Source: Candidatus Omnitrophota bacterium
GTDB lineage: Bacteria; Hinthialibacterota; Hinthialibacteria; Hinthialibacterales; JAKPRU01
Assembly (NCBI GenBank): GCA_029570205.1
Contig: JAKQSI010000067.1
Location: forward strand, 59,141 to 123,140
Reading direction: 5' to 3'
Length of the DNA: 64,000 bases
A model generated the notes under the pieces. That model was given only the letters and a program-made list of their open reading frames with translations, searched no databases and had not been told where the DNA came from. The position numbers and the translations under genes were made by a program. Shown here one piece after another: positions 1-64,000 of this stretch. Position 1 is the first letter of the stretch. Every line of letters starts with the position of its first letter.

Positions 1-245
1 GTGTCGAGCGTGTCGGCTATGGGGGCGGCCATCGGGAAGTTCCGGGTTTGCTGAACCTCATGCGGGTGTCCCTGGGAATCGCCGGAGATTCCTCCAATTC
101 GGGTGAAGGTTTTTGATGAAACTGTGATAAGTCACTCCCGTATTGCGCGCGGAGAGGCGGCTCATTCTTCGAGAGATTCAAGATGCCTTGCCCGATCTGC
201 TGGTGAGTTGCTGGAAAGGAAATATGGGGAAAGGCAGGCACAATT

Positions 246-268
246 CCTCCCCCGAAGATCGGGGGAGG
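246..268. repeat. Palindromic element, CCCCGAAGATCGGGG family, copy 1
   Basis: Ten-base perfect arms (CCTCCCCCGA at 246-255 and TCGGGGGAGG at 259-268) flank an AGA loop. The same core recurs at 373-395 on the other strand, at 61327-61347 with one mismatch, and as a variant with an A/T core at 42898-42917. Confidence 0.8.
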
Positions 269-372
269 TCAGGCGGGGGTTGACTGCTCAGAAAGGCCAG
301 ACGGCGATTAACACGAAAAACAGCTGCCATACCTCTGGAATCTCTCCTATCCTGAACTCAACTCCCCTTGTA

Positions 373-395
373 TTCCCCCCGATCTTCGGGGGGAA
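373..395. repeat. Palindromic element, CCCCGAAGATCGGGG family, copy 2
   Basis: The arms TTCCCCCCGA (373-382) and TCGGGGGGAA (386-395) flank a TCT loop. Read on the minus strand it matches copy 1. It lies about 85 bases downstream of the rho stop codon, so the hairpin could shape the 3' end of the polA-coaE-rho message, but the poly-U tract of an intrinsic terminator is missing. Confidence 0.75.
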
Positions 396-479
396 GCATA
401 GGAGGCACAGAGGCCTGCCTTGCCATTTGTTTGCTCGGGCCGGTGTGGGGGGGCTGGTCGTGGGGACCGTTGTGGTTCC

Positions 480-1847
480 TCAGAGATCCGATTTCCCCAG
501 GGTTTCGAGGAACTCCTTGTTGCTTTTGGTTTTCTTGAGGCGTTCAATCAGGAGTTCCACAGCCTCGCTGGCATTCATTTCATTCAGGACTTTGCGCAGG
601 AGCCAGACCCGTTCCAACTCGTGAGGCTCCAGCAGGAGTTCCTCCCGGCGTGTTTTTGAGCGGTTAATATCGATGGCCGGGTAAATCCGGCGCTCGGCGA
701 GTTTGCGGTCGAGATGCAATTCCAGGTTGCCGGTGCCTTTGAATTCCTCGTAGATCACATCATCCATGCGGCTGCCGGTGTCGATCAGCGCCGTGCCTAC
801 GATGGAAAGGCTTCCACCTTCCTCGATGTTCCGCGCTGCGCCGTAGAATCGTTTCGGCGGAATCAGGGCGCTGGAGTCGATACCGCCGGAGAGAATCTTG
901 CCGCTGTGCGGAACGATCTGGTTATAGGCCCGCGCCAGGCGGGTGATACTGTCGAGCAGAATGACCACATCGTGCTTGTATTCCACGAGCCGTTTTGCTT
1001 TTTCGATCACCATTTCGGCGACCTGAACATGCCGTTCGGGCGGCTCGTCGAATGTGGAGGAAATTACCTCGGCATCCACAGACCGCTGCATGTCGGTCAC
1101 CTCTTCGGGACGTTCGTCAATCAGAAGAACGATCAGTATGGTATCGGGATGATTGGCGGTAATGCTGTGAGCGATGCCCTGGAGAAGAATGGTTTTCCCT
1201 GCGTTGGGAGGAGAGACGATCAGGGCTCGTTGTCCTTTGCCCATAGGCACGATCATGTCGATGATCCGTGCGGTGATTTTGTCCGGGGTGGTTTCCATCC
1301 GGAATCGCTCGCAGGGAAACAGCGGTGTGAGGTTGTCGTAAAGGATTTTGTCTTTTGCCGCTTCGGGCGGTTCGTAATTGATCTCGGTGACTTTGAGCAG
1401 GGCAAAATAGCGCTCTCCGCTTTTCGGCGGTCGGATCAGTCCTTTCACCATATCCCCTTTTCGAAGACCGAATCGGCGGATTTGGGAGGGCGAGATATAG
1501 ATATCGTCGGGACCGGGCAGGTAGTTGTAATTGGCGCTGCGCAGGAACCCGAATCCTTCGGGGAGGCATTCGAGCACGCCTTCTCCTTCCATAACGCCTT
1601 CGGGGCCTTCTTGCTGCGCCTGGTGCTGGAGGATGCGATAAATGAGTTCCTGTTTTCGAAGCCCGCTATAGCTATCCAGCCCCATTTCCTGTGCCATTTG
1701 GGTCAGTTCCGAGATGGTTTTCCGTTTCAGGACGGCAACGGCCATAGCGGGTTTCCGTGTGATAATCGGCTCCTCGATATCGTTGTCTTTCGGGAGTCCG
1801 GGGTCGGGGGCCTTGTGGGTATAGTAGGAGTTGCGGTCGTCATTCAT
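480..1847 (-). CDS. rho: Transcription termination factor Rho
   Basis: Hexameric RNA-dependent ATPase/helicase that ends transcription at Rho-dependent sites. The 455-residue product has the N-terminal Rho helical domain ([12 protein letters not shown]), the RNA-binding cold-shock-like domain with the GFGFLR RNP motif, a Walker A of VSPPNAGKT, Walker [16 protein letters not shown] and the R-loop/Q-loop segment GGIDSSAL. All key ATPase segments are visible. I chose ATG 1847 because it overlaps the coaE stop as ATGA, as coaE does with polA. The frame stays open upstream to ATG 1961, but that extension overlaps the conserved 3' end of coaE by 118 bases. A middle start at 1871 is possible. It is the last gene of polA-coaE-rho. 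Confidence 0.96.
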
Positions 1848-2461
1848 TGGGGGCGCAGGTGGGTCTGCCATATACGTTCCACTTGGGCGTCGAGGTCTTC
1901 CATAGTTCCTCGGTTGTCGATTATTAGCATAGTTTTCGTTATTTTTCGGTCTTCTTCCCATTGGGCTTCCTCACGTTTTTTTAGTTCCTCTGTGGACCAG
2001 CCACGAAGCTCTTTGAGCCGTGCGGCTCTCACCTCTCTCGGGGCGGTAACCCCGATCAGCACATCCGGTTCACCCGCCAATCCCCATTCGGGTAGAAGGG
2101 CGGCATCAATCACGAGTACCGGTGGCGAACCGGTATCTTTATTTCGATGTTCGGCGATTGCCTGACGGATCTGGCGGATCATTTTTGGGTGGACGATCCG
2201 GTTCAGATCCTCCAGGGAGCTCCGATCATTGAAAACAAGTTTCGCAAGTGTTTTCCGGTCAATGGATCCGTCTGTCGCGAGAATTCCGGTCCCGAACCGA
2301 GCGACCAACGCCTCATATTCCGGGTGGCCTTTCTCCAGAAGCGCATGACCAAGACGATCTGCCTCGATCAGACGCGCTCCTCGACCGGCCAGAAGAGACG
2401 CCACGGCGCTTTTTCCCGCTCCCGGCAGGCCGACCAGCCCCACCACTTTCCGCGTACTCAT
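1844..2461 (-). CDS. coaE: Dephospho-CoA kinase
   Basis: Catalyses the last step of coenzyme A synthesis, ATP-dependent phosphorylation of the 3'-hydroxyl of dephospho-CoA, in the cytoplasm. At 205 residues it has the usual length. The P-loop GLPGAGKS is at about residues 11-18, followed by the family's EADRLGH segment, [11 protein letters not shown] in the lid/substrate region and the C-terminal [15 protein letters not shown] typical of CoaE. Its start codon overlaps the polA stop (ATGA at 2458-2461) and its stop overlaps the preferred rho start. Translation of all three genes is therefore probably coupled. Confidence 0.95.
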
Positions 2462-5145
2462 AGATCGGCCCAGCTGTTTCCCCAGGAAACCTCCACGGGT
2501 GTGGGAACGGAGATTTCATTCGCCAGGGCAGTCTCCATGGTTTCACGAACCCCCTGAGCGATTTTCTCCACAATGGATTCCTTTACCTCAAACACCAGTT
2601 CATCATGCACAGTCAGAATCATATTCACCGGCTTGCCTGCAAAACGGCGATGGCAGTCCACCATCGCTTTTTTAAGCAAATCCGCTGCCGAACCTTGAAT
2701 CGGCGCGTTGATCGCTGCCCGGCGCGCATTCTCGGAACGCGCCCGGTTGGAATCTCCCAAACCGGGAGTGGGAATCCGACGACCCAGGATGGTTCTGACA
2801 TAACCGTTCTTTGCCGCCTCGCGGGCTATTTCCTCCATATACTCCCGTACACGGGGATACCGCTCGAAATACCGCTCGACATATTCCTTTGCTTCCTCCA
2901 CGGGAATCGCCAGGCGCTGCGACAGGCCATAGGGACTCATGCCGTAATTGAGACCGAAATTGATCTCCTTTGCCTTCCGCCGCATGTCCCTGCCGACATC
3001 TGTCAGCGAGACACCGAATACCTCTGCGGCGGTTCGCCGATGAATGTCCTCCCCTTTACCGAATGCCTGCAAAAGCCCCGGATCCTTCGACAGGTGGGCC
3101 ATGATCCGCAATTCAATTTGTGAATAATCGGCCGATAGGAGCAGATTTCCCTTCTCCGCGACAAAGGCGCGTCGCACACGATGTCCCAAGGGTGTCCGAA
3201 CGGGGATGTTCTGTAGATTCGGCGCACTGCTGGAGATTCTCCCTGTGTTGACAGCGGTCTGATTGTAATTCGTATGCACACGACCCGTCTGCGGGTCGAT
3301 CAACTCTTTAAGGCCTTCGAGATAGGTGGATTGCAGTTTCGCCCGCTGACGATATTCCATCATCAGGACAGCGATTCTATGTCCCTCGGAGGCCAGCTGT
3401 TCCAGGATGTCTGCACGGGTACTCTTTTTTCGACCGGTGAGCAGTTTTTTTTCATCATATAAAATCGCGGCCAGTTGCGAAGGGGAATTGACGTTAAACT
3501 CTCGTCCGACTTCCCGATAGATCTCCTTTTCCAGTTCTTCCAGTTCCTTCGCCAACTCTTGCGACTGCTGCTCCAGTGTTTCTCGATCGACCTTCACGCC
3601 GCACATTTCCATCTCGGCCAGCACGGTGACGAGAGGGATTTCCACTTCTTCGTAAAGCCTTTTCAATCCGAGCGAATCTATCTGTCCCTCGTAAAAACCG
3701 CACAACCGAAGTGCGGCATCGGCATCCTCGCAGGAGTAGGGTCCGGCCTGCTCGATGGGCACTTCCGCGAAAGATCTCTGTTTTCTCCCGGAGCCGATGA
3801 GATCCTCAATGGGAGTCATGCGCATCCCCAGGTGTTCCGCCGCCAGAACATCCAGTTTTCGGGTTGAGCGTTCCGGCTCACATAAATAGGAGGCAATGAG
3901 GCTGTCGTGGACAATCCCCGAAAGCCTCAGGCCGCCTCGACTCAAAACCTGGTAATCGAATTTCAAATTCTGCCCGCATTTTCTGCAATGCGGATCGGCA
4001 AGTATGGGGCCGATCAGTTCCTTGACCGTGGTCAATGGGACACAGTCCCCCTCTCGATGGGCGACCGGAATATACCATGCCTGACCCGGACGAATTGAAA
4101 AGGAAAGTCCGACCAAATCCGCGATGTTTGTGTTGAGGGAGGTTGTTTCCGTATCCACCGCAACCATCGAGGCTTTCCGAATTTCCTCTGCGACTGTTTG
4201 CAGGCGGTCATGTGACTGAACAATCTCATAGTTCATTGTCGCGGAGGTTTCCTGTGATTCCTTCTCGCGGACATGGGAGGCGGCCTGCTGTTCCTCCAAC
4301 TCCCTGGCGAGGGTGCGGAACTCTAATTCACGACAGACACGGAGCAATTCCGGGATATCCGGTGATGGGGGTGTGAGGAGTTTTTCTTCAAGTTCCAGGG
4401 GGACATCTCGGCGAATTGTTGCCAAGTCCCGCGACCGAAACGCCTGTTCCCGATATTCCCGCAGGCTGTCGCGCCGCTTTTGCCCCTTTACCTGGTCCAG
4501 GTTGTTGTACAGCGATTCCAGGGAACCGAATCGGACAATCAGGTCCACTGCGGTCTTTTCCCCGATGCCGGGAACTCCCGGAATGTTATCGACTGTATCT
4601 CCCATCAAACCGAACACATCCCGCAGCCGTTCCGGGCCGACCTGGTACCGTTCCCGGACTTCCTTTTCACCGTAGATCTTTGTGTTGTTTAAATGCTGTC
4701 GAAGAACCCGAATGTTTTTTCCGACCAACTGCAACAAATCTTTATCTCCCGAAGCGATCACGACATCCCAACCGTCCCGTGCCAGGCGGTCGGCGAGCGT
4801 TCCCAGAATATCGTCGGCTTCGTAACCGGGGTATGCAATCACCGGGATGCCCATCGCGTTCAAGACCTGTTTCATGTAAGGAATCTGAACCACGAGGTCC
4901 TCCGGAGTGGCTTCTCGGTTGCTCTTGTAGGAATCATCCAGTTCATGCCGAAAAGTCGGTTCCTTGCTGTCCCAAGCGACAATCAACGCATCGGGGGAAT
5001 AGGTCCGCAGCATCTGTCGAAGCGAATTGACGAAACCAAACACTGCCCCCGTGGGCATTCCATCCGTGGAACGGGATAAATCTCCGACCCCGTGGAAAGC
5101 CCGGAAGAAATATGAATTTCCGTCCACCAGAAGAGCTGTTTTCAT
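2458..5145 (-). CDS. polA: DNA polymerase I with 5'-3' and 3'-5' exonucleases
   Basis: Repair polymerase that removes RNA primers and fills gaps. The 895-residue product has all three modules. The N-terminal 5' nuclease shows DGNSYFFRAFHG and the GDKDLLQL acidic cluster. The 3'-5' proofreading domain keeps its catalytic motifs: DTETTSLN (Exo I), NLKFDYQVL (Exo II) and YSCEDAD (Exo III). The polymerase palm and fingers show SADYSQIELR (motif A), RRKAKEINFGLNYG (motif B, with Phe in the O helix) and LTVHDELVFE (motif C). Many Pol I proteins have lost proofreading, so intact Exo motifs are worth noting. I start at MKTALLVDGN (5145), where family similarity begins; the frame extends 17 codons further upstream. 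Confidence 0.97.
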   Translation of the reverse strand: MKTALLVDGNSYFFRAFHGVGDLSRSTDGMPTGAVFGFVNSLRQMLRTYSPDALIVAWDSKEPTFRHELDDSYKSNREATPEDLVVQIPYMKQVLNAMGIPVIAYPGYEADDILGTLADRLARDGWDVVIASGDKDLLQLVGKNIRVLRQHLNNTKIYGEKEVRERYQVGPERLRDVFGLMGDTVDNIPGVPGIGEKTAVDLIVRFGSLESLYNNLDQVKGQKRRDSLREYREQAFRSRDLATIRRDVPLELEEKLLTPPSPDIPELLRVCRELEFRTLARELEEQQAASHVREKESQETSATMNYEIVQSHDRLQTVAEEIRKASMVAVDTETTSLNTNIADLVGLSFSIRPGQAWYIPVAHREGDCVPLTTVKELIGPILADPHCRKCGQNLKFDYQVLSRGGLRLSGIVHDSLIASYLCEPERSTRKLDVLAAEHLGMRMTPIEDLIGSGRKQRSFAEVPIEQAGPYSCEDADAALRLCGFYEGQIDSLGLKRLYEEVEIPLVTVLAEMEMCGVKVDRETLEQQSQELAKELEELEKEIYREVGREFNVNSPSQLAAILYDEKKLLTGRKKSTRADILEQLASEGHRIAVLMMEYRQRAKLQSTYLEGLKELIDPQTGRVHTNYNQTAVNTGRISSSAPNLQNIPVRTPLGHRVRRAFVAEKGNLLLSADYSQIELRIMAHLSKDPGLLQAFGKGEDIHRRTAAEVFGVSLTDVGRDMRRKAKEINFGLNYGMSPYGLSQRLAIPVEEAKEYVERYFERYPRVREYMEEIAREAAKNGYVRTILGRRIPTPGLGDSNRARSENARRAAINAPIQGSAADLLKKAMVDCHRRFAGKPVNMILTVHDELVFEVKESIVEKIAQGVRETMETALANEISVPTPVEVSWGNSWADL

Positions 5146-5628
5146 ACCACCACACCGGAGAGGAGGGCAGTCCGGTTCATTGGCGGATCCCACCAAGACT
5201 GCATTTGATTACTCGAATTACCCGAAACGGATGCGGAACCACACTGTCGGATCCGTTCAGACAGATGGAGTTCTTGAACTCACCGTGTTCGGGCCGGATG
5301 GATTCGGCAAATCCCATACATCGGATCGAGAGTCAGACTCTCCAATCGCCGGCGGCATACATGCCTGTGCCGACAAGATAATCTATAGGAAAAGAACGGA
5401 TATGAAATACGGTTGTCAGATTATACTGAAGAGTATCCTTCAATTCCGCGCAGGCCCCAAGCAGACGGAGACTCGACAATTTCAGGCTGGCGGTTTGATT
5501 ACGTCAAAGTCACTCTATCGCATTTTCAATGAGTTTGCAAGAGATTTTTCACAATCTTCCGGTATGCGCACAACCTGAAAGAAGCGAATGATCGGGAGGG
5601 GGAGGCTCCCCCCTCCCTGATGTACGGG
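5146..5628. other. Intergenic region upstream of polA; no gene recognised
   Basis: These 483 bases separate polA from the secretin gene, both on the minus strand. Frames open across parts of it do not resemble proteins. A short perfect inverted repeat GAGAGTC-A-GACTCTC lies near 5328-5342 and a GC-rich hairpin at 5594-5617. It presumably holds the polA promoter, but I could not pick a convincing -35/-10 pair. No tRNA, tmRNA, RNase P or SRP RNA signature was seen. Confidence 0.5.
5594..5617 (-). terminator. GC-rich hairpin after the secretin gene
   Basis: The arms GGGAGGGGGAG (5594-5604) and CTCCCCCCTCCC (5606-5617) form an almost perfect hairpin 12 bases beyond the secretin stop codon, at the end of the pilus/secretion operon. 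No U-run follows on the minus strand, so it may be a transcript-stabilising or Rho-assisted end rather than a classical intrinsic terminator. Confidence 0.45.
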
Positions 5629-8600
5629 TTATCTTGCCGTGGCCGTAACGGTCTCGCCCTCGGCGGCCCCTGTGATAATTCGAACCGTCACAAACCACAA
5701 GGTTGTCTGCTTGGAGACGTTATACGAGACATCCTGAAACAGGCTTCCGACAAATGGGAACTTGGAGACGAACGGGACAGCCAGGGTTGACTCTTGGACA
5801 TTGTCTTGCATCATGCCGCCCATCACCACCGTCTCGCCATTTTTCAGACGCACCGTGGCCATCATAGCCTGCTGGGCAAAGAATGGCTCACCGAGAGAGG
5901 CCAAGCCGGAAGTATCGACGGTTCCGCTTCCTTCGCTGGCTTCAACGACAACCGGCGCGCGGGAGTAAATCTCCGTTTTGTTCGGCATCAGTTCGATCAA
6001 CACATGGTCATCGTTCAGAATGACCGGATAGAATCGCATCAGGACACCCACAATCGCGCGATCGAATTCGATGATTAAACGGTTGTTGGTCGGGTCATCA
6101 TCGCCCTGATCGTCGATATCGGCGCTTGATATATACGGTTCCTGGGTTCCGACAAAAATCATCGGCTCATTCATATTGGCGGTCGGGACATGGAGAACCT
6201 TGGGCGCAACCAGCACTTCTGCGGAACTCAGACTCTCCATCAGGCTCAGCACAAAGTTCAATCGGCTTTCCCCGAACGTATCCACGGTAAATCTCATGGA
6301 TTCTTTTGCGTCCGGGTCATTGATCATTCCAAGAGTCTGATCGGAGTCTTCAGGTTCCACGGAGATATGACTACGGAACGGATTCGTAATGAGATAATCA
6401 AGACCGACGGACCTCAGATCCTTTAAAGAGACGGAAACCGTGCGTTGTTCCATTTCCAACATCCGTGGCGGCCTGTCGAACGCATTGATGATGTTGGTAA
6501 TAAAGTCGAGAGCCTCCTTATCGGGAGTCAGAACAACCAGTGTGTTCGTGTTCATGTCCGGGAAGTAGGAGATGGAGAACAACGTGGTTAAGTCCTGACC
6601 GCCGCCGCCCTGTTGAATGTTGTAAAGCTCCCGGGAGCTTTCCTCAAAACCGCTGGAAAGGTCGATTTCCTGCCCTGATTCGTCCGTTCCCAGCGTATCC
6701 AGCCCTTGTACATCCAGGAACCGGGTTCGTGTGGTTTGGGTTTGATTGAAGAAAAGGAATCCGAGTACATCCGCGACATCCGTGACGGGGATGTGCTGAA
6801 TGCGATAGGTTTCAATCAGGACATCCTGCTGTGCTTCCCCACGGATACTGGCGAGATAATCGCTGACTCGCTTAAGATTCTCAGGCGTATCGACAACATC
6901 AATTGTTCCGCGTTCCTCATTGGGGAACATCCTTCGCCCCTTGAGGATGGCCTCCTGTTTGCCGGTTCCATACAGCATGGTTTCGAGGACCTCCACCACC
7001 GCGCGGGTTGTCTGAACACGCCGGTCCAGATCCTCTTCCCGTTGACCGATATCGAACATATCGGTCACGGCGAAATGCTGGGCGGTGAGTTCTCCTTCTT
7101 CCAGTTGGCCCTGGATCTGTTTATCCTGCAGGATTTGCTCCACGACGGAGATGTTTTCCGGGTAATCGACAACGATCAACGTATTATCGGGACTGAGGTA
7201 GAGTCGACGACCTTCTCCCGTCAAACCGCCGTATTGCCCGACATCCTGATACAGACGGAGTTCGATAATCCGATACAATTTCTTTGCTGTTTCGGGGTGA
7301 AGCTGGTAAATCCGAGTGACCAGCGGGCGATCTTCCTGGGCGATGGAGGGCATGTGATCCAGGAATTCCTGGACCTTCTCCAGGTTGTTTTCCGAATCTG
7401 TGACTACGAGGGAGCGTGTTCGATCGTTGAGGAACAGCTCCTTGCCGGGCATTTTCATGGAGCCGTCGGCCCCGTAAAGGATTGTGCGAAGGTCCTTGCT
7501 GGGATCTTCGAGGGTTTTCGGATCCTCCAGGATGGCTTTCAGGGTTTTGTACTGTGCCTCGGAAAGAGGGAAGATACGCGTTTTGAATCCCCGTTTTACG
7601 ATGATCGTGTCGCCTTTGCGTTCCCACATAAAGCCGTAGTTTTCCTGGATGAGATTGAGGATCTGACGAATCGTTGTGTCTTTATCTACCCGGAAATTGA
7701 CCTTACCGGCAACGCCTTCGCCGATGACCATTTTCAGTCCGCAGAGATTCGACAGGGTATTGAGGACATCGCTGATATCGGAATCGCCCTTGGTTTCATA
7801 CCCGTATTTGAGTTCGAGTTTTTCTTCCCAGGCTTTTTCCTGCGCGTCGAGAGCTTCCTTTTCCTGTTTGGCTTTGAGGGCCTTTTCATACTCTTCTTTG
7901 GAGGTGGCAAGGGCTTCCCGCGTGGGACCGTGATCCGGATAAACTTTTTGAGCGTCTTTCCAGGTTTCGACGGCCTTGATGACATCGCCTGCGCGGTAAT
8001 AGGTCATGCCTTCCTGGAATTTCTCGCTGGCGGAAGAGGAGAGCGCTTGTATCCGCGCGGCATCCGCGGCTGCCTGGCGGGCCTGTTCTTCCTGGGTGAG
8101 TTGGCTGCGCAAGGCGGCGGCCTCATCCAGCATTTTGGAGAGTTCGGGCTGATCGGGGAATTGAGTCTGAGCTTCCCGCAACACTTTTTCGGCCTCGGCG
8201 GGCTGTCGGGCATCCAGGTAAATGCGGGCTTTTTCCAGCGCCCGATCCAGGGCCGACTGGGTGGTTTCGTTCAATGTTTCCTTTGCACGGCTCTTTGTCA
8301 CGGAGGGGGCAGCCGGAGTGACCTCGTATCCGAGGCGGCGGAGTCGTTTGAGACGGCGCTGGGCACGCTCATGAGCCGGCGACAGGCGCAAAACCTCATT
8401 GTACGCTTCGATCGCTTTTTGGATCTCGCCTTCCTTTTCCAGGGCCAGCGCTTTTTCGTACACTGCCTCGACGTCGCCGGATGAACCGGTGGCTCCAATG
8501 ATTGCCGTCGAAGCGATCTCACTGTGCGTCACAAGAGCCGCGTGCGCTCCGCCCGCAAAAGCCAAACCAATCACCGAAAACGTAGTCAGGCAATAGAAGA

Positions 8601-8655
8601 ATGAGATGGGTGTGACGAAAGGCCGAGTTGAGACGGCTCGGTTCACCTTATCCAT
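5629..8655 (-). CDS. TPR-secretin, outer-membrane pore of a type IV pilus/T2SS-like machine
   Basis: Secretins form the outer-membrane channel of type IV pili and type II secretion. The 1008-residue product starts with a signal peptide (hydrophobic stretch to about residue 40, ending AHA). It continues with TPR-like repeats and charged helices to about 290, then a short STN/secretin-N segment (LCGLKMVIGEGVAGKVNFRV), several ring-building N domains (about 360-720) and the C-terminal secretin barrel with APKVLHVPTANMNEP and VRLKNGETVVMGGMM. The start at 8655 has a good AAGGAG box; nine more codons upstream lack one. The N-terminal TPR block is a departure from textbook PilQ/GspD. The gene ends the operon that encodes a PilM-PilN fusion, which favours a pilus-type role. 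Confidence 0.88.
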   Translation of the reverse strand: MDKVNRAVSTRPFVTPISFFYCLTTFSVIGLAFAGGAHAALVTHSEIASTAIIGATGSSGDVEAVYEKALALEKEGEIQKAIEAYNEVLRLSPAHERAQRRLKRLRRLGYEVTPAAPSVTKSRAKETLNETTQSALDRALEKARIYLDARQPAEAEKVLREAQTQFPDQPELSKMLDEAAALRSQLTQEEQARQAAADAARIQALSSSASEKFQEGMTYYRAGDVIKAVETWKDAQKVYPDHGPTREALATSKEEYEKALKAKQEKEALDAQEKAWEEKLELKYGYETKGDSDISDVLNTLSNLCGLKMVIGEGVAGKVNFRVDKDTTIRQILNLIQENYGFMWERKGDTIIVKRGFKTRIFPLSEAQYKTLKAILEDPKTLEDPSKDLRTILYGADGSMKMPGKELFLNDRTRSLVVTDSENNLEKVQEFLDHMPSIAQEDRPLVTRIYQLHPETAKKLYRIIELRLYQDVGQYGGLTGEGRRLYLSPDNTLIVVDYPENISVVEQILQDKQIQGQLEEGELTAQHFAVTDMFDIGQREEDLDRRVQTTRAVVEVLETMLYGTGKQEAILKGRRMFPNEERGTIDVVDTPENLKRVSDYLASIRGEAQQDVLIETYRIQHIPVTDVADVLGFLFFNQTQTTRTRFLDVQGLDTLGTDESGQEIDLSSGFEESSRELYNIQQGGGGQDLTTLFSISYFPDMNTNTLVVLTPDKEALDFITNIINAFDRPPRMLEMEQRTVSVSLKDLRSVGLDYLITNPFRSHISVEPEDSDQTLGMINDPDAKESMRFTVDTFGESRLNFVLSLMESLSSAEVLVAPKVLHVPTANMNEPMIFVGTQEPYISSADIDDQGDDDPTNNRLIIEFDRAIVGVLMRFYPVILNDDHVLIELMPNKTEIYSRAPVVVEASEGSGTVDTSGLASLGEPFFAQQAMMATVRLKNGETVVMGGMMQDNVQESTLAVPFVSKFPFVGSLFQDVSYNVSKQTTLWFVTVRIITGAAEGETVTATAR

Positions 8656-8933
8656 CGAGGCTACTCCTTTTGACAATACCAAGCCTCCAGCTCGGTTTGG
8701 TCAAATGTGTATTTGTTAAGTCAGGCAACCTTGATCAGTTCCGTATCTCCAACCGAACAAACGCCGAATCCTCCACCGGCAGGCCATATTACCTCCACGC
8801 GAATCCCCTGTCTGTCTCTCCCCGATCATAGCGACTCGGCGCAATCGGGGCTTTGGCTTCAGGGGGGAGGGTCCATCGCCAATAACCGAAAAATCCCACA
8901 GTCCTTCTGCCATCTCCTTAGTTCATTTCGAAT

Positions 8934-10460
8934 TTACGGGATCTGAAATTGGGACGGTGCATATTCCGGCAGTTTGGACAATATAACAGTGTGTTTCTTG
9001 CTGTCAACTTGTCCTAACACAAAGCCGGAGGGATCTTTTCTTTTCAATTCAAGGGTCAACGGAATATCTTTTCCGTCTGCTTTGCTTTTCAGGGTGATTC
9101 GGTATCGATTTCCCACCCGATTGAACGAGACGAGATCATAAGCCGTGTTGAGGGTCGGCATCGGTTTGGCTCGGCGCAGTTTCTCTTCTATCTGAAGCAG
9201 TTGAGTGCGGTCTCTTTCGGTGAGAAGGGGGCCGAGAGTCAAAGCCTGAACGACCTGCTCCAGAACGGCCTCTTTTTTGGCCTCATCGTAAGCGGCCGTA
9301 TCCCCTTTCGCGATGGCTTCCGTTATGCGAGTCAATTCTTTCCCGGCTGATCCGATCACGGCGCTCAAATACGAGGAGAGCATCTCCACTTGGGCCGTTG
9401 CGAGAATCCCGTTGTCGGGGTGACGGGAGCAGAGGGCCGCGAATGACTTGATCTGCGCATTGGCTGTGTTGAAATCACCTTGTGCGACGGCATTAGCGAC
9501 CGAGGTTCGTACTTGTTCCGCAACGGTTTCGGCGGAATCGACCAGCATCTTGTCGGTATTATCCGTAAGTGTCTGCAACTCTGTTCGACGTGCCGCGGGG
9601 ACCACAGAGAATTCGGGATCGACTTGCTGGGCTTCCTGCAAGATTTCCCGTGCCTGGCCCAGGACAGGCAGAAGGGTTGTGGCGTTGTTCGGGCCTTGTT
9701 GCGCGGCAGTACTCAGCGCCGTTGTGATCTGGTTGAACGTGGCTGCCAACCGATCTCGTTTCAACTTGGTAACCGTCTGTTCGATTTCCGTTGCCAGGCT
9801 GGATACTTCTTTGAATCGATCCTGCCCCATGGCCTCTCCCTTGGGATCGGCCTCGATCAGGTTTTTCAATGCCGCCAAGGCCGGTTCGTAAAGATCAATC
9901 GCCCGGTCCGGAGAGGAGGAGACCAGGGCGGCCGCTTGTTCGGAATTCTGACGCACCTGCGCAAGCGTTGTTTCCAGGTTCCGCAGATTCAAGCGCTGCT
10001 CGGCCATTCGAATATACTCGGAAGGACGGACCGGGTACTCGATACGAGTCTCTGTTACATCCAGGCGAAGGAGGCGATTGAACTGCTGAATGGCCTGTTC
10101 GTATTTTTCGTTCTTGAAGAGGTCCTCCCCCTTTTGATACATTTGTTGGACTTCCTGGCGAAGGCGCAGCTGTTCTGCCGGTGTTCCGAAAGGATTTTTC
10201 AGGCGGCTGTAAACGGCAGGAGACCGTTTGTTTTCGAGTTCCTGGACCAGTTTGGTTGAATCCAGCGCCTGGGACTTGCTCCCGCCTCCTTTGACGCCTT
10301 CCACTTCCATTCGAATCCGATCTTCGACCGTCATGGAAAGCGCGCCCTGTATCCGGGTATATCCCCAGCCTGCGAGAGCCAGCAAACCCACCAGTACCAA
10401 TATATCCCGATACTTACTAACAAGTTCGATAATCTGTTCTTTGTTGATTGACGCAGCCAC
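8934..10460 (-). CDS. Membrane-anchored helical protein of the pilus operon (unknown)
   Basis: A 508-residue protein with one transmembrane helix near the N terminus (about 16-33, ILVLVGLLALAGWGY), then a long helical, Gln/Ala-rich region with TPR-like segments (YQKGEDLFKNEKYEQAIQQF near 107) and a C-terminal beta-rich 60 residues ending near a YAPSQFQIP tail. It starts with GTG preceded by GGAGAG. It sits between the PilM-PilN fusion and the secretin, the place where PilO/PilP normally occur in pilM-N-O-P-Q operons. I infer a periplasmic linker between the inner-membrane platform and the secretin; sequence similarity to PilO or PilP is not evident by eye. Confidence 0.8.
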   Translation of the reverse strand: MAASINKEQIIELVSKYRDILVLVGLLALAGWGYTRIQGALSMTVEDRIRMEVEGVKGGGSKSQALDSTKLVQELENKRSPAVYSRLKNPFGTPAEQLRLRQEVQQMYQKGEDLFKNEKYEQAIQQFNRLLRLDVTETRIEYPVRPSEYIRMAEQRLNLRNLETTLAQVRQNSEQAAALVSSSPDRAIDLYEPALAALKNLIEADPKGEAMGQDRFKEVSSLATEIEQTVTKLKRDRLAATFNQITTALSTAAQQGPNNATTLLPVLGQAREILQEAQQVDPEFSVVPAARRTELQTLTDNTDKMLVDSAETVAEQVRTSVANAVAQGDFNTANAQIKSFAALCSRHPDNGILATAQVEMLSSYLSAVIGSAGKELTRITEAIAKGDTAAYDEAKKEAVLEQVVQALTLGPLLTERDRTQLLQIEEKLRRAKPMPTLNTAYDLVSFNRVGNRYRITLKSKADGKDIPLTLELKRKDPSGFVLGQVDSKKHTVILSKLPEYAPSQFQIP

Positions 10461-10548
10461 ACATCTCTCCGTCTATGCAGGTTTTCTCGTCATTGCCCTG
10501 GTTTCGTTCCATCCGGAAGCGGGAGTGCAGGGCAGTGCGGGTGGACAG

Positions 10549-12786
10549 TTATATTGCGCCTTCCTCAGCGGCTGCCTCGCCCCCACCGGCCTCAGCTGCA
10601 CCGCCACCGCCGCCGCTGGGTACGCCCGTCATGCCATAGCCGTAGCCATACATGCCGTACCCGTATCCGCCCTCCGCTTCGGGTGGTGGAGTCGGGGTCG
10701 GTGGCGGAGTCGGTTCCGGTGTCTGATACGATTTCTCCAGGACCGCCAGCATTTCGTCTTCGGTCCGTTTTCCTTCGGCAAAAGCCGCAATTTCTTCCAC
10801 CTTGACTTCCTGTTGTTCTTTTGGATTAAAAGCCGGGTCGAAATATCGGAGTTGGATAACTTCGCAATTCTCGACTTTGCTCATCTGGATCGCATTGTAG
10901 ACCTTATTAAGGATATCGAGTTTTTCTTTGGCCTGATCGACCTGGAAAACCCCGACGAGCGCTCGCCACGGTCCATTTTGTTCTTCCTCCTGCGAAGAAG
11001 CGGGTTGGGACTGGGCTGAGTCGGCTCCTCCGGGCATTCCGGGAATCTGTTCCGCGCCCGGTAGCGTGAATCCGCCCGGCATTCCGGAAGCGCCACCCCC
11101 GCTCATGTTTTCCAGACGCGCCAGGATGATGGTGATATTCAGCAGTTTTTTCAAATTGCGGATGAACTCCAATTCTTCCATTGTGGGATTCCGGAATTTC
11201 TCCGCCCCTTTTACCTCAATGGTATAGTCGGTACTCCCGTCCTCGGCCGGCAAACTGTTTTTCAGCGAAACCCCGGTGTCATCGAAATAGGGACATAAGC
11301 GGAGGTTGGAGAGGAATTCATTAAGGCGAAGGTCGTTCATGGCCTTCCCCTGAATCGTCATATTGTCGCTGGCCAGCGAAACCGTTGTAAGCCAGACCTC
11401 ATCGGGGACCATCGAAAGGACTTCGATGTATCGGTTTGTAATTACTCCTCGCTTTTTGGCCACTTGGCTCAGCCGGTCGAATCGCTTCATATAATTGTCT
11501 TGTTCTGCCCGAAGAGATTGAATTTCTTTCTGATGCGGTCCGATTCCTGTCGGATTGATGACACTCTGGATTCGATCCAGTACCTGTCGATCTCGGGCAA
11601 TGCACTGCTGGACGGCGATATAGCTATAGAAAATCATGCCGAGTAACACCAGACCGGAGGTGCAGAGCATCGGCATACGTCGTTCCAATTCCAGGCGGTG
11701 AATTACGTGATTGGGAGCGATATTGACGGCGATCCGGGCCTTGTTTGCGCACCGAACGGCGAGACCCGCAAGAACGCCTTCGCCTCGATAGTTATCTTTG
11801 TTTGCGGCGGACCAATCCAATACCGCAGAATTGGTGAAATCCGCCAATGCCACGGGGACCCCCAGACGATCTTCGAGAAACTCTACTGCGCCTTCCATGC
11901 GAGCGGTTCCGCCACACAGCAGCACCCGTGTTACAGGAGAGGCTTCGGGTTGCGACACATGAAAGTCCAGGGAACGGCGGATATCGCTGATGATCCGGTC
12001 GAATCCTTTTTCCAGAACGGTGGCCACATCGACGGCGGTCGGGCCTTCCCCATCGATGTTGGTGTATTCCGATGCGGGGCGGATTTTGAGACTTTCCGCT
12101 TCGTTCCAATCCACTTTGAACCGTTCCGCGATCAGATCAGTCAGGTTGTTACCTGCAAAAGGAGCGCTTCGTGAAAACCGCATCTGCCCCTCCTGCTCCA
12201 CCACGATATCCGTAGCGCTTGCGCCGATATTGATGATCGCAGTAACTTCGCCCTCCGCCGGTCCGATAGTGGCCATATAAGCGTTAAACAGACTGATGGG
12301 GCCTGCCTCGACAATGTCCGTTTTTATTCCGGCGTTTTTCAAACGGGAAACGACTTCTTCGGAGACATCCTTACGGACAGCAAGCAGCAAGACCTCCAGT
12401 TCCGTCGATTGGGGGGCGGGCGGAACAACGTGATAATCGAAATTGACCTGATGAATCGGGAAAGGGATTTGCTGGCGCGCTTCGTACTGAACGATCTTAA
12501 CAAGTTGACGGCCGCTGACGACCGGAATGCGGACATAGCGATTGAACGTGGTTCTGCCGCTCAGAGACGTCGCGGCGCGCGTGCCGCCGCCGGGGAGGTT
12601 TTTGCGGAGCGTCTTGATGGTTTCTGAGACGCGGCGGGCGATTTCATCGGCGGGAGCCTGCGGGGAAAGGCCAATTGCCTGAGAAGCGGCTCCGGTAACG
12701 GCAGCGCCTTCCTTTGTCCGCTTCAGCGCCAAGATTTTTACAGTATGTTGCCCGATGTCGATTGCGACCAGGGGTCCTTTGGCCAT
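10549..12786 (-). CDS. pilM: PilM-PilN-like fusion, pilus assembly platform protein
   Basis: The 745-residue product joins two proteins that are separate in model pilus systems. Residues 1 to about 360 are an actin-like PilM (PF11104-type) ATPase fold: VAIDIGQHTVKILAL near the start, then IVQYEARQQIPFPIHQV and AIINIGASATDIVV. After it comes a transmembrane helix (about 390-410, LCTSGLVLLGMIFYSYIAVQ), a coiled coil, and a PilN-like periplasmic domain (PDEVWLTTVSLASDNMTIQG). The tail is low-complexity: Pro/Thr-rich, then Gly/Tyr repeats (GYGYGMYGYGYGM) and a Gly/Ala/Glu end. ATG 12786 follows AAAGGA. PilM normally binds the cytoplasmic tail of PilN, so the fusion makes that contact permanent. 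Confidence 0.87.
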   Translation of the reverse strand: MAKGPLVAIDIGQHTVKILALKRTKEGAAVTGAASQAIGLSPQAPADEIARRVSETIKTLRKNLPGGGTRAATSLSGRTTFNRYVRIPVVSGRQLVKIVQYEARQQIPFPIHQVNFDYHVVPPAPQSTELEVLLLAVRKDVSEEVVSRLKNAGIKTDIVEAGPISLFNAYMATIGPAEGEVTAIINIGASATDIVVEQEGQMRFSRSAPFAGNNLTDLIAERFKVDWNEAESLKIRPASEYTNIDGEGPTAVDVATVLEKGFDRIISDIRRSLDFHVSQPEASPVTRVLLCGGTARMEGAVEFLEDRLGVPVALADFTNSAVLDWSAANKDNYRGEGVLAGLAVRCANKARIAVNIAPNHVIHRLELERRMPMLCTSGLVLLGMIFYSYIAVQQCIARDRQVLDRIQSVINPTGIGPHQKEIQSLRAEQDNYMKRFDRLSQVAKKRGVITNRYIEVLSMVPDEVWLTTVSLASDNMTIQGKAMNDLRLNEFLSNLRLCPYFDDTGVSLKNSLPAEDGSTDYTIEVKGAEKFRNPTMEELEFIRNLKKLLNITIILARLENMSGGGASGMPGGFTLPGAEQIPGMPGGADSAQSQPASSQEEEQNGPWRALVGVFQVDQAKEKLDILNKVYNAIQMSKVENCEVIQLRYFDPAFNPKEQQEVKVEEIAAFAEGKRTEDEMLAVLEKSYQTPEPTPPPTPTPPPEAEGGYGYGMYGYGYGMTGVPSGGGGGAAEAGGGEAAAEEGAI

Positions 12787-13045
12787 GACCGTCCTTTCTC
12801 GCGGGTTACCTGAATGGGGAACGGATTTTACCAATCATCCCCGATTGGTTGAAGGGAGTCAGGAACCCATATTGATCCAACGAAGCACAGACGAATCCGG
12901 GGTGGCACGAAAAATCATGCGATCCGAATTCCAGAGCCGTGTTCCCATCCGGTAGTCTCTCCATCCGGTTCGGGCGAAGCTTACCTGAAATCAAACCTGT
13001 TTCGGTAGTCTCCCCGACAAACGGGGAAAACCGCTGTCTTCCTGT

Positions 13046-14980
13046 TCAGCTGCCCTCGTGGTTCGTCGTGGTCCCTTGTGCGGCCACGCTGCGAAGCCGA
13101 CCGATCTGCATCGAACAGGTGCTGACACCATCCGTGGGGTCCGATGTATCCCCAAGGACATCCTGAAGTCGAAAGAAAAGACCTGTGGTCGGGTCTTTTC
13201 CTTCGCGATCCAGAAAGACCCGCAACGTTGTTTTTGACGTGGACTTTAGCGCACGGAATCGGATCGAGGCCAGAGTTCCTTCCGAGCGGAGCGGTTTACG
13301 GTATCCCCGGACTCGATAATCGATCAATCCTTTTTCCGGATCGACCTTATTTGCCAGACCGAGGTCGAATGGGAACTGATCCCGATATGACCCGTCGTGG
13401 ATATTTAAACCTCGCGCGATGATATTGTTTTGGTCGTTATCGACCACTTCCAGGACACGGGGATTATAGGCGATGAGAAGACTCACCTGGTCGAACGGCT
13501 CGTGATCGGGATTCTCCAGTTCGACTCGCACATCAAATTCATCGCCGATCACAATCTGATCGACATCCGGCACCAATCGCAGGTGTGTTTGGTAGACCTC
13601 TTCCTGGGCCACCTTGTTTTTATCGAGACTGCGAACACGGTCTTTTGTGGGTTTTTCGCTCAAGATTGTGATCCATCGGCTGATGGTCCCATCTCCCGGC
13701 AGCAACGGCAGTCCCAGACAGTCTTTGTCGTTCAAAAACAGCCCGGTCCCCAACTCGGAACTCTCCGACTGCGCCTCTTCCGCTTTTCCTCCGGTGGATC
13801 TTTGGGGGAAGTAGAACTCGAGCTGGGTGCGTTGAGTGGGTTGAAGGGCCTCGAAGTAAATACTTGCCACGCGACCCTGGGCGGTGGAGGTTTCACCGGT
13901 GATTTCAAACATATAGCTGATAAGACCTTTTTCATGATCCACAATGTTTTGATAAAGGGATATTTTGTCGTCTCGGCTGAATGCTTCCCGCAGATACGGA
14001 CTGGGCGCTTTTTCGGCGACGGCGGCCACCCCTTTTGGCGCAGGCGCGGAGGTAATGTCATCGATCATGGCCAGGGCGGGTTGTGGCGATTCCCCTTCCA
14101 TTGATGGGGGACCAACAACGGGCCGGAGAAACACCGGATCGTAGCGAAAGACTGCCGCGAGACGGTTGTACCCCACTCGCTTTGGATTCGAGAGTTCGAT
14201 ATCGACCGAGAAGACATCCCCGACAACGATTTCATCTGCGTTCACTGTCAGGAAAAGAGTTGCGAGCTGGCTTTGCGGTCTTTCTTCCTGTTTTGCCGCT
14301 GTCGGAGCGGCTGGGCGACCTCCTCGCCCCGGCGCCTTGGGCTGCGGGACGCCAGGAGGAGCGGACTTGGCGGCAGCGGCGCCTTCGATCTCTACAGAGC
14401 CTTGTTCCGATTGTCGGCTGCCTGATCCTGATTTCGATGTGGAGGTTCGCTTGGTGCGGCTTGAACGGGCGGTAGTTTCCTCTGTCTGTTGTCCCTGTTG
14501 CTCGCCGGCGGCGCCTGTCGGATTCGTACCTGAGACGCCGGCCTCACCGGTGGCGGTTCGCCGATTGTACGAGGAACTCCGGTTGTATCGGTCCGAATAT
14601 CGACTGCTGCCGTATCCCTGATCGTATCCCATGTTGTTATATCCGCCGGACCCTGAATTGTATTGGCCCGAATCGTATCGGCTGCTTCTCCTGGAACTTC
14701 CGTAACTCGAACGAGACCTCGAACTTCCGAAGCCGCTTCCATATTGCGAACCGTAACTTGACCCGTTGTTGCTATAATTGCCGTAATTGTTATATCCATA
14801 TCCGCCGAACGAAGAACTTCGTGAGGAACGGCGTGATAACTGTGCAAGCAACACCCCCGCCCCGGGGCCCGATTCTTCCGTGTTCTGGGCGGCAATATCG
14901 CCGGCCGGGATACACATACCCAGCAAAGAGATCAGCGCCAACCTGAATAACCGTCTGTTCGAATCAAGTTTTCCGTTCAT
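13046..14980 (-). CDS. Exported cohesin-like protein with Gly/Ser/Tyr/Arg-rich N terminus
   Basis: 644 residues with a signal peptide (to about 31, ending DIAAQ). A low-complexity segment follows (about 50-145) of Ser, Gly, Tyr, Arg and Asn (repeated SSYGSS, GGYNN, RSS), then a charged/Ala-Pro linker, then two beta-sandwich domains (about 240-390 and 470-625). Each opens with the cohesin-like pattern L-x-V-x-x-D-x-I-V-x-G-D-x-F-x-V-x-V-E-L-x-N. Cohesin-type domains bind dockerins or act as surface adhesion modules. It is the first gene of the run leading to PilM-PilN and the secretin, with AAGGAAGG before ATG 14980. A role as secretin-associated or surface-exposed pilus accessory is inference. 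Confidence 0.8.
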   Translation of the reverse strand: MNGKLDSNRRLFRLALISLLGMCIPAGDIAAQNTEESGPGAGVLLAQLSRRSSRSSSFGGYGYNNYGNYSNNGSSYGSQYGSGFGSSRSRSSYGSSRRSSRYDSGQYNSGSGGYNNMGYDQGYGSSRYSDRYNRSSSYNRRTATGEAGVSGTNPTGAAGEQQGQQTEETTARSSRTKRTSTSKSGSGSRQSEQGSVEIEGAAAAKSAPPGVPQPKAPGRGGRPAAPTAAKQEERPQSQLATLFLTVNADEIVVGDVFSVDIELSNPKRVGYNRLAAVFRYDPVFLRPVVGPPSMEGESPQPALAMIDDITSAPAPKGVAAVAEKAPSPYLREAFSRDDKISLYQNIVDHEKGLISYMFEITGETSTAQGRVASIYFEALQPTQRTQLEFYFPQRSTGGKAEEAQSESSELGTGLFLNDKDCLGLPLLPGDGTISRWITILSEKPTKDRVRSLDKNKVAQEEVYQTHLRLVPDVDQIVIGDEFDVRVELENPDHEPFDQVSLLIAYNPRVLEVVDNDQNNIIARGLNIHDGSYRDQFPFDLGLANKVDPEKGLIDYRVRGYRKPLRSEGTLASIRFRALKSTSKTTLRVFLDREGKDPTTGLFFRLQDVLGDTSDPTDGVSTCSMQIGRLRSVAAQGTTTNHEGS

Positions 14981-15091
14981 GAGCCTTCCTTTCCGAGCGA
15001 CGTTCCGAATCGGATGGAAATCCGCTCTCAGGCAGCTAACTCATCTTCCGGGGATTTCGTAACGTTTTTGATCCTGTTCCCCATACAGGAA

Positions 15092-15119
15092 AGTATCCTT
15101 TTTCGCCCGATGCCGTCAA
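15092..15119 (-). promoter_or_regulatory. Candidate promoter of the pilus/secretion operon
   Basis: On the minus strand TTGACG (15119-15114) and GATACT (15097-15092) are separated by 16 bases, about 110 bases upstream of the cohesin-domain gene and just after the sigma-54 activator gene. The match to a sigma-70-type promoter is reasonable but not perfect. I found no TGGCAC/TTGC sigma-54 element in this gap. Confidence 0.4.
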
Positions 15120-15171
15120 GAAACCCGGAGAGATTTTTGTGTGATCCTGATTCCGTAAAACCGGTGGGCTA

Positions 15172-16182
15172 TCATTCCCGGGGCGATTTCTCCCGAATAC
15201 GGATTTCATGCAATTTGTATTTTTCGATTTTCCGGTCGAGGGTCGGGCGGGAGATTTTCAAGATATTCGCCGCCTGGCTCTTGTTAAATCGTGTGAATTC
15301 CAGGATGCGGAGAATATGACGTTTTTCGGCTTCATCCAGAGTCAGGATATCCAGAACCTCGGTTGCTTTTGTTTCTACTTCCTGCGTGTTCCGTGCCGTT
15401 TCGGACAGGTGGATATCAAGGGGGATATGTTCCAGCCAGACCAAATCGCTGCCGTCATTCATCAGCACGGCGCATTTGATAACATGATGCAGCTCCCGAA
15501 CATTGCCCGGCCAGTCGTGACGTAGAAGGAATTGCAGCGCGGCATCCGAAAGCCCTTTGATATGTTTATGATACTGTTGATTATATAATTGGAAGAAGTA
15601 GTCGGCCAAAGCCGGAATGTCCTCTTTGCGCTCCCGCAATGGGGGCAGATTCAGATGGACTTCTTTCAATCGGTAATAGAGTTCCTGGAGGAATTCGCCA
15701 TCCTGGGTGCGACGGATCAGGGGTTGGGTGGACGCCGCAATGATCCGTACATCCAGCGGGATGGAATCGCCGCTCCCCAGACGCTCGATCACACCTTCTT
15801 CCAGCACGCGCAGAAGTTTTGCTTGTACAGGGAGGGCCATTTCGCCGATTTCATCCAAAAGAATCGTGCCGCCTGCCGCTTGCTCCAATTTGCCGCGCCG
15901 AGAATACACGGCTCCTGTAAATGCGCCCTTTTCATGCCCGAATAACTCCATCTCGAGCAAATCTCCCGGTAATGCGGAACAGTTCACGACAACAAACTTT
16001 CCCTCGGATCGCTCGCTGGACGAGTGGATGGCATTCGCCAGAAGTTCTTTTCCTGTTCCGGTTTCCCCGATCAAGAGAACCCGCGCATCAGTTGGGGCCA
16101 CCTGTTGAGCCGTCCGGACAATGCGGTCCATTTTTTGACTGCGATAGACGATGTTTGCAAAAGTCACTTTACGACGAGTCAT
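15172..16182 (-). CDS. Sigma-54-dependent AAA+ activator without receiver domain
   Basis: Enhancer-binding protein that remodels sigma-54 RNA polymerase. 336 residues, with the AAA+ domain starting almost at the N terminus: Walker A GETGTGKE (39-46), the sigma-54-contacting loop GAFTGA (86-91), Walker B GGTILLDE (104-111), and a Fis-type helix-turn-helix at the C terminus (NKSQAANILKISRPTLDRKI). No receiver, GAF or PAS domain precedes the ATPase, as in PspF, so activity must be set by a partner protein or by expression level. It lies directly upstream of the pilus/secretion block in the same orientation. Pilus genes are often sigma-54 controlled, so those genes are plausible targets. Confidence 0.93.
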   Translation of the reverse strand: MTRRKVTFANIVYRSQKMDRIVRTAQQVAPTDARVLLIGETGTGKELLANAIHSSSERSEGKFVVVNCSALPGDLLEMELFGHEKGAFTGAVYSRRGKLEQAAGGTILLDEIGEMALPVQAKLLRVLEEGVIERLGSGDSIPLDVRIIAASTQPLIRRTQDGEFLQELYYRLKEVHLNLPPLRERKEDIPALADYFFQLYNQQYHKHIKGLSDAALQFLLRHDWPGNVRELHHVIKCAVLMNDGSDLVWLEHIPLDIHLSETARNTQEVETKATEVLDILTLDEAEKRHILRILEFTRFNKSQAANILKISRPTLDRKIEKYKLHEIRIREKSPRE

Positions 16183-16218
16183 GAGAGATGCTCTCTGTGT
16201 TTAAGCAGGATATAACAT

Positions 16219-16246
16219 AGAATACTCGATTCCGTCGAAATGTCAA
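16219..16246 (-). promoter_or_regulatory. Promoter of the sigma-54 activator gene
   Basis: On the minus strand a perfect -35 TTGACA (16246-16241) and a -10 TATTCT (16224-16219) are separated by 16 bases. The expected start of transcription is about 30 bases before ATG 16182. This is the best sigma-70-type match in the gap. Confidence 0.55.
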
Positions 16247-16283
16247 GAAACTTTACACCGATTTTCGAGATTTTGAAGCCCCC

Positions 16284-17114
16284 TTATGCGCGAATTCGGG
16301 ATAATCTTCGATGGATTAGAAACGCACCGGCCACCGCAAACACTCCCATCGATACGACTTGCGAAGTTGAAAGAAGATGCAAAATCTCTCCACGCGGATC
16401 ACCACGGGTGAACTCCACAAGAAACCGACCGATTGAATAAAGAAGCAGATAAATCAAAAACAGATCTCCCTTTTGACAACCCCTTTTTCGTAAATATAGG
16501 AGGATAAGGAAGTTAAGCCATGCCAATGCCGATTCATACAATTGGCTGGGATGCACAGGCAAGGAATAGATGTCATCCGGCGCAATCCACCCTTTTGAGA
16601 GGTGATCCAGATAGGCCGGCGCTCCGTCAATCAGGCCGGAAAACGGATCGATGGTGCGGGGAAAGCGAACGGCCCAGGGGAGAGAACTTGGACGACCGTA
16701 ACAGCAACCGAATCCGAAACACCCCCAACGTCCGATCCCCTGCGCCAGAGACAGATATGGCGCAATCACATCCGCCACTTTCCAGACATCCTGACCTTGA
16801 CGCCGAATCCAATAGATTGAAGCCGCGATTCCGGCCAGAAGTCCGCCGAAAAAGACATAGCCCTCGCGGGAAAACAGCGCCCCAGCCGGATGCTCCAGGA
16901 AATAATCGAAGTTCACCAGAATATGCAAAAGGCGCGCGCCGAGAAGCGCAGCGACCATGGTTACTACCAACAGATTCTGCAGAAACTCTCCGGGAATTCC
17001 TTCTCGTTCACCGCGACGGACAATCAGTGACGCCGCGACGGCGAAGGCAATCGCCAGCATGAGTCCATACGTGGTGATTTGGAAACCCCCGATTCGAAAT
17101 AAAGTGGGGTGCAT
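16284..17114 (-). CDS. lgt: Prolipoprotein diacylglyceryl transferase
   Basis: Transfers diacylglycerol from phosphatidylglycerol to the lipobox cysteine of prolipoproteins in the inner membrane. 276 residues, with about seven hydrophobic helices. The family signature region reads GIGRWGCFGFGCCYG, the Cys-rich form (GR-x-GCF-x-x-GCCYG) found in one branch of Lgt in place of GR-x-GN-x-x-N. I chose ATG 17114 (MHPTLF), preceded by GGAG; 25 more codons upstream are open but not Lgt-like. It follows lspA by about 80 bases, so the two lipoprotein-maturation enzymes are probably co-expressed. Confidence 0.92.
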   Translation of the reverse strand: MHPTLFRIGGFQITTYGLMLAIAFAVAASLIVRRGEREGIPGEFLQNLLVVTMVAALLGARLLHILVNFDYFLEHPAGALFSREGYVFFGGLLAGIAASIYWIRRQGQDVWKVADVIAPYLSLAQGIGRWGCFGFGCCYGRPSSLPWAVRFPRTIDPFSGLIDGAPAYLDHLSKGWIAPDDIYSLPVHPSQLYESALAWLNFLILLYLRKRGCQKGDLFLIYLLLYSIGRFLVEFTRGDPRGEILHLLSTSQVVSMGVFAVAGAFLIHRRLSRIRA

Positions 17115-17194
17115 ACTGGTCTCCGCGACACAAAACGCCGGTCCGGGGTATGAGAATGCCCGATTCGGCACGGCTCCGGGAAGAATCACCTCAT

Positions 17195-17788
17195 TTACCT
17201 GGAAGCGTTGTCATGGGATGATTCCTGGTTTTCCAGGGGAATCCTACCGGATCGATCCGGCAAATGGGAGAGCCATAGGAATCCGGCAACGCCGCAGCAC
17301 AAGGCGGTGTCGGCCGCATTGAAGGTTGGCCAGTGACAGGTTCCGATATAAAAATCCAGGAAATCCACCACATACCCGTCGATCAGCCGACTCCAGACGT
17401 TCCCGGCTGCGCCCCCGATGATCAAGCCACAGACACAGGCCGTCGAGTATCGGCCTGCCTGATACACATGCCAGCCCAACGCACCGCCTAATACCAGGAG
17501 GGCCAACGGAGAAAGGAGAGTCAACAACCTGCCCTGCGTCTGAAACAACCCAAAAGCAATGCCGGTGTTTTCGGCGTAAGCCAGGGTAAAAAATCCGGGG
17601 AGAATCGGAATCGGGGAACCGGGAAGAATGGAACGCGCCCATTCCTTTGTCGCCAAGTCCAATCCCAATACAGCCAAAGTTACCGCGACAAGGACGGTGA
17701 GAGACCGGCGAGATTTACTGGGCTTGCCCGGCGAGTTCCATTCGGCGTCTGCACGAGATGCAGTATCGTGCGAAAGGTTTGGCGACAA
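17195..17788 (-). CDS. lspA: Lipoprotein signal peptidase (signal peptidase II)
   Basis: Aspartic protease of the inner membrane that cleaves prolipoproteins before the lipidated cysteine. Four transmembrane helices are visible, with the conserved NTGIAFGL, LIIGGAAGNVWSRL, GYVVDFLDF and PTFNAADTAL segments; the two catalytic Asp residues are in VVDF and NAAD. The start is a problem. Helix 1 begins near 17700, right at the stop of the upstream dksA-like gene (17715), and no ATG, GTG or TTG lies at the expected position. I give TTG 17788, which overlaps dksA by 74 bases. An ATG pair at 17866 would overlap by 152 bases and give a 223-residue product. Both extensions are out-of-frame readings of the dksA zinc finger. 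Confidence 0.88.
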   Translation of the reverse strand: MSPNLSHDTASRADAEWNSPGKPSKSRRSLTVLVAVTLAVLGLDLATKEWARSILPGSPIPILPGFFTLAYAENTGIAFGLFQTQGRLLTLLSPLALLVLGGALGWHVYQAGRYSTACVCGLIIGGAAGNVWSRLIDGYVVDFLDFYIGTCHWPTFNAADTALCCGVAGFLWLSHLPDRSGRIPLENQESSHDNASR

Positions 17789-18086
17789 GCCGCTCTTTGG
17801 GGATGGAGGCTCCACATCCTTCGCAGATGCCGTATTGCATGTTGTCGATCCGTTCCAGTGCATCATCGATCAATTTCAGAATATCGCCCTCTTGTGACAA
17901 GAACGTAAGGTTTTTCTCGAGTTGCTCCTCATCACTGCCGGTCTCGGCCATGTGGATTCCATAGCCGGAGGAGTCGCGGGACGGACCGTTAGAATAATTC
18001 GATTCAAGTCGGGCAATTTGTCCGGCGACTTCTTCTTTCTTGTGCGCCAGAATCTTGCGAAACCGCGCCAATTCTTTTTTGTTCAT
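17715..18086 (-). CDS. DksA/TraR-family RNA polymerase-binding regulator
   Basis: Small protein expected to bind the RNA polymerase secondary channel and adjust initiation, often together with ppGpp. 123 residues: an N-terminal coiled coil (about 1-80) with an acidic SDEEQLE turn, then a four-cysteine zinc finger (Cys88, Cys91, Cys109, Cys112: CEGC...CISC). ATG 18086 is preceded by a strong GGAGG; an upstream in-frame ATG (18185) is not supported. It runs directly into lspA on the same strand, a dksA/traR-lspA pairing seen in many bacteria. Confidence 0.92.
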   Translation of the reverse strand: MNKKELARFRKILAHKKEEVAGQIARLESNYSNGPSRDSSGYGIHMAETGSDEEQLEKNLTFLSQEGDILKLIDDALERIDNMQYGICEGCGASIPKERLVAKPFARYCISCRRRMELAGQAQ

Positions 18087-18378
18087 GCCACCTCCGCTCG
18101 GGGCAGTCAGGAATCCCCGGCTCTCTGAACGGTGATGATATCCCCATAAGGGAATCAATGAGTCTATCATTCCTGAATGGATCAAGCAAGGAGCGGTGTC
18201 GGCGTATACGGACAGGTTGGATATTCAACGGCCCCTGTTATTTCCCAATTTTCAAGAGCGCGCGTATTCCACGCAGGCATCTTGCCGACGGTCGTCAAAC
18301 GAAGTATTCTCATGGAAGTTTTTGAAAAATCTATTCCAAGCCGACGGCTTGTTGGCCCAGCCTGTCAGGAGGGCAAAC

Positions 18379-18636
18379 GTGGCAGAAGATATTTTGGTCC
18401 ATGAGTTTCACAAGAGCGCGGATGAGTTGGTTCGCGCGACAATCGGAGAATTTCGCGGACGGAAAACCGTGGGGATCCGCATCTTTTATGAGGATGTGGC
18501 CGGTGAATGGAAACCCACCAAGAAGGGCATTACTCTCAACGCCGAACTTTTCCCCGAACTCAAGAAGGCCGTTGAGATGATTGAGGCCGGGTTGCAGCAA
18601 GAGGAACAGAAAGATTCCCCGTCGTCCGGGGAATAG
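18379..18636 (+). CDS. PC4/YdbC-like ssDNA-binding protein
   Basis: An 85-residue protein resembling the C-terminal domain of transcriptional coactivator PC4 (p15): a beta-sheet with FRGRKTVGIRIFYED, then GEWKPTKKGITLNAELF and a helix LKKAVEMIEAGL. PC4-type proteins bind single-stranded DNA as dimers and act in transcription or repair. The start is GTG 18379 with AGGAGG six bases before it; the 61 open codons upstream are not conserved-looking. It stands alone, divergent from the dksA-like gene. An acidic Ser-rich tail (EEQKDSPSSGE) ends the protein. Confidence 0.85.
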   Translation: MAEDILVHEFHKSADELVRATIGEFRGRKTVGIRIFYEDVAGEWKPTKKGITLNAELFPELKKAVEMIEAGLQQEEQKDSPSSGE

Positions 18637-18650
18637 CGTCGCAGCGTTCG

Positions 18651-18769
18651 CCCATCGACAGGCACAGAGGCCTGTCCTACCAGTGGGCCAGGCGTCCCTG
18701 CCTGGCAGAGAAGGGCGGGAAGCACGCTTTCTTCACCCGATCACCGGCCCCGCCGGAACGAGGCTCCTA
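18651..18769 (-). repeat. Dispersed intergenic repeat A, copy 1
   Basis: Read on the minus strand, this about 120-base element aligns along its length with 45251-45370 on the plus strand. Shared phrases include GGGGCCGGTGAT, GTGAAGAAAGCGTG, TTCCCGCCCTT and CCTGTCGATGGG. A shorter related piece is at 21811-21843. It fills the space between the convergent PC4 and glycoside hydrolase genes. Confidence 0.75.
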
Positions 18770-21646
18770 ATAGAGCGACCATTCTGAAATCCCCGGCTGG
18801 ATATTCATCCGGTTGAGCGGAATCGGACCCGCGTAATCGGTTCCCACAATCACGTCATTTTGTGAGGAAATCCCATAAACAAACAGCGGATCAACGTTCT
18901 GCCAGCTTCCGGGCAGATCGCATAAGGAAATCCGGAATGGTTCCGGGCAATCGGGCGGCAGATTCCGGGCCAGAAGATATTCATTGCCGTTGTTCGGGAT
19001 GAGATCGGTATCCAGGTACAGGGTCACAGTGAGATTGATGTACAGACGGTCATCGGCGAACCAGGCCAGCTCGATCCGGTCGCTCGGCAGTTGCGGATGA
19101 ACCAGGATGAGCGGCTTGTACGGTCCCAGGTAGGCAGCGTCGATCTCTGCGGTTGTGGGATTTGCCTCGAAGCGGTTGTCGATTTCAAAGATCATGTCGA
19201 ACATCTCGACCGCATCCGGGAATTTAATCAGACCGTTCTGGACAAAATCGTTTGCGGAATAACCTGTGGCGACATAAGGAGCGCCGAGTTGGTCCAACGA
19301 GGACACTCGCTGCCACTGCGTTCCGGGTGAGAATCGGCCCCCGACCCGGACATCGGCCAGCTTGTGGTCCTTCTGCGGATTTCGAAATCGGTCGAACATG
19401 GCCAGGTGAATGTAGATGTGCCGGTCGGAACCGGCTCCCCTTGTCTTTCTGGCCCAACAGAAAAACAACAACGGTTCATCGGTTGCATAAGGGCGTTCTC
19501 CCAGGGCATTCAATCCGGACACAACGTTGTTAGTCATCGTGCCGGGGAACCACTCCGCTATAAGTGTAGGATTCTGATCGACCCCAATGGTTGGAGGATA
19601 ATCCAGACGGATCATCCCGTTGCCGAGAAACGCTTCTTGTCCTGTGACGATAGAGACAGACACGCCGGCAGCGATGGACTGATCGGATGGGGGAGTTTTC
19701 ATCCAGGGCGAAGCGACAATGCCCGCTGTGCCCGACCAGATCACATCCATTCCGGCATTGACCAGGATATTCTCCGACAGGTCGAGAATCTCCATCTCCC
19801 GGCTCGCGTGGTGAATGCCGACATCCGCGTAGAGAGTGCAAGTCCCGCTGCGAATCCCATTGAGTACACCCTCCTGGGAGATCACCGCCAGGCCGGTTTC
19901 CTGAACGATCCGCCACACCGGGGCCAGGATTTCTCCGTTCGGCCCTTTTGCCTCGAACTGCGCCGGGACGCGAGCGACAATCGGATTGGCGGGCCCGGAA
20001 ATGGTGATGGCCGCCTGCGGGTTCGGTGACAAGTACAGCGCGACGGACTCGAACCGATTCAACGGCCGGATTCCGTTTGCCGAAAGACCGATCTCGGTTG
20101 CCGGGACAGATAATTCATATTCCTCAAGCGATCCGTCCTGACGAATGACCAGCAGTTCCGCGTAGTTCGCCGAGGGGAATGTGAACATCGGATTGGTTGT
20201 CCTGCTGGTGTTGGACCAGTACAGCACAATCCGGTCCAGGCCGTTCACAAATGACCGGTAAGAATGGCCGATAGACATGTATTCGGATGGATATTGGGGA
20301 CCGGTAGATCGGGGAGCAGCGGCATTCACTGCATCCTCGCCCACGGAACCGGATAAAAATCGCACCAGGCGGGGATAAACCTTATATCCCGGTGTCTCTT
20401 CCGGCGGAAAAGGATAGCGGGTTTTCAGAATATAGTTGTCACGAACAAGCGCCAGATCGCGGGGGAAGATGTACCAATCGTATGCCTCAAAAAAGAGAAG
20501 CGGCGAGACACCCTGATCAAGGTTCTGAGCGAGGAATCGGACCATGAAGCTCGGCATGAATTGTTCCTCGTACAACAGGCTGGTTTTGTGTCCCCATTCA
20601 TCGGCCATAAACCGCAGGTTGGTTTCTTTTGCGAATTCGATCGCGGCATCCGGGGCCGTGTAGTAATCCAGATCGACAGCGGCATTCGCGTCCGCAGGCC
20701 ACTGCTGCACAAAAGAGTGCAGAGACACAAAATCCACATAATTGGCAAGGCCACGCTGAATCAACCGTGTCAGAAGAATTGCCGATTGGGAGTAGGGATC
20801 GGTTTGATTGGCATCCAGCAGTCCAAGCGCGGAGATCTTGGCGGTCGGGTCCAACTCCCGGATGACCCGTGAGGCGCGAACAATGAGTTCCAGGACAAAT
20901 TGATCGAACAATTCTCCGAACCGCGCTGCGTTTATCTGAGCGCGAGAAACACTCATTCCGGATGCCTGCAACCTCTCCTCGGAAAACAGGAACGAATTCG
21001 GTTCATTTAAGACCTGCCAGATCTCGGTATGATCGCGATGTGCCGCCACAGTCGCCGCAACGTAGCGCTCCCAGGCATCCATCCGGTCCTCGCCGGAGCG
21101 GGGAACTCCATCCGTCGAGTATAGCTTGACCTTCATGTAATACTCAAATGTGACCCCTGCCGCCGCATCGTAGATCATCGGTTCCACCCAATTCGGGGGT
21201 GGAAATCCCAGCAGGCCGATTACCTGGGAATTCAACTGCCGAAGCACAAGACGCTTGTCGAAATTGCCCCGTTCAAAAGTGAATTGTCCTTCTGCTTTCG
21301 GTTCGAGACTATTCCAGAGCAGGTCCACTTGCGAGAAACTGTTCGGCACATCCCGCACAGGAATCAGTTCCATGGCCAACCGGGAGTACAGTTCCTGCCG
21401 CTCCTCCAAGGTTGGAGCGGCAAGGCTTCCCGACGCATCGACGACGATGTAACCACCTCCCACACAAGCATCGTAAAAATCCCCCCATTGCTCATCGAGG
21501 CTGATGGAAGCGCCGACCGAGTTCTCCGGAAGGGCCGATATTTCCGGAAGATGGACATAGACATTCCCCTGCCCGAATACCGTGGGACTGAGAGAGATGA
21601 GGATCGGCAGGAGGATGGGATAAATGGGGTGAATCCGGCGCGTCAC
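18767..21646 (-). CDS. Secreted glycoside hydrolase, clan GH-A-like
   Basis: About 959 residues with an N-terminal signal peptide (IYPILLPILISLSPTVFGQG). A (beta/alpha)8-like catalytic domain (about 60-470) shows the two clan A landmarks. EIWQVLNEPN carries the acid/base Glu (about residue 215 counted from the GTG start), and FMADEWGHKT carries the likely nucleophile Glu (about 350), with LHSFVQQW between them. Beta-sandwich and Ig-like segments follow to the end. The layout recalls GH39, GH5 or GH10 relatives; I cannot assign the family or substrate. GTG 21646 with a GAGGTG box fits the signal peptide best. The open frame extends to ATG 21682, but that part lies in a dispersed repeat. Confidence 0.82.
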   Translation of the reverse strand: MTRRIHPIYPILLPILISLSPTVFGQGNVYVHLPEISALPENSVGASISLDEQWGDFYDACVGGGYIVVDASGSLAAPTLEERQELYSRLAMELIPVRDVPNSFSQVDLLWNSLEPKAEGQFTFERGNFDKRLVLRQLNSQVIGLLGFPPPNWVEPMIYDAAAGVTFEYYMKVKLYSTDGVPRSGEDRMDAWERYVAATVAAHRDHTEIWQVLNEPNSFLFSEERLQASGMSVSRAQINAARFGELFDQFVLELIVRASRVIRELDPTAKISALGLLDANQTDPYSQSAILLTRLIQRGLANYVDFVSLHSFVQQWPADANAAVDLDYYTAPDAAIEFAKETNLRFMADEWGHKTSLLYEEQFMPSFMVRFLAQNLDQGVSPLLFFEAYDWYIFPRDLALVRDNYILKTRYPFPPEETPGYKVYPRLVRFLSGSVGEDAVNAAAPRSTGPQYPSEYMSIGHSYRSFVNGLDRIVLYWSNTSRTTNPMFTFPSANYAELLVIRQDGSLEEYELSVPATEIGLSANGIRPLNRFESVALYLSPNPQAAITISGPANPIVARVPAQFEAKGPNGEILAPVWRIVQETGLAVISQEGVLNGIRSGTCTLYADVGIHHASREMEILDLSENILVNAGMDVIWSGTAGIVASPWMKTPPSDQSIAAGVSVSIVTGQEAFLGNGMIRLDYPPTIGVDQNPTLIAEWFPGTMTNNVVSGLNALGERPYATDEPLLFFCWARKTRGAGSDRHIYIHLAMFDRFRNPQKDHKLADVRVGGRFSPGTQWQRVSSLDQLGAPYVATGYSANDFVQNGLIKFPDAVEMFDMIFEIDNRFEANPTTAEIDAAYLGPYKPLILVHPQLPSDRIELAWFADDRLYINLTVTLYLDTDLIPNNGNEYLLARNLPPDCPEPFRISLCDLPGSWQNVDPLFVYGISSQNDVIVGTDYAGPIPLNRMNIQPGISEWSLY

Positions 21647-21677
21647 GTTCACCTCGTAAGAAATCTCGCCCGCCGCC

Positions 21678-21787
21678 GTCATTCCGAGGAGCGAAGCGAT
21701 GTGGGAATCTCATCGTTGAAGCGCGCAAGCCTGAGATCGCCACGTCGCAGCCCTTCGCAGACTCCGGGCTGCTCCTCGCGATGACGG
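21678..21787. repeat. REP-like palindromic repeat
   Basis: Starts GTCATTCCGAGGAGCGAAGC and ends with the near-complement CTCCTCGCGATGAC. Internally it pairs GTGGGAATCTCA with TGAGATCGCCAC. This GTCATT...AATGAC layout is a common intergenic repeat type in many bacteria. It overlaps the outermost possible start of the hydrolase gene. Confidence 0.75.
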
Positions 21788-21810
21788 GATGGGCGCTGCT
21801 GCCGCGAGGC

Positions 21811-21843
21811 CGTGCTTTCTTCACTAAATCACAGGCCCCGCTC
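21811..21843 (+). repeat. Dispersed repeat A, partial copy
   Basis: CGTGCTTTCTTCAC...ATCAC.GGCCCCG matches the central part of the repeat at 18.73 kb and, inverted, at 45.28 kb. It lies directly next to the REP-like element. Confidence 0.6.
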
Positions 21844-21934
21844 GTCTCGTACCGGCGAGGTTATCAAAAGAATCAAATGGGAATATACCAAGTTGTTTTG
21901 TTTTTGCACGGTAAGGGAGTTATGCAACAGGGAC

Positions 21935-21962
21935 TTGACAGGGGTTTTTGTTTCAGTAGAAT
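21935..21962 (+). promoter_or_regulatory. Strong promoter of the helicase gene
   Basis: Perfect -35 TTGACA (21935-21940), a 16-base spacer and -10 TAGAAT (21957-21962). The leader to the chosen ATG is about 30 bases. The -10 is embedded in a perfect 7-base inverted repeat (21952-21968), so a repressor bound there would block the promoter. Confidence 0.7.
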
Positions 21963-21968
21963 ACTGAA
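21952..21968. promoter_or_regulatory. Palindromic operator candidate over the helicase -10
   Basis: TTCAGTA-GAA-TACTGAA is a perfect palindrome that covers the -10 hexamer. Its placement is that of a repressor site. The AGTA/TACT centre is reminiscent of some non-classical LexA boxes, but no family can be assigned from one site. Confidence 0.5.
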
Positions 21969-21999
21969 CAAATGTACAATACATCGGGAGGCGACCCCT

Positions 22000-24519
22000 A
22001 TGGCGACTATGCAGGATCTGCAATTTTTCGGCCTGGATGAGAAACAAATCCTTGCTCTCACAGCCACTTACGGTTCCAACTTGTTGCCGCTGCAAGAGAC
22101 GGCTTTGAAGCAGGGTTTGCTGACAGGCAGCGAGGGATTGATGGTGTGTGCGCCGACTTCATCCGGCAAGACACTTCTGGCGGAACTGGCGTTTCTGGCG
22201 GAGGCGAAACACGACCGGCCGGTTATTCTGCTTGTACCCTCCAAAGCATTGGCCGCAGAACGCTATAACCGGCTGAGGAACCAATATGATCCGTTGGGCT
22301 ATCGAATCTGCCTGTCATCCCGCGACCACAGCGAGGAAGACCGCTTTATCGCCGAGGGCCGATACCATCTTGCGGTGATTGTGTATGAAAAGATGCGGAT
22401 CCTGATGATGCGTCATCCGGGCCTGGTTTCCAGTGTGCGGGTCATTGTAATTGATGAGCTGCAATACATTGCGGACCCGGATCGCGGCCCGGACCTGGAG
22501 CTCTTGCTGATGAGATTGAGAAGCATCAAAGAGATTCGGTTTCTGGGGCTTTCGGCGGTGTCCAGTTCGGAGATCCTGGCACAGTGGCTGGGATGCCGTT
22601 CGGTGGTGGAGACTGCTCGGCCGGTGGAACTGCGCCAGGGCGTATTGTGCGGGAACCGGTTTCTGTATCGGGAACACAACTCCGGGCAGGAGGGCGAAGA
22701 GCATCTTCCTTTACCGGAAGTCGACAATGAGAGTGTTTTGATGCTGGAGGCCGCAAAGCATTTCGCCATGCACGGGGAAAGCAGCCTCCTGTTCTGGCCA
22801 TCCCGGAAGGTGTGCTATGAGGCTGCGCATCGCCTGGTCGGCATGGGGCTTCCGAAAGAAATTGAAAAGGTCCCGCCGGTCTTGACGGATTTGCCGAACG
22901 GGCGGATGCGGCAATCGCTTGTAAATCTTGCCCCGTATCGGATCGGTGTGCATACATCCGACCTCTCCCCGGAAGAACGCGCCGCTGTGGAACAACTGTC
23001 TCTTGACGGGACGATTCGGATTCTCTGCGCGACCTCTACCCTCGCAGAGGGAATCAATCTTCCGGCGCAGAATGTTCTGGCACACCCGCTTTCGTACCGC
23101 GCTCCTCTGCCCGATCAAGCGCCGGAGGTTCAGAAACTGGAACCGCAACGGTTTGTCAATATGATCGGAAGAGCGGGACGGCTTGGATTGGCTTCGTTTG
23201 GGAGAGGGATGGTTGTCACGACCCTGGAGGGAGACATTGACGGGTTCCTGGATCGATACCTGAGCCGACGGACCTACGAACTGACCTCGCAACTCCCCAA
23301 TCGTCCGCTGCGGGACATTCTGATGGAACGGACCGCTTCGGGCGAGACCGCTACGGTTTCATCAATGACATCATGGCTTCAAGGAACCTTTGCAGGCAGA
23401 CAACATGCGTGGCCCGGAGACTTGCAAACCGCCGTGACAGATTCGGTGGAAACGCTGGTAAAGAAGGGCCTTTTGACTCGATCGGGGGACCGGCTGCGCA
23501 CATCAGGGGTTGCCGGTATTGCGGCACGGTGGGGTATTGCGGTCGAAACCGCAGCGGCTTTGCATAACGTACTCGCACGCCTGGCCGATACCGGGCCGGA
23601 GCCGCATCTCCTGCTTTACGCAATATGCCGTGCCAAAGAGATGGAAGAGATATTCGTTCCGCTTCGGCGTTCGGAATGGATCGGTAGAATGTGGTCCAGA
23701 CGGTTTTGGGAGAAAGATTCCATTCAGGAAACGGATTTGGAGGGACAAACTATCCAGGCGGGGGAACGGACCGCCAAGAAGGCGTTGATTCTGGACGCAT
23801 GGTCCGGCGGGGAGAAGATATTGAGGATCGAAAACGGTTTTGAGGTTCTTGCGGGGGTTGTGCGGAGTTTGGCGGATCAGGCCTCCTGGCTGCTGGAACC
23901 GGCATTGGAGATTGCGGCGGAGATGGGGGCGCCGGCGGATCTTTGCCGCTCGCTGGATGAACTGAGAACCTGTGTTATTACGGGCCTGCCGCGAAAAGGA
24001 TTCGCCTGGAGGTCTCTTCTTGCGAAAGGATTTCCCAGGGAGTTTGCGCTGGACCTGATCGACCTTGGGGCCGACCGGCCGGAGACGGTGGCCTCTTTGC
24101 CCGAAGCGGAATTGAACCGTGCGGTTCCTGAATCGTGGCAAAATCTCCTTCCAAAGAACGGAAAGAACCACAAAACCAAACGGGACTCCATGCGGGAAGG
24201 CGCTGTGCATCTCCATATTGATCCCCACCGGCCGGATCGGGTTATTCTGGAGGGCACACCCGTTTCGTTGACCCGGAAACAATACGGACTTCTGGCGTTT
24301 CTGGCGGCGAGACCCGGTGAATGCGTTTCCTATGACATATTGCTGGACCGGGTTTGGGAAGGAACGATTGTGGAGCAGGCGCAAGTCCCCAAAATCAAAA
24401 GCCAGATCTGCAAACGATTCCGCGAAGTCCTCGGACCGAGAGGCGATGGGATTATCAAAACCATCTCAGGCCGTGGCCTGATGCTGCAAGCCGAAGCGGA
24501 GATCCTTGCGCCGAAGTAA
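22000..24519 (+). CDS. Ski2/Hel308-like helicase with C-terminal OmpR/PhoB-type winged helix
   Basis: 839 residues. The N-terminal two-thirds is a superfamily 2 helicase of the Ski2/Hel308 kind: motif I APTSSGKT (51-58), LVPSKALAAER (Ia), motif II DELQ (152-155, with Gln where Hel308 has His), GLSAVSSS (III), HTSDLSPEER (IV), ATSTLAEGINLPA (V) and NMIGRAGR (VI, about 388). A Hel308-like winged-helix/ratchet region and a helix-hairpin-helix-like GADRPETVASLPEAEL follow. The last about 85 residues (747-830) form a second winged helix of the OmpR/PhoB transcription-factor type (VSLTRKQYGLLAFL, VPKIKSQICKRF, KTISGRGL). This pairing is unusual. ATG 22000 has GGGAGG eight bases before it. It could serve in repair, defence or promoter remodelling. 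Confidence 0.9.
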   Translation: MATMQDLQFFGLDEKQILALTATYGSNLLPLQETALKQGLLTGSEGLMVCAPTSSGKTLLAELAFLAEAKHDRPVILLVPSKALAAERYNRLRNQYDPLGYRICLSSRDHSEEDRFIAEGRYHLAVIVYEKMRILMMRHPGLVSSVRVIVIDELQYIADPDRGPDLELLLMRLRSIKEIRFLGLSAVSSSEILAQWLGCRSVVETARPVELRQGVLCGNRFLYREHNSGQEGEEHLPLPEVDNESVLMLEAAKHFAMHGESSLLFWPSRKVCYEAAHRLVGMGLPKEIEKVPPVLTDLPNGRMRQSLVNLAPYRIGVHTSDLSPEERAAVEQLSLDGTIRILCATSTLAEGINLPAQNVLAHPLSYRAPLPDQAPEVQKLEPQRFVNMIGRAGRLGLASFGRGMVVTTLEGDIDGFLDRYLSRRTYELTSQLPNRPLRDILMERTASGETATVSSMTSWLQGTFAGRQHAWPGDLQTAVTDSVETLVKKGLLTRSGDRLRTSGVAGIAARWGIAVETAAALHNVLARLADTGPEPHLLLYAICRAKEMEEIFVPLRRSEWIGRMWSRRFWEKDSIQETDLEGQTIQAGERTAKKALILDAWSGGEKILRIENGFEVLAGVVRSLADQASWLLEPALEIAAEMGAPADLCRSLDELRTCVITGLPRKGFAWRSLLAKGFPREFALDLIDLGADRPETVASLPEAELNRAVPESWQNLLPKNGKNHKTKRDSMREGAVHLHIDPHRPDRVILEGTPVSLTRKQYGLLAFLAARPGECVSYDILLDRVWEGTIVEQAQVPKIKSQICKRFREVLGPRGDGIIKTISGRGLMLQAEAEILAPK

Positions 24520-24596
24520 CGACGAATTACCACCTTGGAGTGCGGCAGAGCAGCTGCGGCCTTGTCGTTTTCCCGATGTACCGACGGTATTCTATT

Positions 24597-24625
24597 TTGA
24601 CAAGCATCCGGCTCCGACGTATAAT
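24597..24625 (+). promoter_or_regulatory. Consensus promoter of the toxin-antitoxin operon
   Basis: TTGACA (24597-24602), a 17-base spacer and TATAAT (24620-24625): a full match to the sigma-70 consensus at optimal spacing. It lies 34 bases before the antitoxin start. Such a strong promoter is expected to need tight repression, provided by the adjoining palindromes. Confidence 0.85.
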
Positions 24626-24642
24626 ACGTATAAAATACGTAT
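24624..24642. promoter_or_regulatory. Two ATACGTAT operator boxes of the toxin-antitoxin operon
   Basis: The self-complementary octamer ATACGTAT occurs at 24624-24631 and 24635-24642, with centres 11 bases apart, one helical turn. The first overlaps the -10 box. This fits autoregulation by dimers of the antitoxin or the antitoxin-toxin complex. Confidence 0.65.
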
Positions 24643-24658
24643 ATCGGATGGATCATCC

Positions 24659-24889
24659 ATGCAGAAGAAACTGACAATCACTGTTGATGAAGAAGTCTAT
24701 TCGGGGCTTCATAATCGAATCGGCTCCGGCAGAATCAGCCGGTTCATCGAGGACCTTGTCCGTCCTCACGTTTTGGATGAGGAGATGGAGCGCGCTTACG
24801 CAGAAATGGCCCGGGAAGAAGACCGCGAAGCCGAGGCCCTGGAGTGGTCGGAGGCAACCGTTGGAGATATAGGCGATGAACCGAGGTGA
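24659..24889 (+). CDS. Antitoxin of a MazEF-type pair
   Basis: 76 residues. The N-terminal half reads [15 protein letters not shown]...[13 protein letters not shown], a ribbon-helix-helix-like DNA-binding fold of the kind found in many antitoxins paired with MazF. The C-terminal half is acidic ([20 protein letters not shown]), as expected for the flexible part that wraps and inhibits the toxin. It overlaps the toxin gene by 14 bases. It probably represses its own promoter through the ATACGTAT boxes. Confidence 0.82.
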
Positions 24890-25202
24890 GGTCTGGTGGG
24901 TCTGTTTCGATCCCTCCATCGGCGGTGAGATCCGAAAGAAAAGACCCGCCGTTATTATCAGTAATGACGCCTCGAATCGGTACTTGAACCGTGTCCAGGT
25001 TGTCCCTCTTACCACGAATGCTGCGCGCCTGTATCCGAGTGAAGCGTTTGTTACGCTGAACGATCAACGCAACAAGGCAATGGCGGACCAGCTCACCACG
25101 GTGAGCAAGGAACGTCTGTTGAATCCACTGGGAAATCTTTCACGTGAGGATATGCGGCAAATCGACCGAGCCGTGAGGGTTCAGCTGGGACTATCGGACT
25201 GA
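24876..25202 (+). CDS. mazF: MazF/PemK-family mRNA interferase toxin
   Basis: Sequence-specific endoribonuclease that halts translation by cutting mRNA when freed from its antitoxin. 108 residues with the family landmarks: [18 protein letters not shown] at the start, [20 protein letters not shown], and [15 protein letters not shown] near the middle, where the catalytic surface lies. ATG 24876 has a GGAG box eight bases upstream. It forms an operon with the preceding antitoxin. The cut site cannot be predicted from sequence alone. Confidence 0.92.
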
Positions 25203-25260
25203 GATCGGATCTGTCCGGAGGGGGCTGAGTTCGGAGTGTCCGCCCATCCCCGCCGTCCCG

Positions 25261-25515
25261 TCAAAACACCAATCCGTGATTCGACATGTAAATATCGCCC
25301 TTCGACTGAAGACCGCCCGACATGTTGTAGCGGACGGTATACGCCGTCGGATGCGGGTAACTCCAGGCAGACTGGTCGATCTTGTCCGGACCCAGGCTGG
25401 TCATCGTGTAGAGCGTCCCCCTGGGCCGCCAGGCATCCCATGGGTCCTGCCGTCCGCCGTGGGGACCGGGCAGGTCATTCGTGCCATTGTCGTATTCGCT
25501 TACCTGTACATTCAT
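25261..25515 (-). pseudogene. Pseudopilin C-terminal remnant
   Basis: An 84-residue frame whose sequence resembles the tail of type II secretion-like pseudopilins of PVC-type bacteria: DPWDAW, YTMTSLGPDKIDQ and GGLQSKGDIY match the usual 'DPWG...Y-x-SLGPD...NG-x-x-S-x-GDIY' end. The N-terminal prepilin cleavage motif and hydrophobic helix are absent. Its ATG overlaps the stop of the upstream gene as ATGA, so it may still be translated by coupling. It could be a decayed gene end or a small domain recruited as a separate protein. The assignment is from pattern memory only. Confidence 0.45.
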
Positions 25516-26897
25516 TTCAGCCGAATCCGTACATATCGCATCGTACCGCCGACATCCCCGAACAGATCAAGCGTATCCGACGGCTTGCATCCGGCGCGTA
25601 CGGTTGCTGTAAAAAAGGCCTGAAGGGGGGTCTGCAATTTGACTACAATCGGTTCACCATGGCTTCCATCCGGAAAGATTTCTGTCAGGCGGTGTTCCGA
25701 AATAGACGTTCCTTCCGCATTCGTTCCATTAACATAGTAGAACGCATATAGCCGTCCATCTTTGGTAACATGAAATCGCCCGTCGCCCGTGCGTTCTCCG
25801 CCCAGGCCCTCACCGCCCTCAACCAGCGCGTTACGGACAATTACTTTGCCGTCGCGGATCAACGCATATTCAAGGGAGAATCGCTGTTTTTCATTCGGGA
25901 AGAATTTCTCGCGCAGGCGCTCATCGAGGGCGCGTTCGCTCCAGAGGACAAAGACATCGCCGTTATCGGAAATAGACATGTCCATCGGGGAGATCCCGCC
26001 GCAGGTTTTGTCGCGGGAGGAGATTTCGACCCAATCGTGAAACTTGCCGGTGGGAATGTCATCGCTCCAGCAATAGAAAAGCCGTCGGAAATCGTAATCC
26101 CATTTTTGCCCCGTGATTTGGAACTTGTATTCCCGCCAGGCATTGTACGGTTCAACAATGTCACTGACGCCGCAAAAGTAGACGGCACGGTTTTTCAGGG
26201 CGACGGCGGGATAGCAGGTTCGAATCGGCTGGGGTGTGTCATATTCCGCGCCGAACGGCCAGACCAGTTTCCCCTGTGCGGACCAGTTTCCGTCCCGATC
26301 CCGAAATGCCCACTCCGAGTGCGTGTAGCCGACATTCTGAAACAGGATCAGTTCTCCATTGTTCCCATCGGCTACAAAGCTGCGATAAGAGTGTTCGGCC
26401 AATGTCGGCTCCCCGTCCCATTTCGGCAGGAGGGTTTTATATCCCGCTTTCGGTTTTTTAGCGGAGAACTCCAGGATTTCGGGTCTCGATGGGCCGTTGT
26501 ACGTATCGGGTTCCGTGAGTGTCGGGTTAATCGAGAGGAACACGCGGCCGTCATAAAATGCAACCAGCGGGGAAGGCTCCCGTGTGCGGCCCTCGCCTTT
26601 GTATATCGGCTCCCATCCCTTGTCGGTGCGCCGGAACAGCATGGGGAGGCAGTTATTCAGCGGCGAGGCATCCGGAATTGTCTCTATACCGCTCGCGAAG
26701 ACGGTTTTACCGACGCGGACAATACTTGTATTGCCGTGACACCACATCGGATTCGCGCCGTTATTGGCCGGTTGATAGGAGTAAACTTCTTCCTCTACTT
26801 CGACGATGGGTGAGAGCGGCTTCGACTTTGCTCCATCGGAAAGTGAAGCGGACAGCATCACGGTGGAAACGATCAGGATCCTCACAGTAATACGCAT
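25512..26897 (-). CDS. Exported sialidase-like/propeller protein, function unknown
   Basis: 461 residues with a clear signal peptide (IRILIVSTVMLSASLSDGA). The body is beta-rich with recurring blades (GKTVFASGIE, DGRVFLSINP, NRAVYFCGVSD, NGDVFVLWSE, DGRLYAFYYVNG), the spacing expected of a five- or six-bladed propeller such as sialidase-fold proteins. I see no proper Asp-box series, so enzymatic activity is unproven. ATG 26897 has AGGAGG. It follows another exported propeller gene by 18 bases, in a cluster with a glycosyltransferase and a Gfo/Idh/MocA oxidoreductase, suggesting carbohydrate sensing or binding. Confidence 0.75.
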   Translation of the reverse strand: MRITVRILIVSTVMLSASLSDGAKSKPLSPIVEVEEEVYSYQPANNGANPMWCHGNTSIVRVGKTVFASGIETIPDASPLNNCLPMLFRRTDKGWEPIYKGEGRTREPSPLVAFYDGRVFLSINPTLTEPDTYNGPSRPEILEFSAKKPKAGYKTLLPKWDGEPTLAEHSYRSFVADGNNGELILFQNVGYTHSEWAFRDRDGNWSAQGKLVWPFGAEYDTPQPIRTCYPAVALKNRAVYFCGVSDIVEPYNAWREYKFQITGQKWDYDFRRLFYCWSDDIPTGKFHDWVEISSRDKTCGGISPMDMSISDNGDVFVLWSERALDERLREKFFPNEKQRFSLEYALIRDGKVIVRNALVEGGEGLGGERTGDGRFHVTKDGRLYAFYYVNGTNAEGTSISEHRLTEIFPDGSHGEPIVVKLQTPLQAFFTATVRAGCKPSDTLDLFGDVGGTMRYVRIRLK

Positions 26898-26915
26898 GAA
26901 AATGCCTCCTGTATG

Positions 26916-28466
26916 TTATTCGATTCTTTCGCTCTCCGGAATATGAAGCAGCGTAATGGAATTGTGTTTAAAGAGAGACTTCTTTTTCTCCCCGATCGTG
27001 TATTCGTACTCAACGAACGCGCCGTTCCAGCAGATAAATAGTCGTTCGCCCCGATCATCCAGTCGAACGGAAAACGCGCCGCTGGGAGTGTAGCCGTATT
27101 GATCATAGTAATACGGAGTAAGAAAGGCGAGGATTTTTCTTTCGCCGGTTTGGGTGTCGTACTGGACCACCGGGGAACCGTCGTTATTGGCTTCGCCGTG
27201 CGCGCCGGGAGCATAGTAGATATATCGTCCCCCGGGACTCCGCTGCATGGAGGTCGTGTATCGTTCCTCACCGGGCCAGTTGATTCCGAGGTCTTTGATT
27301 TCCTCGGTTTCCGGGTTGAATGTGAACAATTCTCCTTCGTGGGTTGTTCCGTAGAACAACCCGTCCGGAGCCTTACTCTCGGTCACCGCTCTCATGGGGC
27401 TGACGGCGCCGCCTTTGTAGTCTCCCACTTGTTCGGTCGGGGGCATCTCGGCGTTCAGTAATCTGAACCGATTTTTCGAGGGATCGTATTCGATGAGGCG
27501 GCGCTTGGGATCGGACGGATGCTGGTTGCAGGTATAGACCTTGCCGGCGGCCTCATCGATCAGGAAGGTACGGTTGGACCAGACCATTCCCTCCGGCAGG
27601 TATCCGGCCCAGTTTACTTTCTGATAGTCGATATCCCAGGCGAGGAACTCGCAATAATAGCCGACGGCGTAGAGCATTCGCCGTTTTGTATCCACGCGAT
27701 GGCCCGGCCAGGAGGCCCGGAGCATCGGAACGCCGAAATCGCAAAACTCTTTTGTTTCGACGTTGTACGCCATGATATGCCCGCCGGTGTATCCGGTTGC
27801 AAAATCCTCCTCGTGTACGTCGGGATATTTTGACCAGTATGTGCAGAACCACAGGTATGGGCCATCCAGGAAATCCAGGTTGCCGTGGATTTTCCCTTCG
27901 GAGAACACATTCTCGGCGCGTCCCAGGGCATCGTTGATTTCCCGGGACAGACCGAACGAGAGCCTGGCAGGATCGTATTCCACGATATACAGGTGAGCAT
28001 TGTAGCTCCCGTTGTCCCCGATGGCGGTATAGAACTTTCCGTTTGGAGGATAGTAGGCGGATTGGCTCCAGCTTGCCCAGAATGCCCGGTGATGATCGTC
28101 CACCGGTTCGGGGAAAAATCGCGGCGTCGCCGGAATGACGCCGAATTCGACTTTCGGCGGAGTTTTGGCCATGGTGAAATACTTCCCCTCGAACGGCTTG
28201 ATGTGTTGGGGGGGGACAAGCATCTTCTTGTCCTGATCCACCACGACGCGCCCGGTATAGAGGAGATTTTCCTTGTCCAGTTTCTCGGCGGTTTTTTTCT
28301 CGGCGAGGGCCTCTTCGCTCAGATTCTCGGTGTCCGGCTCGGAGACATACCGGGAGGGGATATGTTTCGCCTTAGCATAGACCTCCGGTGCGGCGGTCCG
28401 GCCGGTCAAGACCGCAGGTCCGATCAGGCACAATGTCAACAGGAATGGGAAGATTCGCCTGGTCAT
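26916..28466 (-). CDS. Exported beta-propeller protein, function unknown
   Basis: 516 residues starting at MTRRIFPFLL with a GGAGGT box; the signal peptide runs to about residue 27. The body has repeated blade motifs (NGKFYTAIGDNGSYNAHLYI, VEYDPARLSFG, AGKVYTCNQHPSDPKRRLIE, DGLFYGTTHEGELFTFNPET, GGRYIYYAPGAHG), typical of a six- or seven-bladed WD40/YVTN-like propeller. It resembles the larger propeller encoded at 58.7-60.7 kb in style (FNPET, YDP, GKVY phrases). It is probably periplasmic or surface-attached. The role may be carbohydrate binding or oxidation; no catalytic residues could be assigned. Confidence 0.77.
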   Translation of the reverse strand: MTRRIFPFLLTLCLIGPAVLTGRTAAPEVYAKAKHIPSRYVSEPDTENLSEEALAEKKTAEKLDKENLLYTGRVVVDQDKKMLVPPQHIKPFEGKYFTMAKTPPKVEFGVIPATPRFFPEPVDDHHRAFWASWSQSAYYPPNGKFYTAIGDNGSYNAHLYIVEYDPARLSFGLSREINDALGRAENVFSEGKIHGNLDFLDGPYLWFCTYWSKYPDVHEEDFATGYTGGHIMAYNVETKEFCDFGVPMLRASWPGHRVDTKRRMLYAVGYYCEFLAWDIDYQKVNWAGYLPEGMVWSNRTFLIDEAAGKVYTCNQHPSDPKRRLIEYDPSKNRFRLLNAEMPPTEQVGDYKGGAVSPMRAVTESKAPDGLFYGTTHEGELFTFNPETEEIKDLGINWPGEERYTTSMQRSPGGRYIYYAPGAHGEANNDGSPVVQYDTQTGERKILAFLTPYYYDQYGYTPSGAFSVRLDDRGERLFICWNGAFVEYEYTIGEKKKSLFKHNSITLLHIPESERIE

Positions 28467-28710
28467 GGTCAACCTCCATGCGTTCCGTTTTGATGGATGC
28501 CCTTCGATTCCGACATTGTGCGGGCATCTTAGCATCTTTGACGCAAATGGTAATCCGTTCCAAGGCGCTGGGTTCGATGGAGCGCTGGGGTGTCTCAAGA
28601 CTCGCGGATTGTGAAACAGGGTTGTTTATCCTCTCCCCCAGGATCGGACAGATACAGAGGGGCGAGAGTGTCGGACGGGTCATCCCCCACCCAAGCTGCC
28701 CGTGCCGCCC

Positions 28711-29940
28711 TCACGCTTCTCCCTTGTGATTCCGGCGGGCACGGATTTGTTGCGCCTCCCACAGCTTATCGAGAATCCTCTCCAGCACAGCATAGCAAAA
28801 CACCTGCATTCCCGACAGAACCAGGACCGCACCCAGCGCGACACGGGTCCAATGTTCGTGTATCTGACGTTCGGCTATGTACTGAAATAATGGTTTCGTG
28901 TTAATCATCACACCCGCAAGAATACAAAAGATCGCGACAACCGCGAATTTGCCGGTTAAAAACCGCCTACCTTCCGGGCGATAGAAACCATGGATAAACG
29001 CCACTACACGGTTTGCCAATAATCCCACGCTGATCAGCATCAGCCCGCCCACGGCAAAGGTTATCACAGCCAGCAGGCGATAAATCCGATCCTCCGGGAC
29101 ATTTTGGAATTGCAGATAGTGCAACACCGGCCCCAACCCGTACGCCACGGCGAGAAGCAGCAAGAGCAGCCCCGCCGCCCCGAAACACTTGAGCGGTTGA
29201 TACAGTAAAGCAATCTCCCCGATGGTATAAAGGAATCGCGCGCCGTCTTTGATAACCGAAAGTTTCGATCTCCCCACACGCTCCTTGTAGCTCATCTCAA
29301 TTTCCTCGATCCGAAGTTCGGGATCGAAGATGGCCCGACAACTCATCGCCGGGGTAAAGTGCAATCCATCGGGAAGCGGATACAGCCTGTCCAGGGAATC
29401 CCGGCGGATCACCCGCATTCCACTGGCGGTGTCGCTGACCTTCGACCCCGCCAATACATTCAGAATTGTGCGAAAAATCCGGTTCCCGACTCGGCGGATG
29501 CGGGGCATTTCGGAATGCGGCCCCATGCGGGACCCGATACATACATCCGCTCCCGTCGAAAGGAGTTTCTGAATCATCGGGATGAATTGGAGCGGATCGC
29601 AGGTTCCATCCCCATCCAGAAAGGAAACCAGAGAGCCGCGAGCCTGCTCGAACCCGAACTTGATTGCCGCGCCGTAGCCCCGGTTCTGCGGAAACGCAAA
29701 TACCCGCAGTTCCGGCTCGAATTGGCGCGCAATTTCCTCCGTGCGGTCGGTGGAACCGTCCGAGATCAGAATTACCTCCACCGATCGGCAGGGGGTTTGC
29801 CGGCAGATCGGACCCCGGGCATCCAGGCAGCGCCGAATCGTGCTTCCGATTGCCTCTTCCTCATTGAAAGCGGGGATGATAATCGACAAAGTCGGCGCTT
29901 CACCCGTTGAAGGCTCGACGGGATGGGCGGTCTCGCTCAC
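28711..29940 (-). CDS. GT2 glycosyltransferase, dolichol-phosphate-mannose-synthase-like
   Basis: 409 residues. The cytoplasmic GT2 domain (about 18-240) has the family opening LSIIIPAFNEEEAIGSTI, an ILISDGSTDRTEEI loop and the metal-binding DGDGTCD (DxD). After it come four transmembrane helices (about 258-282, 293-315, 330-350, 372-393). This resembles DPM1/GtrB-type enzymes that load a sugar onto polyprenyl phosphate in the inner membrane. It starts with GTG 29940, preceded by AGGAG. It lies between exported propellers and a sugar-type oxidoreductase on the same strand, suggesting an envelope glycan role. Confidence 0.87.
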   Translation of the reverse strand: MSETAHPVEPSTGEAPTLSIIIPAFNEEEAIGSTIRRCLDARGPICRQTPCRSVEVILISDGSTDRTEEIARQFEPELRVFAFPQNRGYGAAIKFGFEQARGSLVSFLDGDGTCDPLQFIPMIQKLLSTGADVCIGSRMGPHSEMPRIRRVGNRIFRTILNVLAGSKVSDTASGMRVIRRDSLDRLYPLPDGLHFTPAMSCRAIFDPELRIEEIEMSYKERVGRSKLSVIKDGARFLYTIGEIALLYQPLKCFGAAGLLLLLLAVAYGLGPVLHYLQFQNVPEDRIYRLLAVITFAVGGLMLISVGLLANRVVAFIHGFYRPEGRRFLTGKFAVVAIFCILAGVMINTKPLFQYIAERQIHEHWTRVALGAVLVLSGMQVFCYAVLERILDKLWEAQQIRARRNHKGEA

Positions 29941-29972
29941 CGCTGGCTCCTTTTACGATTCGACGATGGCTG

Positions 29973-31214
29973 TCAAGCCTCGCGGATTTCCCGTTTCTCG
30001 CGGTCGTAGATCATGGCTCGTCCGGTGACATAAGCCATGTCGGACAGGATCACCGCCACGCCGTGCTGGTAGCCCGCGTCGATATTGGCGTTCGGCTGTT
30101 TGCGGCTGCGAAGGCACTGAAGCCAATTCTCCATGTGATGCGGCATCTCCACGCCGGGAATCATGTACTTGTCCGGGATGCGATCCGGGTCCGGGGTTCC
30201 TTTTGTAGTTAAGAACGGCTCGCTCCAGTTCGTGCAGTCGATGGTTCCGCGTGTGCCGTAGAATCGGGTATAGCTGTTGCTTCCGTTGCCGATGCAAGTG
30301 GAATAACTCACGAGAAACCCTTCCGGGTATTCCAGAATGGTTTGCACATTATCGGGGCAGGTTCGCGCGTCTTTATAGAAATACTTCCCGCCCATTGTGA
30401 CCGCTTTAGACGGGAACACCCCTTCCGTAATATAGTGGACCAGGTCGATAAAATGGACCATCAATCCACCGATGGGACCGGAAGAAAAATCCCGATATCC
30501 ATACCAGGCAGTGCATTGATCCGCATCGAACGGTCGATATGGGCGATGCATCAGGAAGGCTTTCCAGTCGGTATCCGATTCCTTGATATTACGATATCGT
30601 TCCTGCCAATACGGGATCAGGCTGTTACGGACTTGTTCCACTTTGCAGACATTCCCGATATAGCCGCCCTGAACAATTCGCCGTACTGCGGTAAATGAGG
30701 GCCAGCTGCGCAGCTGGGTTCCCATCTGCACGATTCGCCCGCTTTCTTTCACTGTATCGTAAGTGTCGATCAATTCGGTGAGGTCCATGGCAATCGGTTT
30801 TTCCTGATAGACATCCTTGCCGGCCAGCACGGAAGCCTTGAGAATGGTGCAATGCTGGTGATCCGGGCTGGCCGAGATCACGGCGTCAATGTCTTTCAAG
30901 GCCAGAAGATCCTGATAGTGGATGAATTGCCGGGGTTCTTTGCCGAAGAGTTCTTTGACCTTCCCGACGGCCCGTTGCCGCGCCTCGTTCCAGGGATCGC
31001 ACACAGCGGTGATTTCCACATTCTCCTGCTCGCTGAACCGATACGCTTCCGGTATGAGCGCATTGCAGCCCCGTTCGCCGGTGCCGATCACGCCGATGGA
31101 GATGCGGTCGTTCGCGCCGGGGACACGCGCCATGGCTCTGCCCGCCTGAATCGCGGCCATCGCGCCCGCGGTTCGGCCCAGGAATTGACGGCGATTCCAA
31201 GTGTGTTCCGACAT
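29973..31214 (-). CDS. Tat-exported Gfo/Idh/MocA-family oxidoreductase
   Basis: NAD(P)-dependent sugar or polyol dehydrogenase family. 413 residues with a twin-arginine signal (NRRQFLGRTAGAMAA), a Rossmann domain (ISIGVIGTGERGC near 35), the ISASPDHQH and EKPIAMDLTE (EKP motif) segments, and a C-terminal alpha/beta dimerisation domain. Tat export of folded, cofactor-loaded members is common in PVC-type genomes that break down complex glycans. ATG 31214 has AAGGAG eight bases upstream. The likely substrate is a sugar or sugar-amine; nothing here identifies which. Confidence 0.9.
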   Translation of the reverse strand: MSEHTWNRRQFLGRTAGAMAAIQAGRAMARVPGANDRISIGVIGTGERGCNALIPEAYRFSEQENVEITAVCDPWNEARQRAVGKVKELFGKEPRQFIHYQDLLALKDIDAVISASPDHQHCTILKASVLAGKDVYQEKPIAMDLTELIDTYDTVKESGRIVQMGTQLRSWPSFTAVRRIVQGGYIGNVCKVEQVRNSLIPYWQERYRNIKESDTDWKAFLMHRPYRPFDADQCTAWYGYRDFSSGPIGGLMVHFIDLVHYITEGVFPSKAVTMGGKYFYKDARTCPDNVQTILEYPEGFLVSYSTCIGNGSNSYTRFYGTRGTIDCTNWSEPFLTTKGTPDPDRIPDKYMIPGVEMPHHMENWLQCLRSRKQPNANIDAGYQHGVAVILSDMAYVTGRAMIYDREKREIREA

Positions 31215-31280
31215 GATGTATTCTCCTTTGATTTATGATATCCAGTAAATGGGGGGCACAATCTTCCAGCCTGTGAATTA

Positions 31281-31306
31281 CCACCGGCAGGATGCCGGCG
31301 CCACCC
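31281..31306 (-). repeat. Dispersed repeat B, copy 1
   Basis: On the minus strand this reads GGGTGGCGCCGGCATCCTGC followed by CGGTGG, nearly the same as 40747-40771 on the plus strand. Both lie in short intergenic gaps. A GGGCACGGAAGCCTGCCCTAC phrase at about 31346-31366 resembles part of repeat A. Confidence 0.6.
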
Positions 31307-31361
31307 ATTTTCCCTCACTCTGACCCTTTCCGACCGACCATGGCGGGCACGGAAGCCTGCC

Positions 31362-31601
31362 CTACTGTTTGTTTCGGTGTTCATGAATCCGTTCTTTGAT
31401 CCGGTTATACCATCTCCGAATAAAAGGGACATCCACCGAAAGCAACGCCAGGCCCGGCAATCCCAATATCCAACCCTGAAAAATCGGTATCAATCCGCCG
31501 ATCAACCCCAGGAGGACCAGAATCACACCCAAGGTAATTCGAAGGACTCTCAGTGCGGCCTTCCCGGCAGATTGAAAACGGCGATTGTCAAAGTAAAACA
31601 T
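31362..31601 (-). CDS. Small PGPGW-like membrane protein
   Basis: 79 residues with two hydrophobic helices separated by a short loop: RITLGVILVLLGLIGGLIP and GWILGLPGLALLS, followed by a basic tail (RRWYNRIKERIHEHRNKQ). The IP-x-x-x-GW-x-L-x-x-x-GLALL pattern resembles the PGPGW/DUF454-like family of small inner-membrane proteins of unknown role. It is divergent from the HTH membrane protein gene. The ribosome-binding site is poor, so the start is less certain than the frame. Confidence 0.65.
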   Translation of the reverse strand: MFYFDNRRFQSAGKAALRVLRITLGVILVLLGLIGGLIPIFQGWILGLPGLALLSVDVPFIRRWYNRIKERIHEHRNKQ

Positions 31602-31725
31602 GGCTTACATGCTAATCCTCTCTTCACGCGGAACCAAGGCAGGTGGCCCTCTGTCGGAACGGTTTGTCCTTTCGAAGACCGCACGGGTCGTGTATCCTTG
31701 GAGACACACCGGAGCGAACACGACG

Positions 31726-32193
31726 ATGGAATGGGTGATTTGCGGCGGATTGACCGTGCTGGATGCGGTGCTGCTGTGGTGGATTTTCGCGCTGCGGCGC
31801 GAAATTCGGCAGATCCGCGAAATAGCCGAAAGCCGCCACCCAGAAAATGCCCTCAGCGAAGAAGACCTTCGGGCGTTACAGAAATCCCTCACCACGCTGG
31901 TCGAAACCCTTGAATCGTACACCGAGGAACATCTGGGGGAAATGCGGAAACAGGTGGAATCCATGCGGGAATTGGCAAAGGAGATTCTTCGGATGCGTGA
32001 AACCGCTCCCGTGTCCAACGAACCGGGATCCTCACGAAGTGTCCGTATTCGTCCGGATACCTCGTTGATTGAACATCGCGAAAAGGAGAGAATCATCGCA
32101 CTGCATCGCCAGGGAAAAAGTGTCCAGGAAATTTCCCGGGCGCTTCAGGTCACCGCAGGCGAGGTAGAACTGGTGATCCGGCTGTCATCATGA
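31726..32193 (+). CDS. Membrane-anchored coiled-coil protein with C-terminal HTH
   Basis: 155 residues: one N-terminal transmembrane helix (VICGGLTVLDAVLLWWIFAL), a coiled coil (about 25-90) and a helix-turn-helix-like end (KERIIALHRQGKSVQEISRA...GEVELVI). The layout is like DUF6115/DUF2802-type proteins of unknown role. Its stop overlaps the purB start (ATGA, 32190-32193), so the two are translationally coupled. The HTH on a membrane anchor could tether DNA or a partner; this is speculation. The frame is open to 31600, but ATG 31726 fits the membrane helix. Confidence 0.75.
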   Translation: MEWVICGGLTVLDAVLLWWIFALRREIRQIREIAESRHPENALSEEDLRALQKSLTTLVETLESYTEEHLGEMRKQVESMRELAKEILRMRETAPVSNEPGSSRSVRIRPDTSLIEHREKERIIALHRQGKSVQEISRALQVTAGEVELVIRLSS

Positions 32194-33485
32194 TTGAACG
32201 ATACACCCGCCCTCAGATGGGGGCCATCTGGAGCGAGGAAAACAAGTACCGTACCTGGCTGCGGGTCGAAATTGCGGCCTGCCGCGCGATGTGCCGACTG
32301 GGAAAGGTCCCTCCGGACGCGCTCCGGGAGATTGAAGAAAAAGCCGATTTCGACATCCCTCGTATCCGCGAGCTGGAAAAAACCCTGGACCACGAAACCA
32401 TCGCGTTTCTCACAGCGGTGGGAGAGAAGGTGGGCCCGGCGTCGCGGTTCATTCATTTGGGATTAACCTCTTCCGACAAGTTGGATACGGCGGGCGCTCT
32501 CCAGCTGGTGCAGTCGCTCGATCTTATTGCGGAGGACCTTCAGAAACTCCGGCAGGCGGTCGGCGGGCGGGCGGTGCAGCACAAACATACCGTGATGATC
32601 GGCAGAACCCACGGCGTACATGCGGAACCGATCACATTCGGCCTGAAACTGGCGATCTGGTATGACGAGCTGAGACGGCATGTCATTCGTCTCGGGAATG
32701 TTCGCAGGAACATTGGGGTGGGTAAGATTTCCGGCGCAGTCGGTACGTATTCCCACGTGCAGCCGGAAGTGGAGTACATGGTGTGTAAGGATCTCGGCCT
32801 GGAACCGGCCCCCGTGTCCAACCAGATCATTCAGAGAGACCGTCATGCGGAGTATCTCAACGCTCTCGCGCTGCTCGGCTGCACATTGGAAAAGATGGCG
32901 TTCGAAATTCGGGGGCTGCAAAAGACCGAGGTTCACGAGGTGGAGGAACCGTTCCCGAAAGGGCAGAAGGGGTCCTCCTCCATGCCGCACAAGAAGAATC
33001 CCAATCTCTCCGAGCGAATTACCGGCCTGGCGCGTCTGCTGCGCGGCTATGCCCAGGTCGGCATGGAAAACGTGGCGCTATGGCACGAGCGAGATATTTC
33101 GCATTCCTCCAATGAGCGAGTCACCCTGGCAGATGCCTCCATTCTGGTCGATTACCTGCTTGACCGCATGACCTGGATTATTACCGACATGCGTGTTTTC
33201 CCGGAGCGCATGAAGAAGAATCTGGACCTGACCGGCGGCCTCATTTTCTCCCAGAAAGTTCTGCTTGCCCTCACCCAAGCCGGAATGTCACGCGAAGAGG
33301 CGTATGCCATTGTCCAGGAGAGTTCCATGAGAGTCTGGGAGGAAGGCGGCCATCTGCGCGATCTGCTGAAAGATCATCCGAAGGTCAAAGAAGTTCTCAG
33401 CGAAAAACAGCTGGAGGAATGCTTTGGTCTGGGGAATCTGCTGGAGATGGTCGATCTCATTTTTGAGCGGATTGGGTTGGTGTGA
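32190..33485 (+). CDS. purB: Adenylosuccinate lyase
   Basis: Acts twice in purine synthesis: SAICAR to AICAR plus fumarate, and adenylosuccinate to AMP plus fumarate. 431 residues, typical of the bacterial short form. Visible landmarks are IHLGLTSSDKLDT, GRTHGVHAEPITFGLK (catalytic His) and the fumarase/aspartase signature GSSSMPHKKNPNLSERI, with the catalytic Ser in the flexible loop. ATG 32190 overlaps the upstream stop and lacks its own strong ribosome-binding site. It converges on uvrC with a 34-base gap. Confidence 0.97.
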   Translation: MIERYTRPQMGAIWSEENKYRTWLRVEIAACRAMCRLGKVPPDALREIEEKADFDIPRIRELEKTLDHETIAFLTAVGEKVGPASRFIHLGLTSSDKLDTAGALQLVQSLDLIAEDLQKLRQAVGGRAVQHKHTVMIGRTHGVHAEPITFGLKLAIWYDELRRHVIRLGNVRRNIGVGKISGAVGTYSHVQPEVEYMVCKDLGLEPAPVSNQIIQRDRHAEYLNALALLGCTLEKMAFEIRGLQKTEVHEVEEPFPKGQKGSSSMPHKKNPNLSERITGLARLLRGYAQVGMENVALWHERDISHSSNERVTLADASILVDYLLDRMTWIITDMRVFPERMKKNLDLTGGLIFSQKVLLALTQAGMSREEAYAIVQESSMRVWEEGGHLRDLLKDHPKVKEVLSEKQLEECFGLGNLLEMVDLIFERIGLV

Positions 33486-33519
33486 AGAGAGGGAGAGGTG
33501 GACGGAGCAGACCGGAGAT

Positions 33520-35346
33520 TTACGGATTCAGTTTTGACAGGATCGATTCGGCTAGTGAAACAGTAATGCCGGGGAGTTTTGCGATTTCCTCTACTGATGT
33601 GACGCGGATTTTCTCTACCGAACCGAACGTGCGCAGTAAAAGCCGTGCTTTGGCCGGACCGATGCCGGGAATGTCGGTCAGGATGGATTTCTTGAGCTTC
33701 TTATCCCGGCGGGCGCGATGATAGGTGACGGCAAATCGGTGCGCCTCATCGCGGACGCGCTGAAGGAGCCGCAGCCCCTCATGCCGACGGTCCAGTTTCA
33801 GCGGTTCCTCGCGTTGCGGCATGTAGATTTCCTCTTCGCGCTTCGCCAGACTGACTACCGGAACATTGTCTAACGCCAGATCGGATAGAATCTCCAACGC
33901 GGCATTCAGCTGCCCGCGCCCACCGTCGATCAGCAGTAAATCGGGATCGGAGGCAAATCGCCGTTTTTCTTCTTCGGATTCCTCTCCGTGAATGAACCGG
34001 CGGCTGAGTACCTCACGCATGGCGGCATAGTCGTCCGATCCGGACACGCGGCGAATCTTGAACCGTCGATACCCGGATTGTTGCGGCTTGCCCTGTTGAA
34101 AAACTACCATGGAGGCAACCGTTTCATCGCCCTGAATGTTGGAGATATCGTAGCCTTCAATTCGTTGCGGCAGGGTTTCCATATTCAACACTTTCTGTAA
34201 CGCAATCACGGCGGGATGGACTTCCTTCGTAACGCTGCGCAGTTTTCGGAACCGTTCCGACGCGCGCGCGCGGCTGTTCTTCTCGGCTAATTCCACCATT
34301 CGAATATGATCTCCCCGCCAGGGGCGAATGATCGATACACGATGTCCGGCCAGTTCGCCGAACCACTGTTCCAGGGTTTCCCGGTCCTCCTTCGGCACGG
34401 TAACGTTTAAAAAAATCTCGCGGGGATATTCCGGCGCCTGCGAATAGTATTGCAGTAAAAAAGAACCGAGGATTTCCTCTTCGGAGGCGTTCTGAGAACC
34501 CTCCATAAAATGATGCGAACTGCCGACAATTCGTCCGTTCCGTCTGCGCGCCACCAATACGCACGCGATATCGTGTACCCGCGCATAGCCGATATAATCC
34601 TGGTTGTCTACCGCCTGTTTCGCCATTTTCTGGCGATGAGCAAATTCCTCTGTCGCCTCCAGAATGTCGCGGTAGAGAGAGGCTTTTTCAAACAAAAGAT
34701 TTTCGCTGCATTCTTCCATTTTCCGACGCAGAGCCGCCCGGACAGTCTCATGACGTCCTCGCACAAAATCGATCACCCCGCGACACAATTCTCCGTACTC
34801 CTCGGCTGTTACAAAACCTCCGCACGGCGCGCAGCAGCGACCGATTTCATATTCTATGCAGGGGCGAATCTCCCGCAACTTGTCCGAATCATGTTTGCAC
34901 AGACGAAGCGGGAAAATCTCCTGTAAGCCGGATAAAGTCCGCCGCGCCATGGCCACGTGAGGATACGGGCCGAAATACCGGCTTCCATCCGCCTCCACCG
35001 TTCGGGTAAGAACGATCCGGGGGAATGTCTCCCGGACTGTGATTCTCAGGTACGGATACCGTTTATCGTCCTTTAGCTTAACATTGTACTGCGGATTGTG
35101 TGTTTTGATTAAATTGTATTCGAGCAGGAATGCTTCGGAATCCGTATCGGTAATGACATAGTCGATTTGTTCGACATGGACGACAAACGGCGAAGCATAT
35201 TGCCCGCCTTTGCGGCTGAAATGGGTTCGGATTCGCTTCCGTATGTCGATGGCCTTGCCGACATAGATCACCGTCCCCGAAGCGTCCCGCATCAGGTAGA
35301 CGCCGGGCTCGGAGGGCAGCAACTTGATATCCTCTCGGCTAATCAT
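33520..35346 (-). CDS. uvrC: Excinuclease ABC subunit C
   Basis: Makes both incisions in nucleotide excision repair. 608 residues: the GIY-YIG nuclease at the N terminus (GVYLMRDASGTVIYVGKA, 3' incision), a Cys-rich segment (CIEYEIGRCCAPCGGFV), a UVR motif near 200-235, the RNase H-like 5' nuclease (IEGYDISNIQGDETVAS, LLIDGGRGQLNAALEIL), and C-terminal helix-hairpin-helix pairs (LTDIPGIGPAKARLL, IAKLPGITVSLAE). It follows mtaB by five bases and ends the rsmE-mtaB-uvrC run. Confidence 0.97.
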   Translation of the reverse strand: MISREDIKLLPSEPGVYLMRDASGTVIYVGKAIDIRKRIRTHFSRKGGQYASPFVVHVEQIDYVITDTDSEAFLLEYNLIKTHNPQYNVKLKDDKRYPYLRITVRETFPRIVLTRTVEADGSRYFGPYPHVAMARRTLSGLQEIFPLRLCKHDSDKLREIRPCIEYEIGRCCAPCGGFVTAEEYGELCRGVIDFVRGRHETVRAALRRKMEECSENLLFEKASLYRDILEATEEFAHRQKMAKQAVDNQDYIGYARVHDIACVLVARRRNGRIVGSSHHFMEGSQNASEEEILGSFLLQYYSQAPEYPREIFLNVTVPKEDRETLEQWFGELAGHRVSIIRPWRGDHIRMVELAEKNSRARASERFRKLRSVTKEVHPAVIALQKVLNMETLPQRIEGYDISNIQGDETVASMVVFQQGKPQQSGYRRFKIRRVSGSDDYAAMREVLSRRFIHGEESEEEKRRFASDPDLLLIDGGRGQLNAALEILSDLALDNVPVVSLAKREEEIYMPQREEPLKLDRRHEGLRLLQRVRDEAHRFAVTYHRARRDKKLKKSILTDIPGIGPAKARLLLRTFGSVEKIRVTSVEEIAKLPGITVSLAESILSKLNP

Positions 35347-35351
35347 TTCCT

Positions 35352-36680
35352 TTAGTCTTCTGTTTTGTTCGTGCCTGTGCTTCCGTGTTCGTCCATGTTC
35401 TCTCCCTCAACCATTAACCCGCTCGCTTTCTTTAGTATAACATTCACAACCGTATTCGGCGTAACGCCCGACTTGCCCGGAAAACGGACACGCAGATAAT
35501 TCGGCGTCAATCCTTCCGCAAGACCATTTTTGCAAGTCTCCACGAGGACCGGCATGATCCGTCCCAGGAGTTTCCGGCGAGTCTCTTCGGCTTTCGCCAG
35601 GGCGAATCGGTCCAGAAGTTCGCGGCGCTGCCGAGCAACGGGGAAGGGAACCTGTTCCGGCATGTCTGCTGCCGGAGTTCCGGGCCGAACGGAAAACGGA
35701 AACGAATGGACTTTCGAAAATCCGCATCGTTCCACTACGGAAAGAGTTTCTCGGAAATCGTCCTCGTGTTCTCCCGGGAAGCCGACCATGATATCCGTTG
35801 AAACACACAAATCTGCTATTTGCCGGTGTGCCTGCTCGACCAATTGCAGATAATCGTCCCGGCGATACCGGCGACCCATGCGCTCCAGGATGCGATTCGA
35901 CCCGCTCTGCAATGGCAGGTGCAGGTGCGGACACAAAACCGGCTCCCGCGCAAAGATATCTATGATCCCCCGACCGAAATCCTCCGGCTCCAGCGAACTG
36001 AGGCGCAGACGCAACAGGCCGGGTGTTTTCGCAAGCGCCTGCAACAGGTCCGGCAGGGCAATCCCCAAGTCTCTGCCGTACCAGCCCAGGCGGGTTCCGC
36101 AAAGCGCCACTTCCCGAAATCCCTGGCTTACAAGGCTGTTGATTTCCTCTTTTACTTCCGCCATCGGGCGACTGCGCGCCGCGCCGCGACTGAACGGAAC
36201 AATGCAATACGCGCAGAACAGGTCACAGCCTTCCTGCACCTTGAGAAACGCCCGTGTCCGTTCGTGCGAAAGAATCGGCGGCGGTCCCTGAATCTCATGC
36301 CGCCCGAACTCCAGGGCAATGCGCTGCGCAAGATCGTTCTGTTCGCCGATTCGGCAGATTTCGTGCAGCTCTGCCATCCGGGACAGGTCCACGGTTTCCA
36401 GTTCTGCCGCGCAGCCGGTTGCAATGATTTTTGCGTCGGGATACTCCCGTCCGAATTTGCGGATCATCTGGCGGCATTTCCGTTCGCTGGTGTGGGTCAC
36501 GCAGCAGGTGTTGATCACCACGATATCGGGAGTTCCATCGAATGCCCGCTGATCTGTTCCTACCTGAAAACCGAGCCGTGCAAATCCCGCGGCGAGCCGG
36601 TCGCTGTCGTATCGGTTCACCTTGCAACCGAGTGTCTTAATCAAAACCGATGGCGGGGAACTCCGATCAGCGTTCGGCAT
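35352..36680 (-). CDS. mtaB: tRNA ms2t6A37 methylthiotransferase (MtaB-like radical SAM)
   Basis: Adds a methylthio group to t6A at position 37 of tRNAs. 442 residues from ATG 36680: the N-terminal MTTase domain (IKTLGCKVNRYDSD, VINTCCVTHTSERKCRQ, ATGCAAE, giving three Cys for the second cluster), the radical SAM motif CDLFCAYC (C-x3-C-x2-C), and a C-terminal TRAM-like region. CKVNRYD favours MtaB over MiaB or RimO. The start overlaps the rsmE stop by 14 bases; a slightly earlier ATG (36692) is possible. The much longer open frame upstream reads through rsmE out of frame. Confidence 0.92.
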   Translation of the reverse strand: MPNADRSSPPSVLIKTLGCKVNRYDSDRLAAGFARLGFQVGTDQRAFDGTPDIVVINTCCVTHTSERKCRQMIRKFGREYPDAKIIATGCAAELETVDLSRMAELHEICRIGEQNDLAQRIALEFGRHEIQGPPPILSHERTRAFLKVQEGCDLFCAYCIVPFSRGAARSRPMAEVKEEINSLVSQGFREVALCGTRLGWYGRDLGIALPDLLQALAKTPGLLRLRLSSLEPEDFGRGIIDIFAREPVLCPHLHLPLQSGSNRILERMGRRYRRDDYLQLVEQAHRQIADLCVSTDIMVGFPGEHEDDFRETLSVVERCGFSKVHSFPFSVRPGTPAADMPEQVPFPVARQRRELLDRFALAKAEETRRKLLGRIMPVLVETCKNGLAEGLTPNYLRVRFPGKSGVTPNTVVNVILKKASGLMVEGENMDEHGSTGTNKTED

Positions 36681-37431
36681 CCTTCTTTCCATGTTCCGTG
36701 GAGATAATGGCTTGCACCAGCGCCAGTGCGACAACCGCCGCCAATTCCATTCGCAAAACCCGTGGACCCAGATGCACAAACGGAGTTGACATCGACCGAA
36801 GCAGGGATTCCTCATCAGGCGAGAATCCCCCCTCCGGCCCAATAATGAGGCCGACTCCCGCACGAGACCAAGACCGAAGCGAGTCAAGAAGATGTCCTTC
36901 TGCCTTTGGACTGAGCGTGAGGAACAATATCTCGGGATACTCTCGGCGAACCGGATCCAGGACAGTTGAGAAATCGGATTCGGCAAGGGAGATTTTCGGG
37001 ACCCGTGACCGGCCGCACTGTCGGCAAGACTCGAGGGCGACTTTTTGCAGTTTTTCGATCTTATTTTCCGATCCGCGTCCGATAGAACGCTCTGCTTGAA
37101 AAAAAATGACCTCCGTGGCTCCGAGGGCAGCGGCCTCTCTCACAATGTTACCCGCTTTGCCCGCCGTGCCGTGCGCCTGAAAAAGAATGCAGGGCACAAC
37201 CGGATTGGCCGGATTGATCTCCTTTCCTGTCATTCGGAGCTCGAGACCGTTTCGGTCGGACTTTTCCACAACATACCAGTAGTCAAGCGGGTCATCGGCA
37301 AACACACCGACCCGATCGCCGCTGCGAAGACGCAGAACTCGGGCCACCTCAAGAATCTCCGGATCGTTTGTGAAAAGGTGGTTCGCTCCTGCCTGGGGCA
37401 AAAACAAACGAGTTCGGACCGATTCCGCCAT
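36667..37431 (-). CDS. rsmE: 16S rRNA m3U1498 methyltransferase
   Basis: SPOUT-family enzyme that N3-methylates U1498 of 16S rRNA. 254 residues: an N-terminal PUA-like RNA-binding domain (about 1-75) and the knotted SAM-binding domain with VIFFQAERSIG, LIIGPEGGFSPDE and LGPRVLRMELAAVVALA. The last is usually LG-x-R-I/V-LR-x-ETA, so Met-Glu-Leu replaces the common Thr-Glu-Thr while keeping the Glu. ATG 37431 with GAGGTG is preferred; ATG 37443 is four codons earlier. It is divergent from the fumarase gene. Confidence 0.93.
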   Translation of the reverse strand: MAESVRTRLFLPQAGANHLFTNDPEILEVARVLRLRSGDRVGVFADDPLDYWYVVEKSDRNGLELRMTGKEINPANPVVPCILFQAHGTAGKAGNIVREAAALGATEVIFFQAERSIGRGSENKIEKLQKVALESCRQCGRSRVPKISLAESDFSTVLDPVRREYPEILFLTLSPKAEGHLLDSLRSWSRAGVGLIIGPEGGFSPDEESLLRSMSTPFVHLGPRVLRMELAAVVALALVQAIISTEHGKKDAER

Positions 37432-37519
37432 TTGACACCTCATGCTTTTTCTCTTATCCGCCCTGCTGCTGCTTGTTATGCTATTCTCTCACGGTCCGGC
37501 CAGGAAGGAAGAATGGACG

Positions 37520-38362
37520 ATGCGGACAATCCACACACGGCAAATCACAGAGATGATCGAAGAACTCTGTATTACCGCGAATTACGATCTGCCCCGGGAA
37601 ATCACGGAATCACTTCGCAAAGGATATGAAACTGAAGAATCCCCGGCAGGAAAAGATATCCTGAAACAGATTCTCGAAAACGAACGAATCGCGCGCGAAG
37701 AGAGATGCCCGCTGTGCCAGGATACCGGAACCGCCTGTGTTTATCTGGATATCGGGCAGGAGGTGACCCTGGAGGGGCCGCCTTTGCGTGAGGCGGTCGA
37801 TGAGGGTGTCCGACGCGGGTACGAGAAAGGATATCTACGCAAGTCCATTGTCCGTGATCCGCTGATTCGAGAGAACACCGGAGACAACACGCCCGCGATG
37901 TTGCATACAGAAATCGTGCCCGGCAACAAGATCAAGATTCACGTGATGACCAAAGGCGGCGGCTGTGAGAATATGAGCCGGCTGGCGATGCTTCGTCCCA
38001 GTGATGGGCGGAAAGGAATCATCGACTTCGTGGTGAACAACGTCAAAAACGCGGGCGGGAATCCCTGCCCGCCACTGGTACTGGGTGTGGGGATCGGCGG
38101 CGCATTTGACATCGTTGCGACTATTGCCAAGCGAGCCTTGATGCGTGGTGTCGGAATCCCTCATCCTCAGCCGAACCTGGCCGAACTGGAACGGGACCTT
38201 CTTACAGCTTGCAATAATACCGGTGTCGGCCCGATGGGGCTGGGCGGCAGAACGACGGTCCTGGCGGTAAATGTGGAAGCGTACCCGACCCACATCGCCT
38301 CTCTGCCCGTCGCCATGGCAGTCAACTGCCATTCCAGTCGCTACAAAAGCGTGGTGATTTAA
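37520..38362 (+). CDS. Class I (Fe-S) fumarate hydratase-type alpha subunit
   Basis: 280 residues matching the N-terminal catalytic half of class I fumarases and tartrate dehydratases, which hydrate fumarate to malate with a 4Fe-4S cluster. The three cluster cysteines fit RCPLCQDTGT, GGGCENMSRL and ACNNTGVGPMGLGG. Two-subunit forms have a separate beta half, usually the next gene; here the next genes are leuC and leuD and no beta subunit lies in this window. It starts at 37520 (MRTIHTRQIT), with GGAAGGAA upstream. The substrate could be fumarate, tartrate or another hydroxy acid. Confidence 0.9.
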   Translation: MRTIHTRQITEMIEELCITANYDLPREITESLRKGYETEESPAGKDILKQILENERIAREERCPLCQDTGTACVYLDIGQEVTLEGPPLREAVDEGVRRGYEKGYLRKSIVRDPLIRENTGDNTPAMLHTEIVPGNKIKIHVMTKGGGCENMSRLAMLRPSDGRKGIIDFVVNNVKNAGGNPCPPLVLGVGIGGAFDIVATIAKRALMRGVGIPHPQPNLAELERDLLTACNNTGVGPMGLGGRTTVLAVNVEAYPTHIASLPVAMAVNCHSSRYKSVVI

Positions 38363-38528
38363 ATATCGCAGATCTTCGTTACGGGTATCATCATATCGAT
38401 ACCTTTAGAACATGGGCATCGTTGTAAGCACAGTTCTTCGGGTATATCAAGCCTCCATGGACTTCGTGATCTGTTCAGTTCAAACTAATTGTTTGCGCGT
38501 TTTGCCTATCTAACGGAGGAACACTGCC

Positions 38529-39824
38529 ATGGGCATGACCATGACCGAAAAGATCCTCGCCGCCCATGCGGGCCGCGAGAAAGTTGCCCCCGGCCAAAAT
38601 ATCTGGGTCAACGTCGATGTGCTGATGACCCATGATGTTTGCGGCCCCGGAACATTCGGCATTTTCAAAAAGCAATTTGGCCCCGATGCCAAAGTCTGGG
38701 ACCCTGAAAAAATCGTCCTCATCCCGGACCACTACATCTTTACAACCGACCCGCACGCGAATCGGAACCTGGAGATTCTTCGCACCATCGCGAAGGAACA
38801 GAACCTCAAGTACTTTTATGATGCACACAGCCCGGCTTACAAAGGTGTGTGCCATGTTGCACTGCCCCAGGAAGGCCATACCCGACCGGGCGAGATTCTC
38901 ATCGGCACCGACTCACATACCTGCACCGCCGGCGCGTTCGGCGAATTTGCCACCGGTGTGGGTAACACGGATGCCGCCCTTGTCCTTGGAACCGGCAAAA
39001 TCTGGCTCAAGGTCCCCCCGACCATGCGCTTCATCTTCGACGGTCCGCCACCGCCTTATCTCATGGCGAAAGACCTCATTTTGCACATCATCGGCGAGAT
39101 CGGCGTGGATGGCGCAACATACCGTGCCATGGAGTTCGCCGGAGATGGTGTCCTTGCGCTCAAGGTCGAGGAACGCATGACCCTGTGCAATATGGCCATC
39201 GAGGCCGGCGGCAAAAACGGTATTATCGAACCGGATGACATCACTCTCGCTTATGTCAAAAAGCGTACCGACAAGCCGTTCACCGTTGTAAAGAACGACG
39301 AGGACGCCTCGTATTACTCCGAGCGGGTTTTCAAGAGTGCGGATATCCAGCCGACCGTGGCGCGGCCTCATTCCCCGGAGAACCGCGCTACCGCGCGGGA
39401 ACTGGCCGGAACAAAAATCACCCATGCTTATATCGGCTCCTGTACCGGCGGCAAAATCACCGACATGCAGGCCGCGGCGCGTGTCCTGCTCGGCAGAAAA
39501 ACGGCGGTCCCCACGTTTGTGGTTCCGGCGACAATGGAAGTTGCCCGGGCGATGGAACACGAAAAGGTGGATGGCGCCACCCTCAAACAGGTTTTCGAGT
39601 CGGCGGGGGCACAGATCGCCCCGCCTTCCTGCGCCGCCTGCCTGGGCGGCCCGCCGGATACGTTTGGGCGGCTCAACGGCCGCGAAATCTGTATCTCCAC
39701 AACCAACCGGAACTTTCCGGGACGGATGGGGTCCAAAGAGTCCCAAGTCTTTCTCGCATCGCCTTACACGGTTGCGGCAAGCGCCGTTCGGGGCCGGATC
39801 ACCGACCCCCGCGAGTTTCTTTGA
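38529..39824 (+). CDS. leuC: 3-isopropylmalate dehydratase-type large subunit
   Basis: Aconitase-superfamily 4Fe-4S hydro-lyase, 431 residues, of the short LeuC2/homoaconitase-like type. Landmarks are THDVCGPGTFGIF, GTDSHTCTAGAFGEFATGVG, IGSCTGGKITDMQAAARVL and PPSCAACLGGP; the three cluster ligands lie in HTC, SCT and CAAC. In leucine synthesis it isomerises 2- to 3-isopropylmalate together with LeuD. Neighbouring leuA or leuB are absent, so a related substrate (homocitrate, citramalate, dimethylmalate) remains possible. GGAGG lies nine bases before ATG 38529. Confidence 0.92.
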   Translation: MGMTMTEKILAAHAGREKVAPGQNIWVNVDVLMTHDVCGPGTFGIFKKQFGPDAKVWDPEKIVLIPDHYIFTTDPHANRNLEILRTIAKEQNLKYFYDAHSPAYKGVCHVALPQEGHTRPGEILIGTDSHTCTAGAFGEFATGVGNTDAALVLGTGKIWLKVPPTMRFIFDGPPPPYLMAKDLILHIIGEIGVDGATYRAMEFAGDGVLALKVEERMTLCNMAIEAGGKNGIIEPDDITLAYVKKRTDKPFTVVKNDEDASYYSERVFKSADIQPTVARPHSPENRATARELAGTKITHAYIGSCTGGKITDMQAAARVLLGRKTAVPTFVVPATMEVARAMEHEKVDGATLKQVFESAGAQIAPPSCAACLGGPPDTFGRLNGREICISTTNRNFPGRMGSKESQVFLASPYTVAASAVRGRITDPREFL

Positions 39825-39832
39825 GAGGTTGC

Positions 39833-40393
39833 ATGATGGAAGAAATCATCGAAGGAAAAGCATTCATTTTGGGCAATAACATCGACACAGACCAGATCAT
39901 CCCTGCGCAACATCTGGTCTACAATCTGGATGATCCCGAAGAACGCAAGAATTTCGGGCGATTCTGCCTGTCCAGCGTACCGCCGGAGCTCTCCGGCCTG
40001 CCGAACGGACACATCCCGTTCATTGAAGACGGCGAATGCGCCTCCGAATATCAGATCATCATCGCCGGCGGCAATTTCGGATGTGGCTCCAGCCGCGAAC
40101 ATGCTCCCGTGGCTCTCAATATGGCCGGTGTCAAAGCGGTCGTCGCGGAATCGTACGCCCGCATCTTTTTCCGAAACGCCGTCAACGGCGGTTATCTCGT
40201 CCCTTTTGAGACACCGCAGAGACTGATCGACCATATCGCAACCGGCGACAGGCTGAGGATTGACTTGCAGGCCGGAACGCTCACCAATCTCGATAACGGG
40301 CAGACCTTCTCCCTGTCTCCCCTCGGAGATGTCGCAGAAATCCTCAAAGCAGGCGATGTATTCGCCTATGCAAGAACGGCCGGATTGTACTGA
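39833..40393 (+). CDS. leuD: 3-isopropylmalate dehydratase-type small subunit
   Basis: 186 residues forming the swivelling domain that completes the active site with LeuC. Landmarks are ILGNNIDTDQIIPAQHL, AGGNFGCGSSREHAPVAL and VAESYARIFFRNAVNGGYL. ATG 39833 follows GAGAGG, eight bases after the leuC stop; a second ATG comes right after. A TTG at 39821 overlapping leuC is a less likely start. It forms an operon with leuC. Confidence 0.94.
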   Translation: MMEEIIEGKAFILGNNIDTDQIIPAQHLVYNLDDPEERKNFGRFCLSSVPPELSGLPNGHIPFIEDGECASEYQIIIAGGNFGCGSSREHAPVALNMAGVKAVVAESYARIFFRNAVNGGYLVPFETPQRLIDHIATGDRLRIDLQAGTLTNLDNGQTFSLSPLGDVAEILKAGDVFAYARTAGLY

Positions 40394-40410
40394 TTGCAGA
40401 GGTTTTCCTG

Positions 40411-40665
40411 ATGGGGATCAACGAGAATCTCGATCGAGTATTTTCCATTCTTCTTTCCCTGGTGGCGCTGGCGATTCTTGTGTCCGCCGGTGCAGCGGTG
40501 GGATTTCTGGCCGGTGTGGCGGGGATGCTTGGCCTGTGGGGGATCGGTGTTTCCGCCGGGAAAGGTGTGGTTTTCGGCACGATTCTGTTTGTGGCATTGA
40601 TCGCCACTCTGATCGGTATCAAGTACTGTAAGACGATGTATTGGAGCGATATCAAGCTGCGGTAG
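40411..40665 (+). CDS. Small two-helix membrane protein, unknown
   Basis: 84 residues with two long hydrophobic segments (ILLSLVALAILVSAGAAVGF, then VVFGTILFVALIATLIGI) separated by a Gly-rich turn, and a short polar tail ending IKLR. It lies 17 bases after leuD with a GAGG box before ATG 40411, so it is probably co-transcribed with leuCD. I do not recognise a family. Confidence 0.6.
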   Translation: MGINENLDRVFSILLSLVALAILVSAGAAVGFLAGVAGMLGLWGIGVSAGKGVVFGTILFVALIATLIGIKYCKTMYWSDIKLR

Positions 40666-40746
40666 CCCAATTCCCCTGTCTCCCTCCGCAAGAGCCGAGG
40701 TTTCTCTCTCTCTTTGGGAAAGGGTTGGGGTGAGGGGTTTTTCTTC

Positions 40747-40771
40747 GGGTGGCGCTGGCATCTTGCCGGTG
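40747..40771 (+). repeat. Dispersed repeat B, copy 2
   Basis: GGGTGGCGCTGGCATCTTGC followed by CGGTG, nearly identical to 31281-31306 on the opposite strand. Just upstream (about 40710-40739) is a CTTTGGGAAAGGGTTGGGG-type phrase common in bacterial intergenic repeats. Confidence 0.6.
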
Positions 40772-40831
40772 AAACTCCGGTGACTTCCCGGCTTCCGAAT
40801 CGTTTATGGGGGGAAAGGACAGCATTTCCGC

Positions 40832-40860
40832 TTGACCGATCGGCGGAAGATCTCTAGCCT
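40832..40860 (+). promoter_or_regulatory. Possible promoter of the split-secretin operon
   Basis: TTGACC (40832-40837), 17-base spacer, TAGCCT (40855-40860), about 50 bases before the lipoprotein start. The -10 match is poor. Confidence 0.3.
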
Positions 40861-40909
40861 GACTGCATGATTGTTGCGCCGCTCCGGGGTTGAGCATAAG
40901 GAGACAAGT

Positions 40910-41863
40910 ATGCGTAAAGGCTGGTCAATGAAGTTTATTGCGGTCGGGCTGATGGGAGTTTACCTGTCAAGTTGCGCGACATCAAAGTCGCTCGTGATTC
41001 GAGACCCGACGCTCCGTGAGGCGGAATCGTATTTCAATCGAGGCGAGTACCGTCTGGCCCAGCTCAAGTATTCCGCTTATCTGTATTCCCCGGAAGAGCC
41101 GAAACGCCAGAAAGCGCTGGCGCTGTACCGCCTCGGATACTGCCAATACATCTCCGGTTATCATCGCGATGCCGAGAAAACCCTGAGTCAATTCGTCACC
41201 GAATTCCCCAAGGACAAACGCCGCCCGGAAGCCGAGAAATGGCTGAACAACATTCGCGGTTTCCTGCAGAAACAGGCCGAACGGAGCCGGCAGCAGGTTG
41301 AGAAAACGACACAGCAGATCTCCTCGCTGCGCGAACAGACTCAACAAAGTCCCAACGACGCGGAGAAACATTTCCAGCTGGGCGAATCCTATTGGAAAAT
41401 GGGGCAATTCGATGATGCCCTTAAGGAATACAACGTGGCCGTACAACTGAATCCTCAGTATCGCCAGAATCCCTCTGTGCAGAAACGCACCTATATCGGA
41501 GACGACGGCGCATTGAAATTGCGGGAATCCCTTCTGACTCCCAAGGCGGTCGGGCCCATCGACATTCGGAGAATCCGCACTCGGCGGGTGGAAACCTCCG
41601 ATTTCTGGGGAACTACGCCGACCAAGTACTCTTACGTGGTGAGCGGTGAGGCCGTTAATATCGGCGATCGGGTCTGCGCCAATGTACAAATCGAGGTCAC
41701 GATCTATGACTTCTTTGAAAAGGTAATGGATTCGCGAATTGTCAATATCGGTACGATGCGACCGGGGCAGACCCGGCATTTTGTGGCGGAACTGAATCGG
41801 TTTGCCGGGGACCCCCTCGAAATCAATCGCTACGAAACCCAGGTGTTCTACGAGGAACAATGA
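40910..41863 (+). CDS. TPR outer-membrane lipoprotein of the split-secretin operon
   Basis: 317 residues. The signal peptide ends with the lipobox LSSC (Cys about residue 22), predicting Lgt/LspA processing. Then come TPR-like repeats (EAESYFNRGEYRLAQLKYSAY, ALYRLGYCQYISGYHRDAEK, and HFQLGESYWKMGQFDDALKEY), a coiled coil, and a C-terminal beta domain resembling FxLYD-type sandwiches (YVVSGEAVNIGDRVCANVQI). AAGGAG precedes ATG 40910. Its stop overlaps the next gene's start. TPR lipoproteins such as PilF/PilW and Tgl act as pilotins that deliver secretins to the outer membrane; the coupling to two secretin-domain genes makes that the best guess. Confidence 0.82.
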   Translation: MRKGWSMKFIAVGLMGVYLSSCATSKSLVIRDPTLREAESYFNRGEYRLAQLKYSAYLYSPEEPKRQKALALYRLGYCQYISGYHRDAEKTLSQFVTEFPKDKRRPEAEKWLNNIRGFLQKQAERSRQQVEKTTQQISSLREQTQQSPNDAEKHFQLGESYWKMGQFDDALKEYNVAVQLNPQYRQNPSVQKRTYIGDDGALKLRESLLTPKAVGPIDIRRIRTRRVETSDFWGTTPTKYSYVVSGEAVNIGDRVCANVQIEVTIYDFFEKVMDSRIVNIGTMRPGQTRHFVAELNRFAGDPLEINRYETQVFYEEQ

Positions 41864-42843
41864 AAAACAAACTCTTTTTTGCGGTATGTATTCTGTCGCT
41901 TTTCCTCCAATCAAGGGTCTGGTGCGCCCCGCCCGAGGCTGTGGCCGGATCGCCCTACAACCCGGGGGTGGCGGCCATCCGCGATCAGTTGGCTCAAACC
42001 TTTCCCATGATGGCCCTGGTCGAGGTCCGCATTATCGAGGTTCTGAGCGATTCCATAGGGGATTTGGGATTCTACTACGAAATGACCGGGAGAAACGGAC
42101 GCCTGCGAAGTTCCGTAATTGACTTGAAGATCCTCGGATCGACCGATCCCGGCTTGAGAGTGGAGGGCATTCTGAGCCGGGATGCGGAGTCGCAAATCAA
42201 TGCAGCAATTGAAATGCTTGCCACAAAACGAGAGGTAACCGTCTGGGCAGAACCGTCCGTCCTGATCCTGATGGGCCAGACGGCTGCCATCCAGTCCGGG
42301 GACGAAATCCCTTACATCAAGCGGGTTGTTGTGGGCTATACCGAGACCATTTCCTCCGACTTCAAACCCACCGGCATTTCGCTTAAGGTTACTCCGAACA
42401 TCCTGGACATGGCGGGACAGCGATTGGTCCAAATGTTCCTCTCCGCAAGTTCCAGCAGTGTGACTCGCTATCGAGAAGAAGAGGGATACCAGCAACCCAT
42501 CACGGACACGCGGGAATACGAAAGTACGATCGCTGTCGCTCCGGGGCAATATGCTGTCCTGGGAGGCATCATTCGCAGCACAGTTTCCGAATCACGCCGG
42601 GGAGTCCCGACTCTGATGAACATCCCGCTTGTGGGTGCGGCGACTCGCGGGAAATCGCAGCGCACAAACCTGGCCGAACTCTGGGTTCTTGTTCGCCCCC
42701 ATATCGTGAACCTCGAAACCTCGCCGGCGACCGACTTGAAGGGATTCCAACAGGAGTCTGCAAAAGAGAGACAGATGGCCTTGACCGGTTCCGTGAACCT
42801 CCTGCAGCCTCCCATACAGCCGGAGACGGAGAAAAAGAAATGA
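41860..42843 (+). CDS. Stand-alone secretin-domain protein 1
   Basis: 327 residues: a signal peptide (LFFAVCILSLFLQSRVWCA) followed almost at once by a secretin C-terminal barrel-type domain. Visible are the opening MALVEVRIIEVLSDSIGDLG, the repeat-like VWAEPSVLILMGQTAAIQSG, the middle GISLKVTPNILD and the closing IAVAPGQYAVLGGIIRS...VPTLMNIPLVG, as in GspD/PilQ/RcpA barrels. The N0-N3 ring domains that normally precede the barrel are missing. The start overlaps the lipoprotein stop and the stop overlaps the next gene start (ATGA each). It could form a minimal or mixed channel with its neighbour. Confidence 0.8.
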   Translation: MKNKLFFAVCILSLFLQSRVWCAPPEAVAGSPYNPGVAAIRDQLAQTFPMMALVEVRIIEVLSDSIGDLGFYYEMTGRNGRLRSSVIDLKILGSTDPGLRVEGILSRDAESQINAAIEMLATKREVTVWAEPSVLILMGQTAAIQSGDEIPYIKRVVVGYTETISSDFKPTGISLKVTPNILDMAGQRLVQMFLSASSSSVTRYREEEGYQQPITDTREYESTIAVAPGQYAVLGGIIRSTVSESRRGVPTLMNIPLVGAATRGKSQRTNLAELWVLVRPHIVNLETSPATDLKGFQQESAKERQMALTGSVNLLQPPIQPETEKKK

Positions 42844-43859
42844 TCCGACAAACTTCCATCGAAACGGGTAGTCTGTCTGAGAATTCTTCAAAACCGTCTT
42901 CCCCAAAATTGGGGGAGATACGGAGGCAGTTGAACCGATCCACCGTTTTTGTACTGGCCCTGCTGCTCGGAGTGGCTTCTCCCATCCCCTGCCAGAGGGT
43001 GATTGAGATCGAGGCGGAGGTCTACGAATATCGCTTTGATGAGAACAAGCAAATCGGACTGTTCCATGATTGGAAAAACTACTCGGGCGATCTGACTTCC
43101 CTCTCGATGAGAATGCCCGGCACGGAACGGCTCTCGGACGATCCGCTGAGCGGAGTGGATCTCAACCTGGATTCCCTCAGCCTGATCTGGGGAACGATTC
43201 AGACCCGTCTGATTGCGGCGGTGCGGGACGGTCAGGCGACATTGCTCAGCAGTCCCACGGTCATTGCCCTGGAGGGAACAACCGCACAGATTATCAGCGG
43301 AGAGAGTTTTCCGGTCACCCAGTTTTCGGGTGTCGGCACCATTCAGTCTCTGACCGAACGTCCGTTGAATACCGGTGTCAAACTCTATGTGACTCCCGCT
43401 GTCTTTCGCGAAGAATACATCGTGTTGAGTATCCAGGCGGAATCCAGCGAGATTCGCGACCAGCTGGTCGAATTTGTTACACCGGATAACCGTCGATACC
43501 AGCTGCCCCAACCGTCGAAACGGTCTGCACAAACCGTCGTGATTCTTCGCTCCGGTCAGTCCTTCTATGTGGGCGGATTAATTCAGGAATCGGAACAGAG
43601 GCAGGTTCGAGCCATTCCTATGTTGGGGAATATACCTCTTTTCGGGCGAGTCTTCCGGGGAACGAACAGGACTTCCGCTACCACGGAAACCGTTTTCCAT
43701 ATCCGACCCACTATTCTGCAACCGGGTGAGGGAAGCGGTCAGTATACTCGGCTGTTCGGCGAATCGCCCGAAGAAACGACCGCAATGCCCAGTGTCTCCG
43801 AGATCTTTCCGGCCACGCCGGATGTTTCTTACCTGACCTCCTATCCGCACGTGCAGTAG
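42840..43859 (+). CDS. Stand-alone secretin-domain protein 2
   Basis: 339 residues. An unusual polar leader of about 33 residues precedes a hydrophobic signal-like stretch (TVFVLALLLGVASPIPC), then a secretin-type barrel domain: IQTRLIAAVRDGQATLLSSP, TAQIISGESFPV, TGVKLYVTPAVF, VVILRSGQSFYVGGLIQES and RAIPMLGNIPLFGRVF. Ring-building N domains are lacking, as in its neighbour, but the two sequences differ clearly. The polar leader is encoded by a palindromic element (42898-42917); a TTG just before the hydrophobic stretch, with GGAGG upstream, may be the true start. It is coupled to the upstream gene by ATGA. Confidence 0.78.
   Translation: MIRQTSIETGSLSENSSKPSSPKLGEIRRQLNRSTVFVLALLLGVASPIPCQRVIEIEAEVYEYRFDENKQIGLFHDWKNYSGDLTSLSMRMPGTERLSDDPLSGVDLNLDSLSLIWGTIQTRLIAAVRDGQATLLSSPTVIALEGTTAQIISGESFPVTQFSGVGTIQSLTERPLNTGVKLYVTPAVFREEYIVLSIQAESSEIRDQLVEFVTPDNRRYQLPQPSKRSAQTVVILRSGQSFYVGGLIQESEQRQVRAIPMLGNIPLFGRVFRGTNRTSATTETVFHIRPTILQPGEGSGQYTRLFGESPEETTAMPSVSEIFPATPDVSYLTSYPHVQ
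42898..42917. repeat. Palindrome inside the leader of secretin-domain gene 2
   Basis: CTTCCCC-AAAATT-GGGGGAG, an inverted repeat related in outline to the CCCCGAAGATCGGGG elements at 246, 373 and 61327. It falls between the overlapping ATG start and the signal peptide coding region, translated as SSPKLGE. Confidence 0.55.
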
Positions 43860-43969
43860 CCCTTTCCTTCTGTTTCATCCCCGTTGTTTTTATGATTCCG
43901 CCCAGTGTAGGCATCCTGGGGGGCATCGGTTCGCACAGTCCTGAATCGGAGGCCATTTGGACTATCGCC

Positions 43970-44473
43970 ATGCCAAAAAAGAAAAGCGCTCAACCCGGTC
44001 AATTATCCTCCGATGCTGTCGCGGCGCTGAGGGCTGCTCGAAACCCCTTACCCGCCGGTAAACCGACGAATGTCCCATCCGTGCCTCCTGCATGGAAGTT
44101 TCCGCCACCCGGTCTCCCTGACATTGCTCCGCCGGCGGAAATCCCGTCTGAAGAGAACCCCATGCCGGTCAGTGTTCAGGGACATCCGGCGGGATTGATT
44201 CCTCGAATCGTTCGGGAAGAATTGGTTGATGCAATGATTGCCTGGATTCAGGACTACTTCACCAGGCTGGAGAGGGCAAAAGCTCCCACGGTCATCCTTG
44301 TCCAAGTGGCGAAGGCTTTCACGGAGATTGAGACACTCAAGAAGGACCTTCTGTGCCTGGAACGATCCATCGAGCTGGTGGGACGGGAGAACGCCCAGGT
44401 CCTGATCGATCATGCCGGGGAGATCCGGTCGAAAATTATCGCCCTGTACGAACAGGTGGCATCCGGATCGTGA
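43970..44473 (+). CDS. Hypothetical protein with Pro-rich N terminus and helical C terminus
   Basis: 167 residues starting MPKKKS. The first 90 residues are Pro/Ala-rich and probably disordered; the rest is helical (EELVDAMIAWIQDYFTRLERA, IEVLKKDLL-like coiled coil IETLKKDLLCLERSIELV). No family recognised. Neither this ATG nor the earlier in-frame ATG at 43892 has a good ribosome-binding site, so the start is uncertain. It follows the split-secretin operon by about 110 bases and converges with the next gene, with six bases between stops. Confidence 0.55.
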   Translation: MPKKKSAQPGQLSSDAVAALRAARNPLPAGKPTNVPSVPPAWKFPPPGLPDIAPPAEIPSEENPMPVSVQGHPAGLIPRIVREELVDAMIAWIQDYFTRLERAKAPTVILVQVAKAFTEIETLKKDLLCLERSIELVGRENAQVLIDHAGEIRSKIIALYEQVASGS

Positions 44474-44479
44474 ATGCTT

Positions 44480-45076
44480 TTATCGTCTTCGGTCTACCGT
44501 CGCCATTCCGGTTCGTCTCCCCGCCTCGCGGGTCTGTGGTGTAGGCAGACCCGGTTTTGTCTCCGCTCCTTCCGGCTGTCCCACGGTGGCCTGGCACTTG
44601 ATGCAAATCTCGGAGCGGGATTCCTCCGGCAGGCTTCCGGCACAGATGAGACACTGGCGGATGGCTGACTCGGCATAATCTCCTGCCATTTGCAGGATCC
44701 CGCGCGCCGCGTACAGTCGGATCAGGAAATCGAAGAAATCGGTATACTCTCCCCCATATTCTTCCTGGTACGCTTGGATTTTCTCCAGCAGAGGCTGGTA
44801 TTTCCGAATCTGACGCTCGTCCCTGGTAACCAGCTCCAGAAAGGCCAGAATGTATTCCTTCCATTCTTTTTCTGTCTGGATACGGTTACCGGGAAACCGC
44901 CGCAAGGCCAGGCTGGCTTTGCCCTGGAAAGCCCGGAACAGCTCATGACAGCACACATCTATCATGTGATAACAGAGATAATCTCTCAGGGCAACTCGTT
45001 CGCGACCGCACCAGGGGCAGTCGCTGATTGGAATACGGACTTCTTGTTTTGCTGCTTTGATGACGGATCGATCCAT
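44480..45076 (-). CDS. Hypothetical protein with zinc-ribbon Cys pairs
   Basis: 198 residues. Cys pairs CPWC near the N terminus and CLIC/CIKC near residues 140-160 suggest one or two zinc ribbons, with a helical middle (KEWKEYILAFLELVTRDERQ). The C-terminal about 40 residues are polar and likely disordered. AGAGGGGG lies upstream of ATG 45076. No family recognised; the Cys spacing suggests metal-dependent protein or nucleic-acid contact. Confidence 0.65.
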   Translation of the reverse strand: MDRSVIKAAKQEVRIPISDCPWCGRERVALRDYLCYHMIDVCCHELFRAFQGKASLALRRFPGNRIQTEKEWKEYILAFLELVTRDERQIRKYQPLLEKIQAYQEEYGGEYTDFFDFLIRLYAARGILQMAGDYAESAIRQCLICAGSLPEESRSEICIKCQATVGQPEGAETKPGLPTPQTREAGRRTGMATVDRRR

Positions 45077-45579
45077 ATCGCGCCCCCTCTTTCAATGAAA
45101 GGGTTTGGAACAGTCCCTTTCCTTTTGAGACCGGATTCTATCATAACTCATTCTACGGGATGTGAATACCTGTTCGGCAGGATTTTTTTGTTGTAGAAGG
45201 GGGGAGGTAGCGCAGAACGGGGGGCATCATCATGGAACTAATCGCTTTTTTGGAGCCTCTCTCCACTGGGGCCGGTGATTGGGGTGAAGAAAGCGTGGTT
45301 CCCGCCCTTTTTTGCCGGTCCGGAACTCCCGGGCCACGGGTGGGAGGGGCCTTGGCGCCTGTCGATGGGGGCTCTTTCTTTAGAGCAACGGCCGTTGTTG
45401 TGCTGCCGTGTAAGGCGCACGATGCCGAATCTCCGCTCAATCCGCATCGGGGCTTCCCATTCGAGAGTTTCAATGAGTTTCAGGAATCCCCGGGTGGTTT
45501 TGTAAATATGTCTGCCGGGCTGGAACAACAACTCGGTTTTTCCTTGTGGATGAGTTGGAATGAAGGGAACATTCCTCAT
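45077..45579. other. Gene-free stretch with repeat A
   Basis: About 500 bases without a convincing gene. It contains repeat A copy 2 (45251-45370). Downstream of it open frames exist on both strands (for example within 45238-45591) but show no recognisable domain. It may be the decayed 5' part of the formylglycine-generating-enzyme-like pseudogene that follows. Confidence 0.45.
45251..45370 (+). repeat. Dispersed repeat A, copy 2
   Basis: Aligns over about 120 bases with 18651-18769 in the opposite orientation: GGGGCCGGTGATTGGG, GTGAAGAAAGCGTGGTTCCC and CCTGTCGATGGG are shared, with scattered substitutions. It lies next to a pseudogene. Confidence 0.75.
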
Positions 45580-45943
45580 TTCGCGAGATAATGGATCGAT
45601 ATATGTGATGGTCCGGTAATTCGTGTTCGACCGCCGCTGAGGTCGGTTTGGAAGAGTCGAATCTGTGGGGCCTGTTTGACATGTATGGAAATATCTGGGA
45701 AATATGTCAGGATTGTTGGGAATCTTATTCTGTGGAGCCGCAAACAGACCCGGTTGGGCCGCAAGAGGGTAGACACTACGTAATACGTGGGGCGGCGCAA
45801 GGATACAATGCCGTCTTTGGCGCTCGGCTCTCCAGTCCTCTTATACTGCTGGCTCCGTCGGTGTTCGCGTTGTTCGCGGATACGATTGGAGAGAACCACG
45901 TAATTGCCTCGACTGCCTGAAACATAGGAGAGAATCAAGATGA
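45580..45943 (+). pseudogene. Formylglycine-generating-enzyme-like (SUMF1/FGE) fragment
   Basis: Translation in the frame of 45609 gives WSGNSCSTAAEVGL, NLWGLFDMYGNIWEICQDCW, then TDPVGP and VIRGAAQGYNA. This is the classic FGE-sulfatase core (NAWGLYDM-x-GNVWEWC-x-DWY...V-x-RGGSW). A TGA at 45606-45608 interrupts the frame (DRYM-stop-WSGNS). From about 45838 the family tail GSVGVRVVRGYDW continues in another frame, so there is also a frameshift. The N-terminal half is not recognisable. FGE-type domains activate sulfatases or serve as lectin-like folds; this copy is dead. Confidence 0.7.
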
Positions 45944-46860
45944 AGGCTCGATTGTTGGAGATTCTTGTTTGTCCATCCTGCGGTAATCTGCACGCGCTGG
46001 AATTGAAAGACCAAGAGGTCAGGGATCAAGAAATTGTATCGGGAGTTCTTGTCTGCACACATTGTCAGGCGAAATATCCTATTCGCGATTCGATTCCCCG
46101 ATTTGTCGATTCGGATCAGTACGCGGACAGCTTCGGATTTGAATGGAATCAATTCAATCGAGTGCAACTGGATGTCCCTGGAAAGTCCAATGAATCCGAA
46201 AACACGATTAAGGAAAAAACTAACCTGACGCCGGAGAAGGTTACCGGAAAGGTAATCCTGGATGCCGGGGCCGGGGCGGGACGGTTTGCGGAGGTCATCT
46301 CTCGCTGGGGAGCGAAAGATGTCATCGCGGCGGATATCAGTTCGGCTGTGGTGGCCTGTTACCGGAATATCGGCGAGCGGGAGAATGTACATGTAATCCA
46401 GGCAGATCTGTTCCACCTTCCGCTGCGCCGGGAGTCGTTCGATATTGTTTATTCCATCGGGGTGCTGCACCATACTCCGAACACGCGGGATGCGTTCCGG
46501 GAGGTCTCGACGTTCCTGAAATCCGGCGGGTTCATGGCGATCTATGTGTATTCCGTCACACTGGGAATGGCATATACGGATTATTTGCGAAGAATCACGA
46601 CGAGGATTCCGAAACGGTTGTTATATGTCCTCTCATTGGTTTCGGTTCCCCTGTATTATGTTTATCGGGTTCCGGTTATCGGTGCGTTGCTGAATACGGT
46701 ATTCCGGATCTCCATGCACCCGCATTGGCGCTGGCGATGGCTGGATACGTTCGACTGGTACGCCCCGACTTACCAATGGAAACACACTTACCCGGAGGTG
46801 TTCCGCTGGTTCAAAGAGGCGGGGTTTGTTGACATCGACCTGCCGAACACTCGGCATTGA
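45940..46860 (+). CDS. SAM-dependent methyltransferase with N-terminal zinc domain
   Basis: 306 residues: a Trm112-like zinc domain (LVCPSCG...VCTHCQAKYPI) and a class I Rossmann methyltransferase (VILDAGAGAGRFAEVI motif I, AADISSAV, VIQADLFHLPL, FDIVYSIGVLHHTPN motif IV). Similar proteins occur in O-antigen and exopolysaccharide loci. Hydrophobic stretches at 205-240 may touch the membrane. Beyond the TGA stop (46858-46860) the same frame continues with ICVTGRKG and another stop, which looks like the family's usual C-terminal end; a recent nonsense mutation may have removed eight residues. AGGAGA precedes ATG 45940. Confidence 0.85.
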   Translation: MKARLLEILVCPSCGNLHALELKDQEVRDQEIVSGVLVCTHCQAKYPIRDSIPRFVDSDQYADSFGFEWNQFNRVQLDVPGKSNESENTIKEKTNLTPEKVTGKVILDAGAGAGRFAEVISRWGAKDVIAADISSAVVACYRNIGERENVHVIQADLFHLPLRRESFDIVYSIGVLHHTPNTRDAFREVSTFLKSGGFMAIYVYSVTLGMAYTDYLRRITTRIPKRLLYVLSLVSVPLYYVYRVPVIGALLNTVFRISMHPHWRWRWLDTFDWYAPTYQWKHTYPEVFRWFKEAGFVDIDLPNTRH

Positions 46861-46983
46861 ATTTGTGTGACGGGGAGGAAGGGGTGAACCGATTGCCGAT
46901 TGGGGACTGGCTGGCGGCGGCGTGGATCGGCGAAACTCAGGAATTGACGGGTGCTTCACACATTGCACCGGCGTATGTCGAGT

Positions 46984-48213
46984 TTATTCCGCAGATTCAA
47001 GTGTTTCATCGAAGCCTTTTTCTTCCGCATTCAAGTGCCGAATCAGTCTGCGGATGGAAAGCGCCGCCGATGTGACCACCTCGACCTCGTTTGGGATTCC
47101 GAGGTCAAAAAGAGTCGGGACGTCTTCGACTGCGATGAGGATCATGCGCCGAGCCTTCTTGGTCTTTCCCGCCTTGTACAGAGTGCCGGCAGCATCGGAC
47201 AAGGTCTCGCCGTGTCTTTGCACTCGTACCGGTATGGGAACTCCCTCGAATGTCTCTTGAAGGAACGCATCGATTCCGTTGTTGCGCTGCACGGGAATGT
47301 GGGGAATTCCGTTGAGTAAAGATACCGCGTCACCGTTCGCATTTCGATATGAATCCAAACCATTCATCAGGAGAGCGGACTCGGTCTTGACAGGTTCTTT
47401 CAGACGTTGTTTCGTCAATGCAACGGCTTCGTTGGAAATATCAATGCCGATCGCCGAACGCCCCAGTAGTTTTGCCGCAACGAGTGTCGTTCCACTGCCA
47501 CAAAAGGGATCTATTACCAGATCTCCTTCATTCGTCGTCAGGCGGATGATTCTTTCCAGCAGCAGGATGGGTTTCTGTGTAGGATATCCCGTCCGTTCCT
47601 TTGCCTTGGGGTTCAGGAATGGGATTTCCCACACGTCGCTCAAAGGAACCCCTTTCTTGCTGCCCCCATACACGACATCCCCATTCCGATCCCGCGCATA
47701 CACCGACTTATTCGAATCATCACGACTCCGTCGCTGAAGAATCTGATCCACATTCGTTGTCGGGGAGTAATCGGTAAGAATCTCGTTGAATTTGCATTCA
47801 GGCCCCTTGGAATAAAACAAGATTGTTTGATGTGCCGGTAGAAGTTTCCGGGCCGAGTTGGACCATCTCTTGTAGCTCCAGATAATCTCCGATTGAAACT
47901 GTCTCGCTCCGAATACCTCCTCCATAACCAATCTCGCAACATGCGATGCAGTCTTGTCGCAATGGAAGAAAATCGAGCCGGTCGGTTTCAGAATACGGTG
48001 GAGCTCTTTCAATCGCTCCGTGAGGAAAGATGCGTAATGGGAAATGGAGTTCCACCGATCCTCAAAGGAGAACTCCTTGCTGCGATCACGTGTGGAAAGG
48101 GATTGCCTGCGCTGTGTGCAAAAGGGAGGATCGAGATAAACAAGGTCCGCGGTCGTCGTTGAAAGACCGCGAAGGATATTGAGACAATCTCCCTCGTAAA
48201 CTTCAGTTCCCAT
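46984..48213 (-). CDS. DNA (adenine-N6?) methyltransferase of an ApaLI-like R-M system
   Basis: 409 residues. The catalytic motif YLDPPF (IV, near 26) precedes the SAM-binding motif PFCGSGTTL (I, near 250), the beta-class order; DPPF favours adenine-N6 methylation. A TGYPTQKP segment (motif X) comes before FCGSG. The last about 130 residues are an extra domain, perhaps for target recognition. The start at 48213 overlaps the endonuclease gene by 11 bases; 10 further codons are open upstream. It should protect host sites against the paired nuclease, whose family recognises GTGCAC. Confidence 0.9.
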   Translation of the reverse strand: MGTEVYEGDCLNILRGLSTTTADLVYLDPPFCTQRRQSLSTRDRSKEFSFEDRWNSISHYASFLTERLKELHRILKPTGSIFFHCDKTASHVARLVMEEVFGARQFQSEIIWSYKRWSNSARKLLPAHQTILFYSKGPECKFNEILTDYSPTTNVDQILQRRSRDDSNKSVYARDRNGDVVYGGSKKGVPLSDVWEIPFLNPKAKERTGYPTQKPILLLERIIRLTTNEGDLVIDPFCGSGTTLVAAKLLGRSAIGIDISNEAVALTKQRLKEPVKTESALLMNGLDSYRNANGDAVSLLNGIPHIPVQRNNGIDAFLQETFEGVPIPVRVQRHGETLSDAAGTLYKAGKTKKARRMILIAVEDVPTLFDLGIPNEVEVVTSAALSIRRLIRHLNAEEKGFDETLESAE

Positions 48214-48835
48214 TTCTTTGAGTATTCTCCTCCGCCAGCTCATGCAGGATCGATTTCAGATCGACGCCGGTCCGTGATTCGACAAATGCCCATGCAGAAT
48301 CCCCATAATGATACTCGCCGTGCAGCCCTTCGTATAACGTCTGAAGAGTCTGTTGAATCCGAATTGCCTGCTCCCGGTTGGGGTAGTAGAACATCACACG
48401 AATGGGGTGAAATCCGGCGTTCTTGATTGCGTTCAGCCTGGTATGTTCCTTTGTGATGTGATCCCCGTCCGTTGTCGCATCCCTCCACTTGATTTCTATC
48501 GCGTCCATATCCACAGCGCAATCAATCTCGAAGGTTCTTGGGCGGCGACCCTCCGTGTTCGGAACGCGATGAGATTGGGACTGTGGGTATTTCTCCTTGA
48601 AGCAGCGTTTGGCCGCGTCTTCAAGGAAAGATCCCGCGTACTTATACAGGAATCGGCCCTTGTTCTGATAGACATCGATCAGCTGCCCCTCCCGGTCGGT
48701 GATCCCCAGGACTCTGTAGATCAGATAGTGCGAAGTGTCGTCCGCCTTCATCTGCTCGACTCGGGTTTCGACCTTCGTCTTCAGGTCTATTGCGTATTTC
48801 CGGGCCAAGTCCCTGATCTCATCGCGTATTGTCAC
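48203..48835 (-). CDS. ApaLI-like type II restriction endonuclease
   Basis: 210 residues. The sequence recalls the ApaLI family (RE_ApaLI): DDTSHYLIYRVLGI, LIDVYQNKGRFLYKYAGSF, RPRTFEIDCAV and AIEIKWRDATTDGDHITKEH. FEID...EIKW supplies a PD-(D/E)XK-like catalytic core (E/D-x-n-E-x-K). ApaLI cuts GTGCAC. The start is GTG 48835 with AGGAGG five bases before it. The nuclease gene comes before its methyltransferase in the operon, under one promoter, so translation order or coupling must favour protection. Identification is from remembered family sequence, not a search. Confidence 0.85.
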   Translation of the reverse strand: MTIRDEIRDLARKYAIDLKTKVETRVEQMKADDTSHYLIYRVLGITDREGQLIDVYQNKGRFLYKYAGSFLEDAAKRCFKEKYPQSQSHRVPNTEGRRPRTFEIDCAVDMDAIEIKWRDATTDGDHITKEHTRLNAIKNAGFHPIRVMFYYPNREQAIRIQQTLQTLYEGLHGEYHYGDSAWAFVESRTGVDLKSILHELAEENTQRNGN

Positions 48836-48965
48836 GGTTCCTCCTTTGTTCTTCCTCGAATAGGCCGCTCCGTGTTGGAACTGCGCCTGCCGCGCCTGCT
48901 TCTATCTTGAAATCCTCGGGATATACAATCATCAAACCCATCTCACATCCTCCCACAACACCCCT

Positions 48966-48995
48966 ATTATACTCATTCCCCATAATAACGGTCAA
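48966..48995 (-). promoter_or_regulatory. Promoter of the restriction-modification operon
   Basis: Minus-strand TTGACC (48995-48990), an 18-base spacer and perfect TATAAT (48971-48966), about 130 bases before the endonuclease GTG. The long leader leaves room for post-transcriptional control. Confidence 0.65.
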
Positions 48996-49115
48996 TGAGG
49001 GAATTCTGCCGTTGAGCGCATCTTATGATATTCTAAAATAAGAACCCGTCATCCGCCTCGAAAGCGTGAAAACCGGGATGTGCTTTCTCCAGGAAACTCC
49101 GGCATCTATTAAGGT

Positions 49116-49144
49116 TTGACCGGATTGGACGATATGCCGATATA
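49116..49144 (+). promoter_or_regulatory. Possible promoter of the giant exported protein gene
   Basis: TTGACC (49116-49121), 17-base spacer, GATATA (49139-49144), about 90 bases before ATG 49237. Only a moderate match. Confidence 0.3.
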
Positions 49145-49236
49145 GGGGTTGAATAAACGGGAGCGGACTGCCGCTCGCTTTCTCTGCGGTTGAGACGAGT
49201 TTGGATAAGCTCTGGTTTTCAAGGAAGGATGGCTTC

Positions 49237-52200
49237 ATGTCCGGTGTTTCGTTCCGGATGTTTGGCATTGTCGGGATTCTGGCCGGTTTGATCCTGATCG
49301 TTCCGGCCCGGGCGCAGGTGATAGAAACCGTTGCCGGAACAGGAGCCAAGTCATTCGGCGGCGATGGGGTCCCCCCCACGCTGTCCGGGCTGAGCTATCC
49401 CTCCGGAATTGCATTCGATGCCACCGGCAGGCTTCTGATCGCCGACACCGAAAATCACCGCATTCGTTATGTCGCAAACAATCTGATCCAAACCATGATC
49501 GGAACCGGCGTGGCTGGCTGGTCCGACAGCGCCACACTGGCCCTGGAGGTTCCCATCCACTCTCCAATTGATGTCCTGCCGCTCAGCAACGGCTCCGTGG
49601 TGTTCAGCGATGCCGGGAACCACCGGATTCGGATTATGAACCCGTCCGGCGTTGTCAGCACCCTGGTGGGAGATGGAACCCCGGCGGTTGCGGGGGATGG
49701 GCAGTGCGGGACCCAGGCGAGTGTGCTTCAACCGGTCGGCCTGGTCACGGATGCCACCGGTAACCTGTTCTGGGCGGAGGAACACCGTGTCCGTGTCCTG
49801 GAAAACAATATCGTCCGGACTATTGCCGGAACGGGAGTGGCCGGGTATGCGGGGGATGGCAGCCCGCCCCTTGAAGCGCAATTCAACACCATCAGCGATC
49901 TCGCTGTCCAGCCGGGCGGCGGTATCTTTGTCGCCGATACGTATAATCATCGGGTCCGACTGATCAGCCCGGGCTGGACCCAGGTAAACGCTTATGCAGG
50001 CAACGGGATCAAGGGCGACACGGTGGCTGGTGTGACCGCCACCATCGCCATGCTGGACACCCCTGTCGCGCTCACTCTCGATCACCTGAACCAGCTAATC
50101 ATCGCCAATGTGGGAACCCGGCTGCTGGTCCGTATTCGCCAGGATGGCCTGACAGCCCGGTTTTTCATAACCGAAAATACAGAACAGCCTTTTGTGGCTG
50201 CCGGTTTAACGAGAGACAGCACCGGGGATACCTACTACTCCCAGGGCTATTCTTACGTCACTGTTTATACCGGCGCAACCGGGACTCCAACCCCTCGCGA
50301 ATTGCCGTTCGCCGGAATCGGCATTGCCTCATACGGCGGCGAGGCGGTACCGGCGGGCCTGGCTTTCCTGGCCACGCCGTCATTTATTGTGGTCGATCCG
50401 ACCGGGCAGTTGGTGTTCAGCGACACCGGGGTCAACCGCGTGAGGCAAATCGACTCCTCCGGGATTGTCCGAACCATCGCCGGAAACGGACTGGCATCCG
50501 GAAGTGTCTCCGACGGTTCTCTTGCAATAGACATCCCCGTCTCCTCTCCCATAGGTCTCGGCTATGACGCGACCGGCAACCTGTATGTTGCCGAGAACGG
50601 CAGGCATGTGATCCGCCGATTTACACCGGAATACAATTCCCTCGCTTACCGGGCCGTGGGGAGCGGAACCCAGGGATATGCCACAGGCACGACGCTGACC
50701 GCTTATCTCAATAGCCCTGCCGGACTGGCCGTCGGCAGCACGGGTGTCCTGGTGTTCGCCGACCAGATGAACCACCGTGTTCGCTCTGCCGAGCCATCCG
50801 GCTCCATCGCCGATCTCGCCGGAAACGGCACGGCGACATACGCGGGGGACTTGGGACCGGGCATACTGGCCTCGCTCCATACACCCACCGGCGTCTATCG
50901 CGATTCTTCCGGCAGGACCTTAATCGCCGATACGTTCAACAACCGAATCCGTGTGCTTTCTCCCGACGGGATTATTACCACGCTCGCCGGAACCGGCTCG
51001 GCAGGGTATTCGGGAGACAGCATTCCGGCGGTATCCGCCGAACTGAAAGCCCCCAGTCACGCAATCGGCGATGCCTCCGGGAATATCTACATTGCCGATA
51101 CGCAGAATCACCGTATTCGCAAAATCTCAACCGATGGAAAGATTTCAACCGTCGCCGGAACCGGCACGGCAGGATACAACGGCGATGGGGACCAGGCGAT
51201 TTTTTCCCAGCTGAACCAGCCGTTCGGCCTTCTGCTCAATGCAAGCGGCAATCTGCTGATTGTGGACCGGGGTAACGGAAGAATCCGCAAGGTCGATTTT
51301 GCTCACCTGGATCCATCGCTGGTAAATCCGCCGTCGAATAAGTCGGCCAATGCGCCGGGAAGTGTTACACTCACCGTATTGGACAGTGGAAACGGCACGG
51401 TTGTTCCGGGGCGTGTCAAACAGGGAGGGCAGGTCCGAGCGGAGTTCCGGCTGTTCGATAAGAGCGCATCCGGCGCGCCGGTGGTGGTGTCGGCCGGATG
51501 GAGCCGGTTTGCCGGAACCTTTGTGCCCGACTCGCTTCTTGTAGCGGGCAATCCGACACCGGCCACAGTGACCGAAAACGGGATCGAGTTCAATGTCGAG
51601 AACCGTTCGCTGAGTGATGTCTCCTGCGTTTTCGAGGTGGGAAATGCGCCGAGTACCGCATTTGCACTGGGCACGGTTGTGATTGTGGACGCAACCGATC
51701 ACGGCGCCGATTTCCGCAGCATTACGAGTTACGATCCGGACAATGTGTTCTGGACCGGCGCGGCGGAGGCCGGTGTCGTATCCACCACATTGGAAATTGA
51801 CAACACCGCACCGGCGATTCTTTCTTCACAGGCTCTTGTCTCCCGTGATAACGGGTCGACTTACCAGCCGATCGTGTTCCCCTCCCTGAACAGCGGGGAT
51901 ATTTTGCTGATCCATGTTTTTGTTCAATCCGATTCCTTGTCGGAGCTGCATCACGACCTGGTTCAGCAGTTCAACAGCGGGACGATTCGCTTTGAGAACA
52001 TTATCGACGGTACCTCCGTTGTAGAGGCGGGAAGCGCGGGGAGTTCTGTGTTCAATGCCACGGTATCGGCGCGTGTTACCGCAACCGCGCTCCCGATCAC
52101 TCCCAGGAAAATCCATCTGACCTTTGCGGATGAAGTCGGCAATCAGACTCAGACACAGATTGTCGAGCTGGGTGTTAAGACGGCGGGACCGTCGCTGATT

Positions 52201-55200
52201 ACCAGTGATCTGATCGTGAACGGACACATCGCGCCGGTCGGGACTTACCGGACGGGTCCGGACAGCGGCCCGAACAGCATGGCCGAGGTATCGGAAGGGG
52301 ATGAGATTCAGCTGGTCGCCACGTTCGGCAGTTTCAACAGCACGGGCCTGGAACGGCTTACAGCGGACTTTTCGCCCATTTATCCGCGCGACCTGTGGTC
52401 CTCTGTCAGCGATCTGGTTCCTTCGGTAACCAGCCAGGCCGGCTCGATTCTTACGGCGACCTGGACTGTTTCAACGGTGGACCTGGGGGCAGGGGGGATT
52501 TCGGAGGTAACCTTCGCGAACCTCCAGAGTATCGGGAAAACCATGATACCGCTCTCTCCCGCCGGGCTGCCGCCGGGAGTAACCCCGACCGCCCTGCCGG
52601 GTGTGCCGGGCACGCCGAAACTGACCGTTCAGGCGGGGGCCCTTCCCTCCGCGGCCACACGAATACGAATCAGCCTCCTGGATGCCGATTCTGCCTTTCC
52701 TCTAATCCCGCTCGACACCAATGAGTTCACAGTAGATACCCAGCCGCCCGAAGCGGCGGTGTCCCTGGATTCCAACCCGCCTTTCCGGATTGTGCAGGGC
52801 GCTCTGGCCGGTGTTCCCCAGCGGGTACGAGGCGGCGATATGTTGACCTGCCGGGTGGAATTCACTAATCCGCTGATCCTCCGGAATGGAAACGACTATT
52901 TCGCAGCGGGAACCTCATCGCAGAGTATTACGGCCGACCTGAGCGGTGTCGGCGGCCCGACCGCAAGCGCGGTCGCTCCCGTAATTGTCTACAGCACACC
53001 GCAAACTGGCTTGCCCACGATTTACACGGCGCAATTCGATGTCACGGTTTCAGACCAGATCGGAAAGACGGAAGTGACCTCGAAACAGCCTGTGGAATAC
53101 ACATTTTTCCTGTGGGACGATGTCGGCAATGCGCTTTCGGTTATTTCCCCCGCGACAGAAATTGCAGTAGACAATCACCCCCCCACAGTGAGTGTGGGCG
53201 CGGTAAATGTCTATCTCGTTTCCGGGACCGCTACCCGCCCCGATGGAAGCGCCATCCAAATCGGACAAAGCATTCCCACGCAATCCATGCTGTTTCCCAA
53301 TACGGCTGTTCGCATTACCGGCACAAATATCTGGGACCCGATAGACGATACGCTGGCGTTTCTGGCACGACCCGATGCCATGCGGGTGTTTTTCAGTGAC
53401 GGCGTGGGCGGATCATACCGACTGACAGATGCCTCCAGCTCCTCGCAGAATGTTTTCCCCACATTTGTTCTCACCATGCCGTCCGCCGAGCAGCTGCGGA
53501 CCACGGAGAGTTTTTCCATTGTGATTGCCGCATCGGACGCGCTGGGGAATTGTTACCAGGGCATCCCATCCCCACGGTTCCGTGTAAACGGAGCGCCGGA
53601 TATGACATTGGATGTCTATGGTCCGAGCGGAAACCCGCTCGCCCAGGATGCGGCCGGTCGGACCGTGACAATCCCCGCAGGAAAGAACAGCCGCATTCAT
53701 GTTTCCGGTTTCGATCTCGACAGGATCACCGAGATCGGGTTTGATGTCTCGCCGCCGGGCCGGTTCGATACACAATCCGCATACGGCTCACTCGGAACGA
53801 CGAATGCCACGGGGGAATTGAGCATTTCGCCTGTACTCGGCGATTTTCTCGGTCCGGGATACCTGATTGTCTCTGTGACCGATTCCACCGGTCGGTCCTC
53901 GGCGGATCGCATTACGCTGCTGGTCAACCAGCCGCCGGTGATCAGAAACATTACCTCCAGCATTTATACGGGCCAGACACTTTCGGGAACCGGCGAGGCG
54001 ATGATCGATCCACCGCTTATCTCGGAAGATCAGCGGCTGATCCTGACCATCGTGGGCCGCGACCTGAATTCCGAGAACAATCTCGTACTCTCCGCCACCG
54101 GCGCGGTATTCTCTCTGCCGAGCCTGGCAACGGCGACAGTGAATGGGCAATCCGGGATTCCGCCCGCCGGTCTTCCGATTCTTGTCGGACCGCAAAGGGG
54201 CCCATTCTCAGCGGTATTCGAACTGGGACCGACTTTCCGCACGGTGTCTCCGTTAATCGGGCAGGTTAGTCGAGAGATTCAATTGACGCTGAGCGATGGG
54301 GAACTCTCGGATACTGTGTCTCTGCCGATTACCGTGGAACACAAGCCTACGCTTCCCCAGCTCCGTGTCTCGGCAATGCGCCTGGATGGGGTTCCGATTC
54401 CCGTCAATCCTACCGTACGGGTTTCCGAAAACTCTCTCTTGACTGTGAATCTCACCGGTACGGATGTTTCCGGTGAAGCGCTGACCATGACACAAACACT
54501 CGGAACCGGCCTTGGAACATTCACAGCCACGTCCGGTACAGATTCCACACAAGGCCTGTTCACTTTCCGACCGGGACCGTTCGATGCGGATCTGCCGGAA
54601 GGATACCCGCCGTCATTGTATGATTCGCCGATTGATCCGTCTTCATTTGAATTCACGACCCGGAACGAAAGCGGCAAGGCGATCTCTACCGGATTTCAGG
54701 TAGATATTATCAATACCCCACAGGCTCCGAGTCTTGCTGTATCCGCGACCCTCAGCGGGCGGGCCATTCCGCCGGACTCGGCCACTCGCGCTGTCGTTAC
54801 AGGACAGGATGTGGTGATCCGGGCCGAGGCGGTCGATTCGGACCGGGATATTGTCTTGATTGAATTCAACGCGCCCGTTTCCGCCGGTATTCGCCAGGTG
54901 TACAGCGGATTCGGATCGGCTACCTCAGAGTTGTCTCTCACGTTTGATAAAACATTTCCGGTCGGCTGCGCGGTCCGAATCGGTGTCCGTGCCAGGGATC
55001 AGGCCTTCGGCAGTCCGTGGACGTATTACAATTTTCAGGTCGTGGAATTATCCGACCGGTTGTCGTTTCTTCTTCCGTTTCGGGGAGTTTTAACCGGCAC
55101 AACCGGCGCGGCATTTGTCGGCGCTTCCACGGAAATCACGATTCGGGAAACGGACTACCTGGACCTGATTGTCCGCACATCGAATCTCGGTCCCAGTGAA

Positions 55201-58200
55201 ACAGTGACCGTACTGGCTCGAGGCACAGCCCTGAGCGACCCGCGACTGGTCTCCGCGATATTTGCCGATCAGTCCATCATAACAGGCCACTCCCTTCCGT
55301 TCGTCGTCAGCGCCTCCGGCGAGGTCAGTACAAATTTCCGTCTCCGGCCCGGATTGCACGCGGTTCCTGCAAGCGCAACCTCGCAAACAGCTACACTCGA
55401 ATTGCAGATGACGGACGGCATTTTGTGGCAGTACCATGACCTGCGCGTCATTATCGAGAATGTTCCTACAGCGCCACAGCTGACACTCAAAGATTTGCGG
55501 ATCGACGGCGCGGTCATTCCGGTCACGCAAACTATCCAAATAGATGAACGTTCCCTGCTGACCGCCCTCGTGGAGGTAGCCGATACAGGCGCGGAATCGG
55601 TTGGATTAACCGCATCGGGGCTACCTCCGGGGGCGGAGTTCACGGCTTCCTCCGGTGTGCCGCCGGTGACCGGGACCCTGACCTGTCGCCCACCGCTGGG
55701 TGCGTTCACAGCCTCGCCGTATTCCATGGTGCTTCACGCGACTAATAACGGAGGCTTTCATGCTCAAATGCCTCTGAGCGTCACCGTTCGTCAGCGATAT
55801 CACCCGCCGAACTTACAGGTGGGGCTTACCATCAATGAAGCCACCACTCCGATAACGGAGCCGATTGCATTGGATACATTGGCCATGCTGAACCTGGTAT
55901 TCTCCGGCCTCGACACCGATCCCGACGATCGGCTGATCTTGTCCGTATCAGGAACAGTGTTTACCACCACAGATTTGGAACGTGTCGAATTTTCGGGCCA
56001 ATCCGTCCAACCGGGAACCCCGCTTCCGTTTCGTTTGGAAGGCCCTGAACCGGCGGGCAGTCTGCTTCTCTACCCGGGGGTTGTAGCGAACCTTCCGGGA
56101 CAACCCGCTAAGGAATACACGCTGGAACTCCTCCTTTCGGACGGGGTCTTTGAGGTTTCAAAAACGCTTACCCTTTCGATCACCGCCACTCATGCGCCGC
56201 CGATTGTGCGGCTGACAGCCGCGTATGTGGATGGGATTTCGGTTCCGCCGAGTAACAGCCTGACCGTTTCGGAGGGGCATGTCCTTACCGGGACCGTGAT
56301 CGCCTTCGACCCGACCGGATTGCCTCTTGCGTTTTCTGTGCGGGAAGCGAAGGGGTTGGCACAAATTCAATCCTGTACCAGTGTGGGATTTGCCACATCG
56401 GAGTTTCGTATTGCTCCCGGTCCCATTCAATCCGCCTCTTCGCCGTTAGCGATTCTCTTTACGGCCAGGAATCAACGATCCGAGACGACTGAATGGACGC
56501 TTAATATCGATATCCTCGATGTGGATTTCCCCGCACAGGCGGCCATGGAGGTCTATGTAGACGGCCGTCTTCAGAGCGCCGCGAACATATACTCTGTAAC
56601 CGCCGGGCACGGCGCAACGGCTATCGGCTATGCCTGGGACCCGGATGAACAGTCGGTCCTGCTGAATGTGGCGAATTCGCCGCCGGGAAGTGTTTTTCAA
56701 CCGCCGCTGGGATTGGACACAAAACTGGGCGCGCAACCGGCGATTGTCAGTGTCACTTTCGTTCCTCAGACCGCCGGAGAGATTCTCTCGGTTACTTTTA
56801 TCGCGGGGGACAGCCTTTCCGATATTCTCCTTGGCGACACGGCAATCGGCGCGCAATTCCTTATTCTCAGCGCCAGTGTCCCGCCGACTCTTCAACTGGA
56901 GGTCACTGTCCCCAACCCGATCTGGCTTGGGCAGAGTGTGAACCTGGTTGCCTTTGTGGATGACCCGGAAGGCGATCCGGTGACTCTACTGGCTTATTTC
57001 GACGGAAATCCGGTGGTTCAGGGACGGGACGGGTTCTCGCTGCTCAACGGTTTTTATACCCCGGGGACCGTGGGGGGCATTCTGATTTTCCAGCCCGGAC
57101 ACGCGCAACTTGGCAACCATGTCTTGACCATTGAAGCCACGGACGGGCAGGCATCTACACGAAGAGACATTCCATTGAGCATACAAGCCCCGGTCGGAAC
57201 TCCCACTCCCAGCCCGACCCCCACTCCGACAGCGGTTCCCGATACGATGCTTCTCTCCCAGGGGCACGGCGGAACCGGAACCAGCAAGCGACAGCATCGC
57301 ATTGGCGATGTCTGGCGACAGGTCCCCTTCAGCGGCTTTCAAGGGCTGACACGCGCCACGGCTGCAAAACTGAACACATCGAGGGAACGTGCCGTGAACA
57401 CCGCTGTGGCGGACATCGATGGCGATGGAGTAAAGGATATCGTTGTCGGATTCGGACCCGGCGGCGTGGGATCGAGCCAGCCCTCCATTCTGGTGGTCTG
57501 GCGGACCTTCGGCGGTCTTTCCGGCGGCCCCAAGTGGATGACTTCCAAGGGGGTCTTCTCTCCCATCTCTTCCAATGAAAAATACCGAAATCCACACGGT
57601 GCGCTGAATGTGGCCGCCGGGAACTTCGCCGGATATGGCCTGCCGATGATCGCTGCCGCACAGGGACTCGGCGGCAGCCATCAAATCCGCATTTTGCAAT
57701 ATACTCCGAATCCTCCCCCCAACGGGAAACTGGAAACGCTTGGCACGATCCGTGGCCTGCACGAGGAAGCGCTCTGGGGGAATGGATCGGGAGGTGTAGC
57801 TGTTGCCGCGGGGGATGTGAATCAGGACGGCCTGGATGAATTGGTTGTGGGACAAATGAACGGTGAAGGTGCGACCACACTGTTCCAGGCGCTTCTGCTG
57901 AAATGGGATGTGGAAACCGGTCAGGTGGTCCTCGCCGGGTACACTCCGCCTGCGGAGGCGTTTCCCATCGAGCAGCACGGCCTTGGCGGCGTGAATCTCG
58001 CCGTTGGGGATGTCGACGAAGACGGGCAAAATGAAATCATCGCCGCGACTGCCGGATATACCGATGAGGGAGCGAAGAATTTCCTCCGGGTATTTCGTGC
58101 GGAACTCAATCCGGATGGTTCCATCCGCGAAATTGTGCCGATTACCCAACCGGTGCAGGTGTTCGGCGCGGTGCAGAATCCCTCCGGCGGGATCGACATT

Positions 58201-58461
58201 GCGGCGGGGAATCTCGATTCGGATTGGGCGGATGAACTTCTGATTGGGACCCAGGCCATCCTGAATCTTAACCTTGAAACCGGCGGCGTTACATTTGACT
58301 GCGTTCCTCCTCGCGACCTGGTGAAAGGGATCAATTTTCACTTCGACGAGAACGGCGAGTTCACAGGTATCTCCGAGGCACGATCACCCTTTGTGGCCTA
58401 CGATGGTGTGAACCTGCCCACCTCCGGCGCAGTAAATGTGGAGTTTTATCCGGCGGAGTGA
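49237..58461 (+). CDS. Giant exported NHL-propeller / Ig-like / FG-GAP protein
   Basis: 3074 residues. A signal peptide (FGIVGILAGLILIVPARAQ) leads to about 12 NHL repeats (to about 690; recurring IADTENHRIRYV, IAGTG-x-AGY-x-GDG), likely two six-bladed propellers. Residues 690-2650 are beta-sandwich modules; at least six share an opening L-x-V-x-A-x-x-x-DG-x-x-I/V-P signature followed by E-x-x-x-LT. A Pro/Thr linker (TPTPSPTPTPT, about 2655) separates the end, an FG-GAP/VCBS-like domain with AVADIDGDGVKDIVVG, AAGDVNQDGLDELVVG and AVGDVDEDGQNEIIAA calcium-type loops. No LPXTG, dockerin, Por or autotransporter tail is seen. It probably works at the cell surface in adhesion or polymer binding. 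The start is ATG 49237; a TTG 36 bases earlier is in frame. Confidence 0.88.
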   Translation: MSGVSFRMFGIVGILAGLILIVPARAQVIETVAGTGAKSFGGDGVPPTLSGLSYPSGIAFDATGRLLIADTENHRIRYVANNLIQTMIGTGVAGWSDSATLALEVPIHSPIDVLPLSNGSVVFSDAGNHRIRIMNPSGVVSTLVGDGTPAVAGDGQCGTQASVLQPVGLVTDATGNLFWAEEHRVRVLENNIVRTIAGTGVAGYAGDGSPPLEAQFNTISDLAVQPGGGIFVADTYNHRVRLISPGWTQVNAYAGNGIKGDTVAGVTATIAMLDTPVALTLDHLNQLIIANVGTRLLVRIRQDGLTARFFITENTEQPFVAAGLTRDSTGDTYYSQGYSYVTVYTGATGTPTPRELPFAGIGIASYGGEAVPAGLAFLATPSFIVVDPTGQLVFSDTGVNRVRQIDSSGIVRTIAGNGLASGSVSDGSLAIDIPVSSPIGLGYDATGNLYVAENGRHVIRRFTPEYNSLAYRAVGSGTQGYATGTTLTAYLNSPAGLAVGSTGVLVFADQMNHRVRSAEPSGSIADLAGNGTATYAGDLGPGILASLHTPTGVYRDSSGRTLIADTFNNRIRVLSPDGIITTLAGTGSAGYSGDSIPAVSAELKAPSHAIGDASGNIYIADTQNHRIRKISTDGKISTVAGTGTAGYNGDGDQAIFSQLNQPFGLLLNASGNLLIVDRGNGRIRKVDFAHLDPSLVNPPSNKSANAPGSVTLTVLDSGNGTVVPGRVKQGGQVRAEFRLFDKSASGAPVVVSAGWSRFAGTFVPDSLLVAGNPTPATVTENGIEFNVENRSLSDVSCVFEVGNAPSTAFALGTVVIVDATDHGADFRSITSYDPDNVFWTGAAEAGVVSTTLEIDNTAPAILSSQALVSRDNGSTYQPIVFPSLNSGDILLIHVFVQSDSLSELHHDLVQQFNSGTIRFENIIDGTSVVEAGSAGSSVFNATVSARVTATALPITPRKIHLTFADEVGNQTQTQIVELGVKTAGPSLITSDLIVNGHIAPVGTYRTGPDSGPNSMAEVSEGDEIQLVATFGSFNSTGLERLTADFSPIYPRDLWSSVSDLVPSVTSQAGSILTATWTVSTVDLGAGGISEVTFANLQSIGKTMIPLSPAGLPPGVTPTALPGVPGTPKLTVQAGALPSAATRIRISLLDADSAFPLIPLDTNEFTVDTQPPEAAVSLDSNPPFRIVQGALAGVPQRVRGGDMLTCRVEFTNPLILRNGNDYFAAGTSSQSITADLSGVGGPTASAVAPVIVYSTPQTGLPTIYTAQFDVTVSDQIGKTEVTSKQPVEYTFFLWDDVGNALSVISPATEIAVDNHPPTVSVGAVNVYLVSGTATRPDGSAIQIGQSIPTQSMLFPNTAVRITGTNIWDPIDDTLAFLARPDAMRVFFSDGVGGSYRLTDASSSSQNVFPTFVLTMPSAEQLRTTESFSIVIAASDALGNCYQGIPSPRFRVNGAPDMTLDVYGPSGNPLAQDAAGRTVTIPAGKNSRIHVSGFDLDRITEIGFDVSPPGRFDTQSAYGSLGTTNATGELSISPVLGDFLGPGYLIVSVTDSTGRSSADRITLLVNQPPVIRNITSSIYTGQTLSGTGEAMIDPPLISEDQRLILTIVGRDLNSENNLVLSATGAVFSLPSLATATVNGQSGIPPAGLPILVGPQRGPFSAVFELGPTFRTVSPLIGQVSREIQLTLSDGELSDTVSLPITVEHKPTLPQLRVSAMRLDGVPIPVNPTVRVSENSLLTVNLTGTDVSGEALTMTQTLGTGLGTFTATSGTDSTQGLFTFRPGPFDADLPEGYPPSLYDSPIDPSSFEFTTRNESGKAISTGFQVDIINTPQAPSLAVSATLSGRAIPPDSATRAVVTGQDVVIRAEAVDSDRDIVLIEFNAPVSAGIRQVYSGFGSATSELSLTFDKTFPVGCAVRIGVRARDQAFGSPWTYYNFQVVELSDRLSFLLPFRGVLTGTTGAAFVGASTEITIRETDYLDLIVRTSNLGPSETVTVLARGTALSDPRLVSAIFADQSIITGHSLPFVVSASGEVSTNFRLRPGLHAVPASATSQTATLELQMTDGILWQYHDLRVIIENVPTAPQLTLKDLRIDGAVIPVTQTIQIDERSLLTALVEVADTGAESVGLTASGLPPGAEFTASSGVPPVTGTLTCRPPLGAFTASPYSMVLHATNNGGFHAQMPLSVTVRQRYHPPNLQVGLTINEATTPITEPIALDTLAMLNLVFSGLDTDPDDRLILSVSGTVFTTTDLERVEFSGQSVQPGTPLPFRLEGPEPAGSLLLYPGVVANLPGQPAKEYTLELLLSDGVFEVSKTLTLSITATHAPPIVRLTAAYVDGISVPPSNSLTVSEGHVLTGTVIAFDPTGLPLAFSVREAKGLAQIQSCTSVGFATSEFRIAPGPIQSASSPLAILFTARNQRSETTEWTLNIDILDVDFPAQAAMEVYVDGRLQSAANIYSVTAGHGATAIGYAWDPDEQSVLLNVANSPPGSVFQPPLGLDTKLGAQPAIVSVTFVPQTAGEILSVTFIAGDSLSDILLGDTAIGAQFLILSASVPPTLQLEVTVPNPIWLGQSVNLVAFVDDPEGDPVTLLAYFDGNPVVQGRDGFSLLNGFYTPGTVGGILIFQPGHAQLGNHVLTIEATDGQASTRRDIPLSIQAPVGTPTPSPTPTPTAVPDTMLLSQGHGGTGTSKRQHRIGDVWRQVPFSGFQGLTRATAAKLNTSRERAVNTAVADIDGDGVKDIVVGFGPGGVGSSQPSILVVWRTFGGLSGGPKWMTSKGVFSPISSNEKYRNPHGALNVAAGNFAGYGLPMIAAAQGLGGSHQIRILQYTPNPPPNGKLETLGTIRGLHEEALWGNGSGGVAVAAGDVNQDGLDELVVGQMNGEGATTLFQALLLKWDVETGQVVLAGYTPPAEAFPIEQHGLGGVNLAVGDVDEDGQNEIIAATAGYTDEGAKNFLRVFRAELNPDGSIREIVPITQPVQVFGAVQNPSGGIDIAAGNLDSDWADELLIGTQAILNLNLETGGVTFDCVPPRDLVKGINFHFDENGEFTGISEARSPFVAYDGVNLPTSGAVNVEFYPAE

Positions 58462-58468
58462 GAATAAG

Positions 58469-58633
58469 ATGAAAGTATATTACGATGGCGAAGCAGATGT
58501 CCTCTACCTGGAGTTCGGTAAGGAGACTCCGGACGGTGTTATTGAACTTTCGGAAGGTGTCAATCTCGATACCACTTCCGAAAAAAGAATCGTAGGCGTG
58601 GAAATCCTGAACGCCTCGAAAAGATCGACTTGA
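58469..58633 (+). CDS. DUF2283-family small protein
   Basis: 54 residues matching the DUF2283 pattern: MKVYYDGEADVLYLEF, then a VIELSEGVNLDTT strand pair and a conserved IVGVEILNASKR end. These small proteins often sit beside toxin-like or unknown genes; their role is not known. It starts seven bases after the giant gene with GGAGTGAG upstream, so it is probably on the same message. Confidence 0.8.
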   Translation: MKVYYDGEADVLYLEFGKETPDGVIELSEGVNLDTTSEKRIVGVEILNASKRST

Positions 58634-58678
58634 CAACAATCCTCTCATACAGGCTTGATTTGCACAAAGCGGGGGCTG

Positions 58679-60655
58679 CTATTCCATCACCCGGAACAAA
58701 TCCGCTTCGCACATCAGGTAAAGTGTCCCGTCGGGAATACAGGCAATGACCCTGATCCGATCCGGAGCCTCGCCGATTGTCTCCATTCGATCGGTAGATG
58801 GATCAAGCTGGACTAAATGTTTACCGCAACCGAAAATCAACTTGCCGTTCCGTATAATCATCCGTGGGGTAGTAATGGGGTTGTCCATCAGGATCGAGCC
58901 GGAAAACTTGTTGGATTTCCGGTCATAGATCATTAGTTTTTCACCGAGATTGACATAGACCTTGCCGGATCCGGGTAACACGGTAATCGGACCAATTCCC
59001 CGTTTTTGATTGAACGCTTCCTGGAATACAACCTTTTTCTCCTGAATATCCCATACTCCGAAATGGACCGGCGGATCGCTGCTCGGCAGGCCGTTCGCGG
59101 AAAGTGAGGTTCCGAAGTAAATGTATTTCTCGTCCAGGTCCATGGATTCAATGGCCTGTTCCGCAATTGGATTGGGCCAAATCTCGGTTTCGCCGGTTTC
59201 CGCGTTTGTTCTGGCGATACAGCCGCCACGAGCCCCATAGTGGGCCATCCAGCCTGAGTAGAGAAACCCGTCCGGTCCGCAGATCATTCCGCCGGTGGGC
59301 CGGATGTATTCGGGACGAACACTGGCTAATGGTTTTGGATTGACATGATTGCGCTGATCCCACGGCAGGGCGGGATCGTACACGGTGATATCTCCGCCGG
59401 AATACGAGACCGCATAGACCTTGCCGTCCTTAAACGTAACATCGTACACCTCGCCGCCGCTGTCGCAGATCATACCCGTATTCGTGAATTCCTTCGTGGC
59501 GGTGTCATACCAGAACAGAGTTTGGCCGAAATGCGGGCCACCCCAGAGCCGCCCCCGCGCATCGGCCTCCAGGAAAAGCGAGGGCCGCCCTCGTGACTCG
59601 ACCGGAATGGGCCGGATATCCGCTTCTTCCGCGCCCGGCTTGACAATGAAATAATCCTGGCCGCTGACACCCAATAACGTGCCGTCTTTGGCGACACCAT
59701 ACAAATGCCCCGGGAGTTTCGCCCGGCTCAGCAACTGGGGCTGACGGTCTTTCTTCGGATCCAGCCGATAAATCTCACCCTGCCGCGTGAGGATCAGAGA
59801 ATCCTTATACGGCATGGTAGAAAACAAACCCCATCCTTCCTGGTTGCAAATAGTCCTTATCCAGGAGGGAAGTCGGCTGTCCGTGGGATCATCCTCAGGT
59901 CTCCAAAGGTCGGCCCCTTTCCAGTAGCGAAGACCCTGATTCGGGATGGAAGCGATGAGAAAATCATCCGGGGGACAAGGCACACAGACAGCCGTTCCGA
60001 TTTCCTCTCCTTCTTTGAGACCGCGCAGGGGGCTAAAGGTTTTTGTAGCCGGATCGAAAACCAGCGTGGTGGGTTTGTCCATGGAAAATGAGCAAACGAT
60101 TTTGCCGCCGGGGGCCGGATAAACATAGCGAAGGTACAGATTCGGCGGTGCGGGTGCGCCACAGTCCTCCACTTCATAGGTCTCCAGATCCAGCGCACCC
60201 AATTTGCCTCCCGGATACGTGCCGCCGTAGACACGCCCATCGCCGCCGAGCGCGAGGTTCCAGATATATTGTTCTCCTCTAAAGTCCGCGACTTTGATGA
60301 ATGCTTTCTTGTTCAAATCGAACACCATGAACACGCCGTCATAAAAGGTTCCGACGATAATCCGGTCGCCGGGAACCTCCAGCAGCGCCCAGGCCCCTGC
60401 GCCCGCCGGCGCGGGAAACATCTCGCCGGTGTTGTTCTCAAAATCGATATAGAGCAGTTCGCAGCCACGCGTTTCATTGTCATTGGCGAGAACAAACCGT
60501 TCGCGTCCGTCCTGTCGATCCGTGACAACAATTCCCGCCAGGACCTGCTTGGCGCGGCATGGTTGTCCCAAAGGCTCCAGCGATGCGGCATACACGCCGC
60601 TGGAAATGAAACCGAGACATACACCGACCCATACGAATCTGAGACGACGAAACAT
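58679..60655 (-). CDS. Large exported beta-propeller protein, function unknown
   Basis: 658 residues with a signal peptide (LRFVWVGVCLGFISSGVYAA). The body is a chain of YVTN/WD40-like blades across its whole length (DGRVYGGTYPGGKLGALDLE, GEIYRLDPK, DGKVYAVSYSGGDITVYDP, DGFLYSGWMAHYGARGG, SGKVYVNLGEKLMIYDR, NGKLIFGCGKHLVQLDP), enough for two propellers. Similar in style to the protein at 26.9-28.5 kb. AGGAG precedes ATG 60655. Probably periplasmic or surface; a role in binding or modifying polysaccharide is inference. Confidence 0.8.
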   Translation of the reverse strand: MFRRLRFVWVGVCLGFISSGVYAASLEPLGQPCRAKQVLAGIVVTDRQDGRERFVLANDNETRGCELLYIDFENNTGEMFPAPAGAGAWALLEVPGDRIIVGTFYDGVFMVFDLNKKAFIKVADFRGEQYIWNLALGGDGRVYGGTYPGGKLGALDLETYEVEDCGAPAPPNLYLRYVYPAPGGKIVCSFSMDKPTTLVFDPATKTFSPLRGLKEGEEIGTAVCVPCPPDDFLIASIPNQGLRYWKGADLWRPEDDPTDSRLPSWIRTICNQEGWGLFSTMPYKDSLILTRQGEIYRLDPKKDRQPQLLSRAKLPGHLYGVAKDGTLLGVSGQDYFIVKPGAEEADIRPIPVESRGRPSLFLEADARGRLWGGPHFGQTLFWYDTATKEFTNTGMICDSGGEVYDVTFKDGKVYAVSYSGGDITVYDPALPWDQRNHVNPKPLASVRPEYIRPTGGMICGPDGFLYSGWMAHYGARGGCIARTNAETGETEIWPNPIAEQAIESMDLDEKYIYFGTSLSANGLPSSDPPVHFGVWDIQEKKVVFQEAFNQKRGIGPITVLPGSGKVYVNLGEKLMIYDRKSNKFSGSILMDNPITTPRMIIRNGKLIFGCGKHLVQLDPSTDRMETIGEAPDRIRVIACIPDGTLYLMCEADLFRVME

Positions 60656-60889
60656 GGCTATCTCCTCTTTTCTTGAAAGATGCAGCCTGAGATCACTTAA
60701 CTAAAAGCATACACGCTTGCGATATCGCGCGCTATGATGAGGTTTCAAATCGGGAAGGCGCGTCCCGGAGTCGGCAAACTGCCCACGCCCGTGACTATGA
60801 ACATAGAATGTGTCTGCATGGCCGTTGCCGCGCATTATGAAGGGCACATCGATTACGATATACTATATACCGAGAATGTGGAGGTAACC

Positions 60890-61222
60890 ATGGCAGGAAA
60901 AACCTCCCTGGGATCAGCCATGAAATCATCCCAACGCCAGGTTGACTCTTCCGGGCCGACAGCCGGACGTCCGGTCTCGCGCGGACGAAAGAAGCCCAGG
61001 ACTCCCCGTCCGCCTTTGCGGTCGTATTTGATTCTGACAGGGATTATTCTTTTCTTTGTGGCTCTGGCGGTGGCGTGGACCATTCTCAATCAAATGTTTC
61101 CGTTGGTTCCGCCGGAGGCTGCGCTGGAGGCCGAAACACCGACGCCCACACGGACTCCTTTCCCAAGCCTTCTCTTTCGCGAGCTCCGAAGCAAAGAGAC
61201 CCCGAGTGTGTATGAGGAATAA
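60890..61222 (+). CDS. Small single-pass membrane protein with Pro/Thr tail
   Basis: 110 residues: a basic, Ser/Pro/Arg-rich cytoplasmic part (RGRKKPRTPRPPLR), one transmembrane helix (about 48-68, LILTGIILFFVALAVAWTIL) and a Pro/Thr-rich outer tail (AETPTPTRTPFPS). GGAGG lies five bases before ATG 60890; the longer open frame upstream lacks support. The TPTPT phrase resembles the linker in the giant protein. No family recognised. Confidence 0.6.
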   Translation: MAGKTSLGSAMKSSQRQVDSSGPTAGRPVSRGRKKPRTPRPPLRSYLILTGIILFFVALAVAWTILNQMFPLVPPEAALEAETPTPTRTPFPSLLFRELRSKETPSVYEE

Positions 61223-61326
61223 GGAGTCCAACGTCCCACCATGGCCCGAATGGACTCAAGCCCCTCTCCGCCAAGACCGGCCGTCGCCCTGAATCTGTCG
61301 AAGGGGGAGATACAAACACCAAGCCC

Positions 61327-61347
61327 TCTCCCCCGAAGATCGGGCGA
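61327..61347. repeat. Palindromic element, CCCCGAAGATCGGGG family, copy 3
   Basis: CTCCCCCGA (61327-61335), AAG/AGA loop, TCGGGCGAG (61339-61347): the same core as at 246-268 with one arm mismatch. Confidence 0.65.
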
Positions 61348-61481
61348 GACACAAAGTGGGCTGAAATGCTGCACGTTTTTTTTGCCCACCTTGGTCTCCC
61401 CCGTTCTTTGAGTACGCAGTAGCTATGGCCCGGCAGCATCGCTGTCAAACACTTTAGCGGCAATCGACACCCCCCCCGTCA

Positions 61482-61499
61482 TTCCGGCGAAAGCCGGAA
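61482..61499. repeat. GTCATTCCGG-type hairpin
   Basis: TTCCGGC (61482-61488), GAAA loop, GCCGGAA (61493-61499), preceded by CGTCA. This is a widespread intergenic repeat type and also a stable GNRA-capped RNA hairpin. Confidence 0.65.
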
Positions 61500-61510
61500 G
61501 CCAGGCTTCT

Positions 61511-61543
61511 CGGCAGGCTCCGCGAGAGAGACGGAGCCTGCCG
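61511..61543. terminator. Strong hairpin between convergent genes
   Basis: CGGCAGGCTCCG (61511-61522) pairs perfectly with CGGAGCCTGCCG (61532-61543) across a nine-base purine-rich loop. It lies 22 bases beyond the stop of the minus-strand HEAT-repeat gene. It lacks a U-run, so bidirectional attenuation or 3'-end protection is more likely than simple intrinsic termination. Confidence 0.45.
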
Positions 61544-61564
61544 CGTTAATCACAGTAGACTGCC

Positions 61565-62653
61565 TTACTGATCCGCCTTCGGTCCAACTGGCGGAAGAAG
61601 CCATTTGTCCTTATTTTTGCCCCACCATTCCTTCCAGACAGCGGCTCTTTTACGGGCCTTTTCCCGTGTGGTCGATTCGTCTATCCGGCGAAGGTCCTTG
61701 CCGTCCACGATCATGTCCAACGCATTGCACGCCAGTATTTCGAATGCGCCATATTGCACCGAATCCCGATCGGGATTCGGCGGTCCGTACTCCTTATCGA
61801 GGAATGGAACAATCAGCTCCACCGCTTTCTTGTCCCGTGCATACGCGGCATCCATGATGGCGTTGTATTGCTTGACGAGATCCCCACTGGAGATTTCCTT
61901 TCTGATCTCAGCCGACGCTGCCGGATCCCCCAGCCGCGCCGCTGCCTTTCTCGCCGCTCGCTCAACCTTTGCAGCGGCATTACGATGCCACTCTTCTGTC
62001 AGAGGCTTTCCGCCCAAAGGCTTTTTCATCGCCTTCTGCAAATACGGAAGAAAACTCGCATCGCCGAGATCACCGGCTGCGAGGCAAGCGTTCTCGGCTA
62101 CTCCCCAGATTTGGCTTTGCGCGATATATTCACCGATTTTCTTGATAAGATCACCGGTCACAAACGACTTATCGAAATGTCCGATGAATTCCAATGACCT
62201 CACAACCAACTGTGTCTCCTCGTCCGTTACGGACGCCACAATGGCAGCCACAACGCGCTTGTCATCAATTCTTCCGTTATCCTCCCGGTCCAAATGACCC
62301 AGATTCGAAATCACCATATCCCGAACCGGCATATAGGGACTGTCTGCGTACTCAAGAATGGCATCCATCGAAGCGCCTGGCTTCTTTAGCATTTCTCTCC
62401 AGTCAAGAGGCGTGAAATCGAAAACAGGGTCATTCGGATTGCCGGCACGAAACTCGACCGGTGTGAAGGCTTTCTTCGCCGCAATCACGGGATCGAACTC
62501 TGTTGTGCCATCAACCGCTGCCAGGGCATTTGTATGAGACAAAACAAGAATAAGCAGGAGATTAACCGTCAATCTGGCACATGCAGTGCCGATATTTAAG
62601 GATCTATGCAGAGTTCCTTCTATTCCGCTTTCGTATAGAGATTCTACGTTCAT
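61565..62653 (-). CDS. Exported HEAT-repeat-like protein
   Basis: 362 residues. A hydrophobic stretch (about 27-46, LTVNLLLILVLSHTNALAA) acts as a late signal peptide. The rest is alpha-helical with HEAT-like pairs (SPYMPVRDMVISNLGHLDRED, DEETQLVVRSLEFIGHFD, WGVAENACLAAGDLGDASFLPYL) and a C-terminal basic KARKRAAVWKEWWGKNKDKW motif common in exported HEAT proteins of PVC-type bacteria. Probably a periplasmic scaffold. A GGAGC box lies upstream of ATG 62653. Confidence 0.75.
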   Translation of the reverse strand: MNVESLYESGIEGTLHRSLNIGTACARLTVNLLLILVLSHTNALAAVDGTTEFDPVIAAKKAFTPVEFRAGNPNDPVFDFTPLDWREMLKKPGASMDAILEYADSPYMPVRDMVISNLGHLDREDNGRIDDKRVVAAIVASVTDEETQLVVRSLEFIGHFDKSFVTGDLIKKIGEYIAQSQIWGVAENACLAAGDLGDASFLPYLQKAMKKPLGGKPLTEEWHRNAAAKVERAARKAAARLGDPAASAEIRKEISSGDLVKQYNAIMDAAYARDKKAVELIVPFLDKEYGPPNPDRDSVQYGAFEILACNALDMIVDGKDLRRIDESTTREKARKRAAVWKEWWGKNKDKWLLPPVGPKADQ

Positions 62654-62683
62654 CGGTTTCCGTGCTCCTTCCTTTTCGAATTC

Positions 62684-63973
62684 CTATTCGTTATTATTAG
62701 CCGCCCCAGACTCGCTGACTTTAAGCATGTACCCCGAACTGCCACTTCCATTCATCAACCTGTCACTATCACTGACGTGATTCAGTCCGTACGAATGACC
62801 TATTTCGTGTGCGACGGTATTACCAACCTCACCACCCGGCGAGATATAGCAGAAACCGTTTCTTTCGTAACCATTGCACTCATTACCAAATAGCATGACA
62901 TCCCCAGGCAGAAACGCTATGTATTTTTGCACATTGCCGTTCGGCGGAAGACTCTGAATAGCCAGTCGTACGTACTCTTCATCATCCGTCTCCCACAAAT
63001 TCACGTCCATATCGTTATCAGAGTAGATGTACGAATTCGGCACCGTAACAGCCACATTTTCTATGGCAGAAAATGAAACATTTGCATACGGAAGCCAGTA
63101 ACCGTTATAAGCATTTTGAATGCTGCTATTCGCGCCTGGCTGCGTGACTGCGGTTGATGCAGTCTGCTGCTGAGATGTGTACCAAGTGATTCTATAGAGA
63201 CCGACAGGAACGGACTTGGCCTTGTATGTATAAGTATACAAGTCTGCATTCATGGACTGCCCGTCCGCTTTGCCATATCGAACCTCTCTTTTCGATCCTT
63301 GATCAAGTGATGTATCGGTGAGATCGACGGTTGTCGCTGTTTCTCTTGTGGATGTTGGACTAATCGTGAAATTCCATGACGGATTGTGAAGATAAACCCT
63401 GTTTCCATAAGTCGTCAGATTGACCCTGCAGGGATAGGAGTTTGTCACACTCTGGCGAAGGTGCATGGTATATGGATGTGTATAGTGCTCCCATCCCGCA
63501 TTCAGTCGATGCTCATTCCATTGTGCGCTGACGTTCGATCCGGCGCCCTTTGGAGTGGTGTCATCAGTATCAGGTGTCCCGTCGCTGTCATCATCCGTGT
63601 CCGGCCCCTGCTCATTTCCATCGTCCTGACCGTCAGCATTTGCGTCGGAATCGCTGATATTGGCCGTTCCGTCGCCGTCCATATCGGTGTCATTGTTGTT
63701 GTTCACACCGTCAGCATCAATATCGCTGTCACTTCCATTCAATACCCCGTCACCGTCGGTGTCCGGATCACTCCCATTCGCCAGCCCATCCGCGTCGATA
63801 TCGGGGTCGCTGCCGTTATTGATGCCGTCTCCATCAACGTCGGGATCACTGCCATTGAGGATACCGTCTCCATCAACGTCAGGATCTTGGCCGTTCGGTA
63901 TTCCATCGCCATCGATATCATTGGGGTTCGGTGTCCCCGTCGGGGTATACTGCTGGCAGGCTTTGGCGGACAT
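62684..63973 (-). CDS. Metzincin-type zinc protease with calcium-binding repeats (5' end may lie outside)
   Basis: At least 429 residues. The N-terminal about 125 residues are nine or more 13-residue Asp-rich repeats (DPDVDGDGI-x-NGS), thrombospondin-type-3-like calcium loops. A beta-rich region follows, then the protease core with HEIGHSYGLNH (His389, Glu390, His393, His399), the zinc motif HExxHxxGxxH, and a likely Met-turn at RLMNG (Met407). ATG 63973 has GGAGGG eight bases upstream, but no signal peptide follows it and the frame stays open to the window edge, so the gene may be longer. It is probably secreted. The peptidase family is uncertain. Confidence 0.82.
   Translation of the reverse strand: MSAKACQQYTPTGTPNPNDIDGDGIPNGQDPDVDGDGILNGSDPDVDGDGINNGSDPDIDADGLANGSDPDTDGDGVLNGSDSDIDADGVNNNNDTDMDGDGTANISDSDANADGQDDGNEQGPDTDDDSDGTPDTDDTTPKGAGSNVSAQWNEHRLNAGWEHYTHPYTMHLRQSVTNSYPCRVNLTTYGNRVYLHNPSWNFTISPTSTRETATTVDLTDTSLDQGSKREVRYGKADGQSMNADLYTYTYKAKSVPVGLYRITWYTSQQQTASTAVTQPGANSSIQNAYNGYWLPYANVSFSAIENVAVTVPNSYIYSDNDMDVNLWETDDEEYVRLAIQSLPPNGNVQKYIAFLPGDVMLFGNECNGYERNGFCYISPGGEVGNTVAHEIGHSYGLNHVSDSDRLMNGSGSSGYMLKVSESGAANNNE
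63640..63930 (-). repeat. Tandem 39-base-type repeats encoding DxDGDG loops
   Basis: Repeats of about 39 bases encode DPDVDGDGI-x-NGS units, with near-identical phrases such as CCGTCTCCATCAACGTC recurring. They lie inside the protease gene and are coding repeats, not CRISPR. Confidence 0.8.
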
Positions 63974-64000
63974 GATGAATCCCTCCGGCCCCTCTTTCGG

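Follow-up and report, generated by a model that had tools for sequence, protein, structure and literature searches.

The closest described counterparts of the helicase reported here are the archaeal Hel308/Hjm enzymes (PDB 2zj2, 2p6r and 2va8), in which two RecA-like domains (domains 1 and 2) are accompanied by a winged helix (domain 3), a ratchet domain with a conserved tryptophan (domain 4) and an HhH-like domain 5. Homologous helicase domains are present in HELQ and DNA polymerase theta of metazoa, and a Ski2-like/Hel308-like core is also found in HamB of the Hachiman system (PDB 8vx9). As for bacteria, Hel308 has been said to be absent from them in a 2024 paper (PMC12278908). In the window, by which we mean the whole stretch of 64,000 nucleotides analyzed here, we have identified a gene whose product shares the five domains of Hel308/Hjm but belongs to a bacterial family, carries an additional C-terminal winged helix of the OmpR/PhoB type, has in this family often DExQ in place of DExH, and appears to be under SOS-type control. 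Compared with HELQ and DNA polymerase theta, the protein lacks a polymerase domain and has other appendages. Its C-terminal domain has the fold and the wing signature of the response-regulator output domain (Trans_reg_C), but there is no receiver domain, the winged helix is joined to a helicase and, in the family, the region of the recognition helix possesses its own conserved glutamine and lysine. We estimate at roughly three in four the probability that this protein is an SOS-induced DNA-repair helicase from a bacterial family that is sister to archaeal Hel308, a reading that derives from sequence comparisons.

The gene and the two parts of its product are located as follows:

22000..24519, + strand: helicase gene, 839 aa (open reading frame and profile matches)
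21986..21991, + strand: ribosome-binding site GGGAGG (read directly)
22000..24192, + strand: helicase part, Hel308 domains 1-5, residues ~1-731 (profile alignment with Pyrococcus Hel308/Hjm, invariant residues)
24211..24495, + strand: OmpR/PhoB-type winged helix, residues ~738-832 (Trans_reg_C, hhalign)

The start codon is the ATG at 22000, the first of 839 codons that precede the stop; the mechanical open reading frame opens upstream, at 21781, but 22000 is preferred because the relatives and the ribosome-binding site agree with it. Four Pfam domains, all above their cut-offs, succeed one another along the protein (DEAD 30-189, Helicase_C 311-396, Helicase_dom4_arc 538-658 and Trans_reg_C 752-828). 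As AlphaFold run without an alignment reached a pLDDT of only 35 and 40 for the whole protein and its C-terminal part, respectively, the fold assignment is based on profiles and not on a model. On this profile evidence (Pfam, Hel308 models and hhalign), the product is confirmed as a five-domain Hel308-type SF2 helicase (~1-730) followed by an OmpR/PhoB-type winged helix (~738-831), as proposed in a preliminary description of this DNA.

Regarding the helicase part, the SF2 motif set is complete, with a Walker A and a DExH/Q box: Q-motif (Q32), motif I (APTSSGKT, 51-58), motif II (DELQ, 152-155), motif III (LSA, 184-186) and motif VI (NMIGRAGR, 387-394). The DELQ sequence, which had been pointed out as a departure from DExH, is thus correctly read; it is ordinary for the family, since DExQ is found in most members and DExH in those of family f2, two further members having DExE. 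The best score of the NCBIfam Hel308 models, which cover residues 12-711, is 258.6 bits, far below the equivalog cut-offs of 887 to 1216 (258.6 bits vs 887; 180.1 vs 1200). Helicase_dom4_arc, which represents the ratchet domain, matches with 37.6 bits for a cut-off of 27, and Trp630 of the ratchet helix, which we take to be the counterpart of Trp599 in Archaeoglobus Hel308, is invariant in the 14 aligned relatives (14/14). A family profile made from seven relatives of the same order as the window genome aligns with almost all of Pyrococcus Hel308/Hjm (272 bits, E 6e-80), residues 17-734 of the profile pairing with Hel308 15-698, that is, through domain 5. The same profile gives 248 bits with Archaeoglobus Hel308, 228 bits with Sulfolobus Hel308, 175 bits with Brr2 (partial alignment) and 143 bits with polymerase theta (POLQ), over almost the whole length. 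As the Ski2-like superfamily is mixed and ASCC3, Brr2 and Ski2 match too, one might think of a Ski2-like RNA helicase whose task would be RNA surveillance or the rescue of translation and whose likeness to Hel308 would be superficial. We consider this highly improbable: across the five domains, the Hel308-specific domain 4 among them, nothing matches better than archaeal Hel308, the DSHCT or KOW arch domain is absent, and the SOS-type promoter described below is shared with DNA polymerases.

The last ~90 residues were examined in three profile tests, all supporting a winged helix as initially suggested: Trans_reg_C matches with 36.1 bits (cut-off 26.2), wing signature included; profile-profile comparison by hhalign with four response-regulator C-termini gives a probability of 98.7 (E 1.9e-16); and response-regulator DNA-binding domains of the PDB match this part of the protein, at best with 7e-8. 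In the helix preceding the wing, Gln795 (14/15) and Lys800 (15/15) are conserved across phyla and specific to the family. Because the core and wing residues are maintained along with Gln795 and Lys800, the domain is not decaying in canonical members. Outside the phylum, a canonical winged helix is present in eight members (G047, G025, G193, G192, G153, G290, G173 and G312), the domain is interrupted by a contig end in one, and it is short and degenerate in further members. Two members (G377/G249 type) have a different C-terminus, that of L166 and L170 is other than the winged helix, and inside the phylum the G009 protein stops after the helicase. Lost or replaced in some relatives, the winged helix is hence accessory and dispensable to the helicase; we tentatively suggest that it is probably an accessory grip on duplex DNA.

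Upstream of the gene, three elements overlap or adjoin one another:

21935..21962, + strand: sigma-70-type promoter, TTGACA-16 nt-TAGAAT (11/12 consensus positions)
21952..21968, no strand assigned: inverted repeat TTCAGTA-GAA-TACTGAA over the -10 (perfect 7-bp arms)
21963..21978, no strand assigned: LexA-type SOS box, core TGAACAAATGTACA at 21965-21978 (motif from lexA/recA promoters)

In the window species and its two sister species, the -35 and the surroundings of the -10 are conserved, and the sequence directly after the -10, ATACTGAACAAATGTACAAT, is identical in all three. A motif was learned by Gibbs sampling from the regions upstream of lexA and recA in seven genomes of the order, the helicase sequences being excluded. 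Of all places in the 64 kb window, 21963-21978 matches it best, with a score of 20.6, while the next unrelated place scores 10.3; with a symmetrised 14-mer, the helicase promoter scores 17.1 and any other place in the window 10.0 at most. A LexA-type box is accordingly found before the helicase in the window's genus, and none was detectable in the six genomes of family f2. The promoter had been described as strong and covered by a palindrome. A palindrome does overlap the -10 of the helicase, but it is its neighbour, the LexA-type box, that is conserved: the arms of the 21952-21968 repeat are broken in both sister species, which makes it a poor candidate for an operator. Autoregulation through this repeat was rejected for its lack of conservation and for want of a second exact copy in the genome.

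These data also bear on the idea of a site-directed remodeller or regulator, whose winged helix would bind a defined sequence, perhaps the palindrome of its own promoter, and bring the helicase there. Although the domain genuinely belongs to the OmpR/PhoB-type winged helices, with two residues before the wing conserved across phyla, and the palindrome lies over the -10, we judge this unlikely. Besides the fate of the palindrome, the conserved promoter element is one common to lexA, recA and polymerase genes; moreover, several relatives have a degenerate, replaced or absent winged helix, and its net charge is just -1 to +7.

Genome-wide, TGAACANANGNNCA occurs 11 times in the window's genome, against 3 occurrences of a reversed-pattern control. 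Two of these sites precede lexA and one each precedes the helicase, a DnaE-type polymerase III alpha and a Y-family polymerase, the remaining sites being partly chance-like or without annotation; the site of the DnaE-type polymerase, TACTGAACAGATGTACAATA, is one base off that of the helicase over 20. In the same genome, a reading frame that is short or disrupted, possibly an unknown SOS gene, has two LexA-type boxes and a strong promoter in front of it (L104:1477-1514). In other phyla, a simple comparison of the regions upstream of lexA and of the helicase was mostly not significant, with no box in most of the genomes tested, and our argument there uses only four cases. The helicase promoters of G153 and G290 contain CTG-N10-CAG between a TTGACA -35 and a TATACT -10, and CTG-N10-CAG also precedes the lexA of these genomes; in G193 and G048, a co-oriented lexA directly precedes the helicase at a distance of ~105 bp. 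Because G193 and G048, as well as G153 and G290, are close in the tree, these cases count as two lineages and not four. Taken from these sequence motifs, we infer that the helicase is a member of the LexA (SOS) regulon, bound by LexA and inducible.

Homologues were found in 14/14 genomes of the phylum in our collection, with the same full-length architecture at ~37% identity in six f2 genomes, and a long match (E < 1e-120) was obtained in 19 of the 372 genomes sampled outside the phylum, distributed in ~15 families. A contig scan with the single helicase sequence returned the sister genome as its only match. As the family recurs in several phyla, the fusion of helicase and winged helix is not a one-off. 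The 28 bacterial members come together as a single group in the maximum-likelihood tree (91/83, in 94% of the bootstrap trees), apart from the three archaeal Hel308 (99/99), whose rows are partial and taken from PDB alignments. The bacterial clade did not group inside Hel308, represented in this tree by archaeal rows and not by metazoan HELQ, and as both outgroup rows sit on long branches, the root of the tree is not settled. The best explanation is that this bacterial family is the sister of archaeal Hel308 and is not nested in the archaeal sequences; given this placement and the scores below the equivalog cut-offs, we do not claim membership in Hel308 proper. Within the window's class, the helicases of G012 and G013 (L042 and L045) branch far from the remaining phylum, which suggests replacement by another subfamily. 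In the sister genome, a 94% identical helicase contains one in-frame TGA (L002:2281-2340), reflecting either a sequencing error or a broken gene.

The nearest outside group in the tree consists of plasmid-borne, caspase-fused helicases from Rhizobium, Agrobacterium, Hymenobacter and Bradyrhizobium. This sister clade differs from the window family by an N-terminal Peptidase_C14 domain, the absence of a Pfam Trans_reg_C match and its location on mobile replicons. The loci concerned (L172:4215-7316, L173:4227-7235, L174:4230-7283 and L175:4230-7247) match Peptidase_C14 with up to 3e-16, and the plasmids are typed as conjugative or mobilizable; judged by their sequences, these fusions resemble a candidate system of defence or cell death.

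Downstream, the helicase gene adjoins a toxin-antitoxin pair:

24597..24625, + strand: toxin-antitoxin promoter, TTGACA-17-TATAAT (12/12 consensus; apart from the helicase unit)
24659..25202, + strand: RHH-like antitoxin and PemK/MazF toxin (Pfam; lineage-specific neighbour)

The RHH-like protein (24659-24889) gives a weak match and is followed by the PemK/MazF toxin (24876-25202), and TACGTATA repeats cover their promoter. The pair does adjoin the helicase as the preliminary description stated, but it has its own promoter and occurs at the helicase 3' end in only one of the three species of the genus, that of the window. In one sister species (G002, JAKPRU010000944.1), the helicase continues straight into the next gene without it, and in the other (G001) the gap to the neighbour is too small to accommodate it. 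A functional link was rejected on this absence from both sister species, and the pair is, from this comparison of sites, a recent lineage-specific arrival and no partner of the helicase. More generally, helicase neighbours vary between genera and none is conserved. In three f2 genomes, the helicase is closely preceded by a small co-oriented gene (L033:7363-7761, L035:11777-12370 and L037:6621-7004); Pfam assigns a DksA/TraR-type zinc finger to the L033 and L037 copies, that of L035 being linked via blast only.

This context weighs on the hypothesis of an anti-phage defence effector, comparable to Hachiman HamB or to a candidate helicase of PADLOC. Two PADLOC models recognize the helicase core, PDC-M23B with 4e-39 and HamB with 4e-36, and the caspase-fused plasmid clade resembles a defence gene. 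However, the Hel308 models reach 258.6 bits vs 132 for the best PADLOC model, HamB included, and the promoter is of the SOS type. Furthermore, the annotated neighbours in the window and in the relatives include neither a HamA-like gene nor another defence partner, and the gene, universal in the phylum, behaves as a core rather than an accessory gene. A defence island was rejected on the same universality and on the unconserved neighbours, and we regard a defence effector as very unlikely. The roles first put forward for the fusion, a site-directed remodeller or a defence effector, are therefore unsupported.

For an SOS-induced DNA-repair helicase, the following course of events can be proposed. 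LexA would sit just after the -10 and keep the gene off; upon DNA damage, the helicase would be derepressed along with lexA and translesion polymerases. It would then load onto the 3' single-stranded tail of a stalled or broken fork, the ratchet of domain 4 would drive 3' to 5' translocation, and the lagging-strand duplex would be removed or the DNA end cleared, while the winged helix, joined to the end of domain 5 by a short linker, would probably hold the adjoining duplex. Polarity, fork loading and removal of the lagging-strand duplex are presumed here by analogy with archaeal and human Hel308. A more elaborate version, in which an SOS-controlled counterpart of Hel308/HELQ present in several bacterial phyla would have recruited the winged helix as its own targeting module, recognizing a specific site in DNA or a fork of a given structure, seems doubtful to us.

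In the open literature, which we covered incompletely, no report of this bacterial family or of its SOS control was found. A five-domain bacterial sister family, present in 14/14 genomes inside the phylum and 19/372 outside, alters the view that Hel308 is absent in bacteria, and the promoter evidence assigns the helicase a role in SOS that can be put to the test. Finally, a core, SOS-linked branch can now be distinguished from a defence-like one (HamB and the caspase-fused helicases), so that one could examine how helicase-based defence originated in helicases of DNA repair.
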